A stretch of DNA of 64,000 bases, from the NCBI GenBank assembly GCA_030647125.1, contig JAUSKC010000014.1:1-64000 (forward strand), written 5' to 3'. Of this stretch, positions 1 through 64,000 are shown piece by piece. The notes under the pieces are model-generated. The model was not told the origin of the DNA, did no database searches, and worked only from the letters and a program-made list of their open reading frames with translations. Source of the DNA: Nanobdellota archaeon (GTDB lineage Archaea; Nanobdellota; Nanobdellia; Pacearchaeales; GW2011-AR1). Each line of letters begins with the position of its first letter. The stretch's first letter is position 1. Made by a program: the position numbers and the translations under genes.

Positions 1-164
1 TTTACATCTACTTCTACAGGAACTTGCATTCCCTTAAAACTAAGAGTTGCAGTGTTAACATCGGCTATTACTTTACCCATGTTTATTCCTAAAGGTCCTA
101 TTTGTTGAGCTACTGCTGGGCCTGGCTTCATTGCACCACCATCAACAATTAATTTAATTTTCAT
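1..164 (-). CDS. rpl11: Ribosomal protein uL11, N-terminal part (runs off the window start)
   Basis: Reverse-strand reading MKIKLIVDGGAMKPGPAVAQQIGPLGINMGKVIADVNTATLSFKGMQVPVEVDVK matches uL11 N-terminus; ATG complement at 162-164. Confidence 0.93.
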   Translation of the reverse strand, partial: MKIKLIVDGGAMKPGPAVAQQIGPLGINMGKVIADVNTATLSFKGMQVPVEVDV

Positions 165-165
165 C

Positions 166-648
166 TTAGTCCTTATTTTCTCCGGATTCTTCTGAAGATT
201 CACGCCTTATAACCTTTATGTTATCTATTTTTACTGTAACTGGAATTGGAACTGAGGCTCCAAGTAGAGAGACTACTGCTTCGCCTTTTTGTTTATCAAG
301 TCTTGTAACTTTAGCTTTTTCTCCTTTAAATTGAGTAAGCATTTCTACAATGTCTCCAATGGCAATATTTACATCTTCAACTTTAGGTTCAAGCATATTT
401 TTTATTTCTGCATATTCTACAGTTTTACCAATTATTCCTTTTACATAAGGCAAATTGAAAACAGCTTCTTCTGCAGAATCACGATCTTCGGCTTCAAGAA
501 TTATGTAACCACGCAAACCGTGAGGATGCAAAACAGAATAAACATTAAGTTGTTTTTTCTTAACTCTATCTGAAATTAAATCCAGCGCACTTTCTTCTTT
601 ATTCGTTGTTACTTTTATAATAAATATTGAGGACATTTTTAGTTCCAA
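166..648 (-). CDS. spt5: Transcription elongation factor Spt5/NusG (NGN + KOW)
   Basis: NGN-like N-terminus and KOW-like segment (GDIVEMLTQFKGEKAKVTRLDKQKGEAVVSLLGASVPIPVTV); adjacent to uL11 and secE. Confidence 0.92.
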   Translation of the reverse strand: MELKMSSIFIIKVTTNKEESALDLISDRVKKKQLNVYSVLHPHGLRGYIILEAEDRDSAEEAVFNLPYVKGIIGKTVEYAEIKNMLEPKVEDVNIAIGDIVEMLTQFKGEKAKVTRLDKQKGEAVVSLLGASVPIPVTVKIDNIKVIRRESSEESGENKD

Positions 649-761
649 CTACTTCCTAACTTTAAGAAGCAGTAAAAATAATTGATAATTGTGGTTTATA
701 AATTTTTAGTATCGGTCGTGTAGGCATATAAAAAATTGTTGTTATAGATTAATTATTAAAA

Positions 762-944
762 TTATTTAAGAGAAACAAAAGTCAAGATTACAGAGATTAT
801 GAAACCAACTGCACCAATTAACCCAATTCCTACCGCCGAGACCTTTGCAGTCAATTCTATTTCTTTTCTTGTCGGCTTTCTTAATACAGACCAGACACGT
901 TTGCATTTAAGCAAAAATGATTTTGTATTTTCTGTTAATGTCAT
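762..944 (-). CDS. secE: Preprotein translocase subunit SecE/Sec61-gamma
   Basis: 60 aa, single C-terminal TM helix, RVWSVLRKPTRKEIELTAKV, spt5 neighbour. Confidence 0.9.
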   Translation of the reverse strand: MTLTENTKSFLLKCKRVWSVLRKPTRKEIELTAKVSAVGIGLIGAVGFIISVILTFVSLK

Positions 945-974
945 ATTAAAAGAAGATAGAAAGGGTTTTTAAAA

Positions 975-2081
975 TTATTCAAAGAAATCAATTCCTAATT
1001 CTTCCTCGATTTCTTTATGTTTGAGGTTTTCCATTGAGTCCTTGTGACCGGATATTTGAGATGACTTAACGCCTGTAACAATAAGCAGAACCCTTATTGA
1101 TTTTTCCATGTCGTCGGAAATTTGAGCACCCCAGATTAATTTTGCATCTGGCGACAATTTTTTTCCAACATATTCTATAACTTGTTTGCACTCATCCAAA
1201 GACATGTCAGGACCTCCAATAATATTTACTAAAGCTCCGGTCGCATTAGAAATATCAACATCAAGCAACGGATTATTAATCGCTTTTTCAATTGCTTCCA
1301 ATGCCCTATTTTGAGTATTATCTGACTCTCCCATTCCAATTAATGAGACGCCACCGTCGACCATTACTGCCCTTATATCTGCAAAATCCAAATTAACCAA
1401 ACCAGTTGTTGTGACCAATTCTGTAGTTCCTTTTACAGCATTTGTCAAAATCTCATCGGCAATTTTGAAGGCAGTATGTAAAGGCAAGTCGGGAGCTAAT
1501 TCAAGAAGTTTGTCATTAGGTATAACAATTAAGGTATCAACAACAGATTCTAATTTTTCCAAACCATTCATTGCATTTTCAATTCTCTTTTTTCCTTCGA
1601 TAGTAAAAGGTAAAGTTACAACCCCTATAGTCAACGCCCCTAATTTTTTAGCCAAACTTGCTACAATGGGCGCTGCTCCAGTTCCTGTTCCGCCACCCAA
1701 ACCACAAGTTATGAAAACCATGTCAGAGCCAGCAAGTTTTTTCTTTATTTCAGATTCAGATTCTTTAGCGGACTCTTCGCCCACTTTTGGATTGCTTCCT
1801 GCACCAAGACCTTGAGTTAATTCCCTGCCTAGAAGTATTTTTGTATCAGCATTAGCATAAAGCAAATCCTGCGCATCGGTGTTCATTGCAATTAACTCGC
1901 CGCCCTTGATTCCAATTTCACGCATCCTAGACAAAGAATTGTTACCCCCACCGCCAACACCAATAACTTTTATCTTCGCTATCTGCTTTTTTATAAGCTC
2001 TTCCAATTCATGGTCAATCTCATCTACTGACTTAGAGATTTCTTGAACATAAACATCTCCTTTCTCCCCATTTTCATCCAT
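975..2081 (-). CDS. ftsZ: Cell division protein FtsZ
   Basis: Tubulin/FtsZ signature GGGTGTGAAP, VGGGGNNSL. Confidence 0.98.
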   Translation of the reverse strand: MDENGEKGDVYVQEISKSVDEIDHELEELIKKQIAKIKVIGVGGGGNNSLSRMREIGIKGGELIAMNTDAQDLLYANADTKILLGRELTQGLGAGSNPKVGEESAKESESEIKKKLAGSDMVFITCGLGGGTGTGAAPIVASLAKKLGALTIGVVTLPFTIEGKKRIENAMNGLEKLESVVDTLIVIPNDKLLELAPDLPLHTAFKIADEILTNAVKGTTELVTTTGLVNLDFADIRAVMVDGGVSLIGMGESDNTQNRALEAIEKAINNPLLDVDISNATGALVNIIGGPDMSLDECKQVIEYVGKKLSPDAKLIWGAQISDDMEKSIRVLLIVTGVKSSQISGHKDSMENLKHKEIEEELGIDFFE

Positions 2082-2146
2082 TAACTAAAAAATTATCTTA
2101 ACTTTTTAAGGATTGTTGTTTAAATTTAGCAGGTTAATTTGTATTA

Positions 2147-2827
2147 TTAATTTTCTTCTTTCGAGATATCTTGTTCAATTTTCTCAACATTTTTTTCAGC
2201 GTTTATTATATTAACTTCAATTCCAAGATTAAAAATTTCTTTAAATTTGTCTTCAAACAATTTTATAATATTTCCAAAATCTTTTTCTATATTAAAAATT
2301 ATTTTATCTTCTTTAATCTGAAAATCAAAATCACGCTTAAATAAAAATTGTGTGAAGGCCTTTATTTGCTCGTTTTTATCATCAACTTTTCTTAAGACGT
2401 TAACATTATAAGTAACATCTTTTCCTGCTAAAGGGCCATTAAAGTCAATGCGAACTCTTCCGCCTGAATTTGAAAGAACTTTTCCCAATCTGCCGTCAAA
2501 ATTGAAGACCGCGCCTTGAATAGGATTTATTTTATGGTCATAAAAGGACTTTAAAGGAAATATCTGTATCAAAGAAGGATCACGCAGACCAAAGGCCTTT
2601 TCGGCCTCAAGAGGAATTTCATAAGTTCCCAGCTCCTTACCTATAAGAAAATCATCAACACCCTGGAGGAACATTCCTTGACCTATAGAATAAACAAAAG
2701 GTTTTGCCTCGACATCTTGTAAATTTGTTTTTTTCAAATCGTCAGAAATATTTGAATCAAATACAATTCCTTCGGCTGTTTTGCCTGTAAAGTTTATTTC
2801 AATAAAATCATTTTTCTGCAGTATCAT
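2147..2827 (-). CDS. FKBP-type peptidyl-prolyl isomerase (SlyD-like)
   Basis: NDFIEINFTGKTAEGIVFDSN...GQGMFLQGVDDFLIGKELG...IPLEAEKAFGLRDPSLIQIFP. Confidence 0.92.
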   Translation of the reverse strand: MILQKNDFIEINFTGKTAEGIVFDSNISDDLKKTNLQDVEAKPFVYSIGQGMFLQGVDDFLIGKELGTYEIPLEAEKAFGLRDPSLIQIFPLKSFYDHKINPIQGAVFNFDGRLGKVLSNSGGRVRIDFNGPLAGKDVTYNVNVLRKVDDKNEQIKAFTQFLFKRDFDFQIKEDKIIFNIEKDFGNIIKLFEDKFKEIFNLGIEVNIINAEKNVEKIEQDISKEEN

Positions 2828-2868
2828 ATTTGAAGGATAAATGAAGGAGTTAAAAATGTTTTGAAATA

Positions 2869-4011
2869 TTATCTTATAGATTTATATCCACCTTTAACTC
2901 CTTTTGGAGAAAGAACAATCTGCCAGAGTTGTGCTTTTCTTGCTTCAAACATTGCGGCAAAAGAAATTAAATAGTATTCCCACATTCTTTTGAAACGCTG
3001 GTTATATTTTGGATTTTTAGACAACGTACTCCAATTCTTCTGAAAGTTTGAATTCCAAGCCAAAAGAGTTTTTGAATAATCAACTCCAAAATTATGCCAG
3101 TCTTCCATAATAAATAAATTTTCTATTGAATTTCCAATTTGGGCTATTGAGGGTAACATGCCGTTTGGGAAAATATATTTATTTGACCAATCATCTCCAA
3201 TGGTTTGAGATGCGTTGTTGCCCATTGTGTGCAATAAAAACAAGCCATCTTCTTTTAAGCATTTTCTCGCAACTTTAAAATATTCTTCATAATTTTTGTA
3301 TCCAACATGTTCAAACATTCCTATCGAAACTATTTTATCAAATTTTTCATCAAGTTCTCGATAATCTTGTAATCTAATTTCTACAGGAAGATTTTTTACA
3401 TTTTCTCTTGCTAATTTAACCTGTTCTTTTGAAACTGTAATACCAACACCATTAATTCCGTAGTTCTCAGTAGCATACTTCAAAAATCCACCCCAACCAC
3501 ACCCAATTTCAAGGACTCTCTCCCCTTTTCTCAGTTTCAATTTTTCACATACTAATTTTAGTTTATCTTCTTGAGATTCATCAAGAGTTTTAGCTTTTTT
3601 CCAATAACCGCAAGAATAAATCATCCTTCGATCCAGCATTAACTTATATAAATCGTTTCCAATATCATAATGTTCTTCTCCTACTTGAAATGCGCGCGAT
3701 ATTGATTGAAAATTAAAAAATCTTGAAAGAAATATCTTTATTCTATAAGGAATATTATTCTCAACTTTCTCATAAACATCTGTGCCCAAAACTCTAACAA
3801 AAAAGCCAGATAAATCTTTAACCTCCCAATCTCCATCCATATAAGATTCTCCCAAACCAAGCGAACCATATGCTAAAACTTTTTTATAGAGTTTAGGATT
3901 ATGAACTTGTATATCCCATGGATTTTTCCCATTTATTTTTATTCCAGTACCTTCAAGCAATTTATTTAAAGTTTTTTCATAATTAACCATTCCAAAATAC
4001 CTAAATATCAA
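2869..4011 (-). CDS. cfa: Cyclopropane-fatty-acyl-phospholipid synthase family SAM methyltransferase
   Basis: LGLGESYMDGDWEVKDL; VLEIGCGWGGFLKYATENYGINGVGITVSKEQ; FPNGMLPS. Confidence 0.93.
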   Translation of the reverse strand: MIFRYFGMVNYEKTLNKLLEGTGIKINGKNPWDIQVHNPKLYKKVLAYGSLGLGESYMDGDWEVKDLSGFFVRVLGTDVYEKVENNIPYRIKIFLSRFFNFQSISRAFQVGEEHYDIGNDLYKLMLDRRMIYSCGYWKKAKTLDESQEDKLKLVCEKLKLRKGERVLEIGCGWGGFLKYATENYGINGVGITVSKEQVKLARENVKNLPVEIRLQDYRELDEKFDKIVSIGMFEHVGYKNYEEYFKVARKCLKEDGLFLLHTMGNNASQTIGDDWSNKYIFPNGMLPSIAQIGNSIENLFIMEDWHNFGVDYSKTLLAWNSNFQKNWSTLSKNPKYNQRFKRMWEYYLISFAAMFEARKAQLWQIVLSPKGVKGGYKSIR

Positions 4012-4069
4012 TATAAAAAACTATTTATTTTTAAGAAATCTTTATAAAGCAATTTTATTTTCTGCTCTA

Positions 4070-4459
4070 ATGGTCTTAAAAATTATAGACGCAACTGAGG
4101 TAAAAGTCGGGACAGCTATTATAGTTGATGGTCAAGCATGTATTGTAAAAAGTATTGATATTTCTAAAACAGGAAAGCACGGTCATGCTAAATGTAGAAT
4201 TGAAGCGGTTGTAATATTAAGCGGAGTAAAAAAGGTCTTTGTAGTTCCAGGACATGAAAGATTAGAAGTTCCTTTAATTGAAAAGAAAAAAGCGCAAGTT
4301 CTTTCTGTAGGAGAAGACAAAGTAAGCATAATGGATTTGGAAAATTTCGAAACGATTGAAGTGCCTGTAGATGAAGAAGTTAAAGGTCAATTAGCTGAAA
4401 ATGACACCGTAGAATATTGGGATATTGAAGGAATTAAAATTGTTAAGAGGAAGTTTTAG
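4070..4459 (+). CDS. eif5a: Translation initiation factor aIF5A
   Basis: SKTGKHGHAKCRIEA hypusination loop. Confidence 0.97.
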   Translation: MVLKIIDATEVKVGTAIIVDGQACIVKSIDISKTGKHGHAKCRIEAVVILSGVKKVFVVPGHERLEVPLIEKKKAQVLSVGEDKVSIMDLENFETIEVPVDEEVKGQLAENDTVEYWDIEGIKIVKRKF

Positions 4460-4545
4460 GTTTTTATTCGTTCGTCTCAAAAAGTTAAATGAGAGGAAAT
4501 TCTAATTCTAGATAAATTTTTAAATTAATTCAATTCAAGAAAATA

Positions 4546-4830
4546 ATGACAAATGATTTAACTGGAGGAAATTCCAATATAAATGGAATTCCTAATTCAA
4601 GGGATATAAATATAGGAGAATGTGATAGTTGCCTTGAAAGGATTACTGGATCATATTATAAGAATGCCTCTTTGATTGGGGTTGGAAAGCCGCCTTTTGT
4701 TTCAGATCCTCAAAGACCTATGGCTATAATTTATCAATGTCAAGATTGTTCTCAAAAATATTGGATTCATTCATCTGAACAACTTGCTAAAAGAGTTATA
4801 GAAGAAGCTGAAATTAAAACAAACTTTTAA
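4546..4830 (+). CDS. Small zinc-ribbon-like protein, unknown function
   Basis: Two CxxC pairs (CDSC ... CQDC). Confidence 0.6.
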   Translation: MTNDLTGGNSNINGIPNSRDINIGECDSCLERITGSYYKNASLIGVGKPPFVSDPQRPMAIIYQCQDCSQKYWIHSSEQLAKRVIEEAEIKTNF

Positions 4831-4854
4831 AAACTAAATTCTCGAAAGTAAGTT

Positions 4855-4908
4855 ATGGCAAAGATACCAGAATTAAAATACGCAGTTTTTAATTGCAAAA
4901 CTTTGTAA
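4855..4908 (+). CDS. 17-aa leader sORF MAKIPELKYAVFNCKTL* upstream of eL40
   Basis: First 18 nt ATGGCAAAGATACCAGAA match the eL40 start ATGGCAAAAATACCAGAA (17/18); stop separated from the next ATG by 1 nt. Confidence 0.4.
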   Translation: MAKIPELKYAVFNCKTL

Positions 4909-4909
4909 A

Positions 4910-5074
4910 ATGGCAAAAATACCAGAAGCACAAAATAGATTGTTCAAGAATGTTTTCGTCGACAAAAGGACAGGAAGAAAAATAAGAGCAGATCCTGCAA
5001 AAGTTGTGGCGGGCAAAATCAGAGGAAGAGGGAAAAGAGGAAGCAGATCACTCAGACCTTTAAAAAAGAAATAA
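4910..5074 (+). CDS. rpl40e: Ribosomal protein eL40, zinc-ribbon cysteines absent
   Basis: MAKIPEAQNRLFKNVFVDKRTGRKIRADPAKVVAGKIRGRGKRGSRSLRPLKKK*; N-terminus and LRP tail resemble archaeal eL40; 54 aa, below the ORF-track cutoff. Confidence 0.75.
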   Translation: MAKIPEAQNRLFKNVFVDKRTGRKIRADPAKVVAGKIRGRGKRGSRSLRPLKKK

Positions 5075-5075
5075 A

Positions 5076-6503
5076 ATGGATAAATTTCTTGTATATGATG
5101 TAGTGCTTTTAGTTTTGTTCGTTTTATTTATGTCTTGGTTTTTGTATACTAGAAAACACAATCTGAAAAAAGAAGGACTCTTATATCTATATCGCGCTCA
5201 ATGGGGTGTTAAATTAATTGATACAATAGGAAAGAAATACAAAAAGACATTGACGTTTTTTAGCTATGTTGCAATAATTGTTGGCTATATCCTAATGGCT
5301 TCTATGATCTATTTGTTTGGAAAGATTGTCTGGATTTATATTTTTGAACCAGCAATTGTGCAACAAATAAAAGTTCCTCCAATAATTCCTTTAATTCCTT
5401 ACTTGCCTCAAATATTCAAACTTAGTTTTTTGCCCCCATTTTATTTTACTTATTGGATAATTATCTTGGCAGTTGTTGCTATAACCCATGAATTTGCACA
5501 TGGAATCTTCATGAAAAGATATAATATTAAAATTAAATCAACAGGATTTGGATTTTTCCCTTGGTTCCTTCCGATATTTTTAGCTGCTTTCGTTGAACAA
5601 GACGAGAAAAGCATGGGCAAAGCAAAAAATTTTGAACAAAGGGCCGTTCTTGCAGCCGGGACATTTGCAAATATTCTTACTGGGATTTTATTCTTATTTG
5701 TTTTATGGGGATTCTTTTCTTTGGCGTACAATCCTGCAGGGGTCCAGTTCGACAATTATGCTTACGGAGTTGTAAATGTCAGCATGATATCGTCTATAAA
5801 TAATATACTTGTAAATAATCCAACAATCCAAGATATCTTAAGCAAAGCAACAAATGAAAGCTTAAACAATATAACAATAGGGAATCAAAAATTTGTTGCG
5901 GACAAAGAATTTCTTCAAAAACAAGAAAATAATACTGGATTGATAATACTTTATCTTGATGCGCCTGTGGCAAGAAGCGGGATGATCGGAGCAATTTCTG
6001 AAATTGACGACAATAAAATTACAAATATAGATGAACTTAGTTCGGCATTGAATAAATATTCTCCAGGGGATAAAATAAAAGTTAAAACATTAACTGCCGA
6101 TGGTGAAAGTAATTATGAAATAATATTGGGAGAATATCCTGGTAATTCCAGCAGGGCATGGCTTGGAGTTGCATTTGCAGACAGAAGTGGAAGCGGCATT
6201 AGAGGATTAATTTATTCTATAATGTCATCATTCAAAAACCCAAATACTTACTATACGCCTTTATTCGGTGCTGCGGACTACATATACAATCTTTTATGGT
6301 GGATGATATTAATCTGTATTTCGGTAGCATTGGTCAATATGCTTCCTATGGGAATCTTCGACGGTGGAATGTTCTTTTACTTGACAATATTAAGCCTGAC
6401 AAAGAACGAAAAAATCGCAAAGGGGGCATTCGTTGGCGTAACTTACTTTATATTATTCCTAATTTTCTTGCTTATGGCTTTTTGGGCTATTGCAATATTT
6501 TAA
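5076..6503 (+). CDS. Site-2 protease family (M50) membrane metalloprotease with PDZ-like domain
   Basis: ITHEFAHGIFMKRYNIKIKS (HExxH), PDZ-like middle, NMLPMGIFDGG. Confidence 0.92.
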   Translation: MDKFLVYDVVLLVLFVLFMSWFLYTRKHNLKKEGLLYLYRAQWGVKLIDTIGKKYKKTLTFFSYVAIIVGYILMASMIYLFGKIVWIYIFEPAIVQQIKVPPIIPLIPYLPQIFKLSFLPPFYFTYWIIILAVVAITHEFAHGIFMKRYNIKIKSTGFGFFPWFLPIFLAAFVEQDEKSMGKAKNFEQRAVLAAGTFANILTGILFLFVLWGFFSLAYNPAGVQFDNYAYGVVNVSMISSINNILVNNPTIQDILSKATNESLNNITIGNQKFVADKEFLQKQENNTGLIILYLDAPVARSGMIGAISEIDDNKITNIDELSSALNKYSPGDKIKVKTLTADGESNYEIILGEYPGNSSRAWLGVAFADRSGSGIRGLIYSIMSSFKNPNTYYTPLFGAADYIYNLLWWMILICISVALVNMLPMGIFDGGMFFYLTILSLTKNEKIAKGAFVGVTYFILFLIFLLMAFWAIAIF

Positions 6504-6605
6504 TTTTCTGAAAGATTTGGATTAATTTTATAAAATTATGTAGTAAAAGATAATTTTATAAACAAATAAGTCCTATTATAATTAATTAAAAAGGGTGGTT
6601 TAAAT

Positions 6606-6644
6606 ATGGCTAAAAAAAAGGCAGCAAAAAAGAAAAAGAGATAA
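6606..6644 (+). CDS. 12-aa Lys/Ala micropeptide MAKKKAAKKKKR*
   Basis: ORF preceded by AT-rich promoter-like DNA (ATAATTTTATAAAC) and AAAGGGTGG Shine-Dalgarno-like sequence; isolated by long non-coding flanks. Confidence 0.4.
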   Translation: MAKKKAAKKKKR

Positions 6645-6705
6645 ACTCTTTAAATTGTTTTTTATTTTTTGTTTATAATTTGTGTTAAATTTTAAGTTGA
6701 TTTGT

Positions 6706-7059
6706 TCACAAATCAACTATTCCTTCTTTTGTTAATGCGGCGAATCTTATTCCTATTGGAATATTTATCAAAGCGGAAATTAAAGCCATGTGCTCTTTTC
6801 CAGAACCCGACGCTATTGAAAGACCAACTTCAAGTTCATCAAATTTTCCTTTGAGTTTTTTTATTAAGTCGTCACGCAAGTCCTTAATTCTTTGATCAAA
6901 ATTAACTTTTATGAATTCAAATTTCTTATCAGAGTTAAACGATTTTGCCTCGTCATCTCCAACAATAAAGATTTTCTCCCATTCACCGTGCTTAATAAGT
7001 CCGGCTACTTGAGGCCAAGATTCCTTGTCTTTAGATGATAAAAGTGCAACGAGTTCCAT
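6706..7059 (-). CDS. Conserved small protein with CARF/Rossmann-like pattern, function unknown
   Basis: Intact 117-aa ORF; IASGSGKEHMALISALINIPIGIRFAALTKEGI resembles a glycine-rich Rossmann/CARF C-terminal strand-helix. Confidence 0.5.
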   Translation of the reverse strand: MELVALLSSKDKESWPQVAGLIKHGEWEKIFIVGDDEAKSFNSDKKFEFIKVNFDQRIKDLRDDLIKKLKGKFDELEVGLSIASGSGKEHMALISALINIPIGIRFAALTKEGIVDL

Positions 7060-7122
7060 ACTTCAAAAAAATTTTAATTGTTTATAAGGATTATTGTGTT
7101 TCTTGAACTATTGTTAGTTAAA

Positions 7123-7130
7123 TTTATAAA
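7123..7130 (+). promoter_or_regulatory. TATA box for uL1-uL10-P1 operon
   Basis: TTTATAAA; predicted start about 7150-7155. Confidence 0.55.
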
Positions 7131-7166
7131 CCACTTTCATCTTTGAAAAAAGTCAATAAACTACAT

Positions 7167-7196
7167 CGTTGGCGAATAAATTCTATGTCGCCGGCG
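7167..7196 (+). promoter_or_regulatory. Candidate uL1 mRNA leader hairpin
   Basis: CGTTGGCGA (7167-7175) pairs with TCGCCGGCG (7188-7196): 9 bp with two G-U pairs, 12-nt loop. Confidence 0.5.
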
Positions 7197-7223
7197 CATA
7201 AAGTAGGAGACAAATATAAGAAA

Positions 7224-7868
7224 ATGGTAGCCGAAATAAGCATTGAACATAAACTAAAGGATGCTCTTTCAAAATTGCGTTCAGATAGTAAAGAAAGAAA
7301 ATTTGATCAAACAATTGATTTAATTGTAAATCTCCAAAAATTTGATATAAGAAAGAATTCTATTAATTCTGTTGTTGGTATTCCTAATAAAATAAAAGAT
7401 AAAAAGATATGCGCTTTTCTCGACGTAAAAAATTCTTCAGTTGATACAATAACAAAGGAAGAGTTCAAGAAATATTCTGATAAAAAGACATTAAAGAACT
7501 TAGTTAAGAAATATGATTTTTTCATAGCTCAAGCGAGTGTCATGCCGGCAGTTGCGACTACATTTGGAAGATTTTTGGGACCTGCAGGAAAGATGCCGTC
7601 CCCTCAACTTGGGATTATAATGAATGCCGAGCCAAAGATAATTGAAGAAGTAAAGGGCAAAGTTAACAACAGCATTAAAGTCAGAACAAAAGATACCTCT
7701 TTCAAGACGGCAATAGGAAAATCAAGCATGAAAGACGAAGCAATTATAGAGAATATAATAGCAATTTATAATGCGATGATAAAGGAGCTTCCACGTGACA
7801 AAGAAAACATAAAGAATTTGGAGATTAAATTCACAATGAGTAAACCTATTAAAATACAAGTAAGATGA
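7224..7868 (+). CDS. rpl1: Ribosomal protein uL1 (start reassigned from 7143)
   Basis: uL1 homology starts near MVAEISIEHKLKDAL; FGRFLGPAGKMPSPQLG; ORF-track start at 7143 is TTG and upstream of the predicted transcript start. Confidence 0.88.
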   Translation: MVAEISIEHKLKDALSKLRSDSKERKFDQTIDLIVNLQKFDIRKNSINSVVGIPNKIKDKKICAFLDVKNSSVDTITKEEFKKYSDKKTLKNLVKKYDFFIAQASVMPAVATTFGRFLGPAGKMPSPQLGIIMNAEPKIIEEVKGKVNNSIKVRTKDTSFKTAIGKSSMKDEAIIENIIAIYNAMIKELPRDKENIKNLEIKFTMSKPIKIQVR

Positions 7869-8674
7869 GATCAAAAAAATTAGTTGAGCAAATTCCGGAA
7901 GTTAAAATCAAGACAGTAGAAAATCTAAAAAACTTAATTAAGAAAGACAAAACAATATTAATAGCATCGATAAAAAATCTTCCAGCATCACAATACCAAG
8001 AAATTTCAAAAAAATTAAGAGGCAAGGCGGTTGTTAAAGTTCCAAAGAAGAATTTACTTCTTAGAGCTATTGAAGAATCAAAAGATAAAGAAGTCAAAAA
8101 ATTGGAGAGTAAAATTGAAGACAGCGTCGCTATTTTGTTCTCTGACATGGATGCTTTTGAACTTGCTTCCGAATTATTGCAAAATAAAATTGCAGCTAAA
8201 GCAAAGCCGGGACAAGAAGCCCCTGAAGATATTGAAGTTCAAGAAGGACCTACAGAATTGGTTCCAGGACCGGCTGTTTCAGAATTAGGGAATTTAGGAA
8301 TTGAAATTAAAATTGAAAAGGGAAAGATAAGCATTGCTAAAAATAAGATTATTGTAAAAAAAGGACAGAAAATAAGTGCTGCGGCTGCAGATGTTATGGC
8401 TAAATTAGATATCAAGCCATTTTCAATTGGATTTATTCCTTTAGCAGCTTATGATAAGATATCAGGAAAAATTTATACTTCAATGAATATTGATAAAGAA
8501 GGAACTATCACAAAACTGAAAAACGCTTACTCAAGAGCGTTGCCTTTTGCAGTTAACATTGGTTATGCAAACAAGCAAACAATTCCATTCTTGCTTGCTA
8601 AGGCATTAATGCATGCAAAAGCGCTTGAAAAGAATATTCACACTCCTGAAACATCTTCGGGGGAGGAAAAATAA
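7865..8674 (+). CDS. rpl10: Ribosomal protein uL10 (P0), short C-terminus
   Basis: GPTELVPGPAVSELGNLGIEIKIEKGKISI; overlaps uL1 stop (ATGA). Confidence 0.95.
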   Translation: MRSKKLVEQIPEVKIKTVENLKNLIKKDKTILIASIKNLPASQYQEISKKLRGKAVVKVPKKNLLLRAIEESKDKEVKKLESKIEDSVAILFSDMDAFELASELLQNKIAAKAKPGQEAPEDIEVQEGPTELVPGPAVSELGNLGIEIKIEKGKISIAKNKIIVKKGQKISAAAADVMAKLDIKPFSIGFIPLAAYDKISGKIYTSMNIDKEGTITKLKNAYSRALPFAVNIGYANKQTIPFLLAKALMHAKALEKNIHTPETSSGEEK

Positions 8675-8965
8675 ATGGAAAACATATACGCTGCACTTTT
8701 GTTGCACAAAGCTGGTAAAGATATCAGCGAAGCAAATTTAATGAAGGTGTTAGCTGCCGCCGGCGCTGAGTCTGACGAATCACAAGTCAAATCTCTCGTC
8801 GTTAGTTTGAAGGGCGTAGATATAGAAAAGGAGTTAGAAAGTGCCACATTGGCCGCTGCTGCTCCAGCTAGTGGTGCTAGTGCATCAGCTACGAAGAAAG
8901 AAGAAGCGCCTAAAGAAGAGAAACATGAAGAGGCAGCAGAAGGTTTGAGTGCATTGTTCGGATAG
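8675..8965 (+). CDS. rpl12: Ribosomal protein P1 (archaeal L12)
   Basis: MENIYAALLLHKAGKDISEANLMKVLAAAG ... AAEGLSALFG. Confidence 0.97.
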   Translation: MENIYAALLLHKAGKDISEANLMKVLAAAGAESDESQVKSLVVSLKGVDIEKELESATLAAAAPASGASASATKKEEAPKEEKHEEAAEGLSALFG

Positions 8966-9136
8966 ATTATTATTTTTATTTAAACAACGCCTCAAACCCT
9001 ACACTTTCTTAGCTCGCGCCCTGATTTTGATATTATTTCGAGCTCTTTAGTTTGTACAAGAGAATAGTACATTAAATTTATAATCAACATCACTCTAAGA
9101 AAATAATTCTAAATGATATAAAGAAGTGAATTAAAC

Positions 9137-11083
9137 ATGTTATGGAATTTGTATGAAGGTGAAAGGTTTCTTGCGCCGTTGAAATTCAGCAATGGAAAAA
9201 GCCAGGAAGACGTTATTAAAGAAATTCTAGATTTGATAGGAAAAGGAGAAAAGATAATTTTTGTTCATGGGGTCTGCGGAACTGGGAAAAGTGCAATTGC
9301 TTTAAACCTTGCACGAAAACTTGGAAAAAGCAGCGTGGTTGTTCCGGGGAAGAATCTACAGAATCAATACAAAAGGGACTATGAAGGTGGAAAATACCTC
9401 CTTAAAGACGATGGAAGTAAGTTAAAAATCTCAGTAATAACCGGCAGAAAGAATCATGAGTGCAGATTCTCTAAAGAAAATGAAAAAGGAATTCCCATAA
9501 TAAAAAAAGAAGTTGATTCTACACTTGGAATTTTTAAATTTTCAAAAGAAGAAAGGGAAGAAATGTTTAATAAAAAAAATGATGATAAGTCCGCTGACAG
9601 GTACGATTTACCGTGCAAAATTGAAATAAAAGAAAAGAATTTTAGGAAAATAAAAGAATATCTAAAGCTAAATTCTCACAATATAAATCCCACAAATTTT
9701 ATAACAATAAAAGATGTGAAACGCGCGCCGGTTGCCAGCATTTGCCCGTATTGGAGCCCGGTTGTTCCGGAAGAATTTGATTTGAAAAGTAAAATCTTTG
9801 AAGGTGCAAAGAAAAGAACTTACAAAGGATTAAATGGAATGAAGTTTACATTTTATGAAAGAAAAAAAGGATGTGGCTTTTACGGACAGTTTAATGATTA
9901 TATTGACTCGGATGTAATTGTATTCAATTCGCTGAAATACAAACTTGAGACAGCATTAAACAGAAAACCAGAAACAGAGGTTGAAATTATTGATGAGTGT
10001 GATGAATTTCTTGATAGCTTCTCAAATCAAAGAAGTTTAAATTTGGATAGATTGCAAAATTCATTAAATTATATTTATTCAAGTGAAGAAATTGTGGAAA
10101 AGATTACAGAATCAATTAACAAAATAGTAAAAGAAATAAAGAATGACAGAAGAATAGAAACAGCGCGAATTTCAGGGCAAATTATTCCATTAAAAGACAC
10201 AAAGATATCTGAATTGTTGGATCTGTTTTTGAAGTATCCTGAATTCCTTGCTGAAGTAGATGAAGAAAGTTATTTATTTGAAATCGAAGAGACAGCTAAG
10301 ATGTTCCAGGACTTTCTTGATGAAACATATGTTACATTTCATAAGCTGGAAAACAACTTAATTATTAGTTTGGTTACAACAAACTTAGCAAAAAAATTCA
10401 AAGAAATCGTGGACAAAAATAAGATTATTGTCTTAATGTCTGGCACAGTTCATTCTGAAGATGTTTTAAAGAATGTCTTCGGCCTTGATAATTTTAAAAT
10501 AATAGAGGCCGAAGTTGAGCAGCAAGGGCAAATAACAGTTCAAAGAACAGGTTTAGAATTTGACTGCAAGTATGATAATTTCTTCAATGGAAAGAATTCT
10601 CGGGTAGGATATTTGAAAGCATTGGACAAAAGCTTAGAAATTGCAAAGAAACCGGTTTTGGTTCATGTTAATGCTTTTACTGATTTGCCGTCCGAAAAAG
10701 AAACAGAGGAATTAAAATTAGGAAACTTAATTTCGCGGGAGAAATTACAAGAGATACAAAATGAAGACAAAGAAAGTTCGATGATTAAGAAATTTAAGAA
10801 TGAGGAGATTGATATTTTATTTTCAACACGAAGTTCCCGTGGTATAGACTTTCCGGGAGAGCAATGCAACAGCATTGTGTTTACAAAATATCCCAATCCA
10901 AATGTAAAAGATGCTTTCTGGAAAATCTTAAGCCAGACAAAACCGCAACATTACTGGGCATTTTACAAGGATAAAGCGAAAAGAGAATTGTATCAAAGAA
11001 TTTATAGAGGATTACGTTTTAAGGAAGATCATGTTTTTGTTTTAAGCCCTGACGAAAGGGTCTTGAAAGAATTTGATAATTAA
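9137..11083 (+). CDS. Rad3/XPD/DinG-like SF2 helicase
   Basis: Walker A GVCGTGKSA, DECD box, TRSSRGIDFPGE, C-terminal IYRGLRF; four Cys between motifs I and II compatible with a Fe-S domain. Confidence 0.8.
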   Translation: MLWNLYEGERFLAPLKFSNGKSQEDVIKEILDLIGKGEKIIFVHGVCGTGKSAIALNLARKLGKSSVVVPGKNLQNQYKRDYEGGKYLLKDDGSKLKISVITGRKNHECRFSKENEKGIPIIKKEVDSTLGIFKFSKEEREEMFNKKNDDKSADRYDLPCKIEIKEKNFRKIKEYLKLNSHNINPTNFITIKDVKRAPVASICPYWSPVVPEEFDLKSKIFEGAKKRTYKGLNGMKFTFYERKKGCGFYGQFNDYIDSDVIVFNSLKYKLETALNRKPETEVEIIDECDEFLDSFSNQRSLNLDRLQNSLNYIYSSEEIVEKITESINKIVKEIKNDRRIETARISGQIIPLKDTKISELLDLFLKYPEFLAEVDEESYLFEIEETAKMFQDFLDETYVTFHKLENNLIISLVTTNLAKKFKEIVDKNKIIVLMSGTVHSEDVLKNVFGLDNFKIIEAEVEQQGQITVQRTGLEFDCKYDNFFNGKNSRVGYLKALDKSLEIAKKPVLVHVNAFTDLPSEKETEELKLGNLISREKLQEIQNEDKESSMIKKFKNEEIDILFSTRSSRGIDFPGEQCNSIVFTKYPNPNVKDAFWKILSQTKPQHYWAFYKDKAKRELYQRIYRGLRFKEDHVFVLSPDERVLKEFDN

Positions 11084-11934
11084 TGCATTTTCAACGGCTT
11101 TTCTTTGCTATGCTTTCGCTTTTTGTACCATCGATAAGCAAAGTAAAGCACAACAATTGATAAAATTCCATATATAAAAGACATATATGAAAAATTTGAT
11201 TGACCTGTTGGAACTTGGCGGGAGAAAAGTTTTGAATTAAAATCTAAATTGACCTCGTAAGTTCTCCTTACATTATTTATATCATTATATTGAAGTATGA
11301 CTTTTATAGGGCCGTCTTTTAAGTCAGCGTTGAAAACAACTTGATCATTGTCATTTACATCTAAAGAACCAATAATCTGATAATTAGTTCCGTAAGTTAC
11401 GGCAGTATCTTGAGCAGGTATTTCAATAGTCAAAGCGTCTACATTGTTCTTCCCAACATTTAATATTTGAAGTGTAAGTCGTTTAGTATCAAAAGAATAA
11501 TCTGCAATTTTTACATCAAATTCATTAAGAGGATTTTTTACTTCTATAGGAAAGTCGGTGCTACGAATACCTTGAGAAGAGGAATATTGAACAGTTACGT
11601 TATTTATTCCATCTAAAGCAGAGTTATCAACTCTTAAGGTATAAGGAATTAACCAGTGATCTTTGTAATCCTTAACGTAAGTTCCAGATTTTATAGCGCT
11701 TGAAGAAGGTACACTAGGATCAAGGTAAAATGGATAACTCGGATTTAATTGGAAATTTATTATTCCGCAACTGGTGTCGGCAACTCCACTCAAACCAAAA
11801 ACAACTTTGACATACTCTCCTGGAACAGCAGGATAAGGATCCTGATTAACTATGTACGGCTGCAAAGTGCAAATTGCAGAAGTTAAAGGCAACAAAAGTG
11901 CAGCAAACAAAAATAATATTAATTTCTTTTCCAT
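11080..11934 (-). CDS. Secreted/membrane-anchored S-layer-like domain protein
   Basis: N-terminal signal peptide, beta-rich ectodomain, C-terminal TM followed by basic tail YKKRKHSKEK. Confidence 0.65.
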   Translation of the reverse strand: MEKKLILFLFAALLLPLTSAICTLQPYIVNQDPYPAVPGEYVKVVFGLSGVADTSCGIINFQLNPSYPFYLDPSVPSSSAIKSGTYVKDYKDHWLIPYTLRVDNSALDGINNVTVQYSSSQGIRSTDFPIEVKNPLNEFDVKIADYSFDTKRLTLQILNVGKNNVDALTIEIPAQDTAVTYGTNYQIIGSLDVNDNDQVVFNADLKDGPIKVILQYNDINNVRRTYEVNLDFNSKLFSRQVPTGQSNFSYMSFIYGILSIVVLYFAYRWYKKRKHSKEKPLKMH

Positions 11935-11977
11935 ATTTGATAAAATGAGTTTATGTTTTTAAATTTATTGAAAAATG

Positions 11978-12021
11978 AAACCTAAAGGTTCGATTCAAAA
12001 AAACGCCCGCGCCAGGAATCG
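11978..12021. repeat. 44-nt direct repeat, copy 1 (contains tRNA-Ser 3'-end fragment)
   Basis: aaacctaaaggttcgattcaaaaaaacgcccgcgccaggaatcg identical to 12068-12111, offset exactly 90 nt. Confidence 0.97.
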
Positions 12022-12043
12022 GGCCTCACTCTGTTCGACCTAC

Positions 12044-12065
12044 CAAAAATTGTTTGAAATTTTTG
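12044..12065 (-). terminator. Hairpin between the two 44-nt repeats, possible terminator
   Basis: CAAAAATT-GTTTGA-AATTTTTG perfect 8-bp stem. Confidence 0.35.
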
Positions 12066-12067
12066 CT

Positions 12068-12111
12068 AAACCTAAAGGTTCGATTCAAAAAAACGCCCGC
12101 GCCAGGAATCG
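12068..12111. repeat. 44-nt direct repeat, copy 2 (includes real tRNA-Ser 3' end)
   Basis: Identical to 11978-12021. Confidence 0.97.
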
Positions 12112-12174
12112 AACCTGGGTGCCATAAAGGCCCTGGGCTCAAACCAGGTGCAATACCATTCTGCGCACGCGGGC
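12095..12174 (-). tRNA. tRNA-Ser(TGA)
   Basis: Reverse complement GCCCGCG..CCTGG-TTTGAGC-CCAGG..long variable arm..CCAGG-TTCGATT-CCTGG-CGCGGGC; class II, CCA not encoded, followed by T7. Confidence 0.88.
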
Positions 12175-12259
12175 ATAAAAAAGTTAGAACAAATTTAGTT
12201 TTAAAGTTTTCCTAGAAGACGAAAACAAACAAGTTTGTTTTAAAGTTTGTTATATACTT

Positions 12260-12541
12260 CTAGTCGAAATCAAAAATCCTTTTCCACCACGGCTTTCTTG
12301 GTTTTACATCTGCATAAATTTTATTGTCATTTTCGTCATATACTTCATGTTTTATCGTCGGTTTTTCTTTATTCTCTTTAATACTATCAATTTCTTTGGA
12401 CGCCTGCGCTAAAGCCAGGTCCACTATAGAACGGGCGTAACCCTGTTTAATCAAAGTCCACCTTAAAGAATCCGCAGAGTATCCTTTCTTGATATTTTTC
12501 TTAAAATATTCAACTAATCTGTTTCTTGTCTCTGATCCCAT
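12260..12541 (-). CDS. Small conserved hypothetical protein
   Basis: 93-aa intact ORF; helical N-terminal domain RNRLVEYFKKNIKKGYSADSLRWTLIKQGY. Confidence 0.55.
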   Translation of the reverse strand: MGSETRNRLVEYFKKNIKKGYSADSLRWTLIKQGYARSIVDLALAQASKEIDSIKENKEKPTIKHEVYDENDNKIYADVKPRKPWWKRIFDFD

Positions 12542-12579
12542 AAAAATAGATATTAATGAAATTTAAAAAGATATTCGTG

Positions 12580-13626
12580 TTATTTTGGATTGATTACCGG
12601 CCCTTCAATAAAGACGCCAGAAACCTTTTTCTTTCTGTAAATTTCAAGAATTATTAATAAATAAGAAATTATCAACGGTCCTAAAATAAGTCCCATAACT
12701 CCAAACATGAACAAACCGCCGACCATGCTTATAAGTATGACCCATGAATTCATACTTGTTTTTTGTGAAACAATTGCCGGCCTCAAAATGTGTTCAATTA
12801 TCCAGGAGGCTATTCCAAAGAAGACAATTCCTCCTGCTGCAATATTGCTTCCGCCAACTATAAGGAATACGACTACTGGAATCCATATTAACCCAGTTCC
12901 AATTATAGGTAGAACACCAGCAATAATTGTCAAGAAGGTTAAGAAAAGAGGATTTGGAACTCTAAATATAAAATATCCTACACCAATGATAAAACCTTGC
13001 AATATACCAAGGATAATCTGCCCGTAAATAACAGAACTAGTTATACCGCTTGAGTATTCAAATAATCTTTTCTCAATATCTTTTGAAAAAGGCAACAAAC
13101 TCTTTATATAATCAACCATTTCTTCCTTATCTCTCAAGACAAAAAAGAAAGTAAAAAATACGACGGTAAGTTGCAAAGCAAAGGAGGGAAAATTAAGTAT
13201 AACACTAGTTAAAGAATTTACTAAATCATTTGCTGTTTTTGCTATAAATGAATGCAAAGTAGCGCTGACTTGATTTGTAAAAGATTCAGATGAAAATATC
13301 TTCGGAAAGATAATCTTCAGAGGAGTTATAAAATCAGTTTGCTGCGCAGCGACGTAGATTTTTATTGATTGGGAGATAAGAACTGGCACCAAAAACCAAA
13401 GAGTTAACACAATCAATAAAACCAAGATTGTAGAAATTAAACTTGCAGAAATATTTGGGGATTTTGTTGTCTTGAGAGTAAAATTATAAATCGGGGAAAA
13501 GATATACGCCAAAATTATTCCCAAAACAATTGACATTAAAATTGGCTTAATCAAAAAGAACGCGAGAACTCCTAGAATAATTAAAATCGCCGTCGTCATA
13601 ATCTTATTAATATATTGGTCATCCAT
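12580..13626 (-). CDS. AI-2E family transporter (PerM-like)
   Basis: Multi-TM; VLPIIGTGLIWIPVVVFLIVGG, LILGPLIISYLLIILEIY. Confidence 0.85.
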   Translation of the reverse strand: MDDQYINKIMTTAILIILGVLAFFLIKPILMSIVLGIILAYIFSPIYNFTLKTTKSPNISASLISTILVLLIVLTLWFLVPVLISQSIKIYVAAQQTDFITPLKIIFPKIFSSESFTNQVSATLHSFIAKTANDLVNSLTSVILNFPSFALQLTVVFFTFFFVLRDKEEMVDYIKSLLPFSKDIEKRLFEYSSGITSSVIYGQIILGILQGFIIGVGYFIFRVPNPLFLTFLTIIAGVLPIIGTGLIWIPVVVFLIVGGSNIAAGGIVFFGIASWIIEHILRPAIVSQKTSMNSWVILISMVGGLFMFGVMGLILGPLIISYLLIILEIYRKKKVSGVFIEGPVINPK

Positions 13627-13709
13627 GCTATTTGTATGCAGTTTAAATTTATAAACCTTGATATTTTGTTTTTGAAAAAGTTTAAAAGCTGCTGCGAATT
13701 TTCTTTCGG

Positions 13710-14423
13710 ATGAATTTTATAAAAAAAGTCGCCGATAAAATCTTTGATGAGAATGTTCATGCACAATTTGTTAAATTTAGTAAGGGCGAATTTAGAAATC
13801 GCGCGGTGATAAAGGCGCGTTGCGTGAAAGGAAAATACACAATTAATACGTCGGCAGAGTTTGCAAATGAACTTGTTAGAGATGTCGCTGAAAAGGTTGG
13901 CGATGCACGTGTTCAAATTACAGGCGCAATTGTTTCAACTTCTGACTTAAAGGGAAAAATTGATTTTAAAGAGATAAAACAATTTCAAGGAGTCAAACGA
14001 TATTTGATCGAAAAGGAAATGTCTGGAAAAGAAATTGTAAATTTAATAAAAGAATTTCCAAAGGCATTTTTTGCTTTGTCTTTCAAAACGCATGATGGTC
14101 TGACAGAATTGAAGATAAAACCAAAGGCGCCAAAGTCGGGCAAACCTGGAAGCAAAGGGGAAGAAGCGCCAAATCCAGATTTTTGCAAATTAATTACCAA
14201 TGATGAAAAGCTTGGGAAAAGTTTTGTTTTAGAAAGGCCGGAATTCAAGGAAGCTGTAATAAACCATACTTTCTTTGTTGAAGATATAGTTGTTCCTGAA
14301 GAAATGAAAAAAGAAAAGGACTTTGCTAAAGTAAGAGAACTTGCAAAAAGAAAAGGAAAAATTGCGCGTATTGCTAAAATCGACGGGCAAGAGATTAAAA
14401 GTGAATTGGAATTTGAGGCCTAG
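13710..14423 (+). CDS. Conserved hypothetical protein
   Basis: 237-aa intact ORF, no family recognised. Confidence 0.6.
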   Translation: MNFIKKVADKIFDENVHAQFVKFSKGEFRNRAVIKARCVKGKYTINTSAEFANELVRDVAEKVGDARVQITGAIVSTSDLKGKIDFKEIKQFQGVKRYLIEKEMSGKEIVNLIKEFPKAFFALSFKTHDGLTELKIKPKAPKSGKPGSKGEEAPNPDFCKLITNDEKLGKSFVLERPEFKEAVINHTFFVEDIVVPEEMKKEKDFAKVRELAKRKGKIARIAKIDGQEIKSELEFEA

Positions 14424-14704
14424 CGAAGACCCACTCTACATCTTTCTTCAAGATATTTTTTATTTGATTTTCTCATACTTACACCCCAACACGGAGAGTG
14501 ATGAACTGCATTTCTAGCACGATCACCACCATGTGAATTAGGTTTGTAACCTGCATCTCCCCATTTTCTCTTCATTATTGATGATGCAAGCTTAATGTGA
14601 TACTTCTCGTAAAACATTTCTATTGCTAATGATATAGAATTTGAAGAAAGAGAGTATAATTCTAAAGCGTAAGCATTTTGTTCAGGTGAAAATGGTGCTG
14701 GCAT
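14420..14704 (-). CDS. Hypothetical protein, possible HTH
   Basis: Intact ORF; helical SPEQNAYALELYSLSSNSISLAIEMFYEKYHIKLASSIMKRKWGDAGY. Confidence 0.45.
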   Translation of the reverse strand: MPAPFSPEQNAYALELYSLSSNSISLAIEMFYEKYHIKLASSIMKRKWGDAGYKPNSHGGDRARNAVHHSPCWGVSMRKSNKKYLEERCRVGLR

Positions 14705-14744
14705 AAAAAAACATTCAATGTTCTATTTATAAATATTGTGATAA

Positions 14745-14951
14745 TTATTTAACTTTTGTAAGACGTTTTGCTAGATAAGAATTAGATCTTATCTCTGCAT
14801 CAAGAGGAGAATGATCTCCAAAAGAGTATCTTACTTGAGAATAAGGCCTTCCACTTCGCATCTCAAGTTCCAAATCAATTAATGCCTGATTTCGAGTCAT
14901 ATCTAAAGGGCCAATAACTTTATCAGCATCAATAATTCTTCTTGAAACCAT
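14745..14951 (-). CDS. Hypothetical 68-aa protein
   Basis: Intact ORF in its own intergenic interval. Confidence 0.35.
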   Translation of the reverse strand: MVSRRIIDADKVIGPLDMTRNQALIDLELEMRSGRPYSQVRYSFGDHSPLDAEIRSNSYLAKRLTKVK

Positions 14952-15018
14952 AAATTGTTTAGGATTGTGAAATATATAAGTTTATTCAAAAAAGAGTTGC
15001 AGATTTCATCCCACAACG

Positions 15019-15026
15019 TTTAAAAA
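15019..15026 (+). promoter_or_regulatory. TATA-like element for uL3-led ribosomal operon
   Basis: GTTTAAAAACC about 60 nt upstream of uL3 ATG. Confidence 0.4.
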
Positions 15027-15086
15027 CCTATTTTTTCTAAACATTTTGTTCCAGGAAAGATAAAATGATATCCGCATTAATTAGAT

Positions 15087-16037
15087 ATGGCAACAAGAAA
15101 AGCACCAAGGAAAGGAAGTTTACAATTTTGGCCCAGAAAACGGGCAAGTAAGTTTTTACCTAGAGTCAACTGGGAAATTTTGCCACAAGATAGTTCTGTT
15201 AAATTGCAAGGTTTCATTTGCTATAAAGCTGGAATGAAGTCGGCTTACGTTAAAGACAACACACCTGACTCTATGACTAAAGGAAAAGGAATAGTCGTGC
15301 CTGTTACAATTCTTGAATGCCCTACAATGAGAATTTATTCTGTTAGATTTTACAAAGATGGGATTGTTGCAAAGGACATACTCGCGGAAAGTTTTGATAA
15401 AGAACTTAAAAGAAAAGTTAGCATACCTAAGAAAAAGCATGAATTTGGAAAAGTAAATCATGAAAACTATGATAATGTTAAGATAATTATTTATTCACAA
15501 GTTAAAAAAATTGGCTTGAAAAAGACGCCTGACTTGAGCGAAGTTGCTTTGTCTGGAAGTTTGCAAGAAAAAATCAATTTTATCAAAGAAAACTTGCATA
15601 AAGAATTTAGCATTTCAGATTTTTTTGGCAAAGGTGAATTGATTGATGTAAGGGGCTTAACAAGAGGAAAAGGTTTGCAAGGACCTGTAAGAAGATTCGG
15701 TATAACTTTGAAATTCCATAAATCAGAAAAAGGAGTTAGAAGACCAGGGAGTTTGGGACCTTGGCATCCTGCAAGGACGACTTTCAGAGCGCCTATGGCC
15801 GGACAATTAGGAATGTTTACACGAGTAGTTTACAACAATAAAATTTTGAGTATTGCAAAGCATACTGAAAAAAAAGAGTTGAATAATATAAAAAATTATG
15901 GAAATGTTCACGGAGATTATATTGTCGTAGCTGGTTCGGTTCAAGGCACAGCAAAAAGACAGCTTTTGATAACAAGATCTTTTAGACCGACGGCAAAACA
16001 ATCAAAGAAAAATATGGAGTTTGTGGAATTGAGATGA
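15087..16037 (+). CDS. rpl3: Ribosomal protein uL3
   Basis: RGLTRGKGLQGPVRRFGI; GPWHPARTTFRAPMAGQLG. Confidence 0.98.
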   Translation: MATRKAPRKGSLQFWPRKRASKFLPRVNWEILPQDSSVKLQGFICYKAGMKSAYVKDNTPDSMTKGKGIVVPVTILECPTMRIYSVRFYKDGIVAKDILAESFDKELKRKVSIPKKKHEFGKVNHENYDNVKIIIYSQVKKIGLKKTPDLSEVALSGSLQEKINFIKENLHKEFSISDFFGKGELIDVRGLTRGKGLQGPVRRFGITLKFHKSEKGVRRPGSLGPWHPARTTFRAPMAGQLGMFTRVVYNNKILSIAKHTEKKELNNIKNYGNVHGDYIVVAGSVQGTAKRQLLITRSFRPTAKQSKKNMEFVELR

Positions 16038-16828
16038 AAGTTCAAGTTTATTCAATAAGTGGAGAAAAGAAAAAAGAAATTGAATTACCAAAGGTCTTTG
16101 AAAGCCCTATAAGAGTTGATATTTTATCTAAAGTTTTGGAGGCACGCAAAATGGAACAACCATTCGCTCCATCACCCGTTGCAGGAAAACAGCATTCAGC
16201 TTCGGGAGTGATAAACCATAGAAGACATGTTTGGAAGACATCTTATGGAAGAGGAATGTCAAGAGTTCCGCGAAAAGCAATGTCAATAAAAGGAACTCAG
16301 TTTAATTGGGTTGCAGCTGAAAGCCCGCAGACACGAGGCGGTAGAAGAGCTCATCCACCAAAAATAATTGCAAGAATGAATACAAAAAAGATAAACAAAA
16401 AAGAAAATAAAATTGCGTTTGAAAGCGCATTAAGCGCGACGGCAAATGAAAAATATGTTCAGGGCAAATATTCAAGTTTGAAAGATGTAAAAATAGGCAA
16501 AGTTCCTTTTGTTTTGGAAAATACTGGAAAAGTAAAAGTAAAAGAATTTGTTAATGGATTGAAAAAGATTTTGGGAGAGACATTAAGCCAAGTTGGATTC
16601 AGGGAAAAATCAGTAAGAGCGGGAAGAGGGAAGATGAGAGGGAGAAAATATAAAACAAATGCTGGTTTGTTGCTTGTCGTCGGAAAAGATGAAAAGATTA
16701 AAATGAAAGTTGTTGATATTGCACATGCAGACGCTTTGAATGTTGTGGACTTAGCAAAAGGCGGACCGGGACGACTTACAATTTATACTGAAAATGCAAT
16801 TAAGGAAATACAGGAGAGAATGAAATGA
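16034..16828 (+). CDS. rpl4: Ribosomal protein uL4
   Basis: GRGMSRVPRKAMS; RRAHPPK; RAGRGKMRGRKYK. Confidence 0.98.
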   Translation: MKVQVYSISGEKKKEIELPKVFESPIRVDILSKVLEARKMEQPFAPSPVAGKQHSASGVINHRRHVWKTSYGRGMSRVPRKAMSIKGTQFNWVAAESPQTRGGRRAHPPKIIARMNTKKINKKENKIAFESALSATANEKYVQGKYSSLKDVKIGKVPFVLENTGKVKVKEFVNGLKKILGETLSQVGFREKSVRAGRGKMRGRKYKTNAGLLLVVGKDEKIKMKVVDIAHADALNVVDLAKGGPGRLTIYTENAIKEIQERMK

Positions 16829-17067
16829 ACTTAAAACCAATATCGACGGAAAAAGCAGTCATGATGATTGAAGCACTAAACATTTTGGCATTCGAAGTTC
16901 CAAGAAATGTAAATAAAAACGAGATAAAGAAAGAAGTTGAAGAAACTTTGGAAATAAAAGTTGATGATGTCAGAACACAAATAAGAAACGGGAAGAAAAT
17001 TGCTTATGTTAAATTAAATAAAAAGAATCTTGCGATTGACGTTGCAACGAAGATAGGATTAATGTAA
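16825..17067 (+). CDS. rpl23: Ribosomal protein uL23
   Basis: PISTEKAVMMIE...GKKIAYVKL; operon position. Confidence 0.96.
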   Translation: MNLKPISTEKAVMMIEALNILAFEVPRNVNKNEIKKEVEETLEIKVDDVRTQIRNGKKIAYVKLNKKNLAIDVATKIGLM

Positions 17068-17072
17068 ATAAA

Positions 17073-17774
17073 ATGGCAAAGACAATAATATCCCAAGCAC
17101 GAGGACATGGAAGTTCAACTTACCGCGTTAGATCTAAGATTTTCAAATATAGAATACAATATCCGAGAAACTTGAGTGGAAACGGAAAGGTTATAAAATT
17201 AATATCAAGCGGAGCACATTACGCACCAATTGCAAAAGTGCAACACAGCGAAGGTGTTTTTTACATTCCAGCATTCAACAACATGTATCAAGAACAAGAA
17301 TTAAAATTTGAAACGGACGAAGTTAAAGATGGAAATATACTAAGATTAAAAAATATCCCTGTAAAAACTAAAATTTATAATATTGAATCCAGGCCTAACG
17401 ACGGCGGGCGATTTATAAGAACTGGTGGAACTTCAGGAATAATTACAAGAATTGTTGGAAATGAAGTTTATGTTTTACTTCCATCGAAAAAAGAAAAGGC
17501 ATTCAATCCAGAATGCAGAGCTACTATTGGAACTATTGCAGGGCATGGAAGAAAAGAAAAACCTTTCGTAAAAGCTGGAAGAAAATTCCATTTGATGAGA
17601 ACAAAAAGCAAATTATGGCCGAGAACTTCCGCAATCAAAGTTAATGCAATTGACCATCCATTCGGATCAGGAAGAGGAAAAGTTCCTAAATCAAAGATTG
17701 CTAAGAGAAATGCACCTCCTGGAGCAAAAGTAGGACATATAAGACCAAGAAGAACTGGTAGGAAGAAAAAATAA
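17073..17774 (+). CDS. rpl2: Ribosomal protein uL2
   Basis: AGHGRKEKPFVKAGRKFH; NAIDHPFGSGRG. Confidence 0.97.
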   Translation: MAKTIISQARGHGSSTYRVRSKIFKYRIQYPRNLSGNGKVIKLISSGAHYAPIAKVQHSEGVFYIPAFNNMYQEQELKFETDEVKDGNILRLKNIPVKTKIYNIESRPNDGGRFIRTGGTSGIITRIVGNEVYVLLPSKKEKAFNPECRATIGTIAGHGRKEKPFVKAGRKFHLMRTKSKLWPRTSAIKVNAIDHPFGSGRGKVPKSKIAKRNAPPGAKVGHIRPRRTGRKKK

Positions 17775-17827
17775 TGACAGAAACAAAAGTTTCAGCACAA
17801 ATAAAAATTTCGGGGAAATTTTCATAA
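17774..17827 (+). CDS. 17-aa leader sORF MTETKVSAQIKISGKFS* upstream of uS19
   Basis: TAATG overlap with uL2 stop and with uS19 start; 54 nt, homologous to 22902-22955. Confidence 0.45.
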   Translation: MTETKVSAQIKISGKFS

Positions 17828-18240
17828 TGGCAACAGAAAAAAGCGAAGAGACATTGAAGAGAGAAAGTATGTATAGAGGTAAGACTATCTCAGAATTAAA
17901 AACTCTTGATGTTAGAGAATTTGCTAAATATCTTAGAGCAAGACAAAGAAGAACTGTTTTAAGAAATTTCCAGCAAATTGAAAATTTCATAAAGCGGGCT
18001 AAGAAAAGAATGATGAAAAACAAACCAGTTAAGACACATTTAAGACAACTTGTTGTTGTTCCTGAAATGGTCGGCATGAAAATACAAATTCATAATGGAC
18101 ATGAATTTTCTCCTGTAGAAGTAACGACGGAAATGCTTGGACATGTTTTTGGAGAATTTTCAATTACTCGTGGAAAGGTCAAGCATGGAGCTGCGGGAAT
18201 TGGAGCAAGTAAAGGAAGTAAATCACAATCAAAGAAATAA
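17827..18240 (+). CDS. rps19: Ribosomal protein uS19
   Basis: MVGMKIQIHNGHEFSPVEVTTEMLGHVFGEFSITR; KHGAAGIGASKGSKSQSKK. Confidence 0.97.
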   Translation: MATEKSEETLKRESMYRGKTISELKTLDVREFAKYLRARQRRTVLRNFQQIENFIKRAKKRMMKNKPVKTHLRQLVVVPEMVGMKIQIHNGHEFSPVEVTTEMLGHVFGEFSITRGKVKHGAAGIGASKGSKSQSKK

Positions 18241-18241
18241 A

Positions 18242-18826
18242 ATGACAGAAAGAAATTACAACGCTGAACAAAAAAGCATAAAGACAATGAACAAACAAGA
18301 AAAAGCGGTTGCAAAAGTAGTTGAAGCTCCGACGAAGAAAGAAGAAAAAGTTAGTGAAGTTAAAACTGAAGAAAAGATAGAAAACAAAAAAGAAGAGAGC
18401 AAAGCAAAGAAACCAATTAAAGTTAAAAGAGTTAAGAAAGAATTTGCTGTCTTCAGAGGAATAGGACTTCCTATATCAAGAAAATATTCTATTGAAATTT
18501 GCAGATACATAAAAGGGAAGAAAATAGACGATGCGATAAAGGACTTGGAAGATGCAATACAAAAGAAAAGAGCAATTCCAATGAGGGGAGAATACGCGCA
18601 TCAAAAAGGAAAAGGAATGGCTGGCGGAAAATATCCAAAGAATGCATCTGAGGACTTCATAAGAATTTTAAGAAGTTTGAAAGCAAATGCAAGTTATAAT
18701 GAAATAGACAATCCAATTATCGTCGAGGCAATAGCAAACAAGGCCACAAAAGTTTACGGCCGATTTGGAAGAACAGAAAAAAAGAGAACGCACTTAATGT
18801 TAAAAGCAATGGGGGGAAAAGAATAG
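18242..18826 (+). CDS. rpl22: Ribosomal protein uL22 with charged N-terminal extension (start reassigned from 18137)
   Basis: Core AIPMRGEYAHQKGKGMAGGKYPKNASEDFIRILRSL; ATG after uS19 stop. Confidence 0.94.
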   Translation: MTERNYNAEQKSIKTMNKQEKAVAKVVEAPTKKEEKVSEVKTEEKIENKKEESKAKKPIKVKRVKKEFAVFRGIGLPISRKYSIEICRYIKGKKIDDAIKDLEDAIQKKRAIPMRGEYAHQKGKGMAGGKYPKNASEDFIRILRSLKANASYNEIDNPIIVEAIANKATKVYGRFGRTEKKRTHLMLKAMGGKE

Positions 18827-18832
18827 AATAAT

Positions 18833-18913
18833 ATGGAAGAAAAAATAAATTTTTTCATGCATAATAAAAAAAAGAAAAACAAACAAGTTGTTTTAAAGGA
18901 GAGGTTTTATTAA
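18833..18913 (+). CDS. 26-aa leader sORF MEEKINFFMHNKKKKNKQVVLKERFY* upstream of uS3
   Basis: Starts ATGGAAGAAA as does uS3; stop TAA 1 nt before uS3 ATG; contains GGAGAGG near the end. Confidence 0.35.
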   Translation: MEEKINFFMHNKKKKNKQVVLKERFY

Positions 18914-18914
18914 T

Positions 18915-19622
18915 ATGGAAGAAAGAAAAATTGTTCAGTTCAAGAAAGAAGAGTTTGCCATAAAAGAATATATTAAAAATTCTCTTGGAAAAGGAAAAGT
19001 AAGCAAAGTTAGAATTGAATACACCCCTATCGGAGAAAAAATTATTGTTTCAACGTCAAAGCCAGGACTTGTTATTGGAAGAAAAGGAGAAAAAATTGAA
19101 GAGCTTACTGGAGTTTTAAAAGGAAGATTCAAACTTGAAAATCCTCATATTGAAATTGATGAAATTATGAAACCAGATTTGGACGCGCAATTAGTTGCAG
19201 ATGAAATCGCAATTTCTTTGGAAAGATTTGGGCCTTTAAAATTTAAAGTTGTCGCTTACAGAATGTTGCAAAGAATAATGGGGGCTGGTGCACTCGGAAC
19301 AGAGATAAGATTAAGTGGCAAATTACCGTCGAGCAGAGCAAAAACATGGAGATTTGCGCAGGGTTATTTGAAAAAAACAGGCGACTCTGCAAAAGTTGTG
19401 GATAGAGCAAAATCAATTTCATTCACAAAGCCGGGAGTTGTTGGAATTAAAGTTGCAATCCTAAGCCCAGAGGCAATTATTAAAGACAGAGTCATAATAA
19501 GTGAAAGTTTAATTTTAAGATTAAAACAAAATGCCGAAAAAACAAAAATAGATAATGAAGAAAAGAAAATGAAGAAACCGGCAAAAAAATCAAAGAAAAA
19601 AACTAGCGAGGAGAAAGAATAA
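18915..19622 (+). CDS. rps3: Ribosomal protein uS3
   Basis: KH domain PGLVIGRKGEKIEEL; SSRAKTWRFAQGYLKKTGDSAK. Confidence 0.97.
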   Translation: MEERKIVQFKKEEFAIKEYIKNSLGKGKVSKVRIEYTPIGEKIIVSTSKPGLVIGRKGEKIEELTGVLKGRFKLENPHIEIDEIMKPDLDAQLVADEIAISLERFGPLKFKVVAYRMLQRIMGAGALGTEIRLSGKLPSSRAKTWRFAQGYLKKTGDSAKVVDRAKSISFTKPGVVGIKVAILSPEAIIKDRVIISESLILRLKQNAEKTKIDNEEKKMKKPAKKSKKKTSEEKE

Positions 19623-19826
19623 ATGGCAACACTAAAATCAAATGAAATAAAAAAGATGAGTAAGAATGATAAAGAAAAGAAATTGAAAGAATTAAAAATG
19701 GAACTAGTTAAAGCAAGAGTCAGTGCAGGAAAAGGTGGAAGTTCAAAAGTCAAAGAAATAAAAAGAATTATTGCGCGAATTCACACATTCAACCAACCAA
19801 ATAAATCCGGAGGGTTGAACAAATAA
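19623..19826 (+). CDS. rpl29: Ribosomal protein uL29
   Basis: 67-aa coiled coil; KEIKRIIARIHT; operon position. Confidence 0.93.
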   Translation: MATLKSNEIKKMSKNDKEKKLKELKMELVKARVSAGKGGSSKVKEIKRIIARIHTFNQPNKSGGLNK

Positions 19827-19829
19827 ACA

Positions 19830-20129
19830 ATGGAAATAGATCCAAGAACTGGCTTGCCAGTCGACGCTATGGCGTGGGATGACCTTGCGAAAGAAGGTCA
19901 GAGGATCAGGGTAACGACCGATAAGAAAAGATATGGAAAGATCGTTACTATCGTATCAGGGTTCGACAAAGGAACTGATATAAAGTCCATCGCAAAGGCT
20001 TTGAAAAATGAGCTTGCTTGCGGAGGAACATACAGGGAAAACGAAGTCGAACTTCAAGGAGATCACAGAGCCAAAGTAAAAAAAGTTTTGGTAAAACTTG
20101 GCTTTGATGAAAACTCAATAGAAGAGTAG
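19830..20129 (+). CDS. Translation initiation factor aIF1/SUI1
   Basis: YGKIVTIVSGFDKGTDIKSIAKALKNELACGGTYRENEVELQGDHRAKVKKVLVKLGF. Confidence 0.97.
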   Translation: MEIDPRTGLPVDAMAWDDLAKEGQRIRVTTDKKRYGKIVTIVSGFDKGTDIKSIAKALKNELACGGTYRENEVELQGDHRAKVKKVLVKLGFDENSIEE

Positions 20130-20170
20130 AACCTCAACACCTGCAAAATAGCATAAAAATAGAAAGTAAA

Positions 20171-20533
20171 ATGAAAAAAACAGAAGTTAAAATGGAAAAA
20201 ATGAAAGAAACAAAGTTAGTCGGAACTGAATTTATCCCTACACGAGGAAAAACATTCGAAGGAACTGTTACAAAAAAATTCCAAAAAAGAGTTGTCATAG
20301 AATTTGAAAGAACGGTTTATGTAAAAAAATATGAACGTTATGCAAAATCAAAAACGAAAATTCATGCGCGAGTAATGCCTGAAATGGAGAATGTTATTTC
20401 TGTTGGAGATTATATTAGGGTTCAGGAATGTCGTCCACTTAGTAAAATAATCCACTTTATTGTTTTGAAAAAATTGAAGGACGCAAAAGAAAATACCGAT
20501 GCTGAAAAATTAACTAGGGAGAGTGAAAAATGA
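20171..20533 (+). CDS. rps17: Ribosomal protein uS17
   Basis: RGKTFEGTVTKKFQKRVVIEFERTVYVKKYERYAKSKTKIHARV. Confidence 0.96.
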   Translation: MKKTEVKMEKMKETKLVGTEFIPTRGKTFEGTVTKKFQKRVVIEFERTVYVKKYERYAKSKTKIHARVMPEMENVISVGDYIRVQECRPLSKIIHFIVLKKLKDAKENTDAEKLTRESEK

Positions 20534-20589
20534 AAGCAAATCAAATATTTCCAATCATGCAAAATCTGTACGGAGGTAATTTAGCATGA
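20530..20589 (+). CDS. 19-aa leader sORF MKANQIFPIMQNLYGGNLA* upstream of uL14
   Basis: ATGA overlap with both uS17 stop and uL14 start; internal CGGAGGT; start ATGAAAGCAA repeated at uL14. Confidence 0.4.
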   Translation: MKANQIFPIMQNLYGGNLA

Positions 20590-20987
20590 AAGCAATATCA
20601 TCAAGAGGAACAGCAGGCCTTAATTTAGGGGCGAAAGTAATTGCTGCAGATAATAGCGGAGCAAAAATTGTAAAGATTGTTGGAGTTAAAAAATGGAAAG
20701 GAAGAAAAAACAAACAGGCATGCGCGAAAATTGCGGACTGGGTAAAGGTCTCTGTAAGAAAAGGAGTTCCTGACATGAAAGGAAAGGTCTTCGACGCGGT
20801 TGTAGTACGATTAAGAAAGCCGTGGAGAAGATTAAGTGGAGAAAGAGTTTGTTTTGAAGACAACGCCGTTGCAATTTTAAAAGATGAAAAAGGAAATCCA
20901 AAAGGAACACAAATTAAAGGACCAATTGCAAGGGAGGTTATGGAACGCTGGCAATCAGTTGCTAAATTAGCGTCGGTGGTTTATTAA
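20586..20987 (+). CDS. rpl14: Ribosomal protein uL14
   Basis: VIAADNSGAKIVKIVGV; GTQIKGPIAREV. Confidence 0.98.
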   Translation: MKAISSRGTAGLNLGAKVIAADNSGAKIVKIVGVKKWKGRKNKQACAKIADWVKVSVRKGVPDMKGKVFDAVVVRLRKPWRRLSGERVCFEDNAVAILKDEKGNPKGTQIKGPIAREVMERWQSVAKLASVVY

Positions 20988-20988
20988 G

Positions 20989-21213
20989 ATGCATAAAAAA
21001 TCAATAACACATGAGTTTAAAGAAAAGGCCTTAGAAGCTTATGTGTATGAAGTTGAAAGACGATTATCAGATGGTAGAGGAATGACTGACTCTGTCTACG
21101 AATTATTTGAAAATTATTATTCAAGCAGAGATAATGCAGAAAAATCTGGAGTTAATGTTAAATTTTATGATGATCAAATAAGTAAATTAATGAGAAGACA
21201 TTTAAGGGCATGA
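20989..21213 (+). CDS. Unknown 74-aa protein inserted between uL14 and uL24
   Basis: Starts 1 nt after uL14 stop and overlaps uL24 start by ATGA; tightly coupled. Confidence 0.75.
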   Translation: MHKKSITHEFKEKALEAYVYEVERRLSDGRGMTDSVYELFENYYSSRDNAEKSGVNVKFYDDQISKLMRRHLRA

Positions 21214-21698
21214 AAGCAAAATTCAGAAGAACATGGAATGCATCGGCTCAGCCGAGGAAACAGAGAAAATACTTAGCAAATGCTCCACTACACATTAAAA
21301 GAAAATTCTTGAACGTTCAACTTTCAAAAGAATTAAGGAAAAAATACGGGAAAAGAAATATTGGAATAAGAAAAAATGATACAGTAAAGATTATGGTTGG
21401 AAAATTCAAAAAGCAATCTGGAAAGGTCTTGAGTGTAAACACAAAATTCGGAAAAATAACAATTGAAGGAATTCAAAAGAAAAAGATGGATGGAAGCAAA
21501 GTGGCTGTTCCAATAAGAGCATCAAATTTAATGATTACAATTTTGGAATTGAATGATAAAAAGAGAATTGCAAAACTCGGTGGCAAAAAAACAGAGGATA
21601 AAATAGAAAACAAAAAAGAAGATATTAAAAAGACAGATAAGACCGAAATTAAAGAGAAGAACATTAAAAATGTTTTAAAAGAGGAAAATAAAAAATAA
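21210..21698 (+). CDS. rpl24: Ribosomal protein uL24 with charged C-terminal tail
   Basis: RKQRKYLANAPLHIKRK...LRKKYGKRNIGIRKNDTVKIMVGKFKKQSGKV. Confidence 0.96.
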   Translation: MKAKFRRTWNASAQPRKQRKYLANAPLHIKRKFLNVQLSKELRKKYGKRNIGIRKNDTVKIMVGKFKKQSGKVLSVNTKFGKITIEGIQKKKMDGSKVAVPIRASNLMITILELNDKKRIAKLGGKKTEDKIENKKEDIKKTDKTEIKEKNIKNVLKEENKK

Positions 21699-21699
21699 A

Positions 21700-22350
21700 A
21701 TGGCACACATAAAAAGACAAGCAATTCCAACGAGCTGGCCGGTTACAAGAAAAGGAACGGCATATGTAGTTAGAGCTAACGCTGATTTGGAAAAAGGAGT
21801 TCCAGTTTTAATTGCACTTAGAGAAATGTTAAAAGTAGCGCAAACACGAGATGAAGTTAAAACTGCATTAAATGACAGAAACGTTTTATTAAATGGTAAG
21901 CCGGTTTTGCAGGAAAAAAACAGCATTTCTTTACTTGATGTAATAACTTTAGTTCCATCTAAGAAAAATTACCGATTGGAATTAAACTCGGCAGGAAAAT
22001 TTGAATTGGTTGAAATTAAAGAAGCAGACGCAGGAAAAAAAGTTTCAAAAATTATAGGTAAAAAAATGATAAAGAACAAAAAGATACAAATCAACTTGTT
22101 CGATGGGACGAACTTCCTTTCAGATATAAAATGTTCTGTAAATGATTCAGTTTTGGTTGATTTGAAAAACAAGAAAATTGAGAAATGCATCCCATTAAAA
22201 GAGAAAACAAAAGTTATGGTATTTGCAGGAAAACACATTGGTGAAAAGGGTTCAATAAACAGCATCGATAAAGAACACCAAAGAGTTGAAATTACTTCAG
22301 ATAAAGGCAAATTAACTATTCTAATTAAACAGATTATGGCAACGGAATAA
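21700..22350 (+). CDS. rps4e: Ribosomal protein eS4
   Basis: AHIKRQAIPTSWPVTRKGTAYVV; VLLNGKPV. Confidence 0.94.
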   Translation: MAHIKRQAIPTSWPVTRKGTAYVVRANADLEKGVPVLIALREMLKVAQTRDEVKTALNDRNVLLNGKPVLQEKNSISLLDVITLVPSKKNYRLELNSAGKFELVEIKEADAGKKVSKIIGKKMIKNKKIQINLFDGTNFLSDIKCSVNDSVLVDLKNKKIEKCIPLKEKTKVMVFAGKHIGEKGSINSIDKEHQRVEITSDKGKLTILIKQIMATE

Positions 22351-22351
22351 A

Positions 22352-22900
22352 ATGAAAGCAAAAATAAAGAATACTGAAGAGAATGTTATGAGAAAGATCT
22401 CAATTGAAAAAGTTGTTTTAAATGTTGGAGGAACTGCTGAGAATCTTGAAAAAGGCGTTCGATTATTAAAATATCTCATTAAGGAAAGAAAGCCAGCTAG
22501 GAAAAAGGCACGAAAAAGAATTCCTTCCCTTGGGGTAAGGCCTGGCTTGGAAGTCGGAACTGTTGTTACAATAAGAAAAGATAAAGAAGAACTTTTGAAA
22601 AGAATGTTAAACGCAGTGGATAACAAACTTAAAAGAAAACAAATCAGCAACAATAATTTTTCATTCGGGATAAAAGAATATATCGAAATTCCAGGGGTAG
22701 AATATCAGAGAGATATTGGAATTACAGGTCTTGATGTAACTGTTGTTTTCAAGCGAGCTGGTAGAAGAGTTAGGCTTAAGAAGATAAAATCAGGAAGAAT
22801 ACCTGAGAAACAGATGATAAAACCTAAAGAAATAATTAAATTTATGGAAGAGAATTTCGGAACAAGATTCACAGGCAAAGTCAGGGAGGATAAAGAATAA
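22352..22900 (+). CDS. rpl5: Ribosomal protein uL5
   Basis: ISIEKVVLNVGG; YIEIPGVEYQRDIGITGLDVTVVF. Confidence 0.97.
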   Translation: MKAKIKNTEENVMRKISIEKVVLNVGGTAENLEKGVRLLKYLIKERKPARKKARKRIPSLGVRPGLEVGTVVTIRKDKEELLKRMLNAVDNKLKRKQISNNNFSFGIKEYIEIPGVEYQRDIGITGLDVTVVFKRAGRRVRLKKIKSGRIPEKQMIKPKEIIKFMEENFGTRFTGKVREDKE

Positions 22901-22901
22901 A

Positions 22902-22955
22902 ATGACAGAAACAAGTTTCAGCACAAATAAAAATTTAGGGGGTGAATTTTCATAA
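22902..22955 (+). CDS. 17-aa leader sORF MTETSFSTNKNLGGEFS* upstream of uS14
   Basis: 54 nt, homologous to 17774-17827; ends in TAATG overlap with uS14; contains GGGGGTGA Shine-Dalgarno-like sequence. Confidence 0.45.
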   Translation: MTETSFSTNKNLGGEFS

Positions 22956-23185
22956 TGGGAGCATCAAATTGGAAAAAGATAACAAAGCAATTGAAGAACA
23001 AACCAGCGAAGCTGCAACGTTTTTTGAAGCATAACAAGCCAAAAGAACGAACTACTGGAAAAGCAAGGATGAGATGTGAAAGAACAGACCAGTTCGGCGG
23101 ACACATAAAAAGTTATGGTTTGAATTATTGCAGACAAGCATTCAGAGAAATTGCGGAGGAAATCGGATTTAAAAAATACAACTAA
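22955..23185 (+). CDS. rps14: Ribosomal protein uS14, degenerate zinc site
   Basis: RCERTDQFGGHIKSYGLNYCRQAFREIAEEIGFKKYN. Confidence 0.95.
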   Translation: MGASNWKKITKQLKNKPAKLQRFLKHNKPKERTTGKARMRCERTDQFGGHIKSYGLNYCRQAFREIAEEIGFKKYN

Positions 23186-23186
23186 A

Positions 23187-23567
23187 ATGTCACAAGATAC
23201 AGTAGCAGACGGACTGAACATGATTGCAAATGCGAAGCGCGCAGGAAAGGAGAAAGTTGTAATTGGAAGAATATCAAATCTTTTAATTGAAATACTAAAA
23301 ATTATGAAACAAAAAGGCGCGATAAAAAAATACAAAATTGACAGCAAAGAAAAGTCAGTTGAGATTACTATAGACAAAATGTCGACGTGCAAAGCGATAA
23401 AGCCGCGCTTTACAATTCAAATTTCACAAATTGAAAAATACCAAAGAAGATACTTGCCTGCAAGAGATATTGGAACTTTAATTATATCAACAAACAAAGG
23501 ACTAGTAACTCACGAAGAAGCACTAACTGAAAATATTGGAGGATGTTTAATAGCATATTTCTACTGA
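23187..23567 (+). CDS. rps8: Ribosomal protein uS8 (start reassigned from 23151)
   Basis: MSQDTVADGLNMIANAKRAGK; LPARDIGTLIISTNKGLVTHEEA. Confidence 0.96.
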   Translation: MSQDTVADGLNMIANAKRAGKEKVVIGRISNLLIEILKIMKQKGAIKKYKIDSKEKSVEITIDKMSTCKAIKPRFTIQISQIEKYQRRYLPARDIGTLIISTNKGLVTHEEALTENIGGCLIAYFY

Positions 23568-24109
23568 TGAAAAAATCATTAACCAAAGAAACGAAAATCC
23601 CTGAAGGTGTTGAAATAAAAGTACATGGGGATATAATAATTGTAAAAGGACGTGAAGGAGAATTAAAAAGAAAATTTGATTTAGGAAAGATAAAAGCGGA
23701 AGTTAAAGACAATAAAATTATTTTGAAAGATGAAACAGCTTCTAAAAAAGAGAAAAAGATAATGAATACTGTTTCAGCTCATTTGAAAAATATGATTATA
23801 GGAGTCAAGGAAAAGTATGAATATAAATTGAAAGTTTGCTCAAGCCATTTTCCAATAGGAGTTGACGTTCAAGGCCGTAACGTCTCAATTAAAAATTTCC
23901 TTGGAGAGAAAATCCCACGAAAAACCAAGCTTCCTGAAGGTGTTGAAGCAAAAGTTAACAAGGAATTTATTATTATAACCTCATGCGACAAAGAACTTGC
24001 TGGGCAGGCGGCTTCTAAGTTTGAAGAAGTTACAAAGATAAAAGATAGAGACAGAAGAATTTTCCAAGACGGAATTTTTATGATTACTAAAGCTGGGAGA
24101 GAAATATGA
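23567..24109 (+). CDS. rpl6: Ribosomal protein uL6 (start reassigned from 23543)
   Basis: IPEGVEIKVHGDIIIVKGREGELKRKF; TGATG overlap with uS8. Confidence 0.96.
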   Translation: MKKSLTKETKIPEGVEIKVHGDIIIVKGREGELKRKFDLGKIKAEVKDNKIILKDETASKKEKKIMNTVSAHLKNMIIGVKEKYEYKLKVCSSHFPIGVDVQGRNVSIKNFLGEKIPRKTKLPEGVEAKVNKEFIIITSCDKELAGQAASKFEEVTKIKDRDRRIFQDGIFMITKAGREI

Positions 24110-24564
24110 AATTCCTAAGACGAGCATGGCAGAATACTTCTGCTACTGGAAGAGGAAGAAAAAAGAAACAAGTTTGGAGAAGACCTACTGGAAGACATAA
24201 TAAAATGAGAGATAATAAAAGAGGAAAACCAGCTACGGTAAATGTTGGATACCGAAGCGACAAGAAATTCAGAGAAAAGATAAATGAACAAAATTCTATT
24301 CAGATAAATAACTTAAAAGATCTTGAAAAAGCAGGAAAAGATCAAATTCTTGTAATAGGAAAAATCGGCAAAAAGAAAAAACTTGAGATTTTAAAGAAGG
24401 TAAAAGAAAAGGGGTTACAGATCTTTAATGTTAATTCAAACAAATTTATTAAAAAACATGCAAGAAAAATGGAAAGGAAAAATAAAACAAAGAAGACAGA
24501 TGAGAAAAACATCAAAGATGTTTTAAAGAAAGACGAAGTAAAAGATAGTGGAGAGAAGAAATGA
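24106..24564 (+). CDS. rpl32e: Ribosomal protein eL32 with charged C-terminal tail
   Basis: WRRPTGRHNKMRDNKRGKPATVNVGYRS. Confidence 0.95.
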   Translation: MKFLRRAWQNTSATGRGRKKKQVWRRPTGRHNKMRDNKRGKPATVNVGYRSDKKFREKINEQNSIQINNLKDLEKAGKDQILVIGKIGKKKKLEILKKVKEKGLQIFNVNSNKFIKKHARKMERKNKTKKTDEKNIKDVLKKDEVKDSGEKK

Positions 24565-24962
24565 ATTTAGGTAAGAAAAAGGCGCTAGCTGCAAGGACTT
24601 TGAAAGTTGGAAAAGACAGAATTGTATTCATAGAAGCACGTTTGCAAGAGATTAAAGAAGCCATAACAAAACAAGATATAAGGGATTTAGTAAAGTCCGG
24701 CGCAATAGTCATAAAAAATGTCAAAGGAAGAAAAACAATTGTCAGAAGAAAAAGCAGAAGTCCGGGGAACGTAAGAAGAAAAAGAAGATCGAGAAAAAGG
24801 GATTACATAATCATGGTAAGAAAACTTAGAGGTCATGTAAAAGGACTTGAAGAACAAGGGAAGATTTCACGAGATGAAACAAAAAACATGAGGAAAAAAA
24901 TAAGAAATAAATTTTTCAGAAGCAAGGCACACTTAAAAGAACATATTGGAGGGTTAAAATAA
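24561..24962 (+). CDS. rpl19e: Ribosomal protein eL19
   Basis: KKALAARTLKVGKDRIVF; RRKSRSPGNVRRKRRSRK. Confidence 0.96.
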   Translation: MNLGKKKALAARTLKVGKDRIVFIEARLQEIKEAITKQDIRDLVKSGAIVIKNVKGRKTIVRRKSRSPGNVRRKRRSRKRDYIIMVRKLRGHVKGLEEQGKISRDETKNMRKKIRNKFFRSKAHLKEHIGGLK

Positions 24963-24963
24963 A

Positions 24964-25491
24964 ATGCAGCGCGCAGGAGTAAAAACACAGAAGAGAAGGA
25001 GAAGAGAAAACAAAACAGATTACAAAAAAAGAATTAATTTGCTTAAAGGAGAAAAGCCAAGAATTGTTTTCAGAAAGACAAACAGATATATTATAAGCCA
25101 GTACGTTACAAGTAAAGAGGCGCAAGACAAAGTTGAATTCACAATAACGTCAAAAGAATTGTTAAGACACGGATGGCCAGAAAAAGCATCTGGAGGTCTT
25201 AAGTCCTTAACAGCATCTTATTTAACAGGCTTTTTAACAGGAATTAAAATTAAAAAAGAAAAGAAAAACACCTCAGATGTTTTAAAGAAAGAAACGCCTA
25301 TTGTAGATTTGGGAATGATAAGAACATTACATGGAACAAAGGTTTTTGCATTTATCAAGGGCTTAATAGACGCTGGAGTTGCAATTCCATGCAAGAAAGA
25401 TGCCTTTCCTAGTGAAGAAAGATTAAACGGCGAGCATATGAAAAATAAAGTTAATATCAAGGAAATTAAAATGAAATTGGAAAAAATATAA
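24964..25491 (+). CDS. rpl18: Ribosomal protein uL18
   Basis: RRRRENKTDYKKRINLLKGEKPRIVFRKTNRYIISQ. Confidence 0.96.
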   Translation: MQRAGVKTQKRRRRENKTDYKKRINLLKGEKPRIVFRKTNRYIISQYVTSKEAQDKVEFTITSKELLRHGWPEKASGGLKSLTASYLTGFLTGIKIKKEKKNTSDVLKKETPIVDLGMIRTLHGTKVFAFIKGLIDAGVAIPCKKDAFPSEERLNGEHMKNKVNIKEIKMKLEKI

Positions 25492-25492
25492 A

Positions 25493-26362
25493 ATGGCTGC
25501 AAAAAAAATGGTAGAAGAACGTGAAGACGAGTATGCTGAAGAAGCACTAGAAGAAGAAATTGAAGGTGAATTAAAAGAAACAGAAGCTATGCTTAATGAA
25601 GAAGAACTCAAAGAAGAAAAAGAAACAGCAAAAGCCAAAGAAAAGGAAATAAAAAGAAGAGAAGAACAAGACAAGGAAGACGAGACACGAAAGCGAAGAG
25701 GAGAAAAGACAAAAAGTGAAGTTCTTTCTGATTGGGTTCCAAAAACAAAACTTGGAAAAGAAGTAAAGGAAGGAAAAATAAAAAATATTGATGAGATAAT
25801 TGAAAATAAAAGAAAGATTCTTGAGCCGGAAATTGTTGATTCTTTGATTAATCTTAAGAATGATTTAATTTCTATAGGTCAGAGTAAAGGTAAATTTGGT
25901 GGAGGAAAAAGAAGAGCTTGGAGACAGACGCAAAGAAAAACAAAAGAAGGAAACATACCTACATTTTCAACAATGGCAGTTATAGGAGATGAAAAAGGAC
26001 ATGTTGGAATAGGTATGGGAAAAGCAACAGAAACCCTTCCTGCAAGGGACAAAGCGACAAGACAAGCAAAATTAAATTTAATAAAAGTAACTCTTGGCGA
26101 CGGAAGTTTTGATTCAACAGGCGGAAATAAAACAAGCATCCCATCAAAGGTTATTGGTAAATCAGGAAGTGTTAAAGTAACTTTAATTCCGGCTGCGCCA
26201 GGAACGGGTTTGATTGTTTCAAAAGAATTAAAAAAGATTTTAATTTTGGCAGGAATAAAAGATATTTACGGAAGGACAGACGGACAGAATAGGACTTCTT
26301 TCAATTCTGCAAAAGCATGCATAGAGGCGCTTAAAAAAACAAACAGTGAGGTTTACAAATGA
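25493..26362 (+). CDS. rps5: Ribosomal protein uS5 with long acidic N-terminal extension
   Basis: AVIGDEKGHVGIGMGKATE; APGTGLIVSKELKKILILAGIKDIYGRTDGQNRTSFNSAKACIEALK. Confidence 0.97.
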   Translation: MAAKKMVEEREDEYAEEALEEEIEGELKETEAMLNEEELKEEKETAKAKEKEIKRREEQDKEDETRKRRGEKTKSEVLSDWVPKTKLGKEVKEGKIKNIDEIIENKRKILEPEIVDSLINLKNDLISIGQSKGKFGGGKRRAWRQTQRKTKEGNIPTFSTMAVIGDEKGHVGIGMGKATETLPARDKATRQAKLNLIKVTLGDGSFDSTGGNKTSIPSKVIGKSGSVKVTLIPAAPGTGLIVSKELKKILILAGIKDIYGRTDGQNRTSFNSAKACIEALKKTNSEVYK

Positions 26363-26787
26363 CAATAGTAATAATAAGAATTCGTGGGCAAGTTGGACTT
26401 GATAAGAAAATAAAAGAAACATTGAATAGATTGAGAATAAGAAGAAAATACTCATGTGTAATTATTGATGAAAATAAAAAAGAAATTTTTGGGATGTTGG
26501 AAAAGATTAGAAATTTTGTTGCTTACGGAAATATCGACGACAAAACACTTGGAGAATTAATTGAGAAAAGGGCGCAACCAATAGAAAAGAAGAAAAAAGT
26601 TGATGTTAAAAATATCTTGGAAGGAATAAAGAAAGGAGAAAAATATGATAAGTTAGGAATAAAGCCATTTTTCAGATTACATCCGCCACGAGGTGGAATT
26701 GATTCAAAAATTCATTTCGGAAAAGGAAAGGGCGTCTTGGGGGATAATAAAGAAAAAATAAATGAGTTAATTAGGAGAATGTTATAA
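26359..26787 (+). CDS. rpl30: Ribosomal protein uL30
   Basis: RIRGQVGLDKKIKETLNRLRIRRKYSCVII; FRLHPPRGGID. Confidence 0.96.
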   Translation: MTIVIIRIRGQVGLDKKIKETLNRLRIRRKYSCVIIDENKKEIFGMLEKIRNFVAYGNIDDKTLGELIEKRAQPIEKKKKVDVKNILEGIKKGEKYDKLGIKPFFRLHPPRGGIDSKIHFGKGKGVLGDNKEKINELIRRML

Positions 26788-27257
26788 TGCCATTAAGAAA
26801 AACAAAAAAACGAAGAAAATATTCGAGAATGCACGGACATAATATGGGAACTGCAGGATGGGGCTCGAGAAAGCAACACAGAAGTTCGGGGAACAGAGGA
26901 GGAAAGGGAATGTCCGGTACTGGAAAGAGAGCAGACCATAAAAAAAGTTTGATTCTGAAACTTTACGGGCATGGATATTTTGGAAAACAAGGAATTACAT
27001 CAAAGAAGACTCAAAGAGATAAAAGAAAAAGGATAAATCTAAACACAATACAATCAAATCTTCAAGGTTATATTAAAAAAGGTCTTGCAAAAAAAGTAGG
27101 AGATAGATATGAGATTAATCTTGAATTGTATAAAATCTTAAGTGGAGAAGTTAAAGAAAAGTTAATTATAAAAGCTAAGGAAGCATCGCAAGGTGCAATG
27201 AACGCAATTAAAAAAGCCGGTGGAGAAATTCAACTTTCAAAAACGAAAGGAGAATAA
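26787..27257 (+). CDS. rpl15: Ribosomal protein uL15
   Basis: GHNMGTAGWGSRKQHRSSGNRGGKGMSGTGKRADHKK. Confidence 0.96.
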   Translation: MPLRKTKKRRKYSRMHGHNMGTAGWGSRKQHRSSGNRGGKGMSGTGKRADHKKSLILKLYGHGYFGKQGITSKKTQRDKRKRINLNTIQSNLQGYIKKGLAKKVGDRYEINLELYKILSGEVKEKLIIKAKEASQGAMNAIKKAGGEIQLSKTKGE

Positions 27258-27267
27258 CTCAAAACAT

Positions 27268-28728
27268 ATGGCAAATACAAGAAGCATATTTCAGTTTATT
27301 CCTGAAGTAAGAAAGCCAGAAGAAAAAAAACTTGACTTTAACACAAAGGTTAAATGGACAATTATTATTCTTATTTCATTTTTTATTCTTGCAAATATAT
27401 CTTTGTATGGATTAACAAATAATGCACTCCAAAGATTTCAATACCTTGCAATAATTTTAGGAACTGATTTTGGTTCGATTATTTCTCTTGGTGTTGGTCC
27501 AATTGTTATGGCTTCTATTATATTGCAGTTGTTAGTCGGTTCAGAGATTATAAGGATAGATACAACAACAGAAGAGGGAAAGAAATTCTTCCAAGGAACT
27601 CAGAAAATTCTTGTTTTCTTCTTTATTGTTTTTGAAGCAATGATTTATGTTTTCATGCAAGGACTTCAGGCCGCGCCCGGATTAGCATGGCTTGTTATTT
27701 TTCAATTAATCCTTGGGGGCTTGGCAATATTCTATATGGATGATTTGTGTAATAAGTGGGGACTTGGTTCGGGAGTTAGTTTATTCATCGCTGCGGGGGT
27801 CTCATGGAGAATTATTTCGAGCGCGTTCCAATTTTTGACACAGCAAGGAAGCAATTGTTTGCTTGACTTTGGAAACACCCCTTGCCCAGGAAAAGTTTTA
27901 GTTTTAGTGCAATCAATAATTAATCGTTATCCTATTGAATTTTTCTCTGCATTAATCGCATTAATCTCAACGGTAATAGTATTTTTGGGAGTTGTTTGGG
28001 CGCAAAGCTTGAAAGTTGAAATTCCGCTTTCGTTCGGCAAATTCAGAGGATATCAAATAAAATGGCCTTTAGCTTTCTTCTATGCATCAGTTATTCCAGT
28101 TATTTTAACTGCAGCTTTAATTGCAAACCTCCAATTGTTTGGCGGCTTGATAGAAAATGTTGCTGCTCCGTGTATTTCAGGTCCTTCTGATTTGTGTGTT
28201 GGAGGAGCTAAATGGGCGTACTATGGAACAGAAGCGTTGGGGCATTTTTCACAAGGGCAGCCTATTATTGGAAATGGTTTGAATTTGGCCTTTTGGTTTG
28301 GCTCTACAAATATAGTTGATTTATTTATACGTGGAGGATTCCTTCCAGTTTATCTTATTCAAGGTTTGACCCATATAATATTTTTTATGTTATTATCAAT
28401 GATATTCGCGATTTTTTGGGTTAAGACAGCTGGAATGGATGCAAAAAGCCAGGCGGGAAAAATTGCAGCGTCGGGATTGCAAGTTTCTGGATTTAGACAA
28501 GATATAAGAGTTTTGGAAAGTATTTTAGATAGGTATATTATGCCTTTGACAGTCATGGGCGGTTTAGCGATTGGATTTTTAGCGGCAATAACAGATTTAG
28601 TTGGGGCTTTGGTTTCAGGAACTGCAATTTTATTAGTTATAATGATTACATTCCAATTCTATCAAAGCATAGCACAGCAGCACGCAGTTGATATGAATCC
28701 TGCAATGAGAAAGTTCATGGGGCAGTAA
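27268..28728 (+). CDS. secY: Preprotein translocase SecY (start reassigned from 27220)
   Basis: FQFIPEVRKPEEKKLDFNTKVKWT; ILGGLAIFYMDDLCNKWGLGSGVSLFIAAGV. Confidence 0.98.
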   Translation: MANTRSIFQFIPEVRKPEEKKLDFNTKVKWTIIILISFFILANISLYGLTNNALQRFQYLAIILGTDFGSIISLGVGPIVMASIILQLLVGSEIIRIDTTTEEGKKFFQGTQKILVFFFIVFEAMIYVFMQGLQAAPGLAWLVIFQLILGGLAIFYMDDLCNKWGLGSGVSLFIAAGVSWRIISSAFQFLTQQGSNCLLDFGNTPCPGKVLVLVQSIINRYPIEFFSALIALISTVIVFLGVVWAQSLKVEIPLSFGKFRGYQIKWPLAFFYASVIPVILTAALIANLQLFGGLIENVAAPCISGPSDLCVGGAKWAYYGTEALGHFSQGQPIIGNGLNLAFWFGSTNIVDLFIRGGFLPVYLIQGLTHIIFFMLLSMIFAIFWVKTAGMDAKSQAGKIAASGLQVSGFRQDIRVLESILDRYIMPLTVMGGLAIGFLAAITDLVGALVSGTAILLVIMITFQFYQSIAQQHAVDMNPAMRKFMGQ

Positions 28729-28764
28729 AGGATAATTTAAAAACAAGATTTCTCTTTTTTAGTT

Positions 28765-29313
28765 ATGGAAAAGAGTGGTAGTATGCATAAGTTTTTCTTT
28801 GTAATGAGTATCTTAATGGTTATTTCTTTAGTAATCGCTTTTATGTGGGATTCTCTTCCAGTTGTTAAAGATTCTGTGCATTCCGTTCTTAATCCGACGG
28901 CGGGAAGGCTACTTGATTGGAATTTAACTTGGGGGATGTTTATTATCATTTTTTTAATTGCAGTAATTACAACGTTTATTCAAAAGTATTCTACTGACCA
29001 AGAGACATTGAGACAGCTGAAAAAAGAACAAAAAGAAATGCAGGTAGAAATGAAGAAATTCAAGGACAATCCTGCTAAAGTTATGGAAATGCAAAAAGCG
29101 GCTTTGCCTGCGTCTATGAAAATCATGGAATTAAGCATGCGCTCGGCATTTTATACAATTATCCCATTCATACTTTTATTCAGATGGTTTATGGATTATT
29201 TTACTGATGCAGGGAATCCACACTTCTTTGGATTTTTCAGCTGGTTTTGGTTCTATTTAATTTTTGTTATAATCTTCAGCAGCATTCTTAGAAAAGTTTT
29301 TAATGTTGCGTGA
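28765..29313 (+). CDS. DUF106/EMC3-TMCO1-like membrane protein (Oxa1/YidC superfamily)
   Basis: Position after secY; coiled coil DQETLRQLKKEQKEMQVEMKKFKDNPAKVMEMQK plus TMs. Confidence 0.88.
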   Translation: MEKSGSMHKFFFVMSILMVISLVIAFMWDSLPVVKDSVHSVLNPTAGRLLDWNLTWGMFIIIFLIAVITTFIQKYSTDQETLRQLKKEQKEMQVEMKKFKDNPAKVMEMQKAALPASMKIMELSMRSAFYTIIPFILLFRWFMDYFTDAGNPHFFGFFSWFWFYLIFVIIFSSILRKVFNVA

Positions 29314-29371
29314 TGAAAGTATATTTTAGATTATAATAATTCTTATATATCTATAGTTTGAATAAAACTGA

Positions 29372-29758
29372 ATGACACTTAAGGTAGATTTAAGAAAAAT
29401 TTCTTTTGAAAGACCTTTGAATAGAGACAAGATAATAGGTCTGATGCAGTACCTTGTTCAAGAAAATGGAGGACGTTTATTTGAGAGACATCATTTTGAA
29501 GGCAGTATTAAAATGAAAGAAGGAAAGGTAGATGTTGGTGCTGAAAGATTTTACGGTAATTTTGGAGATTATGAAAAAGGAACAGAAATTCATTTTGTAC
29601 AAATCTATTCTAGAAATAGAGGTTTTTATGATGGTTTGGAGCTTAACGTAGGAAATCAAGATCACGTTCGAATAGTTCAGGAATTAAGAGTTCATGAATT
29701 AACAGATGAATATTTTGATAGACAACTTGATATCCTTGGATTAACCAAAAAGCATTAA
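29372..29758 (+). CDS. Hypothetical protein
   Basis: 128-aa intact ORF, no recognised family. Confidence 0.45.
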   Translation: MTLKVDLRKISFERPLNRDKIIGLMQYLVQENGGRLFERHHFEGSIKMKEGKVDVGAERFYGNFGDYEKGTEIHFVQIYSRNRGFYDGLELNVGNQDHVRIVQELRVHELTDEYFDRQLDILGLTKKH

Positions 29759-29781
29759 AACCAATTCTTTTTAACTAAAAC

Positions 29782-30168
29782 ATGAAACAAGAAGAATTAG
29801 TTTACAAATACGGAATTTACGAACAGCAAATAAGACAATTACAAGAACAAATGCAAGCTGTTGAACAAGGTATTATGGATTTGGAAATGTTGGGCTCCGG
29901 TCTTGAAGAATTAAAGGGCGGCCAAGGAAAAGAAATTCTTGCTTCAATAGGAAGAGGAATATTTGTAAAATCAAAAATTATAGATGAGAAATTAACAGTA
30001 GATATTGGGGGAGGCAATTTTGTCAAGAAGAATATTGATGAAACCAAGCAAATTCTTAATAAACAAATAGAGAAATTGGAAAATGTTAAAAAAGAACTTA
30101 ACAACGCAATGGAAAACATGAGTGAAGAACTGGAAAAATTAATGAAAGAAGTTAATATTTCAGACTAA
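29782..30168 (+). CDS. pfdA: Prefoldin alpha subunit
   Basis: Coiled-coil/beta/coiled-coil pattern; EILASIGRGIFVKSKIIDEKLTVDIGGGNFVKKNIDETKQIL. Confidence 0.88.
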   Translation: MKQEELVYKYGIYEQQIRQLQEQMQAVEQGIMDLEMLGSGLEELKGGQGKEILASIGRGIFVKSKIIDEKLTVDIGGGNFVKKNIDETKQILNKQIEKLENVKKELNNAMENMSEELEKLMKEVNISD

Positions 30169-30187
30169 GAAACTTTAAAAAGTAATT

Positions 30188-31066
30188 TTGTTTTCCGTGA
30201 ATATGCTAGAATCCTTAATCAGGCCAAAAGAGGCTGAACAAAAACCCTGGAAAATGTTTTTCATAGGACTTGTTTATGCATCATTATCTTTAATACTTGT
30301 AAACTGGTTTTTTTCTTCCGATCCTGTCCTGTCCAAGGCGTCCGGAATGATTGTGATTGCATTTTGCGTAATGTTTTCATTGCCGTTTATGTACAGAATA
30401 ATTAAACTTGAAGAAAAAGAGGATGAAGAAATTGAAGGATTTTGGAGTGTCTGGAAAGTTCACAGCGACGCTATCTTTGCATTTATGTGGCTGTTCCTTG
30501 GATTTGTAATCGCTTTTTCATTTTGGAATATCATTTTACAAAATCCAGACCTTATGAATTTTCAAGTTGGAACTTACTGCCAGATAAATAGCCCTGGAAA
30601 TGTAGAAGATTGTGTAAGCAAGTATTCCACTGGGTCTTTACTTAATCCGACTGGAGCAGCATCTGATAAAATATCAAGATTCATAGCTATTTTAGAAAAC
30701 AATATTTATGTGATGATATTTACTTTGGTATTTTCTTTGATATTCGGGGCGGGAGCAATATTCGTTCTCGCGTGGAATGCATCAGTAATTTCCGCTGCAA
30801 TAGGCATATTTACAAAATACAATATAAATGAGATTCCTCTTGGTATTTCAAGGTACATGATTCATGGTTTCCCTGAAGTAACTGCTTATTTTATAACTGC
30901 TTTGGCTGGGGGAGTTTTTGGAGTGGGTTTTATAAGGCATGGTTTTAGAGATAAAAGATTTTTAAGGGTCTTGGGAAATGTTTTCATGTTGCTTTTTATT
31001 GCATTATTAGTTCTCGTCGTGGCTGCATGGGTCGAAGTTTACATAACTCCTATTATATTTAATTAA
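30188..31066 (+). CDS. SpoIIM/DUF95-like membrane protein (start may be 30203)
   Basis: Multi-TM, MLESLIRPKEAE N-terminus, IPLGISRYMIHGFPEVTAYFITALAGG. Confidence 0.8.
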   Translation: MFSVNMLESLIRPKEAEQKPWKMFFIGLVYASLSLILVNWFFSSDPVLSKASGMIVIAFCVMFSLPFMYRIIKLEEKEDEEIEGFWSVWKVHSDAIFAFMWLFLGFVIAFSFWNIILQNPDLMNFQVGTYCQINSPGNVEDCVSKYSTGSLLNPTGAASDKISRFIAILENNIYVMIFTLVFSLIFGAGAIFVLAWNASVISAAIGIFTKYNINEIPLGISRYMIHGFPEVTAYFITALAGGVFGVGFIRHGFRDKRFLRVLGNVFMLLFIALLVLVVAAWVEVYITPIIFN

Positions 31067-31106
31067 TCGAGAAATCTTTATATATGAAGTTTTTTTATGA
31101 TTTTGA

Positions 31107-31244
31107 ATGAAGTACGCTTGTAAAAATTGCAATTTCAGATTTGAAAAAGATGTTGACGTAGAAGTAATGAAGTGTCCTTATTGCAATAGATACGAGGCCT
31201 TCAGGGAACGAAGCGCTGAAGAATTATTGGAGGAAGAAGATTAA
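31107..31244 (+). CDS. 45-aa zinc-ribbon protein
   Basis: MKYACKNCNFRFEKDVDVEVMKCPYCNRYEAFRERSAEELLEEED*, two CxxC knuckles; below ORF-track cutoff. Confidence 0.7.
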   Translation: MKYACKNCNFRFEKDVDVEVMKCPYCNRYEAFRERSAEELLEEED

Positions 31245-31273
31245 ATAAATAAAAATTCAAAAGAATTTTCATA

Positions 31274-33979
31274 ATGGAAGAACATAAAGAACTTGAAGAA
31301 AGAGAAAGGAAGATTTTTAATTATTTTAAAGAAAAAACCAATTGGGTAGTTTATCTGATTCTTGCAGGAATTCTTTATATTAATTTTTATATTAGAACTC
31401 TTAACATACCGGGACTTAAAGATGTAACAACTGGCGGCTGGACATTGGGCCCAGATTTGGATCCGTTTTTATTTTTAAGATGGACTAAAAATATTGTCGC
31501 CAATGGAAGCTTAATGGCTACAGATATGATGAGAAATGTCCCTTTAGGGTTTGACACGACGGGTGAGATGAAATTATTCCCATATATGATAGCTTGGTTG
31601 CATTATGCGCTTCAAGCTTTGGGTTTAAGCAATGATGTCACTTATTCTGCAATACTCTTTCCAGTATTCGCTGCGACTTTCACAGTAATCGCTTTTTTCT
31701 TATTCACAAGAAAGGTTTTTTACAAAGAAGATTCTAAAACAAGGGATATAATTGCATTGGTTGCGGCTGCTTTCCTTGTTGTTATGCCTGCATGGTTGCC
31801 TAGAAGCGTGGCAGGAATTCCTGAAAAAGAATCGCTTGCATTTGGCCTTATGTTTTTGGCTTTTTATTTTATTATTGGCGCGTTCATTGATAAAGGATTT
31901 GTAAAACGGCTTGCAAAAGGAATAGGCGCGGGAATATCAACAGCACTTATGGGATTGATATGGGGAGGAGTAATTTTTGTTTTTTATGTTATCGGGGCTT
32001 CATTTATAATCTATTTTTTCTATGGTAAAATAAAGAAAGAAGAAATTTATATATATGCTGCGTGGCTCGTGACTTCTTTTGCGCTTATGGCGCCTTTCTC
32101 AACAAGATACTCAATTAAAGTTTTATTACTATGGACTCCAACTTTATTTGCTCTTGGCGCGCTGATTTTAATTATTTTAAGCATGCTTGTAGCCAAAAAC
32201 AAAACAATAAAAAAATTCTCTGATGAAAAGAAAATACCTTTGGAGATTTGCGCTTTCATAACTTCTTCAATAATTATTCTTATTCTTGGATTAATTATTT
32301 TAGGGCCTAGTTTTTATTTATCAAAAGTAAGCGAGATTGGGGGAAACCTTGTAAATCCTTCGTCAAACAGGTTTGAAATGACTGTTGCAGAAAACAAGCA
32401 ACCATATTACGCGCCTGACTGGAAAAATAGCTTCGGCCCGGTTGTAGCAGGGATTCCAGTTTATTTCTGGTTATTTATGCTTGGAGCTGTCTTATTATTT
32501 TATAATCTTGGGAAAGAAATATCTTCCAAAAAAAGGAATAAAATACTTACATTTTTGTTTTTTATATTTTTAATAACTTTTATTTTCAGCAGAACATCAC
32601 AAAACAGCATTTTCAGCGGAGACAGTCAAATAAGTTTGATTGTTTATGCGGGAGGATTTTTACTTTTTGTAACAGGCCTGGTTTATTATTATATTAAAGA
32701 TAAGAGAGAGGGCTTCGATTTTTCAAATGCTAATTTTGGATATATCCTTTACATTGTTTTGTTTATATTATCTATGATTGGAGCAAGAGGAGGAATAAGA
32801 TTAATTATGTTCCTCGGAAATACGAGTCCTTTACTTGTTGCATTTTTGTTAGTAATAATTTCCAAGAAAGCTATTACAGATAAGGGAGAAAGTAAAATGT
32901 TTTTTGCCTTAATAGCGATCTTTTTAATTATCTCAGGATTATTTGCATTTTACTATGATTACAATGTTACAAAAAGCACTGCAGAAAGTTATGTTCCTGG
33001 AGGATACAATCAGCAATGGCAAAAAGCAATGGGATGGGTAAGAGAAAATACTACTGAAGAGGCTGTATTTGCGCACTGGTGGGATTATGGATACTGGGTT
33101 CAGACATTAGGAGAAAGAGCCACGGTTTTGGATGGAGGAAATAAAATAACTTACTGGAATCATCTATTAGGGAGGCATGTTTTGACGACGCCTGACAGGA
33201 TAGATTCGTTAGAATTTATGTATTCCCATAATGTTACAAATTTACTAATTGATTCTTCAGATATTGGAAAATATACAGCGTTTTCGAGCATCGGCTCAAA
33301 TGAAAATTATGACAGATACTCTTGGATACAAGACGTGCCCCTTAATGCGCAGCAATCTTACCAACAAGATAATCTAAGTTATTATGTTTATTCCGGGGGA
33401 ATTTATTTAGATGATGATATTATATGGAATCAAAACGGCACACAAATACTTTTGCCTAAAAGGAAAGCAGCAGTAGGAGCGGTAATTGTTCCGTCGCCAA
33501 AAAAAGGAGAGTATCTTCAACCAACTGCAGTAGTTATTTACAATTCAAAACAGTATCAAATTCCATTGCAATATATATATGTGGAAAACAAATTAATTAA
33601 TTTCGAAAGCGGCTTGCATGCAGGAATTTTTATTTATCCAAGTTTGGAGATAAACAGCAACGGGCAGGCAGGAATAAATAATATTGGAGCTTCATTATAT
33701 TTAAGCAACAGAACAGTGGATTCGTCAATAGCACAGCTTTATTTATTTGGAAGAAGTCCGGAAGGATTTAAATTAGCTCATACTGAAGAAAGCCCTGTTG
33801 TAAAAAACATTAAGGATCAGCTCAACTTTGAAGGGGATTTTATTTATTACCAAGGATTACAAGGGCCAATAAAAATATGGGATATAAGTTATCCAAAAAA
33901 TATTACCTATCATCCTGAATATTTGGAAACACAATTCCCTAATGACGCTCTTAAGAACGCAAAACCTGGAGAGTATTAA
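31274..33979 (+). CDS. aglB: Oligosaccharyltransferase AglB/STT3
   Basis: WWDYGYW motif, N-terminal multi-TM, 901 aa. Confidence 0.97.
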   Translation: MEEHKELEERERKIFNYFKEKTNWVVYLILAGILYINFYIRTLNIPGLKDVTTGGWTLGPDLDPFLFLRWTKNIVANGSLMATDMMRNVPLGFDTTGEMKLFPYMIAWLHYALQALGLSNDVTYSAILFPVFAATFTVIAFFLFTRKVFYKEDSKTRDIIALVAAAFLVVMPAWLPRSVAGIPEKESLAFGLMFLAFYFIIGAFIDKGFVKRLAKGIGAGISTALMGLIWGGVIFVFYVIGASFIIYFFYGKIKKEEIYIYAAWLVTSFALMAPFSTRYSIKVLLLWTPTLFALGALILIILSMLVAKNKTIKKFSDEKKIPLEICAFITSSIIILILGLIILGPSFYLSKVSEIGGNLVNPSSNRFEMTVAENKQPYYAPDWKNSFGPVVAGIPVYFWLFMLGAVLLFYNLGKEISSKKRNKILTFLFFIFLITFIFSRTSQNSIFSGDSQISLIVYAGGFLLFVTGLVYYYIKDKREGFDFSNANFGYILYIVLFILSMIGARGGIRLIMFLGNTSPLLVAFLLVIISKKAITDKGESKMFFALIAIFLIISGLFAFYYDYNVTKSTAESYVPGGYNQQWQKAMGWVRENTTEEAVFAHWWDYGYWVQTLGERATVLDGGNKITYWNHLLGRHVLTTPDRIDSLEFMYSHNVTNLLIDSSDIGKYTAFSSIGSNENYDRYSWIQDVPLNAQQSYQQDNLSYYVYSGGIYLDDDIIWNQNGTQILLPKRKAAVGAVIVPSPKKGEYLQPTAVVIYNSKQYQIPLQYIYVENKLINFESGLHAGIFIYPSLEINSNGQAGINNIGASLYLSNRTVDSSIAQLYLFGRSPEGFKLAHTEESPVVKNIKDQLNFEGDFIYYQGLQGPIKIWDISYPKNITYHPEYLETQFPNDALKNAKPGEY

Positions 33980-35004
33980 TGGAACCCCTAATTATAATTC
34001 CAATTATCGCAAGTTTTCTATTAGTTCTTTTTTCAATGAATTTTTGGATAAGAAAAGAACATCAAATAGGATTAGTTGGTGAGGACTTACATAAAAAAGA
34101 TAACAGGAAAGTAGCTAGCTCTGGAGGGATAATTATTGTTTTGGGATTTTTGTTTGGGGTCTTAATTTATATTGCCCTAGAAACATTTTATTTTAATTCA
34201 TCTGAAAACCTTATTTCTATTCTCGCCCTGCTTGTTTCTATTTTGATAATAAGTATAACTGGATTAATCGATGACTTATTTAGCTGGAAAAAAAGGATTG
34301 CTAACGAAATTAAAGATGGCGGCGGCCTTTCAGCAAGATTAAGGGTGTTATTGGTTTTACTTGCGGCAGTTCCATTAATGGTAATCAATGCTGGAACATC
34401 GACGATAATGGGAATTAGCCTAGGGCTTTTATATCCTTTAATTTTAGTACCTGTAGGAATTATAGGTGCTTCGACAGCATTTAATATACTTGCAGGATAT
34501 AACGGCTTAGAATCAAGTCAAGGAATAATAATCTTATCTGCTCTTTCAATTGTAACTTTCTTTACAGGAGCAAGATGGCTGAGTTTAATATCACTTATTA
34601 TGATCGGATGTTTATTGGCCTTTTATTTTTTTAATAAAACTCCTGCAAAAATCTTCCCAGGGGATGTTATGACTTATTCTGTCGGGGCATTAATTGCAAT
34701 AATTGCAATCTTGGGAAATGTAGAAAAGATAGCCATTTTCTTTTTTATTCCTTACATAATTGAAACTATTTTGAAAATCAGAGGAGGGTTAAAAAAACAG
34801 AGTTTTGCAAAACTCAACGATGATGGAGGGCTTGAAGTGCCTTATGAGAAATTTTATGGGTTGGAACATGTTGCAATTTATATCGCAAGCAAAATAAGAG
34901 GGAATAAGAAAGTACGTGAAATTGATGTCGTTTTCCTAATTAATGAATTCCAAATACTTATCATTTTAATTGGATTTTTTATATTTAGAGGAGGAATATT
35001 TTAG
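33979..35004 (+). CDS. Dolichyl/polyprenyl-phosphate HexNAc-1-P transferase (GPT/MraY/WecA family)
   Basis: DLHKKDNRKVASSGGI; GLIDDLFSWKKR; FNILAGYNGLE; KIFPGDVMTYSVGA. Confidence 0.93.
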   Translation: MEPLIIIPIIASFLLVLFSMNFWIRKEHQIGLVGEDLHKKDNRKVASSGGIIIVLGFLFGVLIYIALETFYFNSSENLISILALLVSILIISITGLIDDLFSWKKRIANEIKDGGGLSARLRVLLVLLAAVPLMVINAGTSTIMGISLGLLYPLILVPVGIIGASTAFNILAGYNGLESSQGIIILSALSIVTFFTGARWLSLISLIMIGCLLAFYFFNKTPAKIFPGDVMTYSVGALIAIIAILGNVEKIAIFFFIPYIIETILKIRGGLKKQSFAKLNDDGGLEVPYEKFYGLEHVAIYIASKIRGNKKVREIDVVFLINEFQILIILIGFFIFRGGIF

Positions 35005-35009
35005 TTATC

Positions 35010-36221
35010 ATGACTAAGATAAGTAAAGACCTTGTAAAAGGGAGTTTTATTCTTGTAGCATTTTTTGGATTGTTTAACTTGTTAAATTTTCTTTTTCAAT
35101 TTGCAATGGCGAGAAAACTCTCTGTTGATGATTATGGAATCTTGGCGGCGCTAACTTCATTGATTTACATTTTTGTTATATTCGCCGAGACAACGCAGAC
35201 AGCAATATCTGACTATGTAAGCAAAGAAAAAGATAAAGGCAAGGTTAAAGATATTCTCTTAAGATGGTTTTCCAAAGGAACTAAATTTGCACTAATTGTT
35301 TTTGTTTTTTATTCAATAATTGCAATACTCTTTTCAATTTATGCTAAGATAGAGTATCCTTTGCTCCTGCTTAACGGCCTTTTCATATTCAGTGTCTTTG
35401 TTATAGGAATAACGCGCGGAGCCCTTCAAGGCGAAAAGAAATTCTTCTCATTAGGGGCTAATATGGTAGCAGAAGCAACAATAAAGTTAAGCTTCGCGAT
35501 ATTTTTCGTGCTTCTTGGGTTTAAAGTTTATGGGGCGGTCTTAGGCGTTCTGCTCGGGGCATTCAGTGGATTTTTATTGTCATTTATCCCATTGCAAGAT
35601 GTTTTCAAGTCAGAAAGAAAGAAAGAGTATGAAGCAAATCATAAAAATTATTTGAAACCCGCTTTTCTAATTACTAGCATCGTCTTTTTAATGTATACTT
35701 TAGATGTTTTGATTGCAAAAATCTTCCTTGATGAATTTTCAGCAGGAGCTTACGCAATAGCAGCAACAATAGCCAAAACAATTTTCTTCGGAACTTTACC
35801 AGTAAGTAAGGCCATGTTCCCTTTGAGCAGCTCTGAAGAATCAAAAAAAGAAAGCAACAAGATATTATTTAGCTCAATTGGGGTTATTCTTGTTCTTGTA
35901 TTAATTGCGCTTTCTCTTTTTTATTTAATTCCGGATCTTATTATAAGAATATTTTCAGGCAAGATAATTAACCAATCAGTATCTGTTTTGTTTTATATTG
36001 GAATTGGAATTGGGTTAGTTTCTCTGTCAAATTTGATTCTTTTATATAAATTATCAAGAGGAATAACAAAAGGTTATGGATTATTGGCTATATTTCCTTT
36101 GATTGAAATAATATTATTAATTGTATTCTCTGGGGGGATAGTCACATTTGCGCGAACTTTTGCAATTGTAAATGCAATATTCTTTATTGGCTCAATATTC
36201 CTTCCATATCGTAAAGTGTAG
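35010..36221 (+). CDS. Polysaccharide flippase (MOP/Wzx-like)
   Basis: Multi-TM FLFQFAMARKLSVDDYGILAALTSLIYIF. Confidence 0.88.
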   Translation: MTKISKDLVKGSFILVAFFGLFNLLNFLFQFAMARKLSVDDYGILAALTSLIYIFVIFAETTQTAISDYVSKEKDKGKVKDILLRWFSKGTKFALIVFVFYSIIAILFSIYAKIEYPLLLLNGLFIFSVFVIGITRGALQGEKKFFSLGANMVAEATIKLSFAIFFVLLGFKVYGAVLGVLLGAFSGFLLSFIPLQDVFKSERKKEYEANHKNYLKPAFLITSIVFLMYTLDVLIAKIFLDEFSAGAYAIAATIAKTIFFGTLPVSKAMFPLSSSEESKKESNKILFSSIGVILVLVLIALSLFYLIPDLIIRIFSGKIINQSVSVLFYIGIGIGLVSLSNLILLYKLSRGITKGYGLLAIFPLIEIILLIVFSGGIVTFARTFAIVNAIFFIGSIFLPYRKV

Positions 36222-36957
36222 AAAACTCTCCTTGTGTTTTTAACCATCTCAAATATTTCTCAAACTTAGTTACCATCCTTTTATCGTCGCAGAATCTTAT
36301 ATACCAAGGGATATTAAATTTAGATAAATCAGCAAATTCCCAAGGGTGAAAATAAAGATGAAGATATTTGTCACAAACAAGATTTATCTTTGATAAAAAC
36401 TTGAAGAAAAACAAAGGAAGGATTTTAAAGTCAAGCCAAAATATTGGGAACCTTATAATAGGCGTTACAGATGTTGGAATAATTAACAAGTTATCCTTAT
36501 AATGTGGGAAACGTTTCTTAGAAAGATTGTTATATCTGCCAGGAATGAAAGTTGGATTTAGTGAAGAATCATAAGTGTATCCTGCTTTTATTATCTCTTT
36601 AAGATTTATTTTCCTTAAGCGAGGCATTCTAAAACCTCTAACTTCTTTTCCAATAATCTTTTCAAGAATAACTTTGGACTTCTTCAAATCACCGACAGCA
36701 AATGAAGAATGTGAAACACTATGAGAAGCAATTTCATTATTCTTTGAAAGTTCTTTTATCATTTCTTGGTATTTCATAGCAAAATTAGCTGTCACAAAGA
36801 AAGTAGCTCTTGCATTATATTTGTCCAATAATTTCAACAATTTACCCAACCCATTTAACGACACGTTATACATTTCATCTTCAGAGATATTATAGCCATA
36901 TTCTTTTGGCAAGTCAAATTCTTCCAAATCAAAAGTCAAGAAAATCCTATTTTTCAT
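36184..36957 (-). CDS. Polysaccharide deacetylase family protein
   Basis: LTFDLEEFD; ATFFVTANFAMKY; EIASHSVSHSSF; LYFHPWEF. Confidence 0.92.
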   Translation of the reverse strand: MKNRIFLTFDLEEFDLPKEYGYNISEDEMYNVSLNGLGKLLKLLDKYNARATFFVTANFAMKYQEMIKELSKNNEIASHSVSHSSFAVGDLKKSKVILEKIIGKEVRGFRMPRLRKINLKEIIKAGYTYDSSLNPTFIPGRYNNLSKKRFPHYKDNLLIIPTSVTPIIRFPIFWLDFKILPLFFFKFLSKINLVCDKYLHLYFHPWEFADLSKFNIPWYIRFCDDKRMVTKFEKYLRWLKTQGEFSTLYDMEGILSQ

Positions 36958-37678
36958 ATTTCTTAGCCAATTCAGAATATTTAATTTTTAGCAAACTGAA
37001 AAACATTACAATTGAATCCTTCATTATATTTACCGTAGATGAATTGTATGTCTCTGGACGTGAAACAATAATTGGCATTTCTTTTATTTTAAAATTGTAT
37101 TTTAAAGACAGGAAAATTAATTCTGTGTCAAATGCAAATCTCTTTATCTTTTGTTGCGCAAAGAGTTTTCTTGCTGCAGAACTTCTAAATCCTTTTATTC
37201 CGGCTTGAGTATCAAGATAAGGATGATTCAATAAAATTCGCGATATTTTATTATAAATTATCCCTGGAATTTGGCGATTTAATTTAATCCTTTTTTTATT
37301 TTCCTTTTCAGCTAGATTTCGCGAACCTAGAACAACATCATACTCTTTAAGAGATTCAACAAGTTCATGCAAATAATCTAAAGAGTAAGCCAAATCACTG
37401 TCCATAAAACATATGTAATTTCCTTTAGAGGCCAACACTCCTTTTTTTATAGCATATCCTTTTCCTTTGTTTTTAGAGTAAGATATAAGTTTTATATTCC
37501 TTGTTTTGGGGAAGATTAAATGGCTGTGTAAGATTCTTAAAGAATTGTCTGTAGAACCATCGTTGACGAAGATAAATTCAAAATTAGGAAACTTTTTGGA
37601 GAATTTTTTTACTTCTTCGATTGTACCTATTAAAGTCCGGCTTCCGTTGTACACTGGCAAAATAACTGAAACTACCAT
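36947..37678 (-). CDS. GT2 dolichyl-phosphate sugar transferase-like
   Basis: SVILPVYNGSRTLIGTIEEV; FVNDGSTDNS; CFMDSDLAYSLDYL; DTQAGIKGFRS. Confidence 0.93.
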   Translation of the reverse strand: MVVSVILPVYNGSRTLIGTIEEVKKFSKKFPNFEFIFVNDGSTDNSLRILHSHLIFPKTRNIKLISYSKNKGKGYAIKKGVLASKGNYICFMDSDLAYSLDYLHELVESLKEYDVVLGSRNLAEKENKKRIKLNRQIPGIIYNKISRILLNHPYLDTQAGIKGFRSSAARKLFAQQKIKRFAFDTELIFLSLKYNFKIKEMPIIVSRPETYNSSTVNIMKDSIVMFFSLLKIKYSELAKKYEK

Positions 37679-37758
37679 GTATTTTCAGAGAAATTAAGGA
37701 TTTTAAAGATATAGCATGCCAGAGAAAACTATAAAAGTCAAGCCCTAAGATTAATTAA

Positions 37759-38808
37759 ATGACACAAAAAAATCCTTTGGTTGAAGTCATAATTTTGACA
37801 CATAATAACAAGAAAATATTGAATGATTGCTTGAATTCATTGAAGAAAACACAGTATAAAAATATGAAAGTAACTGTTGTGGACCAAGATTCCAGTGACG
37901 GAACTGCCGAACTAATTAAGAAAAATTACCCTAAGTTTAATGTTTTTAGAAACGAGGTAAATGAAAGTTTTTCCGCGGCAAACAATAAAATCCTTAAAAG
38001 TTCCAAAGCAAAATACTGCATCTTATTAAATGACGACACAACACAAGAACCAAATTGGATTAATGAACTCGTCAAAGTTGCGGAAGGAGATGAAAAGATT
38101 GCCGCATTGCAACCAAAGATTTTAAGCATGAAAAATAAAAAGATGTTTGAGCATGCTGGAGCTGGGGGAGGATTTATTGATGTTTTTGGATATGAATTTT
38201 GTAGGGGAAGAATTTTTTCAGAAATTGAAGAAGATAAAGGACAGTATGATGATATAAAAGAAGTTTTTTGGGTCTGCGGCGTTGCATTATTTATAAGAAG
38301 AAAAGTTCTGGAAGAAGTTGGATATTTGGATGAAGATTTTGGATCTTATTTCGAAGAAACTGACTTAAGCTGGAGAATAAATTCAGCCAAATACTTGCAA
38401 AAATACATTCCAAGATCAGTTGTCTATCATGTTGGAAGCGCAACATGGGGAAACAAGAAAAATTCAGCAAAAAAAGAGTATCTTCTTCATAGAAACAGCT
38501 GGTTTGTTTTGGGGAAGAATTATTCCAGAAGAAACTGGTTTTGGATTCTACCTTCAAAATTCTTATTAGAAATGATAACAATTTTTGCTTTTCTCTTTAC
38601 AAATCCAAAAAAGTCATATGCTTCATTAAAAGGTTTTATTTGGTTTATATTAAATATAGGTAAAATAAATAAGGGGAATAAGAGAACTGAAAGCCTTAAA
38701 AAAATAAGTGATAGAGAATTAATTAAAAAGATGGTGAAAACAAGTGTTGCACTTCAGTATTTCATCTCGGGCAAGAAATATTTTAAAGAATATGAGAAAT
38801 TTTTATAA
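37759..38808 (+). CDS. GT2 glycosyltransferase
   Basis: VIILTHNNKKILNDCLNSL; VVDQDSSDGT; YFEETDLSWR. Confidence 0.94.
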   Translation: MTQKNPLVEVIILTHNNKKILNDCLNSLKKTQYKNMKVTVVDQDSSDGTAELIKKNYPKFNVFRNEVNESFSAANNKILKSSKAKYCILLNDDTTQEPNWINELVKVAEGDEKIAALQPKILSMKNKKMFEHAGAGGGFIDVFGYEFCRGRIFSEIEEDKGQYDDIKEVFWVCGVALFIRRKVLEEVGYLDEDFGSYFEETDLSWRINSAKYLQKYIPRSVVYHVGSATWGNKKNSAKKEYLLHRNSWFVLGKNYSRRNWFWILPSKFLLEMITIFAFLFTNPKKSYASLKGFIWFILNIGKINKGNKRTESLKKISDRELIKKMVKTSVALQYFISGKKYFKEYEKFL

Positions 38809-38812
38809 ATCA

Positions 38813-40321
38813 CTATTTTTTAAATTGATAAATAATTACTGATGTCTGTGTTTTTTGTGTGTCAAAGAACGTTGCGTAAACTGGATTTAAATCGTTTTGA
38901 ATTTTTGGAAGGTAGTTTTTAATATAATCATTATGCCAATTGTATGCCGACCAAAATAAATAATCGGCTTCGGGAACGTAGCCGGATGGAATTGACGTTG
39001 GGGGGTAATCAACAGGGATTAAATTTGGAGCGTAATAAATAATGTAAGGGGAAGACGTTTCTCCAATAATTCGCGAGCCATTTGGCAAATTAGTGTTCAT
39101 CCATAAAGACACTTGTTTTATATCATAGTATGACTGGGCCTTATCTTTTATTATCGCGTCCCCATAAGTATAATTATAATAAGCACCGGCCAAAAGCAAA
39201 ACAGAGACGACTAAAATTGCAGATATTTTGTAATTTTTCTGCAAGAACGACGCTATTTTTTCTATTGCTATTGCAGGGAAAACAACTAATGAAAGAACCG
39301 CTATAAACAAATACCTGTCTTCGGCTGCCTTTATTAAAAAGATAAAAAATGCCAAAGTAAATATTAATAACAAAGATAAAAATAAGTCGGATTTTAACAT
39401 TTTATTTTTATTTATTAAGTCATAGCCAACAAATAATCTTAATAGCACAATTAAAATGCCTGCAATAAATAAAATTAAGAAAGGCCATTGGAGTATATGT
39501 GGCAAAAATCCTAAAGTGTAATATGCAAAGGAGGTCTTCTCACCAGCACTCTGGGCATAATTCAATGCAGCAGGAAATAAACTCCCAGATGTAATAAAAT
39601 TATATGCAAATAAGATTACTATAGGAATCATACCAATAATACCCCCAATCCAAAAGGTCTTCTTTTTTAAGAAAGATAATTTCTGCGTGAATAATAAAAA
39701 GGCAATATAAACAAATCCTATCAATCCAACAGGATATCTTATTAAAATTGCAATTGATAAGAAAAATATTGAAAGAGCAAATGGCTTTAACTTTAATTCT
39801 TCTCCTGCCTTAAAAAAGAAATAAATGCTTAGAAGAGCGAAGAAAGGTGCAGGAACGTCAGTCAACATTCTCATTGAATAGAATATGTGAAGCCATGAGA
39901 CAGCCAGAACAGCTGAAGCGATTAAAGCAATTTTCTTGTTGTACATTTTCTCACCGATGAGATAAACCATTAAGATAGAAAAAAATGAAGGTAAAAATTC
40001 AAGGACAAATTTTGATGCCGGCTCTTCAAATCCAATTTTCATTAAGACAGCCCATATAAATGGGACTATAGGGGGCCTTATCATTATTTCTCCGACGAGA
40101 ATTGGCATTTGGCTGTAAGCAAACCCGGAAAGGATATTTTTTGCAAGAGTCCCGTAAATTAATTCATCCCACCACAACGCTTGGTCTTTTGTAATAGTGA
40201 AATAATAAAGACGAACTAAAAATGCAAAAACAAGCACGACTACTAAACCAAGATTATATTTATCACTTAACCAATTATAAATTTTTGATTCTCTTTTTTC
40301 CAAATTCTCTTCAGCTTCCAT
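38813..40321 (-). CDS. GT39/ArnT-like membrane glycosyltransferase
   Basis: Multi-TM; TKDQALWWDELIYG; WLHIFYSMRMLTDVPAPF. Confidence 0.88.
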   Translation of the reverse strand: MEAEENLEKRESKIYNWLSDKYNLGLVVVLVFAFLVRLYYFTITKDQALWWDELIYGTLAKNILSGFAYSQMPILVGEIMIRPPIVPFIWAVLMKIGFEEPASKFVLEFLPSFFSILMVYLIGEKMYNKKIALIASAVLAVSWLHIFYSMRMLTDVPAPFFALLSIYFFFKAGEELKLKPFALSIFFLSIAILIRYPVGLIGFVYIAFLLFTQKLSFLKKKTFWIGGIIGMIPIVILFAYNFITSGSLFPAALNYAQSAGEKTSFAYYTLGFLPHILQWPFLILFIAGILIVLLRLFVGYDLINKNKMLKSDLFLSLLLIFTLAFFIFLIKAAEDRYLFIAVLSLVVFPAIAIEKIASFLQKNYKISAILVVSVLLLAGAYYNYTYGDAIIKDKAQSYYDIKQVSLWMNTNLPNGSRIIGETSSPYIIYYAPNLIPVDYPPTSIPSGYVPEADYLFWSAYNWHNDYIKNYLPKIQNDLNPVYATFFDTQKTQTSVIIYQFKK

Positions 40322-40351
40322 AGAAATTCATGTTTGTGAGGTTTTTAACTT

Positions 40352-42127
40352 TTACTTCAAAGTAGATTGCCTTGGAGTTGAAAGCTCATGCGGCCTATCA
40401 TTTTCAGAAGTTGAATAAAGAACATTATCATACAAATGATGGCGAGTGGCATCTGCCAGAACATTAGGCAAATATCCTTTTCTTCGACCATATTCCAAAA
40501 ATCTTTTAGCTGCTAAGTCCCCTTTTGGAAGAGAACCAAAATAAGGAGCTAAATTTCCTATAATTGTTCTTTCTTGCTCACTATTTGAAATAGTCCCATT
40601 TAAAGAATTAATATAATCTATTTGTGTTAACATCTCGTTAGCAGCATTATTATTAGGGAGATTTCTTAAGTGAGCAAGAGTCATTTCGCTTAATTTCTCG
40701 TTGGTAAATGTTGGTTGGTTCAAATAGCTACGCGCTAAAACATGCCCTTCAGGAATAAGAGCAAAAAGATTAAATTTTCTACGCAGTTCTGCATTTTGGT
40801 CCCTGTATCTTTCTAATTCATCTTGAGGAAGCCATATAGAAGGATCATCTTTCATAAGTTTAGCTCTTCTTGGGCCCATCCACTCTTTCATAAATCGCAA
40901 AACAGATATGTCGAAAAAGCTGTCTTTAATATCACTATTATCACTTTTATAAAAACCGAATTCTTCACAGATATTATAAATTTTTGTTCCAAGGTAAGGA
41001 ACGAGAGTAGACGCCCATGCCATTGTTGGACCTCCAGTAACCCTTCTTAGACGAACGTTGTACTCTAACATTTCTAAATCCGCGTCGATATTCATTGAAG
41101 TAATGTTTGAAGTTATCCCCCAAGGCAATCCTGTTATTTGCTCTGTTCTAACTTTGAATCCTAATTTCATTAATTTTTCCATTCCATCAAAGACCACTTC
41201 GTCGTCCATATGCCTATCAAGAATTTTTTTTCTCATTTCAGGATCTGCTGCTTCTATTGCATGAGTCGCACCTGAGGCCCCAGCTTTCTTAATTAAATCC
41301 AAACGTTTATCGCTTTTTGTCATTTCCCATCTCATTTGATAATGAAAAGGAATTCCAACTTGTTCAGGCCAAGTTTCTGAGAATTGATCTAAAAATCCTC
41401 CAACTTTATCATCAAACCCAAAAACATCGTCTTGGAAATATATTGTTTCTGCTGGCCATCTTTCAATAATTTCCATGCCTTCTCTTAAAATACTATCTAA
41501 ATTTCTTATGTTTTGTGGGAATAATCTTTCACCCATCCCTTGTTTTATAAATGCTGCAGCTATTTTTGGAGAGATTTTTAATTCTTTCAAAGTACTACTA
41601 TTATAACAATAAGTGCAACCATAAGGACAACCAGTCATTGTTATCATACTTTTTATTTTGCTTTTTGCATGTTCTGGATAGTCCAAATAAAATGTCTCTC
41701 TGTCCGGATGAGGAAAATCAGATAATTCTGTAAGAGGCATTATCCCTCTCTCCGCTTTTCCATTAAGAATCTGCCTAAAGGCGCTAAAGCCCTCACTCAT
41801 TACAACAAAATCCGCAGAACTTAAAGATTCCTCAGGAAAATAAGTTGGATGATATCCACCGACGGCAGTTTGTATATTTGGAAAATCTTTTTTTAGTCGT
41901 CTAAAGGCCTCATGCAATTGCAGATGATTTCCAGTATAAACAGTGAAGCCAACCACATCTGGCTTAAAGTCCTTAACTAATTCAAAAAATGGTTCGTAAT
42001 TATGATCTTTAACTAAATGAAACTTTCTGTCCCAACCTTCATCACGAGCTAGACCTGCAAGATGAATTAAACCTAACGGTTCAATTGCTGAATAAGCTGC
42101 TCCTAAAAGTACTCTTTTCTTTGCCAT
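40352..42127 (-). CDS. Cobalamin-binding-like radical SAM protein
   Basis: Rossmann-like N-terminus; CPYGCTYCY (CxxxCxxC). Confidence 0.9.
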   Translation of the reverse strand: MAKKRVLLGAAYSAIEPLGLIHLAGLARDEGWDRKFHLVKDHNYEPFFELVKDFKPDVVGFTVYTGNHLQLHEAFRRLKKDFPNIQTAVGGYHPTYFPEESLSSADFVVMSEGFSAFRQILNGKAERGIMPLTELSDFPHPDRETFYLDYPEHAKSKIKSMITMTGCPYGCTYCYNSSTLKELKISPKIAAAFIKQGMGERLFPQNIRNLDSILREGMEIIERWPAETIYFQDDVFGFDDKVGGFLDQFSETWPEQVGIPFHYQMRWEMTKSDKRLDLIKKAGASGATHAIEAADPEMRKKILDRHMDDEVVFDGMEKLMKLGFKVRTEQITGLPWGITSNITSMNIDADLEMLEYNVRLRRVTGGPTMAWASTLVPYLGTKIYNICEEFGFYKSDNSDIKDSFFDISVLRFMKEWMGPRRAKLMKDDPSIWLPQDELERYRDQNAELRRKFNLFALIPEGHVLARSYLNQPTFTNEKLSEMTLAHLRNLPNNNAANEMLTQIDYINSLNGTISNSEQERTIIGNLAPYFGSLPKGDLAAKRFLEYGRRKGYLPNVLADATRHHLYDNVLYSTSENDRPHELSTPRQSTLK

Positions 42128-42184
42128 CTTTTGTAACTTAAATTATGATATAAAGTTTATAATATTTTGAAAAATAAACAATAG

Positions 42185-42802
42185 TTAATCTATCTTAACT
42201 TCCAAAGCTCTTAAATCAATTTGCAGTTTTGTGAAAGTTTCATATAAAAGGCCATTAATTCCCATTTCACAAGCTCTTTTAGTGTTGTCAAGAGAATCAT
42301 CAATAAAAATTGTTTCTCTTGGTTTTGAATCGAGTTCATCCAACATTCTTCCAAAGAATTGATATTGCGGCTTTGCCATTCCCATCTCTATAGAAACAAA
42401 ATTATAATCAAACAATTCAAAATAACCTTTTCTTGAGCTTAATTTGTAAATTTCTTTTTCGGTATTTGTTGCAGCTGCAACTTTATAATCATTGGTCCTT
42501 AATCTTTCTATTAATTCAAGAATATTAGGATCCATTTTTAAAGAAGTTTTATCATAAAGTTCTAAATGCTTTGCAACAACATCTTCAGGACTAATCCCAG
42601 TTACAGCAAGCCTTGCTAAAGATATTTCATAATAGTCCTTTAAAGAAAGCTCCCCACGATGAACTCTTTGAGATAAATCCCCAGTTCTGGAAGTTAATTC
42701 ATGACTGGTTGTTCTTAAAAACTCTGCAACACCTGAATTGATTATTCCTCTTGCTTCCGGAACAAGAACGCCACCCAAATCAACTATAAGGTTTTTTATC
42801 AT
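42185..42802 (-). CDS. HAD-superfamily hydrolase
   Basis: VDLGGVLVPE; AAATNTEKE; TIFIDDSLDNTKRA. Confidence 0.9.
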   Translation of the reverse strand: MIKNLIVDLGGVLVPEARGIINSGVAEFLRTTSHELTSRTGDLSQRVHRGELSLKDYYEISLARLAVTGISPEDVVAKHLELYDKTSLKMDPNILELIERLRTNDYKVAAATNTEKEIYKLSSRKGYFELFDYNFVSIEMGMAKPQYQFFGRMLDELDSKPRETIFIDDSLDNTKRACEMGINGLLYETFTKLQIDLRALEVKID

Positions 42803-42853
42803 AATTTCATTCGTAAAAAAGATTTTATAAACATTTGTCTTATAAAAAATATA

Positions 42854-43279
42854 TTAAACTATAGCCTTTTTGCCAACACTAACAAGCCCTGTCAAATTTG
42901 AAGAAGATTGTAATTTCTCACCAAGATTATTCATCATTCTTATTCCAAATTTATCACAGATTTCCTTTTCAGGAACATCCTCATCTGTTATTCTATCCCC
43001 ACCATTTGCAAATATATCTGGTTTAACTAACTCTAAGGTTTTTCTTACCGTCCTATCCATATCTATTGAAAGTACTACTTCGTCTACAAACTTTAACGAT
43101 TTTATTATTTCTACTCTTTCTTTTTCAGACATAAAGGATCTTCCTTTTTTTAGTTTAGCTTGAAAATCGTTATTAACAATTACAATCAAGTAATCTCCTA
43201 ATTTTCTAGCTCTTTTCATAAGATCAATATGCCCTATATGTACTGGATCAAAATATCCTGAAATAGCTACTTTTGTCAT
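42854..43279 (-). CDS. Cytidylyltransferase-family nucleotidyltransferase (RfaE2/TagD-like)
   Basis: AISGYFDPVHIGHIDLMKRA (HxGH); ANGGDR. Confidence 0.92.
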   Translation of the reverse strand: MTKVAISGYFDPVHIGHIDLMKRARKLGDYLIVIVNNDFQAKLKKGRSFMSEKERVEIIKSLKFVDEVVLSIDMDRTVRKTLELVKPDIFANGGDRITDEDVPEKEICDKFGIRMMNNLGEKLQSSSNLTGLVSVGKKAIV

Positions 43280-43299
43280 CTTAAGAATAAAAAATTATA

Positions 43300-44205
43300 C
43301 TATAAAAGAGTTTCTAATTCAATTTCTTTTTTTGTTAGGAAATATCTTTTTAAGCCATTTACACAATCCTCATATGAAAATCTGTTAAATTCATTTTCAT
43401 TTCCTGCTATAATATTCCCTGAAAACTCTGAACTACTCCAACTTTTATCAAAATAATCTCTACCTATGGAAACTAAAAAACCATGACGTCCTCCAGACAG
43501 ATCATGGGGGACTTTTCCATTTATATATTTGTTTCCATATTTTTCCCCAAGTTTTTGGAGAAAATTTAACAATTTATCTGTATCTTTTTTATTAAATATC
43601 AAATGCGCAAACGGGAAATCAGGCATATAACTAACAGTAGGATCATTTAATGTTGGGCAGACTTCTGCGGCATTAAATCCGTAGCTCTCATTAGTAATCT
43701 CGAATCCTTTTTTAAAATTCGTAAGGTGCCAGTGATCATGAAGAGGAATAGTTGCGCCCAAACCCGGCTGATTATGACATAACTCTAAACCAGTTTCGTC
43801 GGAAAAGGGCAATAGCCTTTCTAAATCTTTTTTTAAATTAGAAAGGTCGCTTGTAGAGTAAGATACTCTTTCTGGAGAGGGTACAGCTAATGAAAAACCA
43901 GGAAATATGGGGTATTTATTTATTATAACTATCATATCTCCAAGATTAGTTCCGTTGGATAGATTTAATCTTACATCCTCATTAGCTTTTTCAACATCGC
44001 GACACAGTTTACAATAATTCCCATTTATATCTGAAGGTCTGTTAAAGCGTTTTTCATTTAAAATAACTCCAAATTTATAACTTGAATCTTTACTTCTTAC
44101 AATTTTTACTTTTATATCTGAAGGAGTAATTACTCCTAAAAGCGCGGCGGCTTGGGCCCATCTTTCTAATATTGATTGATTTAAATCTAAGCAATTTTTA
44201 TTCAT
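43300..44205 (-). CDS. HIT-superfamily sugar-nucleotide phosphorylase/transferase-like protein
   Basis: HNQPGLGATIPLHDHWHLT (HxHxH), CKLC near N-terminus, KYPIFPGFSLAVPSPE. Confidence 0.75.
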   Translation of the reverse strand: MNKNCLDLNQSILERWAQAAALLGVITPSDIKVKIVRSKDSSYKFGVILNEKRFNRPSDINGNYCKLCRDVEKANEDVRLNLSNGTNLGDMIVIINKYPIFPGFSLAVPSPERVSYSTSDLSNLKKDLERLLPFSDETGLELCHNQPGLGATIPLHDHWHLTNFKKGFEITNESYGFNAAEVCPTLNDPTVSYMPDFPFAHLIFNKKDTDKLLNFLQKLGEKYGNKYINGKVPHDLSGGRHGFLVSIGRDYFDKSWSSSEFSGNIIAGNENEFNRFSYEDCVNGLKRYFLTKKEIELETLL

Positions 44206-45101
44206 AAAATTGTCTCCAGATTTTTAAGACCCCTATAAACCTCATCAATAGGAACTGCTGATTGCGCTTCTGGAACATTCTGCCTATTAAATATATATTT
44301 ATCAATTAAAGGGCTGATAATTTTTTTCATTCTGCCGTAATCATAAATTTCGTTTGGAGGGGTACAATTAAAAATTGTTACAAGTTTCTTCTTTAATCCA
44401 AGAGCTAAATGCATTCCTAAAGTATCCCCACAAACAATTAATTCACAGCCGTTGATATCATCAATATGTTCTTTTATAGTTAGTTTCATTCCCAATGAGA
44501 TTACTTCATAACCATCTGTTTGGAGTTTTTCTTTTAATTCGGGATATCCGGCCCAATATTTATTTGGCCATTTGCTTTCTGTAACATCAATTAATCCAAT
44601 GGTTCCACGAACTTGTTCTTCCGACAATGGATTAATTCCAAGATTATATTCTTGTCCGGACCACATGCGGCCAAGCATTTCAATCCATATTTGAGGAACT
44701 GACTTTTTATTTTGTGATTTAATTTTATCCGCTTCGTCTTTTGAAAACCGCCTACTTATGAAAGACATATCAAGCCAGTAATCGCATTCTGAAGTGTAAT
44801 CAACTTTGTCATTGCCGTCGAGAAAATGACCTATAAGTTTTCTTGTTTTTATTTCCTTAAGAAATTCAAGTGGCGCGCGCTCTTCATCCAAACTTAAAAT
44901 TAAATCAAATTCATTTTGTTTCAATAATTCCTTATCATATTCATTTTCAAAAATGTAGACCTGCTTTATCTTTTTAGAGTTTAAAATGTCCTTGGCGGCT
45001 TTGCTTGTTAACCAATGAACCTCACCTTCCAGTTCTGAAAGAAGAACTGTCGTTCGGACGACGTCCCCCAAGGCCCCTAATTTTGAAATTAATGTTTTCA
45101 T
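44202..45101 (-). CDS. GT9 (heptosyltransferase-like)
   Basis: SKLGALGDVVRTTVLLSEL; CGDTLGMHLALGL. Confidence 0.88.
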   Translation of the reverse strand: MKTLISKLGALGDVVRTTVLLSELEGEVHWLTSKAAKDILNSKKIKQVYIFENEYDKELLKQNEFDLILSLDEERAPLEFLKEIKTRKLIGHFLDGNDKVDYTSECDYWLDMSFISRRFSKDEADKIKSQNKKSVPQIWIEMLGRMWSGQEYNLGINPLSEEQVRGTIGLIDVTESKWPNKYWAGYPELKEKLQTDGYEVISLGMKLTIKEHIDDINGCELIVCGDTLGMHLALGLKKKLVTIFNCTPPNEIYDYGRMKKIISPLIDKYIFNRQNVPEAQSAVPIDEVYRGLKNLETIL

Positions 45102-45988
45102 TTTGTGCTTTTAGGTGTTTTCCATGCATCAGTATGAAATTTCTTTGCAAATTTAACATGATAGAATGAAAGTCCCCATATGTAAAGTTTTACAGGAAAT
45201 AAAATGAAAGTCCATATAATTTCTTGGAAATTTTTTGGGTAAAGGAAAGCACGGTAAGATTCAAATAATTCATTTTTGAAGGTCTTTGTTTTTGGATAAT
45301 CTTTTAAATTAATATATTTAGACATTTGTGTGTGTGCTTTTGTTGTTCTTTTTTTCTGATCAATAAAATCGTGAAGATTCTTTGGGTAGGAAACGTAAAC
45401 AATTGCCTTTGGAGCATATCCAATCTTGTAACCCTTTTTCATAAAATAAAAAGGCACTATTGCATCTTCAGGAACATCTAAAGGAAAGTTTTTTACAACG
45501 TGATTTCTGAAAGCCCATAAATATCCAGAACATTCTAAGAACTGTCCTTTCTTGAAACGTTTCAAACGAGCTTGGTGCGCTCCAGCATCACATAAAAGAT
45601 GAGACCAATAACCCAACATTGTCTTACGCGAATCACTAGAGACAACACGCCCAGACGCACATCCGATTTTGGGATCATTAAATAAATCAACCAAATATTT
45701 TATGGAATTTTCTTTTACAAAAATATCTCCATCGGAAAGAACTAAAATATCTCCTTTGACTTTGCTAAATAATAAATTAAGAGCAAACATTTTCCCTTTT
45801 CCAGGATCTTGGAAGGTCTTTATTATTTTATTTTTCTTAGCATAACTTTTGGCAACATCCAAAGTTTCTTTATCAGGAGCAGAGACAATTATTTCATATT
45901 TTTCCTTTAGATCTTGATTTAGGAAGCCCTCAATTGCTTTTCCGATTGTTTTTGGCTCTTTAAATGAGGTTATTATAACGGATATCAT
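45098..45988 (-). CDS. GT2 glycosyltransferase
   Basis: SVIITSFKEPKTIGKAIEG; DILVLSDGDIFV. Confidence 0.93.
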   Translation of the reverse strand: MISVIITSFKEPKTIGKAIEGFLNQDLKEKYEIIVSAPDKETLDVAKSYAKKNKIIKTFQDPGKGKMFALNLLFSKVKGDILVLSDGDIFVKENSIKYLVDLFNDPKIGCASGRVVSSDSRKTMLGYWSHLLCDAGAHQARLKRFKKGQFLECSGYLWAFRNHVVKNFPLDVPEDAIVPFYFMKKGYKIGYAPKAIVYVSYPKNLHDFIDQKKRTTKAHTQMSKYINLKDYPKTKTFKNELFESYRAFLYPKNFQEIIWTFILFPVKLYIWGLSFYHVKFAKKFHTDAWKTPKSTK

Positions 45989-47137
45989 TTATTTATGGTC
46001 TAATAAGCTTTTATAAAGATTTAGTGTCCTCTTAGAAATTATATCCCAATTGTATTTCTTTGATTTTTCAATATTATTCTTAGAGATCTTTTTTCTTAAG
46101 TTTGTATTCTCAAGAAGTTCAATTATTCTTTTCTTGTACTTTTCATTTTCTCCGTAATCAATCAAAAACCCGTTTTCTGGTTCTGACATTTCGTAAGGGA
46201 CGCCATTTACTGGAGAGGCAACTATAGGAAGACCGGAAGCCATTGCTTCAAATAAAGTTAAAGGCAAACCTTCCCTATATGAAGGAAGAACAAAAACGTC
46301 GGCGGATTGGTACATGCTTGCAATTTCTTTCCTGTCACGCGTTTCGTTCATTAAGATAATTCTTTTCTCTTTTCCGATTAATTTTTTCACGGTCTCACGC
46401 ATTCCTTCGTCTGGGCCACGAATTACAAAAGTTACATCTTTCTTATCCTTTAATATCAATTTTGCTATTTCAACAAATTTGTCTGGGCCTTTTGTAACGT
46501 TCAACCTGCCAAAATAAAGGACTAATCTTCCATTAATTTTGTTTTTTCTTTTGAAATTGTTTGGACTTATTTTATTGAAAAAGATTTCTGCCATTCCATT
46601 AGGGATTACTTCTATTTTTTCTTTAGAACCGCCATACTTCTTTATGAAATCAATTTCCCAGGGGGTTATTGCAATTATTTTGTTTGTTAATTTTAAAGCA
46701 AGTCGTGAAAATATATTATAACTTATTAAGATTCCGAGACGGCCTGTAAAGGAACGATAAGCATCAGACCAAGGACAATGAGTTGTATGAACATGAGGAA
46801 TCTTTTTTATTTTAGCGGCAAATGCAGCCAAAACGAAATGAACATGGCCAAAAACATGTGAATGAATTATGTCAAAGTCATTTTTTAAAAGTTTATTAAA
46901 AACTGAAGGGAAAATAACAGCAAAATTTGCAATTTGAAGAAGATATTTGCAACGATGCACGTAAACGCCTTCAATAATTTCCTCAAGTACTGGAATATGG
47001 CCTTTTTTGTCCCAGTCGGACGTGAAGACGTGAACTTCATGGCCTTCTTTAACTTGCCTCTCGGCTAATTCGCGAACAACTTGACCTACTCCCCCAATTG
47101 TCGGAAAATACTCTGACGAAACGTGGGCGATTTTCAT
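45989..47137 (-). CDS. GT4 glycosyltransferase
   Basis: FPTIGGVGQVVRELAERQ; VLPSYREGLPLTLFEAMASGLPIV. Confidence 0.96.
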   Translation of the reverse strand: MKIAHVSSEYFPTIGGVGQVVRELAERQVKEGHEVHVFTSDWDKKGHIPVLEEIIEGVYVHRCKYLLQIANFAVIFPSVFNKLLKNDFDIIHSHVFGHVHFVLAAFAAKIKKIPHVHTTHCPWSDAYRSFTGRLGILISYNIFSRLALKLTNKIIAITPWEIDFIKKYGGSKEKIEVIPNGMAEIFFNKISPNNFKRKNKINGRLVLYFGRLNVTKGPDKFVEIAKLILKDKKDVTFVIRGPDEGMRETVKKLIGKEKRIILMNETRDRKEIASMYQSADVFVLPSYREGLPLTLFEAMASGLPIVASPVNGVPYEMSEPENGFLIDYGENEKYKKRIIELLENTNLRKKISKNNIEKSKKYNWDIISKRTLNLYKSLLDHK

Positions 47138-47168
47138 TTAATTAAGGGAAAATGGAAGTTTATATAGA

Positions 47169-48179
47169 TTATTTTAGTAAAGATAAATAACTTTTTATCA
47201 TCTTTTTTTCGTCAAAATTCTTTAGGGCTGCCTTTCTTGAATTATTCCCAAAGGTCTTATTATTTATGAGTTTATTCACAATTTCCAAATTAATTTCAGA
47301 CGTAACGACCCCGCAATTATTTTCTTCTACAAAATCAGAAAGGCCCATTAAATCCTCGCATATAATTGCGCAACCGGACGCCATTGCTTCAACTGCGCTT
47401 AAAGGCATATCGGGACGATCAGAATAAAGTAACGGCATAATCTTTCCTTGGGATGCAACTTTTGAAAGTTCTTTTTCAGACAAAGGCCTTGAAATTACTT
47501 TTACATTCTTAAGTTTTAATTTTAATATTTCTTCTGAAGATTTTTCGCTTCGACTGACAATTACTGCACTGAACTTTTTATTTTGCTTTAGGAAGGCCAA
47601 AATCTTATCTATTCCCCTCAAATTAAAGTCCTTTGGATTGTATGGTACACTAAGAATTACAAAATCGACATTTTTGTTTTTTGATGGCTTGAAAAGATCC
47701 AAATCAACTCCAGGATAAATTAGTTTTATTTTACTTGCCTCAAATTTAACTTCCATAAATTCTTTCATTTTTTCACTTTGGCAGATTATTATATCACAGT
47801 GTTTTAATGAAGAATAATTTTTATCATAGCCAGATATTATTGTAAAATATATTTTAAATTTCAATAACTTTAGATAGTTTAGAATAAAATCATGGTAAAA
47901 ATTATTTACTGTCCAAAACATAAGGATTTTATCATAGCCCTTAAGACGAAAGTAAATAAAATAAAAAGGCAGTAAAATTGACTGGATAATAAGGCGGAAA
48001 AATCTTATTGAAGTTACTCTTGGAACAACACTTACTTCAGAGTCATCAATTGGCTTAACATTTTGTATTGAAAGAACTTTAGAATCGGGAAGATTCTTTG
48101 ATAATTTTCTTACTGTTTTTGAAGCCAATTCTGTTGGGGAGTTATGCAAATCGGTGCCGAAAAATAACACTTTATTCAT
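47169..48179 (-). CDS. GT4 glycosyltransferase (start reassigned from 48239)
   Basis: MNKVLFFGTDLHNSPTELASKT; MPLSAVEAMASGCAIICED. Confidence 0.9.
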   Translation of the reverse strand: MNKVLFFGTDLHNSPTELASKTVRKLSKNLPDSKVLSIQNVKPIDDSEVSVVPRVTSIRFFRLIIQSILLPFYFIYFRLKGYDKILMFWTVNNFYHDFILNYLKLLKFKIYFTIISGYDKNYSSLKHCDIIICQSEKMKEFMEVKFEASKIKLIYPGVDLDLFKPSKNKNVDFVILSVPYNPKDFNLRGIDKILAFLKQNKKFSAVIVSRSEKSSEEILKLKLKNVKVISRPLSEKELSKVASQGKIMPLLYSDRPDMPLSAVEAMASGCAIICEDLMGLSDFVEENNCGVVTSEINLEIVNKLINNKTFGNNSRKAALKNFDEKKMIKSYLSLLK

Positions 48180-48251
48180 TACTTTCCTAAAAATCTTAGT
48201 TATTAAAACCTTATGGGATAAGCTTAAAAAAGTTGCCAAGCAACTTATTTT

Positions 48252-49121
48252 ATGGAAAACTCTCTTGAAAGATTATTTAGTAATTTTAATAAAAACAAAA
48301 TTGATTTTTGCATTTTAAGAAAATATCAGGAATTGCCAAAGAAGACAATAGGAGATGTCGACATTCTTATCAATAAAGAAGATTTTACAGAGGCCTTAAA
48401 AATTGTAAACAAAGAAGATTTTGTTTTTTATCCTTATACCGAACCGCATTATTTCTTCTTTAAACATGATATTGAACTTGGATTGATTACTCTTGATATA
48501 ACAAAAGGGAAGATGCTGTCAAAAGAGAAATTAAGGAATTTTTACATCCCAAAAGATGGACAAGACATAAGAATAAAGAAAGGAATATTACAAAAGTTAA
48601 GAACAAATTTAAGACGAAAGCTACATTATTTGTTTAACGGGAAGTTAATTTGTTTTATAGGACCTGATGGAAGTGGAAAAAGTACTTATGCGCGAAAAGT
48701 TTTACATGAATTAGAAAGTTACCCTTTGAAAAAGGAACTTATTTATTTTGGAACAAGAAGTAATAGTAAAATTATTCGCGTATTTGATTTAATATATAAA
48801 ATCTGTAAAGTTTACTTAAATAAATTCTTAGGTAGAATAACTTTAACTGACAGGTATATCTATTTAACATTTAGAAAAAGACCATTCTTAAATAATTTAA
48901 TAAGAATTTTGGTGCCAAAACCTAACAAAATTTATCTGCTTGAAGCAAAACCAGAAACAATAAGAAAAAGAAAAAAGGAATTAAGTGTTGAAGAGATAAA
49001 AGAATTATATGAACACTATTCCAAGATTAATAGAGTTATTAAGGTAAATAATGAAGACAAATTAGACAAGAATATTAATGGAATAGTTAATGAAATACTA
49101 TTGCTATATAATAAAGAATAA
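48252..49121 (+). CDS. Nucleotidyltransferase-like domain fused to P-loop (thymidylate-kinase-like) domain
   Basis: KKTIGDVDILINKEDF; FIGPDGSGKSTYARKV; LTDRYIY. Confidence 0.8.
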   Translation: MENSLERLFSNFNKNKIDFCILRKYQELPKKTIGDVDILINKEDFTEALKIVNKEDFVFYPYTEPHYFFFKHDIELGLITLDITKGKMLSKEKLRNFYIPKDGQDIRIKKGILQKLRTNLRRKLHYLFNGKLICFIGPDGSGKSTYARKVLHELESYPLKKELIYFGTRSNSKIIRVFDLIYKICKVYLNKFLGRITLTDRYIYLTFRKRPFLNNLIRILVPKPNKIYLLEAKPETIRKRKKELSVEEIKELYEHYSKINRVIKVNNEDKLDKNINGIVNEILLLYNKE

Positions 49122-49147
49122 AAAGTTTAATTTTAAAAGAATATCAT

Positions 49148-49219
49148 GCTGCTGTAGTTTAATTAAAACACTTGCTTAGTTTGCAAGAGATGTTGGTGAA
49201 AACCCTTCCGGTGGCTCCA
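49148..49219 (+). ncRNA. Noncanonical tRNA-like RNA (AGT anticodon position, CCA encoded)
   Basis: GCTGCTG-TA-GTTT-AATTA-AAAC-A-CTTGC-TTAGTTT-GCAAG-AGAT-GTTGG-TGAAAAC-CCTTC-CGGTGGC-T-CCA: standard 72-nt class-I geometry, U8, A14, A21, A26, U33, T54, A58 kept; G18G19 and T55C56 absent. Confidence 0.65.
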
Positions 49220-49239
49220 ATACAAACATTAAAATCCAA

Positions 49240-49893
49240 ATGAAAGATATAAACGCAACGATAATAATAACTTTGAAAGGTAAGAGTGAGGATGAACTTT
49301 ACAAAGCAGTCGAATATTCTAGAAGAAAGAATATACAAAAAGCGATAAGAAGTGGGATAACTTACGAGCAAAAGCACAATACAGAAATTCTAAAGAAATG
49401 TTACGAGATAAATTCCAAAGTTTTGATTGAAGGTGGAACGCACCCTAAGAAATATGAGGAGTGGTTGAAATTTATTGAGCCGGACAAAAATCCTTTTTTT
49501 GTCGTTAAATTTAAAGATAAAATTATAGGATGCTTTGCCATAAAAGAGATAACGCGCAAGTTTTACGGAGAGGATTCTGATGAAAGGGGAATAAGGCCGA
49601 CAATTTTTGCAAATGAAAAAGAATACAACGATTACAGGCCAAATGATTTAATGTATTGGGCAACGATACTTTATGGATTGAAGAATAATTACAATTTTGT
49701 TGATCTTGGTGGATGGCAAATAAACCCTCGCGGACATCTTGTTGGAGTAAACAGCTTCAAGGAAAAATGGGGTGGAGAAGTTTTTTATTATTATTCTGAC
49801 TATCCAATTTTAAGAGCATTAGGGAGAAAATTAATAAGAAAATCAAATTTGTTATGGAAGTTGAATGCTAAAGTTAAGAAGAAAGTTAATTAA
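49240..49893 (+). CDS. FemAB-like (aminoacyl-tRNA-dependent / GNAT-fold) transferase, short form
   Basis: YSRRKNIQKAIRSGITYEQ; DLGGWQINPRGHLVGVNSFKEKWGGEV. Confidence 0.8.
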   Translation: MKDINATIIITLKGKSEDELYKAVEYSRRKNIQKAIRSGITYEQKHNTEILKKCYEINSKVLIEGGTHPKKYEEWLKFIEPDKNPFFVVKFKDKIIGCFAIKEITRKFYGEDSDERGIRPTIFANEKEYNDYRPNDLMYWATILYGLKNNYNFVDLGGWQINPRGHLVGVNSFKEKWGGEVFYYYSDYPILRALGRKLIRKSNLLWKLNAKVKKKVN

Positions 49894-50923
49894 GATTTCT
49901 TATATGTGAGTGAATGTTAGAAACTACTTCTTGTGCACTTATTTCATTCATGCATCTTGAAACTTCAGAGAGTGAATAGTCATGATATAAACATGCGGAT
50001 TTGTCTTTTCCTCCAGCCAAATAAAAAGGCATGCCTCCAAATCTTCTTTGCGCATCTTCAGTAGTTGAATAACCAACCGCTCCGCAAACAATTTCTAAAG
50101 GACAAACCCCTAAACGATTAGTATGAGTAATAAAACGATTACCATCATAAATTGTGACCTTTGGATGAGTTGCACCAAGAAGCCATAAGATCTTATTTTT
50201 ATTTGAATTAACTCTTTCTATTTGGTAGTCGGGTGTTCCTTGTAGGGCTGCATTAGCTAAATGTGTTGTACCCGTATCAGCACCAGCAATTTCATCTACA
50301 GCATAAAGTATAGAGGCTGTTTCTCTTAAAGGAGTTTTATCTGAAAGATAAACTGCAGGGAAATCTTTTACATCTGCAAATGGTAAAAACAAAGGTGTAG
50401 CAAATTCAGAGACCCCTTTCACAATTCCTTCAATTGTCTTTCTTGGTAAATTCCTATTTTTTGTTGTTGCAAATAAAGGCAATGCAACTACAGGTTTATC
50501 AGGAGAAATTGATTTTAGATAATCTCTTGCTTTAACAATTTCATTTTCTGTTAAAGAGATTTTAACATCATCTCTGGAGGAACATTTAATTGGCAGATGA
50601 TAATCAAAATGAAGGGTGTAACTCATCCATTCACTAAGAGCAGCCATTTCAGATTTTTCTTTTTTTGAAAATTCCCTATGTAATGGTTTAGATTCTGGAT
50701 GAAAATTCCAGTATTTAGAAGTATCAAAGACCTTAATAGAACCTGCGCCATTTAAATCATCATGATTAATTAATTCAATATTAAGATTATCAAGTAAAGA
50801 AAACATGAATGGTTTTGCTGCAATTACAGGTTCCATATCAATCTCTCTTAAACGAGGGACTAAAGAAGTCATTAATACAGTATCTCCTAATGCGCCCGTT
50901 GACTTTAATATTACTCTTTCCAT
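49886..50923 (-). CDS. GT9 (heptosyltransferase-like) (start reassigned from 51007)
   Basis: ILKSTGALGDTVLMTSLVPRL; AGADTGTTHLANAALQ. Confidence 0.88.
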   Translation of the reverse strand: MERVILKSTGALGDTVLMTSLVPRLREIDMEPVIAAKPFMFSLLDNLNIELINHDDLNGAGSIKVFDTSKYWNFHPESKPLHREFSKKEKSEMAALSEWMSYTLHFDYHLPIKCSSRDDVKISLTENEIVKARDYLKSISPDKPVVALPLFATTKNRNLPRKTIEGIVKGVSEFATPLFLPFADVKDFPAVYLSDKTPLRETASILYAVDEIAGADTGTTHLANAALQGTPDYQIERVNSNKNKILWLLGATHPKVTIYDGNRFITHTNRLGVCPLEIVCGAVGYSTTEDAQRRFGGMPFYLAGGKDKSACLYHDYSLSEVSRCMNEISAQEVVSNIHSHIRNLN

Positions 50924-50997
50924 AAAAAAGAATAAAAATATTATTATATAAATATTTATATGCAAAAAGTTAAAAATGGGAAACATTAAATAAGTAA

Positions 50998-51960
50998 ATG
51001 AAACCAAAGAAGATATTAGTAATAAAGAACGACCATATAGGAGATATGATTCTTACAACAGGAGTTTTTAGAGAGTTAAAGAAAGAATATCCCAAAGCTA
51101 AGATAACTGTTGTAGCTTCTAATGCAAATAAAATAATGGTTGAAAACAATCCGTATGTTGATGAAGTAATAGTCTCTGACCATGGCAAAAAGTTTCTCAA
51201 TAACTGGAAGAAATATCCTGAACTAAAAAAGAAAATAAAAGACGAGAAATTTGATATTGCTATTGACTTGCGGGGGGACTTTTTGAACATATTTTTCTTA
51301 ATGTATTTAACTGGAATAAAAAAAAGAATTGGATTCTATAAAAGCAACTGGTCAAAGATGCTCTTGAATTTTGGGAAAAAAAGGGATATAGAAAAACATG
51401 AAATAAAAAATATGTTTGATATTGTGAATGAAGGGCTTGGGATAAAAAGGAAGAACATAAAACCAGAAATTTTCGTCAGTGAGAAAGACAAAAAAGAATT
51501 GGCGGATTATATTGAAAAGAATAAGTTAGATAAATTTGTATGTGTCTGCCCTGATGCAAGCCATCCACTTCGGCTTTTGCCTTTGGAAGAATTTGACAAA
51601 ATTATAAAATATATAAAAGAAAATTATCCACAATACAAAATATTAGTAATTGGAGTAAGTGACAGAGTTGACAAGCTTGTGCAAGACAATCCAGGAACAA
51701 TATCATTAAAATTTGCAAATCTTAAAATGCTTTATTTGTTATTCCAAAAGAGTGCAGTTGTATTCAGTTTAGACACTGGGACTACACCATTGTCATGGGC
51801 GGGAAATTCTAATTTAATAAATATCTTGCTAAAATTTAGTGTTTCTTATAGAGAGCATTTAAAACCATTGGGCAAAAATGCGATTGTTGTCTGGGAAAAA
51901 GACGAACCGCTTAAAGCAGAAGACATAATTAAAGAATTGCCAAGATTTTTGCAAAAGTAA
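50998..51960 (+). CDS. GT9 (heptosyltransferase-like)
   Basis: ILVIKNDHIGDMILTTGVFRELKKEYP; FSLDTGTTPLSWAG. Confidence 0.92.
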   Translation: MKPKKILVIKNDHIGDMILTTGVFRELKKEYPKAKITVVASNANKIMVENNPYVDEVIVSDHGKKFLNNWKKYPELKKKIKDEKFDIAIDLRGDFLNIFFLMYLTGIKKRIGFYKSNWSKMLLNFGKKRDIEKHEIKNMFDIVNEGLGIKRKNIKPEIFVSEKDKKELADYIEKNKLDKFVCVCPDASHPLRLLPLEEFDKIIKYIKENYPQYKILVIGVSDRVDKLVQDNPGTISLKFANLKMLYLLFQKSAVVFSLDTGTTPLSWAGNSNLINILLKFSVSYREHLKPLGKNAIVVWEKDEPLKAEDIIKELPRFLQK

Positions 51961-52002
51961 TATCACAGAAAACTTAATAAATAGCTTCTATAAACCTCTT
52001 TT

Positions 52003-52395
52003 ATGGAAATGCCTTTATCAGAGCTAATTGACAAGTTAAGTATTGTAAAACTTAAAATAGAAAGAGTAGGCGAACCACAATTGCAAAAAGAGTATGAAGC
52101 ATATTTAAAAGCAATTGAAGAATTTGAAAAAAAAGGAGTAATAATAAAAAAGATTTGGGTGGAAGAATTGTATAGTATAAACAAGCAATGTTGGGATTTA
52201 GAGTGGGATGCACGAAAGATAACAGCTTCGGCAAACATATGGGAAGAAGCAGAAAAATTTGGCTTGGCAGAACTTGGAAGAAGGGCCTTAATAATAGGGG
52301 ACTTAATGAAAAAAAGAGCGGATGTTAAAAGTGAAATTGCACGCGAAAGTAAAATTGGTTTTGAAGATAAAAAAATAAATCACGTTGGAAATTAA
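52003..52395 (+). CDS. Small helical glycan-locus protein (DUF6165-like), paralogue of 57727-58095
   Basis: MPLSELIDKLSIVKLKIERV; INKQCWDLEWDAR; similar to 57727 ORF. Confidence 0.65.
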   Translation: MEMPLSELIDKLSIVKLKIERVGEPQLQKEYEAYLKAIEEFEKKGVIIKKIWVEELYSINKQCWDLEWDARKITASANIWEEAEKFGLAELGRRALIIGDLMKKRADVKSEIARESKIGFEDKKINHVGN

Positions 52396-52401
52396 AATTA
52401 A

Positions 52402-54768
52402 CTAAATTTCTTTTGTTTTTATTTCTCCGTGCTCAAAATAAACTACTTCTGGATAAGGTAAAGGGAAGATAAATCTTCCTCCTTGAATTAAAAATTCTTT
52501 TTCACGTTCAATAAATCCTGATTTGAAATGCCAAGGTAAAACAAGATAATAATGGGGATGGGCTTTTCGCGAGTCCTCCTCTGAAATTATAGGTATATCA
52601 GTTCCGGGAGTTTTTTTACCCCATTTAAACTCATTTCTTTCTGCTGCTGCCTCACAAATGTTTTTATCAATTCCTAGATATTGAATTAAGACATTTCCTT
52701 TGGTTGAAGCGCCGTATAAATGAATTTTCTTATGATTAAGTTTTTCTGTTATCAAGAAATCTTTTAATTTTATTTTTATAACTTCTACACGTTTTACAAA
52801 TTCTGAATATGGCTTACGGGTATGAAGTTCTAGACCTTTTTCATAATCCCTTACTTTTTGCACGTTAGTATTAACAGCCCTATTGTTTGAATTATGACAA
52901 ATATAAAGACGAAAACTTCCCCCATTGACATCATTAAAGGCAATATCAAAAACCTTTAATCCAACTTTAGAAAGCATCCATTCAATTTGCTTTAAAGCAT
53001 AATATTCTAAATGTTCTTGACAAATTGTATCAAAAGAATTTATTTCAAGCATTTGAGGCATATAACTTTGTTCAGAAATCCAAATTCCATCTTGGTGTAA
53101 AACTTCCTTAACTTGTTTAACAAATTCCAAAGGTTCATCAAGATCATAAAACATTGCTATTGAAGTAACAATCTTTGCTTTCCTATTTGGATGAATTGAT
53201 TTAAATTTATCAGAACTAAAGAAATCAACTACTAATTTTATATCTTCGGGATAGTAATTCAAGTATTTTTTGCTTGTAGGGTCTATTCCAACTTTCTGGA
53301 GCTTTGGGTTTTTATACGCCTTAAGCAAAACACCGTCGCTGCTTCCAATATCAAGGGCTACATCTCCTTCATTTATTTCAACAAGTTTTTCGGCGGTGCC
53401 GGCTAGCTCAGTTAAATGATTTACCATTGAATTATTTAAACCAGAACGATAACCATAAGTATCTCCATACATTTCTTTTAAGTCAGCCGTATGTTTCAAT
53501 TGAACCAATCCGCATGCTAGCGGATCTTCAGAATCATCACACTTTATCAATTCTAATGGAACTTTCATGGGCTCTTCTTCAATTACAGAAGGAAATCTGC
53601 CAGACAAATACTGATTTCCTAAATTCATAAGAGAAATCAAATTTCTGTTTCCACATATGCGGCATTTATCTATAGTTCTTATTTTGAACGACTCTTCATT
53701 AAATCCTTTTTGTTTTAAATATAACTCCCTTTCACCTAACATTAAATCATGCTCAGCCATTATTCTTACTAATTCTTTGAATCTAACTTTTGCTTCCCAA
53801 CCCAATTCATGTTTTATCTTTGAAGGATCAGCCAATAAAATATCAACTTCTGCTGGACGGAAGTAAAGAGGATTTATGTCGATGACAACATTTCCTTTTT
53901 CATCAAAATATTTTTCATTTATGCCAGACATTCCATTGGATTTTATATTCAATCCAAGAACTCGTGCTGTCTCTTCCAAAAATTCCCTTACAGTATGTTT
54001 TTCTCCAGTTCCTACAACATAATCGGACGGGTTTTCTTGCTGAAGCATTAACCACATTGCCTCAACATATTCTTTTGCATAACCCCAATCCCTTTCTGCA
54101 TCTAGATTTCCTAAAGATAGCTTTTTCTGCAGACCTAATTTAATTCTTGCAAGAGAAATAGTTATTTTTCTTGTAACAAATGACTCGCCGCGCCTTTCTG
54201 ACTCATGGTTAAATAAAATTCCATTGCAAGCAAAGATTCCGTATGCCTCTCGCGCTCCAATTGTTTCCCAGTAAGCAAAAATCTTTGCACGCGCGTACGG
54301 ACTTCTAGGATAAAAAGGAGTTTTTTCATTTTGAGGGGTCTCAACAACTTTTCCAAACATCTCGGAAGAACTTGCTTGATAAAATCTTGCTTTGGGGCAG
54401 AATTTTCTCATTGCTTCCAAAATTCTTAAAGTTCCGAGAGCAACAATGTTTGAAGTACTTTCTGGGATATCAAAACTAATTCTAACATGGCTTTGAGCTC
54501 CAAGATTATAAATTTCATCAGGTTGAACGCTGCGTATAATTTCTTCAATTGATGAAGAGTCAGTCAAGTCGCCATAATGTAAATAGAAATTTTTTTTAGG
54601 AGTGTCTGAAGTATAAGTTCCTTCTTCTTGGATATGAATTATTCTTTCTCTATTAAAAGTGCTTGTTCTTCTTATTACGCCGTGAACTTCATAGCCCTTC
54701 GATAATAAAAAGTCCGCCAAATAAGAACCATCCTGTCCAGTAATCCCAGTAATTATTGCCCTTTTCAT
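52402..54768 (-). CDS. gmd: Fusion: GDP-mannose 4,6-dehydratase + sugar C-methyltransferase
   Basis: [81 protein letters not shown]. Confidence 0.93.
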
Positions 54769-54819
54769 AAAAATCCTTCGTAAAAAATAGTTTATAAAAA
54801 TATATGTAAAATTTGGTAA

Positions 54820-55791
54820 TTAATTATCCCTAGATACATAAGGTAATTCTCTTTCAATATCAAAACCTTGGTGAGCAAGATAGAGTGCTAGGGTTGCTTC
54901 CCCATCAGGTACAAAGAAATTTGTACTTCCTTTTGGAGGGGATTTTAATCTTAATGAATCTAATTCTCTTGAACCTCTTGTAGTATACTGAGGAAATGAA
55001 AAACCATCTTGATTGTTTCTTAAAAAAGCAGGCAGATTATCTATATTTACCGCACCAATAATGTTGTGTTCTTCTACCCCTTCTCCTTTCATTCTTCTTT
55101 CAATTTCATCATAAGTTATTCCCAATTTAGTATGGAATGAAATAACAGGATGATAAGTTTGTAAACTTCTAACTAAACCCATAACCTTCACAGAATCTAT
55201 CTCTCCTTCTTTAACGAGCAACTCTTCATAGACCTCTTTTCTCATTTCTCCAAAGAAATCTACTTTTCCGTCTTTTGGAATGTCTGCGCTTCCAGCAATA
55301 ACGTGCCAGCAATTTGGATAATGAAAAGTTTTTTCTCCTCTAAGACCAAAAACAATTTTTCCATCAGCTGTTTCAACTGCAGAATTTAATCCAAACATAC
55401 TTGAGAAAAAAGCATAAGGATCATTAAATCTTTCAATTCCTCTTTGAACAAGTTTTTCTCTATAATCTGGATCTTTACTCGCCTGAATATTTGTCCCGTG
55501 AAACTCTCTAAAACTTGTTACACCAATAACTAATTCTAATTTCCCATTTCCATTCGAAACATATTGATTAAGGCCCAGTTTTGGACGAGATTGAGGAATA
55601 CCTTTTCCTTTAGCAGTAAGTTCATTAACTAATTCAGACCAAGTTTGTTCTATGTGGGAATCTAAGTCCCAATCTGCAATTGTTCTTTTCATAGTTGGCG
55701 CACCTTCAGTGATTAAGACTTCTTCTTCAGAATACATTTTACTAGGGAAAGATGAAGGATCAACTATCCGAAAATTTTGAGTTTTGTACAT
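54820..55791 (-). CDS. Nudix-like hydrolase
   Basis: GSADIPKDGKVDFFGEMRKEVYEELLV Nudix-box-like. Confidence 0.65.
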   Translation of the reverse strand: MYKTQNFRIVDPSSFPSKMYSEEEVLITEGAPTMKRTIADWDLDSHIEQTWSELVNELTAKGKGIPQSRPKLGLNQYVSNGNGKLELVIGVTSFREFHGTNIQASKDPDYREKLVQRGIERFNDPYAFFSSMFGLNSAVETADGKIVFGLRGEKTFHYPNCWHVIAGSADIPKDGKVDFFGEMRKEVYEELLVKEGEIDSVKVMGLVRSLQTYHPVISFHTKLGITYDEIERRMKGEGVEEHNIIGAVNIDNLPAFLRNNQDGFSFPQYTTRGSRELDSLRLKSPPKGSTNFFVPDGEATLALYLAHQGFDIERELPYVSRDN

Positions 55792-55835
55792 GAATTCAGA
55801 ATAAATAAGTGATTTAAAAAGATTGTTGTTTTAAA

Positions 55836-56687
55836 TTAACTCCTTATAAGATTAGAAATTTCTCTTGCTATCTTCTTATTCGGCGCAGAAATAATTGGTC
55901 TTAAAATTCCATCTTGTCCAAAGTTAAAGAAAGATTCTTCACCAATACTTCTTTGATCAATTGTAAAAATATCTCCTCCAGATTCCTTAACTAAACCATA
56001 AGTGCCCGCCATTTCAAGATTTCCTTTTCTTGTAAAAGTTATTACTGCACTAACTTCGCCAGAAGCTAATTCTGAATGATAGGCCACGTAAGACCTTGCA
56101 TCTTGAACATTGAACTTTTTAAGTTTTCCAAAAAGTTTATCTTTAGGATCACTCTGTTCGTCAAAATATCTGTCAAGATAAATTTTAGATCCTTTTTTTA
56201 ATTTCTGTCCATTAGAACATTTGATTCTTTTATGTCCACTTTCAGGCAAAAAGACAAAACTACCCTCACCTTTTATAGCATAAAATATCCTGCCGGTAGA
56301 AAAATCAATAAGGCCACTAAATAAATATTCTTTATATTTTGGATTAGTGTTTGAGAAAATTCCTAGAATTGGCCCATATTTTGCATTTTTATCTTCTCCA
56401 TTCCTTGAAGCAAGATATCTATTTGTGCCATCTAATCCATCAATAACCCCTAATAATATTGGATTAAGACTAAGATCTAGTTCACCATGTTCTTCTGTTA
56501 CTAATTTTAATGGCAATCCTGAATTTCTAAGTGAATTTATAATTATCTCTTCAGAGGCAATATCTGCTTCTAATGCAACTTCACCATATCTATTTTTTCT
56601 CTTCCTTTTTTCTCCTGCTTTACCAAGTAATTGATGATGTTTGTAAGCTTCTAAAAAAGCATTAATTGCGATTTCTTCTAATGTCAT
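55836..56687 (-). CDS. Inositol monophosphatase family protein
   Basis: KLVTEEHGELD; LGVIDGLDGTNRY. Confidence 0.85.
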   Translation of the reverse strand: MTLEEIAINAFLEAYKHHQLLGKAGEKRKRKNRYGEVALEADIASEEIIINSLRNSGLPLKLVTEEHGELDLSLNPILLGVIDGLDGTNRYLASRNGEDKNAKYGPILGIFSNTNPKYKEYLFSGLIDFSTGRIFYAIKGEGSFVFLPESGHKRIKCSNGQKLKKGSKIYLDRYFDEQSDPKDKLFGKLKKFNVQDARSYVAYHSELASGEVSAVITFTRKGNLEMAGTYGLVKESGGDIFTIDQRSIGEESFFNFGQDGILRPIISAPNKKIAREISNLIRS

Positions 56688-57655
56688 AGTAAATCAAACT
56701 CAACCATTTCTTTGATAATTTCAGGGAATGAATACTTTGGTTTCCAACCGATGCTTTTTAATTTAGAATTATTTCCTTTTATTACTCTGTCGTCCGGGCG
56801 GAAAAACTCAGGATTTACTTCAACAAGAAGTTTTCCGTTTTTATCATAGCCCTTTTCATTCACTCCTTCTCCTTTCCAAGATATATTCATGCCTGAATAC
56901 TTAAACGCATTTTCTACAAATTCTCTTACTGTATGGCCTTCACCAAGGGAAATCACATAATCAGAGGAACTTGGTTGTTGCATTATTTGATATATTGCAT
57001 TAGCAGTATCTTTTGCGTGAATCCAATCCCTTTGTGAATTTAAATTTCCTAAAGCTAATTTATCCAACTCTCCTCTTTTTATTCTTACGGCGCTGTTTGT
57101 TATTTTCCGTGTTACAAATGCCGTGCTTCTTTTTGACGACTCTGAATTAAAAATTATTCCATTACAAGCAAAAAGGCCTTGCATCTCCCTGCAATATTTT
57201 ATAAATTGAAACGCAGCCAACTTTGCAATTGCATAAGGATTTTTTGGATCGAAAGGGGTATTTTCATCAACAACCCCAGACATATTTCCATAAAATTCGG
57301 CGGAGCCGGCTTGAAAAACTTTTATTCTTGGATTTAATTTTTTGGCAACTTCGCAAATTTTTATTACTGGAAGCAAATTTACTTTCATAGTATATTCTGG
57401 TTCATTAATTGAAATTCGCGCATTTGACAAAGCAGCAAGATTGTAAATTTCATCTGGGAACGACTCGCTTATTGCCTTCTCCAAAGAACTTAAGTCCTCT
57501 AAGTCGCCAAACAAAGGTTCTACTCTATCAACTAATCCCTCTTCTTTGCCTTTTCTTACAAACCCAAAAACATTATACCCTTTTTCAAGAAGTATTTCAG
57601 AGAGATAACTCCCTATTTGTCCGTTCGCGCCTGTTACTAATGCTGTCTTGGGCAT
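56684..57655 (-). CDS. gmd: GDP-mannose 4,6-dehydratase / NDP-sugar epimerase-dehydratase
   Basis: TGANGQIGSYLSEILLEKGYNVFGFVR; YAIAKLAAFQ. Confidence 0.93.
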   Translation of the reverse strand: MPKTALVTGANGQIGSYLSEILLEKGYNVFGFVRKGKEEGLVDRVEPLFGDLEDLSSLEKAISESFPDEIYNLAALSNARISINEPEYTMKVNLLPVIKICEVAKKLNPRIKVFQAGSAEFYGNMSGVVDENTPFDPKNPYAIAKLAAFQFIKYCREMQGLFACNGIIFNSESSKRSTAFVTRKITNSAVRIKRGELDKLALGNLNSQRDWIHAKDTANAIYQIMQQPSSSDYVISLGEGHTVREFVENAFKYSGMNISWKGEGVNEKGYDKNGKLLVEVNPEFFRPDDRVIKGNNSKLKSIGWKPKYSFPEIIKEMVEFDLL

Positions 57656-57726
57656 AAAAATAGGGTTTTTCCATTGTTTAAATAGATTTCTGCAAAAACT
57701 TTTAAAGGGATAAACTATGGAAATTT

Positions 57727-58095
57727 ATGGAAATTCCTTTGTCAGAATTAATAGATAGAATGACTGTTTTAAGGATAAAAATTCAGAATACTGAAAATCC
57801 CAATGTTAAAAAGGAGTTGGACTTAGTGGAAGGGGCATTAAAGAATTTTGAGGAAGAAAATAGTAAAATAGATGAAAATCTTATAGATAATTTACAAATA
57901 ATAAACAAAGAACTTTGGGATTTGGTTGCTGAATTAAGCGATGCCAAAAAAGAAAACAAAAGTTTAGAAGAAATTGGACGTATTTACATAAGGCAGCATA
58001 TAGCAAACAAAAAAAGAATTCAAATAAAAAATAAAATCGCGGAAGAAAGTGGTTCTGGGTTTAAAGATATTAAAGTTAATTCTAACTTCAGTTAA
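57727..58095 (+). CDS. Small helical glycan-locus protein (DUF6165-like)
   Basis: MEIPLSELIDRMTVLRIKIQ; INKELWDLVAEL; paralogue of 52003-52395. Confidence 0.65.
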   Translation: MEIPLSELIDRMTVLRIKIQNTENPNVKKELDLVEGALKNFEEENSKIDENLIDNLQIINKELWDLVAELSDAKKENKSLEEIGRIYIRQHIANKKRIQIKNKIAEESGSGFKDIKVNSNFS

Positions 58096-58096
58096 A

Positions 58097-58804
58097 ATGA
58101 GCAAAGAAAACTTTAACCCTACACTTAAAAGCTCTCTTAAGAAGAAAGGTTCCGTAAAATTCGCTTTGGATGGTATAAAATTAGTATTTGAATATATTTA
58201 TTACATTCTCTTTAAATGGAGAGAATTTAAATTAAACGACGCAACTTACAATTATTTTTATTATCCTTATAATGCTACATGGAGAAATGAAAGAGAAATT
58301 GAAGTTCCAATAGTTTGGAATGAAGTAAAAAAATGTGAACCAGAAAAGGTCTTGGAAATTGGGAATGTTTTATCTCATTATTTTAAGGTAAAACATGACA
58401 TTCTTGATAAATATGAAAAACTCCTAGGAATAATTAATGAAGATGCAACAAATTTCAAGACAGATAAAAGATATGATTTGATTGTAGCAATATCTACATT
58501 TGAACATGTTGGATGGGATGAAAATCCAAAAGAACCAACAAAGATAATAAAAACTATTGAAAATCTAAAGAAACTCTTATCTAAAGATGGAAAGATTATT
58601 TTTACAATCCCAGCAGACTATAATCCGGAACTTGATAAACTCATAAAAAATGGGAAAATAAAATTAAACGAATTATATTTTATGAAACGTATTTCAAAAG
58701 ATAACAAGTGGATTCAGATAGAAGAAAAAGACATAGAAGGAATAAAATTTGAGAAACCTTTTCCAAGAGCAAATGGATTAATTATTGGTTTGATTGGAAA
58801 ATGA
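58097..58804 (+). CDS. SAM-dependent methyltransferase-like protein (start reassigned from 58049)
   Basis: KVLEIGNVLSHYF; YDLIVAISTFEHVGWDENPKEP. Confidence 0.75.
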   Translation: MSKENFNPTLKSSLKKKGSVKFALDGIKLVFEYIYYILFKWREFKLNDATYNYFYYPYNATWRNEREIEVPIVWNEVKKCEPEKVLEIGNVLSHYFKVKHDILDKYEKLLGIINEDATNFKTDKRYDLIVAISTFEHVGWDENPKEPTKIIKTIENLKKLLSKDGKIIFTIPADYNPELDKLIKNGKIKLNELYFMKRISKDNKWIQIEEKDIEGIKFEKPFPRANGLIIGLIGK

Positions 58805-60349
58805 ATTTGACAATCTAGACCTTATAGTTTTTAAAATTAAAAGATCGTTTTTGTCAAGTGAACCCGTGATAATAATCATTATAAAGTAAATCAGTAAAAA
58901 TAGCAAGCCCAGTAAAATTAAAGAAAATAAATTTATTGGGATTAAACTTCTTAATAACAATAACACCCCACCAGCAACAAGGGCAGATAATAAAACCCCT
59001 AACATTTTACCCTTTAAAGGCAAAATATGTAGATAATGATATGTCTGAACAAAAGTCAAAATACTATAGATAGTATAAGCTATTGTCGTGGCTATTGCCG
59101 CTCCAATAATTCCTTCGGAATTATCTAGTGAAAATATAACTGGCTTTGGAATTAATACAAAATTTAGGACTGCATCTATAACAAGCGCAATTAAGATATT
59201 AACAAACCTTATTTTTGATTTCTTTATCATCCCAAGAAGATTCAAACCTATTTCTGACTGGGCATAAAAGAAAAATCCTATTGAAAGAATAGATAACGCA
59301 TAGCCCCCTGAAATAAATTTAGCCCCAAATAAGATATTTAACATTGCTTCAGGGAAGAAGATTGTAAAAAATAACAAAGGCAAGTTTAAGATAAATATCC
59401 ATTTTCCTACTTGTTTACTTAAGTCCTTTATTAAATTATGATTATTCTTTGAATACTCTTTGTTTATTATAGGGAAGAAAAGTTGGACAAACAAGAAAGA
59501 TGCAAGAGTTAAAGTCGTTGCAATAGGCAATGCAGAATCATAAATTCCTACGGCAGTTGTATTCTTCAAATAACCTAATGAAAATATATCAACCCAGCCA
59601 AGCAAAGAGGAGACGAATGCGGCGAACATTAAAGGGATTGAATAAGATAATAATTCTTTGTTGAGGCCCGCGTAATCTTTTGACTTATTAGTTGAATTTA
59701 TAAAATATTTAATTGCATATTTTCTGCACAAATAATATGAGCTAATTAATAATAATAAATAACCAATCACGACTGAAAATCCAATTGAAGAAGAATTAAA
59801 TCCTAAGAATATTAGGGCTACTAAAGCAATTACTCTTATTAATGGATTAAAGATATTAATTAATAAAGAATATTCTGAGACCTTTTCAAATGCTTTCATT
59901 GTCCCTAATAAAATCTGGGAAATTGCAAAAAGCGGCACAGTAATACTAAAAATTTGTAAGAATAAAGTTAAATTATCATTATGGAATATTCTTGTGGCAA
60001 TCTCTTCTGCAGAAAAATACATAATAGTTCCAAAAAAGATACTCAAAAGAACTGTTAACAATAATGCAAATGTAAAGACTTTCTTAATCTTTAAAAAGTC
60101 GTTTTTCCCTCGGTAAAATGAGATATAACGTATTACCCCTTCTCCAAGCCCTACAAGAGAAAAAACAACAAACCATCCTGAAACCATAAAAGAAATTGAA
60201 AATAATCCATAAGTATCCGGGCCAAAATGTCGTGCAATTATTACTCTGAAAACATAACTCAATAAACTGGAGAATATTAATCCTATTAACACAATTATAG
60301 AACTACGTGCCAAAAATTTCAAATTCTTATTAAGTTCTTCATTCTCCAT
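58778..60349 (-). CDS. Oligosaccharide flippase (MOP/Wzx-like)
   Basis: Multi-TM SYVFRVIIARHFGPDTYGLFSISFMVSGWFVVFSLVGLGEGVIRYIS. Confidence 0.93.
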   Translation of the reverse strand: MENEELNKNLKFLARSSIIVLIGLIFSSLLSYVFRVIIARHFGPDTYGLFSISFMVSGWFVVFSLVGLGEGVIRYISFYRGKNDFLKIKKVFTFALLLTVLLSIFFGTIMYFSAEEIATRIFHNDNLTLFLQIFSITVPLFAISQILLGTMKAFEKVSEYSLLINIFNPLIRVIALVALIFLGFNSSSIGFSVVIGYLLLLISSYYLCRKYAIKYFINSTNKSKDYAGLNKELLSYSIPLMFAAFVSSLLGWVDIFSLGYLKNTTAVGIYDSALPIATTLTLASFLFVQLFFPIINKEYSKNNHNLIKDLSKQVGKWIFILNLPLLFFTIFFPEAMLNILFGAKFISGGYALSILSIGFFFYAQSEIGLNLLGMIKKSKIRFVNILIALVIDAVLNFVLIPKPVIFSLDNSEGIIGAAIATTIAYTIYSILTFVQTYHYLHILPLKGKMLGVLLSALVAGGVLLLLRSLIPINLFSLILLGLLFLLIYFIMIIITGSLDKNDLLILKTIRSRLSNSFSNQTNN

Positions 60350-60373
60350 ACACTCAAGGAAGAAATTTAGTAT

Positions 60374-61108
60374 TTAACCTTTTTTAGTTTGGTTCTGTAC
60401 CACAATGAAAATGCTTACCCCAAAAGGAAAATTTAAAGATTTTAGGAGAACATTCTCAAAAAATAAAAGTTTTGTCAATAAGAAGTTTATTATCTTAGGG
60501 GTTTTAGCTAAATTGGCTTTTCTTGAATTTGGTTTTATCACTTTTTGTGTGAAACGTACCAAAGCTATTGGTACAAAAAGAAAGAAATTCCAGTAAGATA
60601 ATTTTACAATCTTCCAATCATAAAATAATTTTGAAAATGAGTTTTTATCATATCTTTGATAATGATGGTTTATCTCATCGTGACTGCTCCACAAAAAATT
60701 AAATGCGGGGCAGAAACAAATTAATAATCCACCATCTTTAAGCAATGACTTCCAATTTTTTACTGCTGCCTTTCTATCTTTTATATGTTCAAGCACGTCA
60801 GACGCAATAAGAACGTCAAATTTTTTATTAAGTTTTATCTTTTGTGCATCCATAAAAGAGCAAGGGATGTTCCTTTCTTTACATATTTTTACCGCATCCT
60901 TGCTTATATCAATACCAAATATATCCGAATAACCTTTTTTATTCAAATCGAAGATTAAATCCCCTCCTGAACATCCTATATCTAGAATTTTTGATTTTCT
61001 TGGTATTTTATAAATATCAAAGATCTTGGAAATCATATCACGTCTAGCAACAAACCACCAATGATCTTTTTCAAGAAGATGATACCTCGCTTCAAAAGAT
61101 TTATCCAT
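60374..61108 (-). CDS. Class I SAM-dependent methyltransferase
   Basis: KILDIGCSGGDLIFDLNKKGYSDIFGIDIS; IASDVLEHI. Confidence 0.92.
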   Translation of the reverse strand: MDKSFEARYHLLEKDHWWFVARRDMISKIFDIYKIPRKSKILDIGCSGGDLIFDLNKKGYSDIFGIDISKDAVKICKERNIPCSFMDAQKIKLNKKFDVLIASDVLEHIKDRKAAVKNWKSLLKDGGLLICFCPAFNFLWSSHDEINHHYQRYDKNSFSKLFYDWKIVKLSYWNFFLFVPIALVRFTQKVIKPNSRKANLAKTPKIINFLLTKLLFFENVLLKSLNFPFGVSIFIVVQNQTKKG

Positions 61109-62576
61109 TTATCTTTCTCCAAACATAAAGTTCTTCATATTTATTATACAATTCAAAATTGGAATATCTAAAATCATCCCCAAAAGTTATTGCATAATTC
61201 ATATCATTTAAATTTTCATGCAAATTATTTCCGTTAATCCCTCCCCCAAACCATATTAAACGTCTTTCATTTATATTTGGGATTGGTTCAAATTTCTTGG
61301 ATAATATTCTTGAATCGTTCTCCAAGAATAATTGATAGTCTTGTATGCTTATGAACTCATTAATTTCATTACCCCAGTAAATATGAGCTAATTTCCGGTA
61401 ATCGTCATCTAAGTTGCCTACAATGAATGACTCATTCTTAAAATCAAGTGCGATTTTGTCCAAATCAGAAGAAATAATAGATTCTTGGCTAATTGATGAA
61501 AAGGCGATATTTTTAGGATCTTGAAGAACAAAAGTTATATCCCTTCCGTCAAGGGTGTTGAAAGAATAGTAGAATTGCATTAAATAAGGGGATATAAAAA
61601 TTAAAGAGATTACTAAAGAAAATATAATTTGTTTTTTTATTCTTTTTTCATCAATGTATTTTAAACTTGTTAACAAAAGTATAGGGAAGATAGAGAATAC
61701 GTATCTTACTTGAGGATTTATTAAAATTAATAAAAGGCATAAAGTTAGGAATATGATTGTTTTTTTGTTTTGCTTTAAATTCTCAAGATAGTAATTCTTC
61801 CAGTAGTACAAAGGTATAGAGATTAAGATTAACAATAACAATATTATTTTGTTAAATAATCCCCCAGAATAGGACGTGCCTCGGCCAAATAATAAGGCAT
61901 TCGCTAAAGTACCAAGAAAACTCTTCATGATGCTGAAAAATGCAAAATTAAAAAGATACTGATCAAGTAAAAGCCTCGGCATAATCCCCACAAAGATGGC
62001 TAAGAACAACAAGATAAAGTGGCTGAATTTCTTATTATACATAAATACAAAAGCCATAAACAGCCCAAAGAAGATAATTGTGTCCCAAAAGATATAAGAC
62101 AACCCTAAAGAAATTCCGGCAAAGGATAAACAATACAGATCGTTATTCATATCATATTTTTTTATAAAAAACCAAGCCCATAAAAGGAAAAAAGATGAAA
62201 TTATTATAGGAGTAATCCAAGGAGAGATATACCAAACAGCCGGTGCAACTAATGACAATAAGACAACCCTCTTATCTTTGCCGCTTATAAAATACATTGA
62301 CAAAATAATTAAAAATATAAAGATTAAATTTACAATTTTAAAAGCAAAATAATTATTTAGTAAGCCAACTAAAGGGGATATAATAAATCCGTAAAGATAA
62401 GAGTGTGAGCTTCTTATTCCTGCGTTATAATCTCCTGAAAAGTATTTCGCAACATCAGAATAGTCCCCTATGTCTGTGTATCCATAAAATGAAGTAAAAA
62501 TTGTTACAATTGCCAATAAAATCGAGAGTAAAATGGCTGCATTCTTATAAGTTAAGTTAAATTTCCACTCTTTCAT
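61101..62576 (-). CDS. Multi-TM glycan-locus membrane protein (putative glycosyltransferase)
   Basis: 491 aa, many TM helices, soluble C-terminal domain. Confidence 0.55.
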   Translation of the reverse strand: MKEWKFNLTYKNAAILLSILLAIVTIFTSFYGYTDIGDYSDVAKYFSGDYNAGIRSSHSYLYGFIISPLVGLLNNYFAFKIVNLIFIFLIILSMYFISGKDKRVVLLSLVAPAVWYISPWITPIIISSFFLLWAWFFIKKYDMNNDLYCLSFAGISLGLSYIFWDTIIFFGLFMAFVFMYNKKFSHFILLFLAIFVGIMPRLLLDQYLFNFAFFSIMKSFLGTLANALLFGRGTSYSGGLFNKIILLLLILISIPLYYWKNYYLENLKQNKKTIIFLTLCLLLILINPQVRYVFSIFPILLLTSLKYIDEKRIKKQIIFSLVISLIFISPYLMQFYYSFNTLDGRDITFVLQDPKNIAFSSISQESIISSDLDKIALDFKNESFIVGNLDDDYRKLAHIYWGNEINEFISIQDYQLFLENDSRILSKKFEPIPNINERRLIWFGGGINGNNLHENLNDMNYAITFGDDFRYSNFELYNKYEELYVWRKING

Positions 62577-64000
62577 TTTCTATGTATATTTTATACCATA
62601 TTTGGAAAATCAATAAAGTCCAGAGTTGTCTTGAATAATATAACGGTGACTTTTTGAAACCAGTATTTATCTTTCTTATGTATTTATAATTAAATATTCC
62701 TTGTTTTTTAAGGTATTCCTCAGATAAAAGAGAACGACGCAAAGGCATTAAGTCATTCGCTATCCACTTTTCTATTGGAACAAAAAAGTATTGTTTTTTT
62801 CTGTTTTTTGTTTGTTTAGGGATTAGATCCTTGAAAGTCTCTCTTAAAATATACTTGTCTTTAACAAAACCTTTTATCTTTAATTTTTGGTCTATCTTGG
62901 CTGCTAACTCCACAAGACGATAATCTAAAAATGGAACACGTCCTTCAATCGCAGAGGCCATAGTCATTTTATCAATTTTCATAAGCAAATCCTCAACCAT
63001 TGGATTTTTAAAATCAATTTCTTCTGCAGAATTAATTATATCCTCTTTATCCAGATTTTTCTTCTCTTTGTATACTTGTGGGATCAATAATTCTTTCTTT
63101 TCCTTTTCATCAAATATAGAAATTTGGGCAGAATATTGCTCAAAAGGGTTGTTTGAAAGGACAAATCTTTCTAGACGTTCTTTTCCTTTTTCCCCCAAAG
63201 ATGAAGTAAATTTAAACCATTTATCTAATAATAAATTTGGAACAAGATTAAACAAGTTTAAGGAAAATTTTCTAATAAATAAAGGAGTTTTTGACAAGAC
63301 CTTAGAATGAAAGTTCAAAAACTTGTAATGTGCATAACCTCCAAATATTTCATCAGAACCTTCACCAGTTAAGATAACTGTGCAATATTTTTTTGCATAC
63401 TCTGAAAGAAAGTAAATTGGTATTAATGTAGGGTCTGCAATTGGTTCATCAGAATGATAAACAATTTCAGGGAGTTTTTTTATTGAGGACTCGTCTATTA
63501 AAAGTTCGTGGTGGTCTGTATCCAATTTCCTTGCCAAAAAACGCGCTTCATTTGTCTCTGAATATCTTTGTTCTTTAAAACCAACTGAAAATGTCTTAAC
63601 TTTTTGAGGGGAGAACTTTTTCATTAAAGAAACAATAATTCCAGAATCAACACCTCCAGATAAATAAGCCCCGTAAGGAACATCACTCATAAGGCGACCT
63701 TTTACAGAATCGTTTAATAAATATTGTATTTTCTTAGACAAATATTTTTCTGATGATATCTTTGATGAGAAAGAAACGTCCCAGTATTTCTTTAATGAGA
63801 AGGACTTACTAATTAAGTCATAAATTAATAAATTTCCAGGTGGAAGTTTTTTTATTCCTTTAATAAATGACTCATTTATTGTATTGGCCCTAAATGTTAA
63901 GAAAGTATTCAAAGCAGAAAGATTAACTTCTTTTTTTATCCCTTTGTATGAAAGTAAGCTTTTGATCTCGGAAGCAAAGATAAATTTTGAGTCAGAAGAA
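62557..64000 (-). CDS. asnB: Asparagine synthetase (AsnB-like), 5' end outside the window
   Basis: YLSGGVDSGIIVSLMKKFSP; frame stays open past 63912 (FASEIKSLLSYKGIKKEVNLSALNTFLTFRANTINES). Confidence 0.94.
   Translation of the reverse strand, partial: SSDSKFIFASEIKSLLSYKGIKKEVNLSALNTFLTFRANTINESFIKGIKKLPPGNLLIYDLISKSFSLKKYWDVSFSSKISSEKYLSKKIQYLLNDSVKGRLMSDVPYGAYLSGGVDSGIIVSLMKKFSPQKVKTFSVGFKEQRYSETNEARFLARKLDTDHHELLIDESSIKKLPEIVYHSDEPIADPTLIPIYFLSEYAKKYCTVILTGEGSDEIFGGYAHYKFLNFHSKVLSKTPLFIRKFSLNLFNLVPNLLLDKWFKFTSSLGEKGKERLERFVLSNNPFEQYSAQISIFDEKEKKELLIPQVYKEKKNLDKEDIINSAEEIDFKNPMVEDLLMKIDKMTMASAIEGRVPFLDYRLVELAAKIDQKLKIKGFVKDKYILRETFKDLIPKQTKNRKKQYFFVPIEKWIANDLMPLRRSLLSEEYLKKQGIFNYKYIRKINTGFKKSPLYYSRQLWTLLIFQIWYKIYIENERVEI

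Follow-up and report, generated by a model that had tools for sequence, protein, structure and literature searches.

Does a tRNA-like gene that has lost the usual elbow bases, and that lies just ahead of a gene for a FemAB-type transferase, serve that transferase rather than the ribosome? The question arises from a window of 64,000 nt (the whole stretch of DNA analysed) from a Nanobdellota archaeon (Pacearchaeales, GW2011-AR1; GCA_030647125.1, contig JAUSKC010000014.1, positions 1-64,000, forward strand). The host genome (G000) is 89% complete; relatives carry G numbers and loci L numbers. The features of the window are:

43300-48239 (-): glycosyltransferase genes of a polysaccharide cluster
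48252-49121 (+): upstream co-directional ORF, 289 aa, with weak nucleotidyltransferase/P-loop kinase matches, all below curated cut-offs
49105-49112 (+): possible TATA box, TATATAAT, 43 nt upstream of the tRNA-like gene; a consensus match only
49148-49219 (+): elbow-less tRNA-like gene, 72 nt, tRNA-Thr-derived as judged by a parse against 21 tRNA-Thr genes; Rfam RF00005, 37.3 bits
49148-49154 (+): 5' strand of the acceptor stem, GCTGCTG, paired with CGGTGGC at 49209-49215; G1-C72 and C2-G71 kept, U3.G70
49161-49165 (+): D-loop AATTA, without G18G19
49176-49182 (+): anticodon loop TTAGTTT, with TT in place of the A37A38 that all 21 compared tRNA-Thr have
49178-49180 (+): anticodon AGU
49192-49208 (+): T arm GTTGG-TGAAAAC-CCTTC; U.U at 50-64 and 51-63, T55C56 replaced by GA
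49217-49219 (+): encoded CCA
49240-49893 (+): putative single-domain FemAB/GNAT-type transferase, 217 aa; PF02388, 33.7 bits, with PDB profile and fold matches
50998-62576 (.): rest of the cluster, with GT9, GDP-mannose dehydratases and a Wzx-like Polysacc_synt protein

A spare tRNA-Thr with an altered elbow

The element has the geometry of a class I tRNA with an encoded CCA, and the structural statements of an earlier note on this DNA all hold when it is parsed against 21 tRNA-Thr genes from the class of the host. It contains a 7-bp acceptor stem with wobbles at U3.G70, G4.U69 and U6.G67, U8, a 4-bp D stem, a 5-bp anticodon stem, the variable loop AGAT, and U73. A covariance-model check of the kind proposed in that note also came out in its favour, since RF00005 accepts the element above its gathering cut-off of 29 bits (E = 3e-4 for the window with all families, 7e-7 for the genome with the tRNA model alone); ARAGORN, run on the window, does not report it. 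The minimum free energy is unremarkable by itself (z -0.53), and the signal beyond chance is tRNA homology, not folding energy.

Relative to the 21 tRNA-Thr, the element retains G1-C72, C2-G71, U8, U33, G35, U36, U54, A58, U73 and 19 of 21 helix pairs, and has lost G18G19, U55, C56 and also A37A38, both otherwise invariant. Both sides of the elbow are thus altered together, as had been claimed, and the element departs from a canonical elongator, which has G18G19, a T54T55C56 plus A58 elbow and a purine at 37. The anticodon loop reads A34 G35 U36 U37 U38. Positions 34 and 37 had both been called odd; U37 does replace an invariant A37, but A34 is also present in the host tRNA-Leu(AAG). Such A34 tRNA-Leu(AAG) genes, unusual for archaea, occur at L025 (G000), L189 (G387) and L261 (G050). 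The two U.U mismatches singled out in the T stem are likewise both there, but U50.U64 recurs in L136 and L141, tRNA-Thr of the class that are ordinary in other respects, and only U51.U63 is therefore unusual.

A covariance model made from the element alone (R1) was scanned over 190 related genomes, and its ten best non-self matches are all tRNA-Thr, including the host tRNA-Thr(CGT). Judged by these matches and by structure, tRNA-Thr is the closest relative of the element and the class from which it is derived. Going by the elements through which ThrRS recognizes tRNA-Thr, the kept G1-C72, C2-G71, G35, U36 and U73 are identity bases; the Thr identity, at first suggested by the anticodon, is thereby supported. 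The host has a partial ThrRS match at a contig end, and its ordinary Thr tRNAs (CGT, TGT, GGT) form the full normal set. Thus, the element is redundant for decoding and can be regarded as a spare copy.

CCA is not encoded in the other host tRNA genes, as far as their 3' flanks were read. The best non-self R1 match, L085, does encode it and has a D-arm almost identical to that of the element; it was rejected as a homologue because its contig is phage-like and carries an integrase. On this contig (G041:C11, L085/L114), probably foreign to its bin, a phage-type integrase ORF sits beside the tRNA-Thr(CGT).

The transferase gene and its surroundings

The ORF following the element begins with an ATG at 49240, 20 nt past the CCA, as the earlier note had it, and its PF02388 score lies above the curated cut-off of 24 bits. 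It is the only PF02388 gene found in the host genome. A profile built from ten homologues and compared with the PDB matches Sbb17, an aminoacyl-tRNA-dependent peptide synthase, and FemX; the predicted model matches the folds of FemX, MprF/PGS and Sbb17, although an AlphaFold pLDDT of 50 makes this supporting evidence only. By profile and predicted fold, then, the best matches of the protein are aminoacyl-tRNA-dependent transferases. Residues F173-K174, nearly invariant among homologues and aligned with the FK of Sbb17, would occupy the place of the catalytic Phe-Lys of FemX (K305) and DhpH-C (K329), a position deduced from the alignment. With the FemABX/GNAT-fold transferases (FemX, VlmA, DhpH, PacB, Sbb17) the host protein shares a profile and fold match to their C-terminal GNAT domain, the Phe-Lys motif and a basic C-terminal helix. 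However, known aminoacyl-tRNA GNAT transferases carry two GNAT domains (PMC12945691) with the acceptor site in between, whereas the host protein, at 217 aa, has one, aligns just to residues 147-306 of Sbb17, and lacks the first.

The 289-aa ORF stops 26 nt short of the tRNA-like gene. Since glycosyltransferases, GDP-mannose dehydratases and a Wzx-like protein surround femAB, a surface polysaccharide is its likely context. One ORF of the cluster (window 52402-54768, 788 aa) fuses a GDP-mannose 4,6-dehydratase with a methyltransferase-like domain. FemAB relatives recur next to CDP-alcohol phosphatidyltransferase genes (L179 9304-14083, L174 3-1965, L175 4666-5953), a hint that the acceptor may be a lipid or a phospho-glycan.

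Relatives with and without the tRNA

The closest FemAB homologue, with 53% identity, belongs to another genus (G387). Here the order on one strand is tRNA, a 1-kb radical-SAM/SPASM gene, femAB and an FkbM methyltransferase gene, and the tRNA, 1.1 kb upstream of femAB, is an extra tRNA-Thr(UGU). It has the D-loop AAGTGTA (U18), the T-loop TTCACGC (C58), a C30.U40 mismatch in the anticodon stem, and U38; because it retains A37, T55 and C56, its damage is milder than that of the window element. The ordinary Thr tRNAs TGT, GGT and CGT are present besides (986 kb read of about 1.0 Mb), which makes this fourth tRNA-Thr a spare as well.

When the 74 tRNA genes of G000 and G387 were put through a simple elbow screen, 6 were flagged for the D- or T-loop, and 3 on both sides. 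One of these 3, the host tRNA-Thr(TGT) (L002 1501-1572), has A19/U56 for G19/C56, an apparent compensatory swap (A19-U56). The other 2 are the femAB-linked genes, so that uncompensated damage on both sides of the elbow is seen in only 2 of the 74, both linked to femAB. The two elements have GCUGC and U3.G70 in common, and a tree of 60 columns groups them with support of 83/79, apart from the other Thr tRNAs of their hosts. Both branches are long and long-branch attraction is possible; common descent is thus likely, but not secure.

With 42 tRNAs in 986 kb, a given gene has a chance of roughly 2-3% that some tRNA gene lies on its strand no more than 1.2 kb upstream. If the tRNA must be a particular one, the chance is about 0.06%, and over the dozen single-domain loci examined it would, by rough inference, be below 1%; the adjacency in the window, being post hoc, was left out of this estimate.

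The earlier note had asked for the same RNA beside FemAB-like genes of related genomes, and such a pair is present in G387 and absent from most relatives. In G079, whose FemAB (51%) falls in the same sub-clade, no tRNA-like match lies within 18 kb of femAB, and nine further single-domain relatives (G050, G011, G031, G068, G121, G127, G116, G073, G206) have no tRNA beside femAB by either the Rfam tRNA model or the single-sequence model, the two also used for G079. About 0.7 Mb of G050, whose femAB lies at a contig end, contains no degenerate Thr copy. L160 (G013) was rejected as a second pair, its upstream tRNA being an ordinary tRNA-Cys; the FemAB-like gene right behind it (L160 777-1836) has an in-frame TGA near its start, and a stop is likewise present in the FemAB-like matches of G001 and G034.

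Scans with R1 in sets of 190, 383 and 380 genomes listed ordinary tRNA-Thr, a few tRNAs of other kinds and nothing else. The G387 element was not listed by them and was found by reading the surroundings of femAB; the genome-wide negatives are therefore weak. No credible blastn match to the element was found among 190 relatives, phages and plasmids, and viral contigs searched for FemAB and for the D-arm pattern yielded neither.

The two elements also differ in their upstream sequence. In ordinary tRNA genes of G000 and G387 a TATA-like word often starts at -31/-32. At this distance the window element has only background and no TATA box; the G387 element is preceded by TATATAAA at -32, the usual box position of other tRNA genes, a word added to the promoter scan only after the G387 sequence had been seen.

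Another upstream feature is seen at several tRNA genes of the host (L001, L010, L016, L020, L024, L026, L083). Just upstream of each lies a leader of 45-75 nt whose start repeats the first 14-23 nt of the tRNA itself and which forms a hairpin mimic. Leader cores are common to Gln and Asp, and to Thr and Met, and the leader of the G387 Thr-TGT (L199) also starts GCCTCTA. An exact-match screen of about 50 tRNAs at other loci found no such self-copy leaders.

Readings of the pair

The reading most likely to be right, chiefly because of the recurrence in a second genus, is that the window element, a spare paralogue of tRNA-Thr, no longer takes part in translation and is kept as a dedicated donor of threonine to FemAB; the probability of this reading is put at roughly 55%. 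The reading is drawn from the sequences of two genomes. Of the aminoacyl-tRNA system proposed in the earlier note, the Thr ancestry, the redundancy, the FemAB likeness and the recurrence speak in its favour; the many relatives without the tRNA, the single GNAT domain and the non-canonical promoter speak against it. In such a system the RNA would be made with or near femAB, and ThrRS would charge it through the kept G1-C72, C2-G71, G35, U36 and U73. Loss of the elbow and of A37, together with the weak 51-63 pair, may then prevent Thr-tRNA from engaging EF1A and the ribosome, and FemAB, by means of the conserved Phe-Lys and the basic helix at its C-terminus, would move the threonine onto an amine or similar group, presumably of a surface glycan or lipid precursor.

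Alternatively, the element may be a relic, an extra tRNA-Thr that was duplicated or horizontally acquired, inserted in the cluster by chance and is now decaying, while FemAB, if it depends on tRNA at all, uses ordinary aminoacyl-tRNA. This is rather unlikely. It would fit the lack of a tRNA beside most FemAB relatives, the missing canonical promoter, the encoded CCA unlike host tRNAs, the near-identical D-arm on the phage-like contig binned with G041, and the fact that ordinary tRNAs, such as the tRNA-Cys of G013, also sit directly upstream of FemAB-like genes. It does not readily explain why the only other elbow-damaged, redundant tRNA-Thr should belong to the femAB gene run of G387, the source of the closest homologue. 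The helices also argue against it, as their differences from those of each reference tRNA-Thr are compensatory; at the rate of the conserved unpaired sites, 12.4 of 21 stem pairs would be expected where 19 are kept (p 0.015 with each changed base counted). When adjacent changes count as single events, however, p rises to 0.12-0.18 and uniform decay is not rejected. A simulation of helix retention relative to reference tRNA-Thr rejects neutrality, and carries little weight because some changes may predate the loss of the elbow. Decay, which the earlier note had named among the cases against the pair, is thus only disfavoured.

The position of the element, 20 nt ahead of the start codon, on the same strand and without a tRNA promoter of its own, would also suit a tRNA-like fold that acts within the femAB transcript, either as a processing site for RNase P/Z or as a decoy that senses Thr-tRNA or ThrRS and controls femAB. 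This is improbable, since in G387 the radical-SAM gene intervenes and a TATA-like box precedes the tRNA itself, and since the encoded CCA and kept Thr identity bases point to charging. The chance that the ribosome still uses the element for ACU codons is slight. The anticodon AGU and the second A34 tRNA of the genome would fit this use; U37 in place of the invariant A37, the lost elbow and the redundant Thr set count against it, and a PF00383 deaminase, sought as the source of inosine-34, has no match in the host genome at its 89% completeness.

The dedicated-donor reading has a parallel in Staphylococcus aureus, in which three tRNA-Gly have UU/CU for GG18-19 and weak T-stem pairs (PMC4052509), and in which non-proteinogenic tRNA-Gly isoacceptors are described together with FemXAB (Giannouli 2009, in the summary given by PMC4052509). 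In both cases a redundant isoacceptor for one amino acid has the GG of its D-loop replaced (by UU here) and a weakened T stem, and FemAB-type transferases are served there and adjoin here. Unlike the tRNA-Gly, the element, known from its sequence, is for Thr, belongs to an archaeon without peptidoglycan, is linked to femAB, and has further lost A37 and T-stem pairing. A low score and an extra copy liken it to prokaryotic tRNA gene fragments and pseudogenes (PMC9897764), from which it differs in its full length, intact helices and lack of an adjoining mobile element. Threonine is present on N-glycans of Methanococcus (ManNAcA6Thr), for which the attaching enzyme was unidentified in 2010 (PMC2952790). 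Threonine on an archaeal surface glycan is what the dedicated-donor reading would share with that case. We know of no link between this Methanococcus threonine and a FemAB-type enzyme or special tRNA, nor, to our knowledge, is there an earlier dedicated non-ribosomal tRNA in Archaea.

The pair suggests, without proving, that in archaea, too, some charged tRNA is drawn away from protein synthesis and used to modify a surface molecule. That DPANN of this family have inherited a tRNA-Thr which evades the ribosome, and that its sole role is to supply a one-domain FemAB for the threonylation of a surface glycan or lipid, is a tentative extension, judged to fall somewhat short of even odds. If true, dedicated non-ribosomal tRNAs would have arisen outside the peptidoglycan bacteria, for a different amino acid, in very small genomes and in physical linkage to the enzyme, and there would be one route by which threonine reaches archaeal surface glycans. 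The elements would then also provide a natural series, from mild to strong elbow damage, for the tRNA features needed by ThrRS, EF1A and FemAB.
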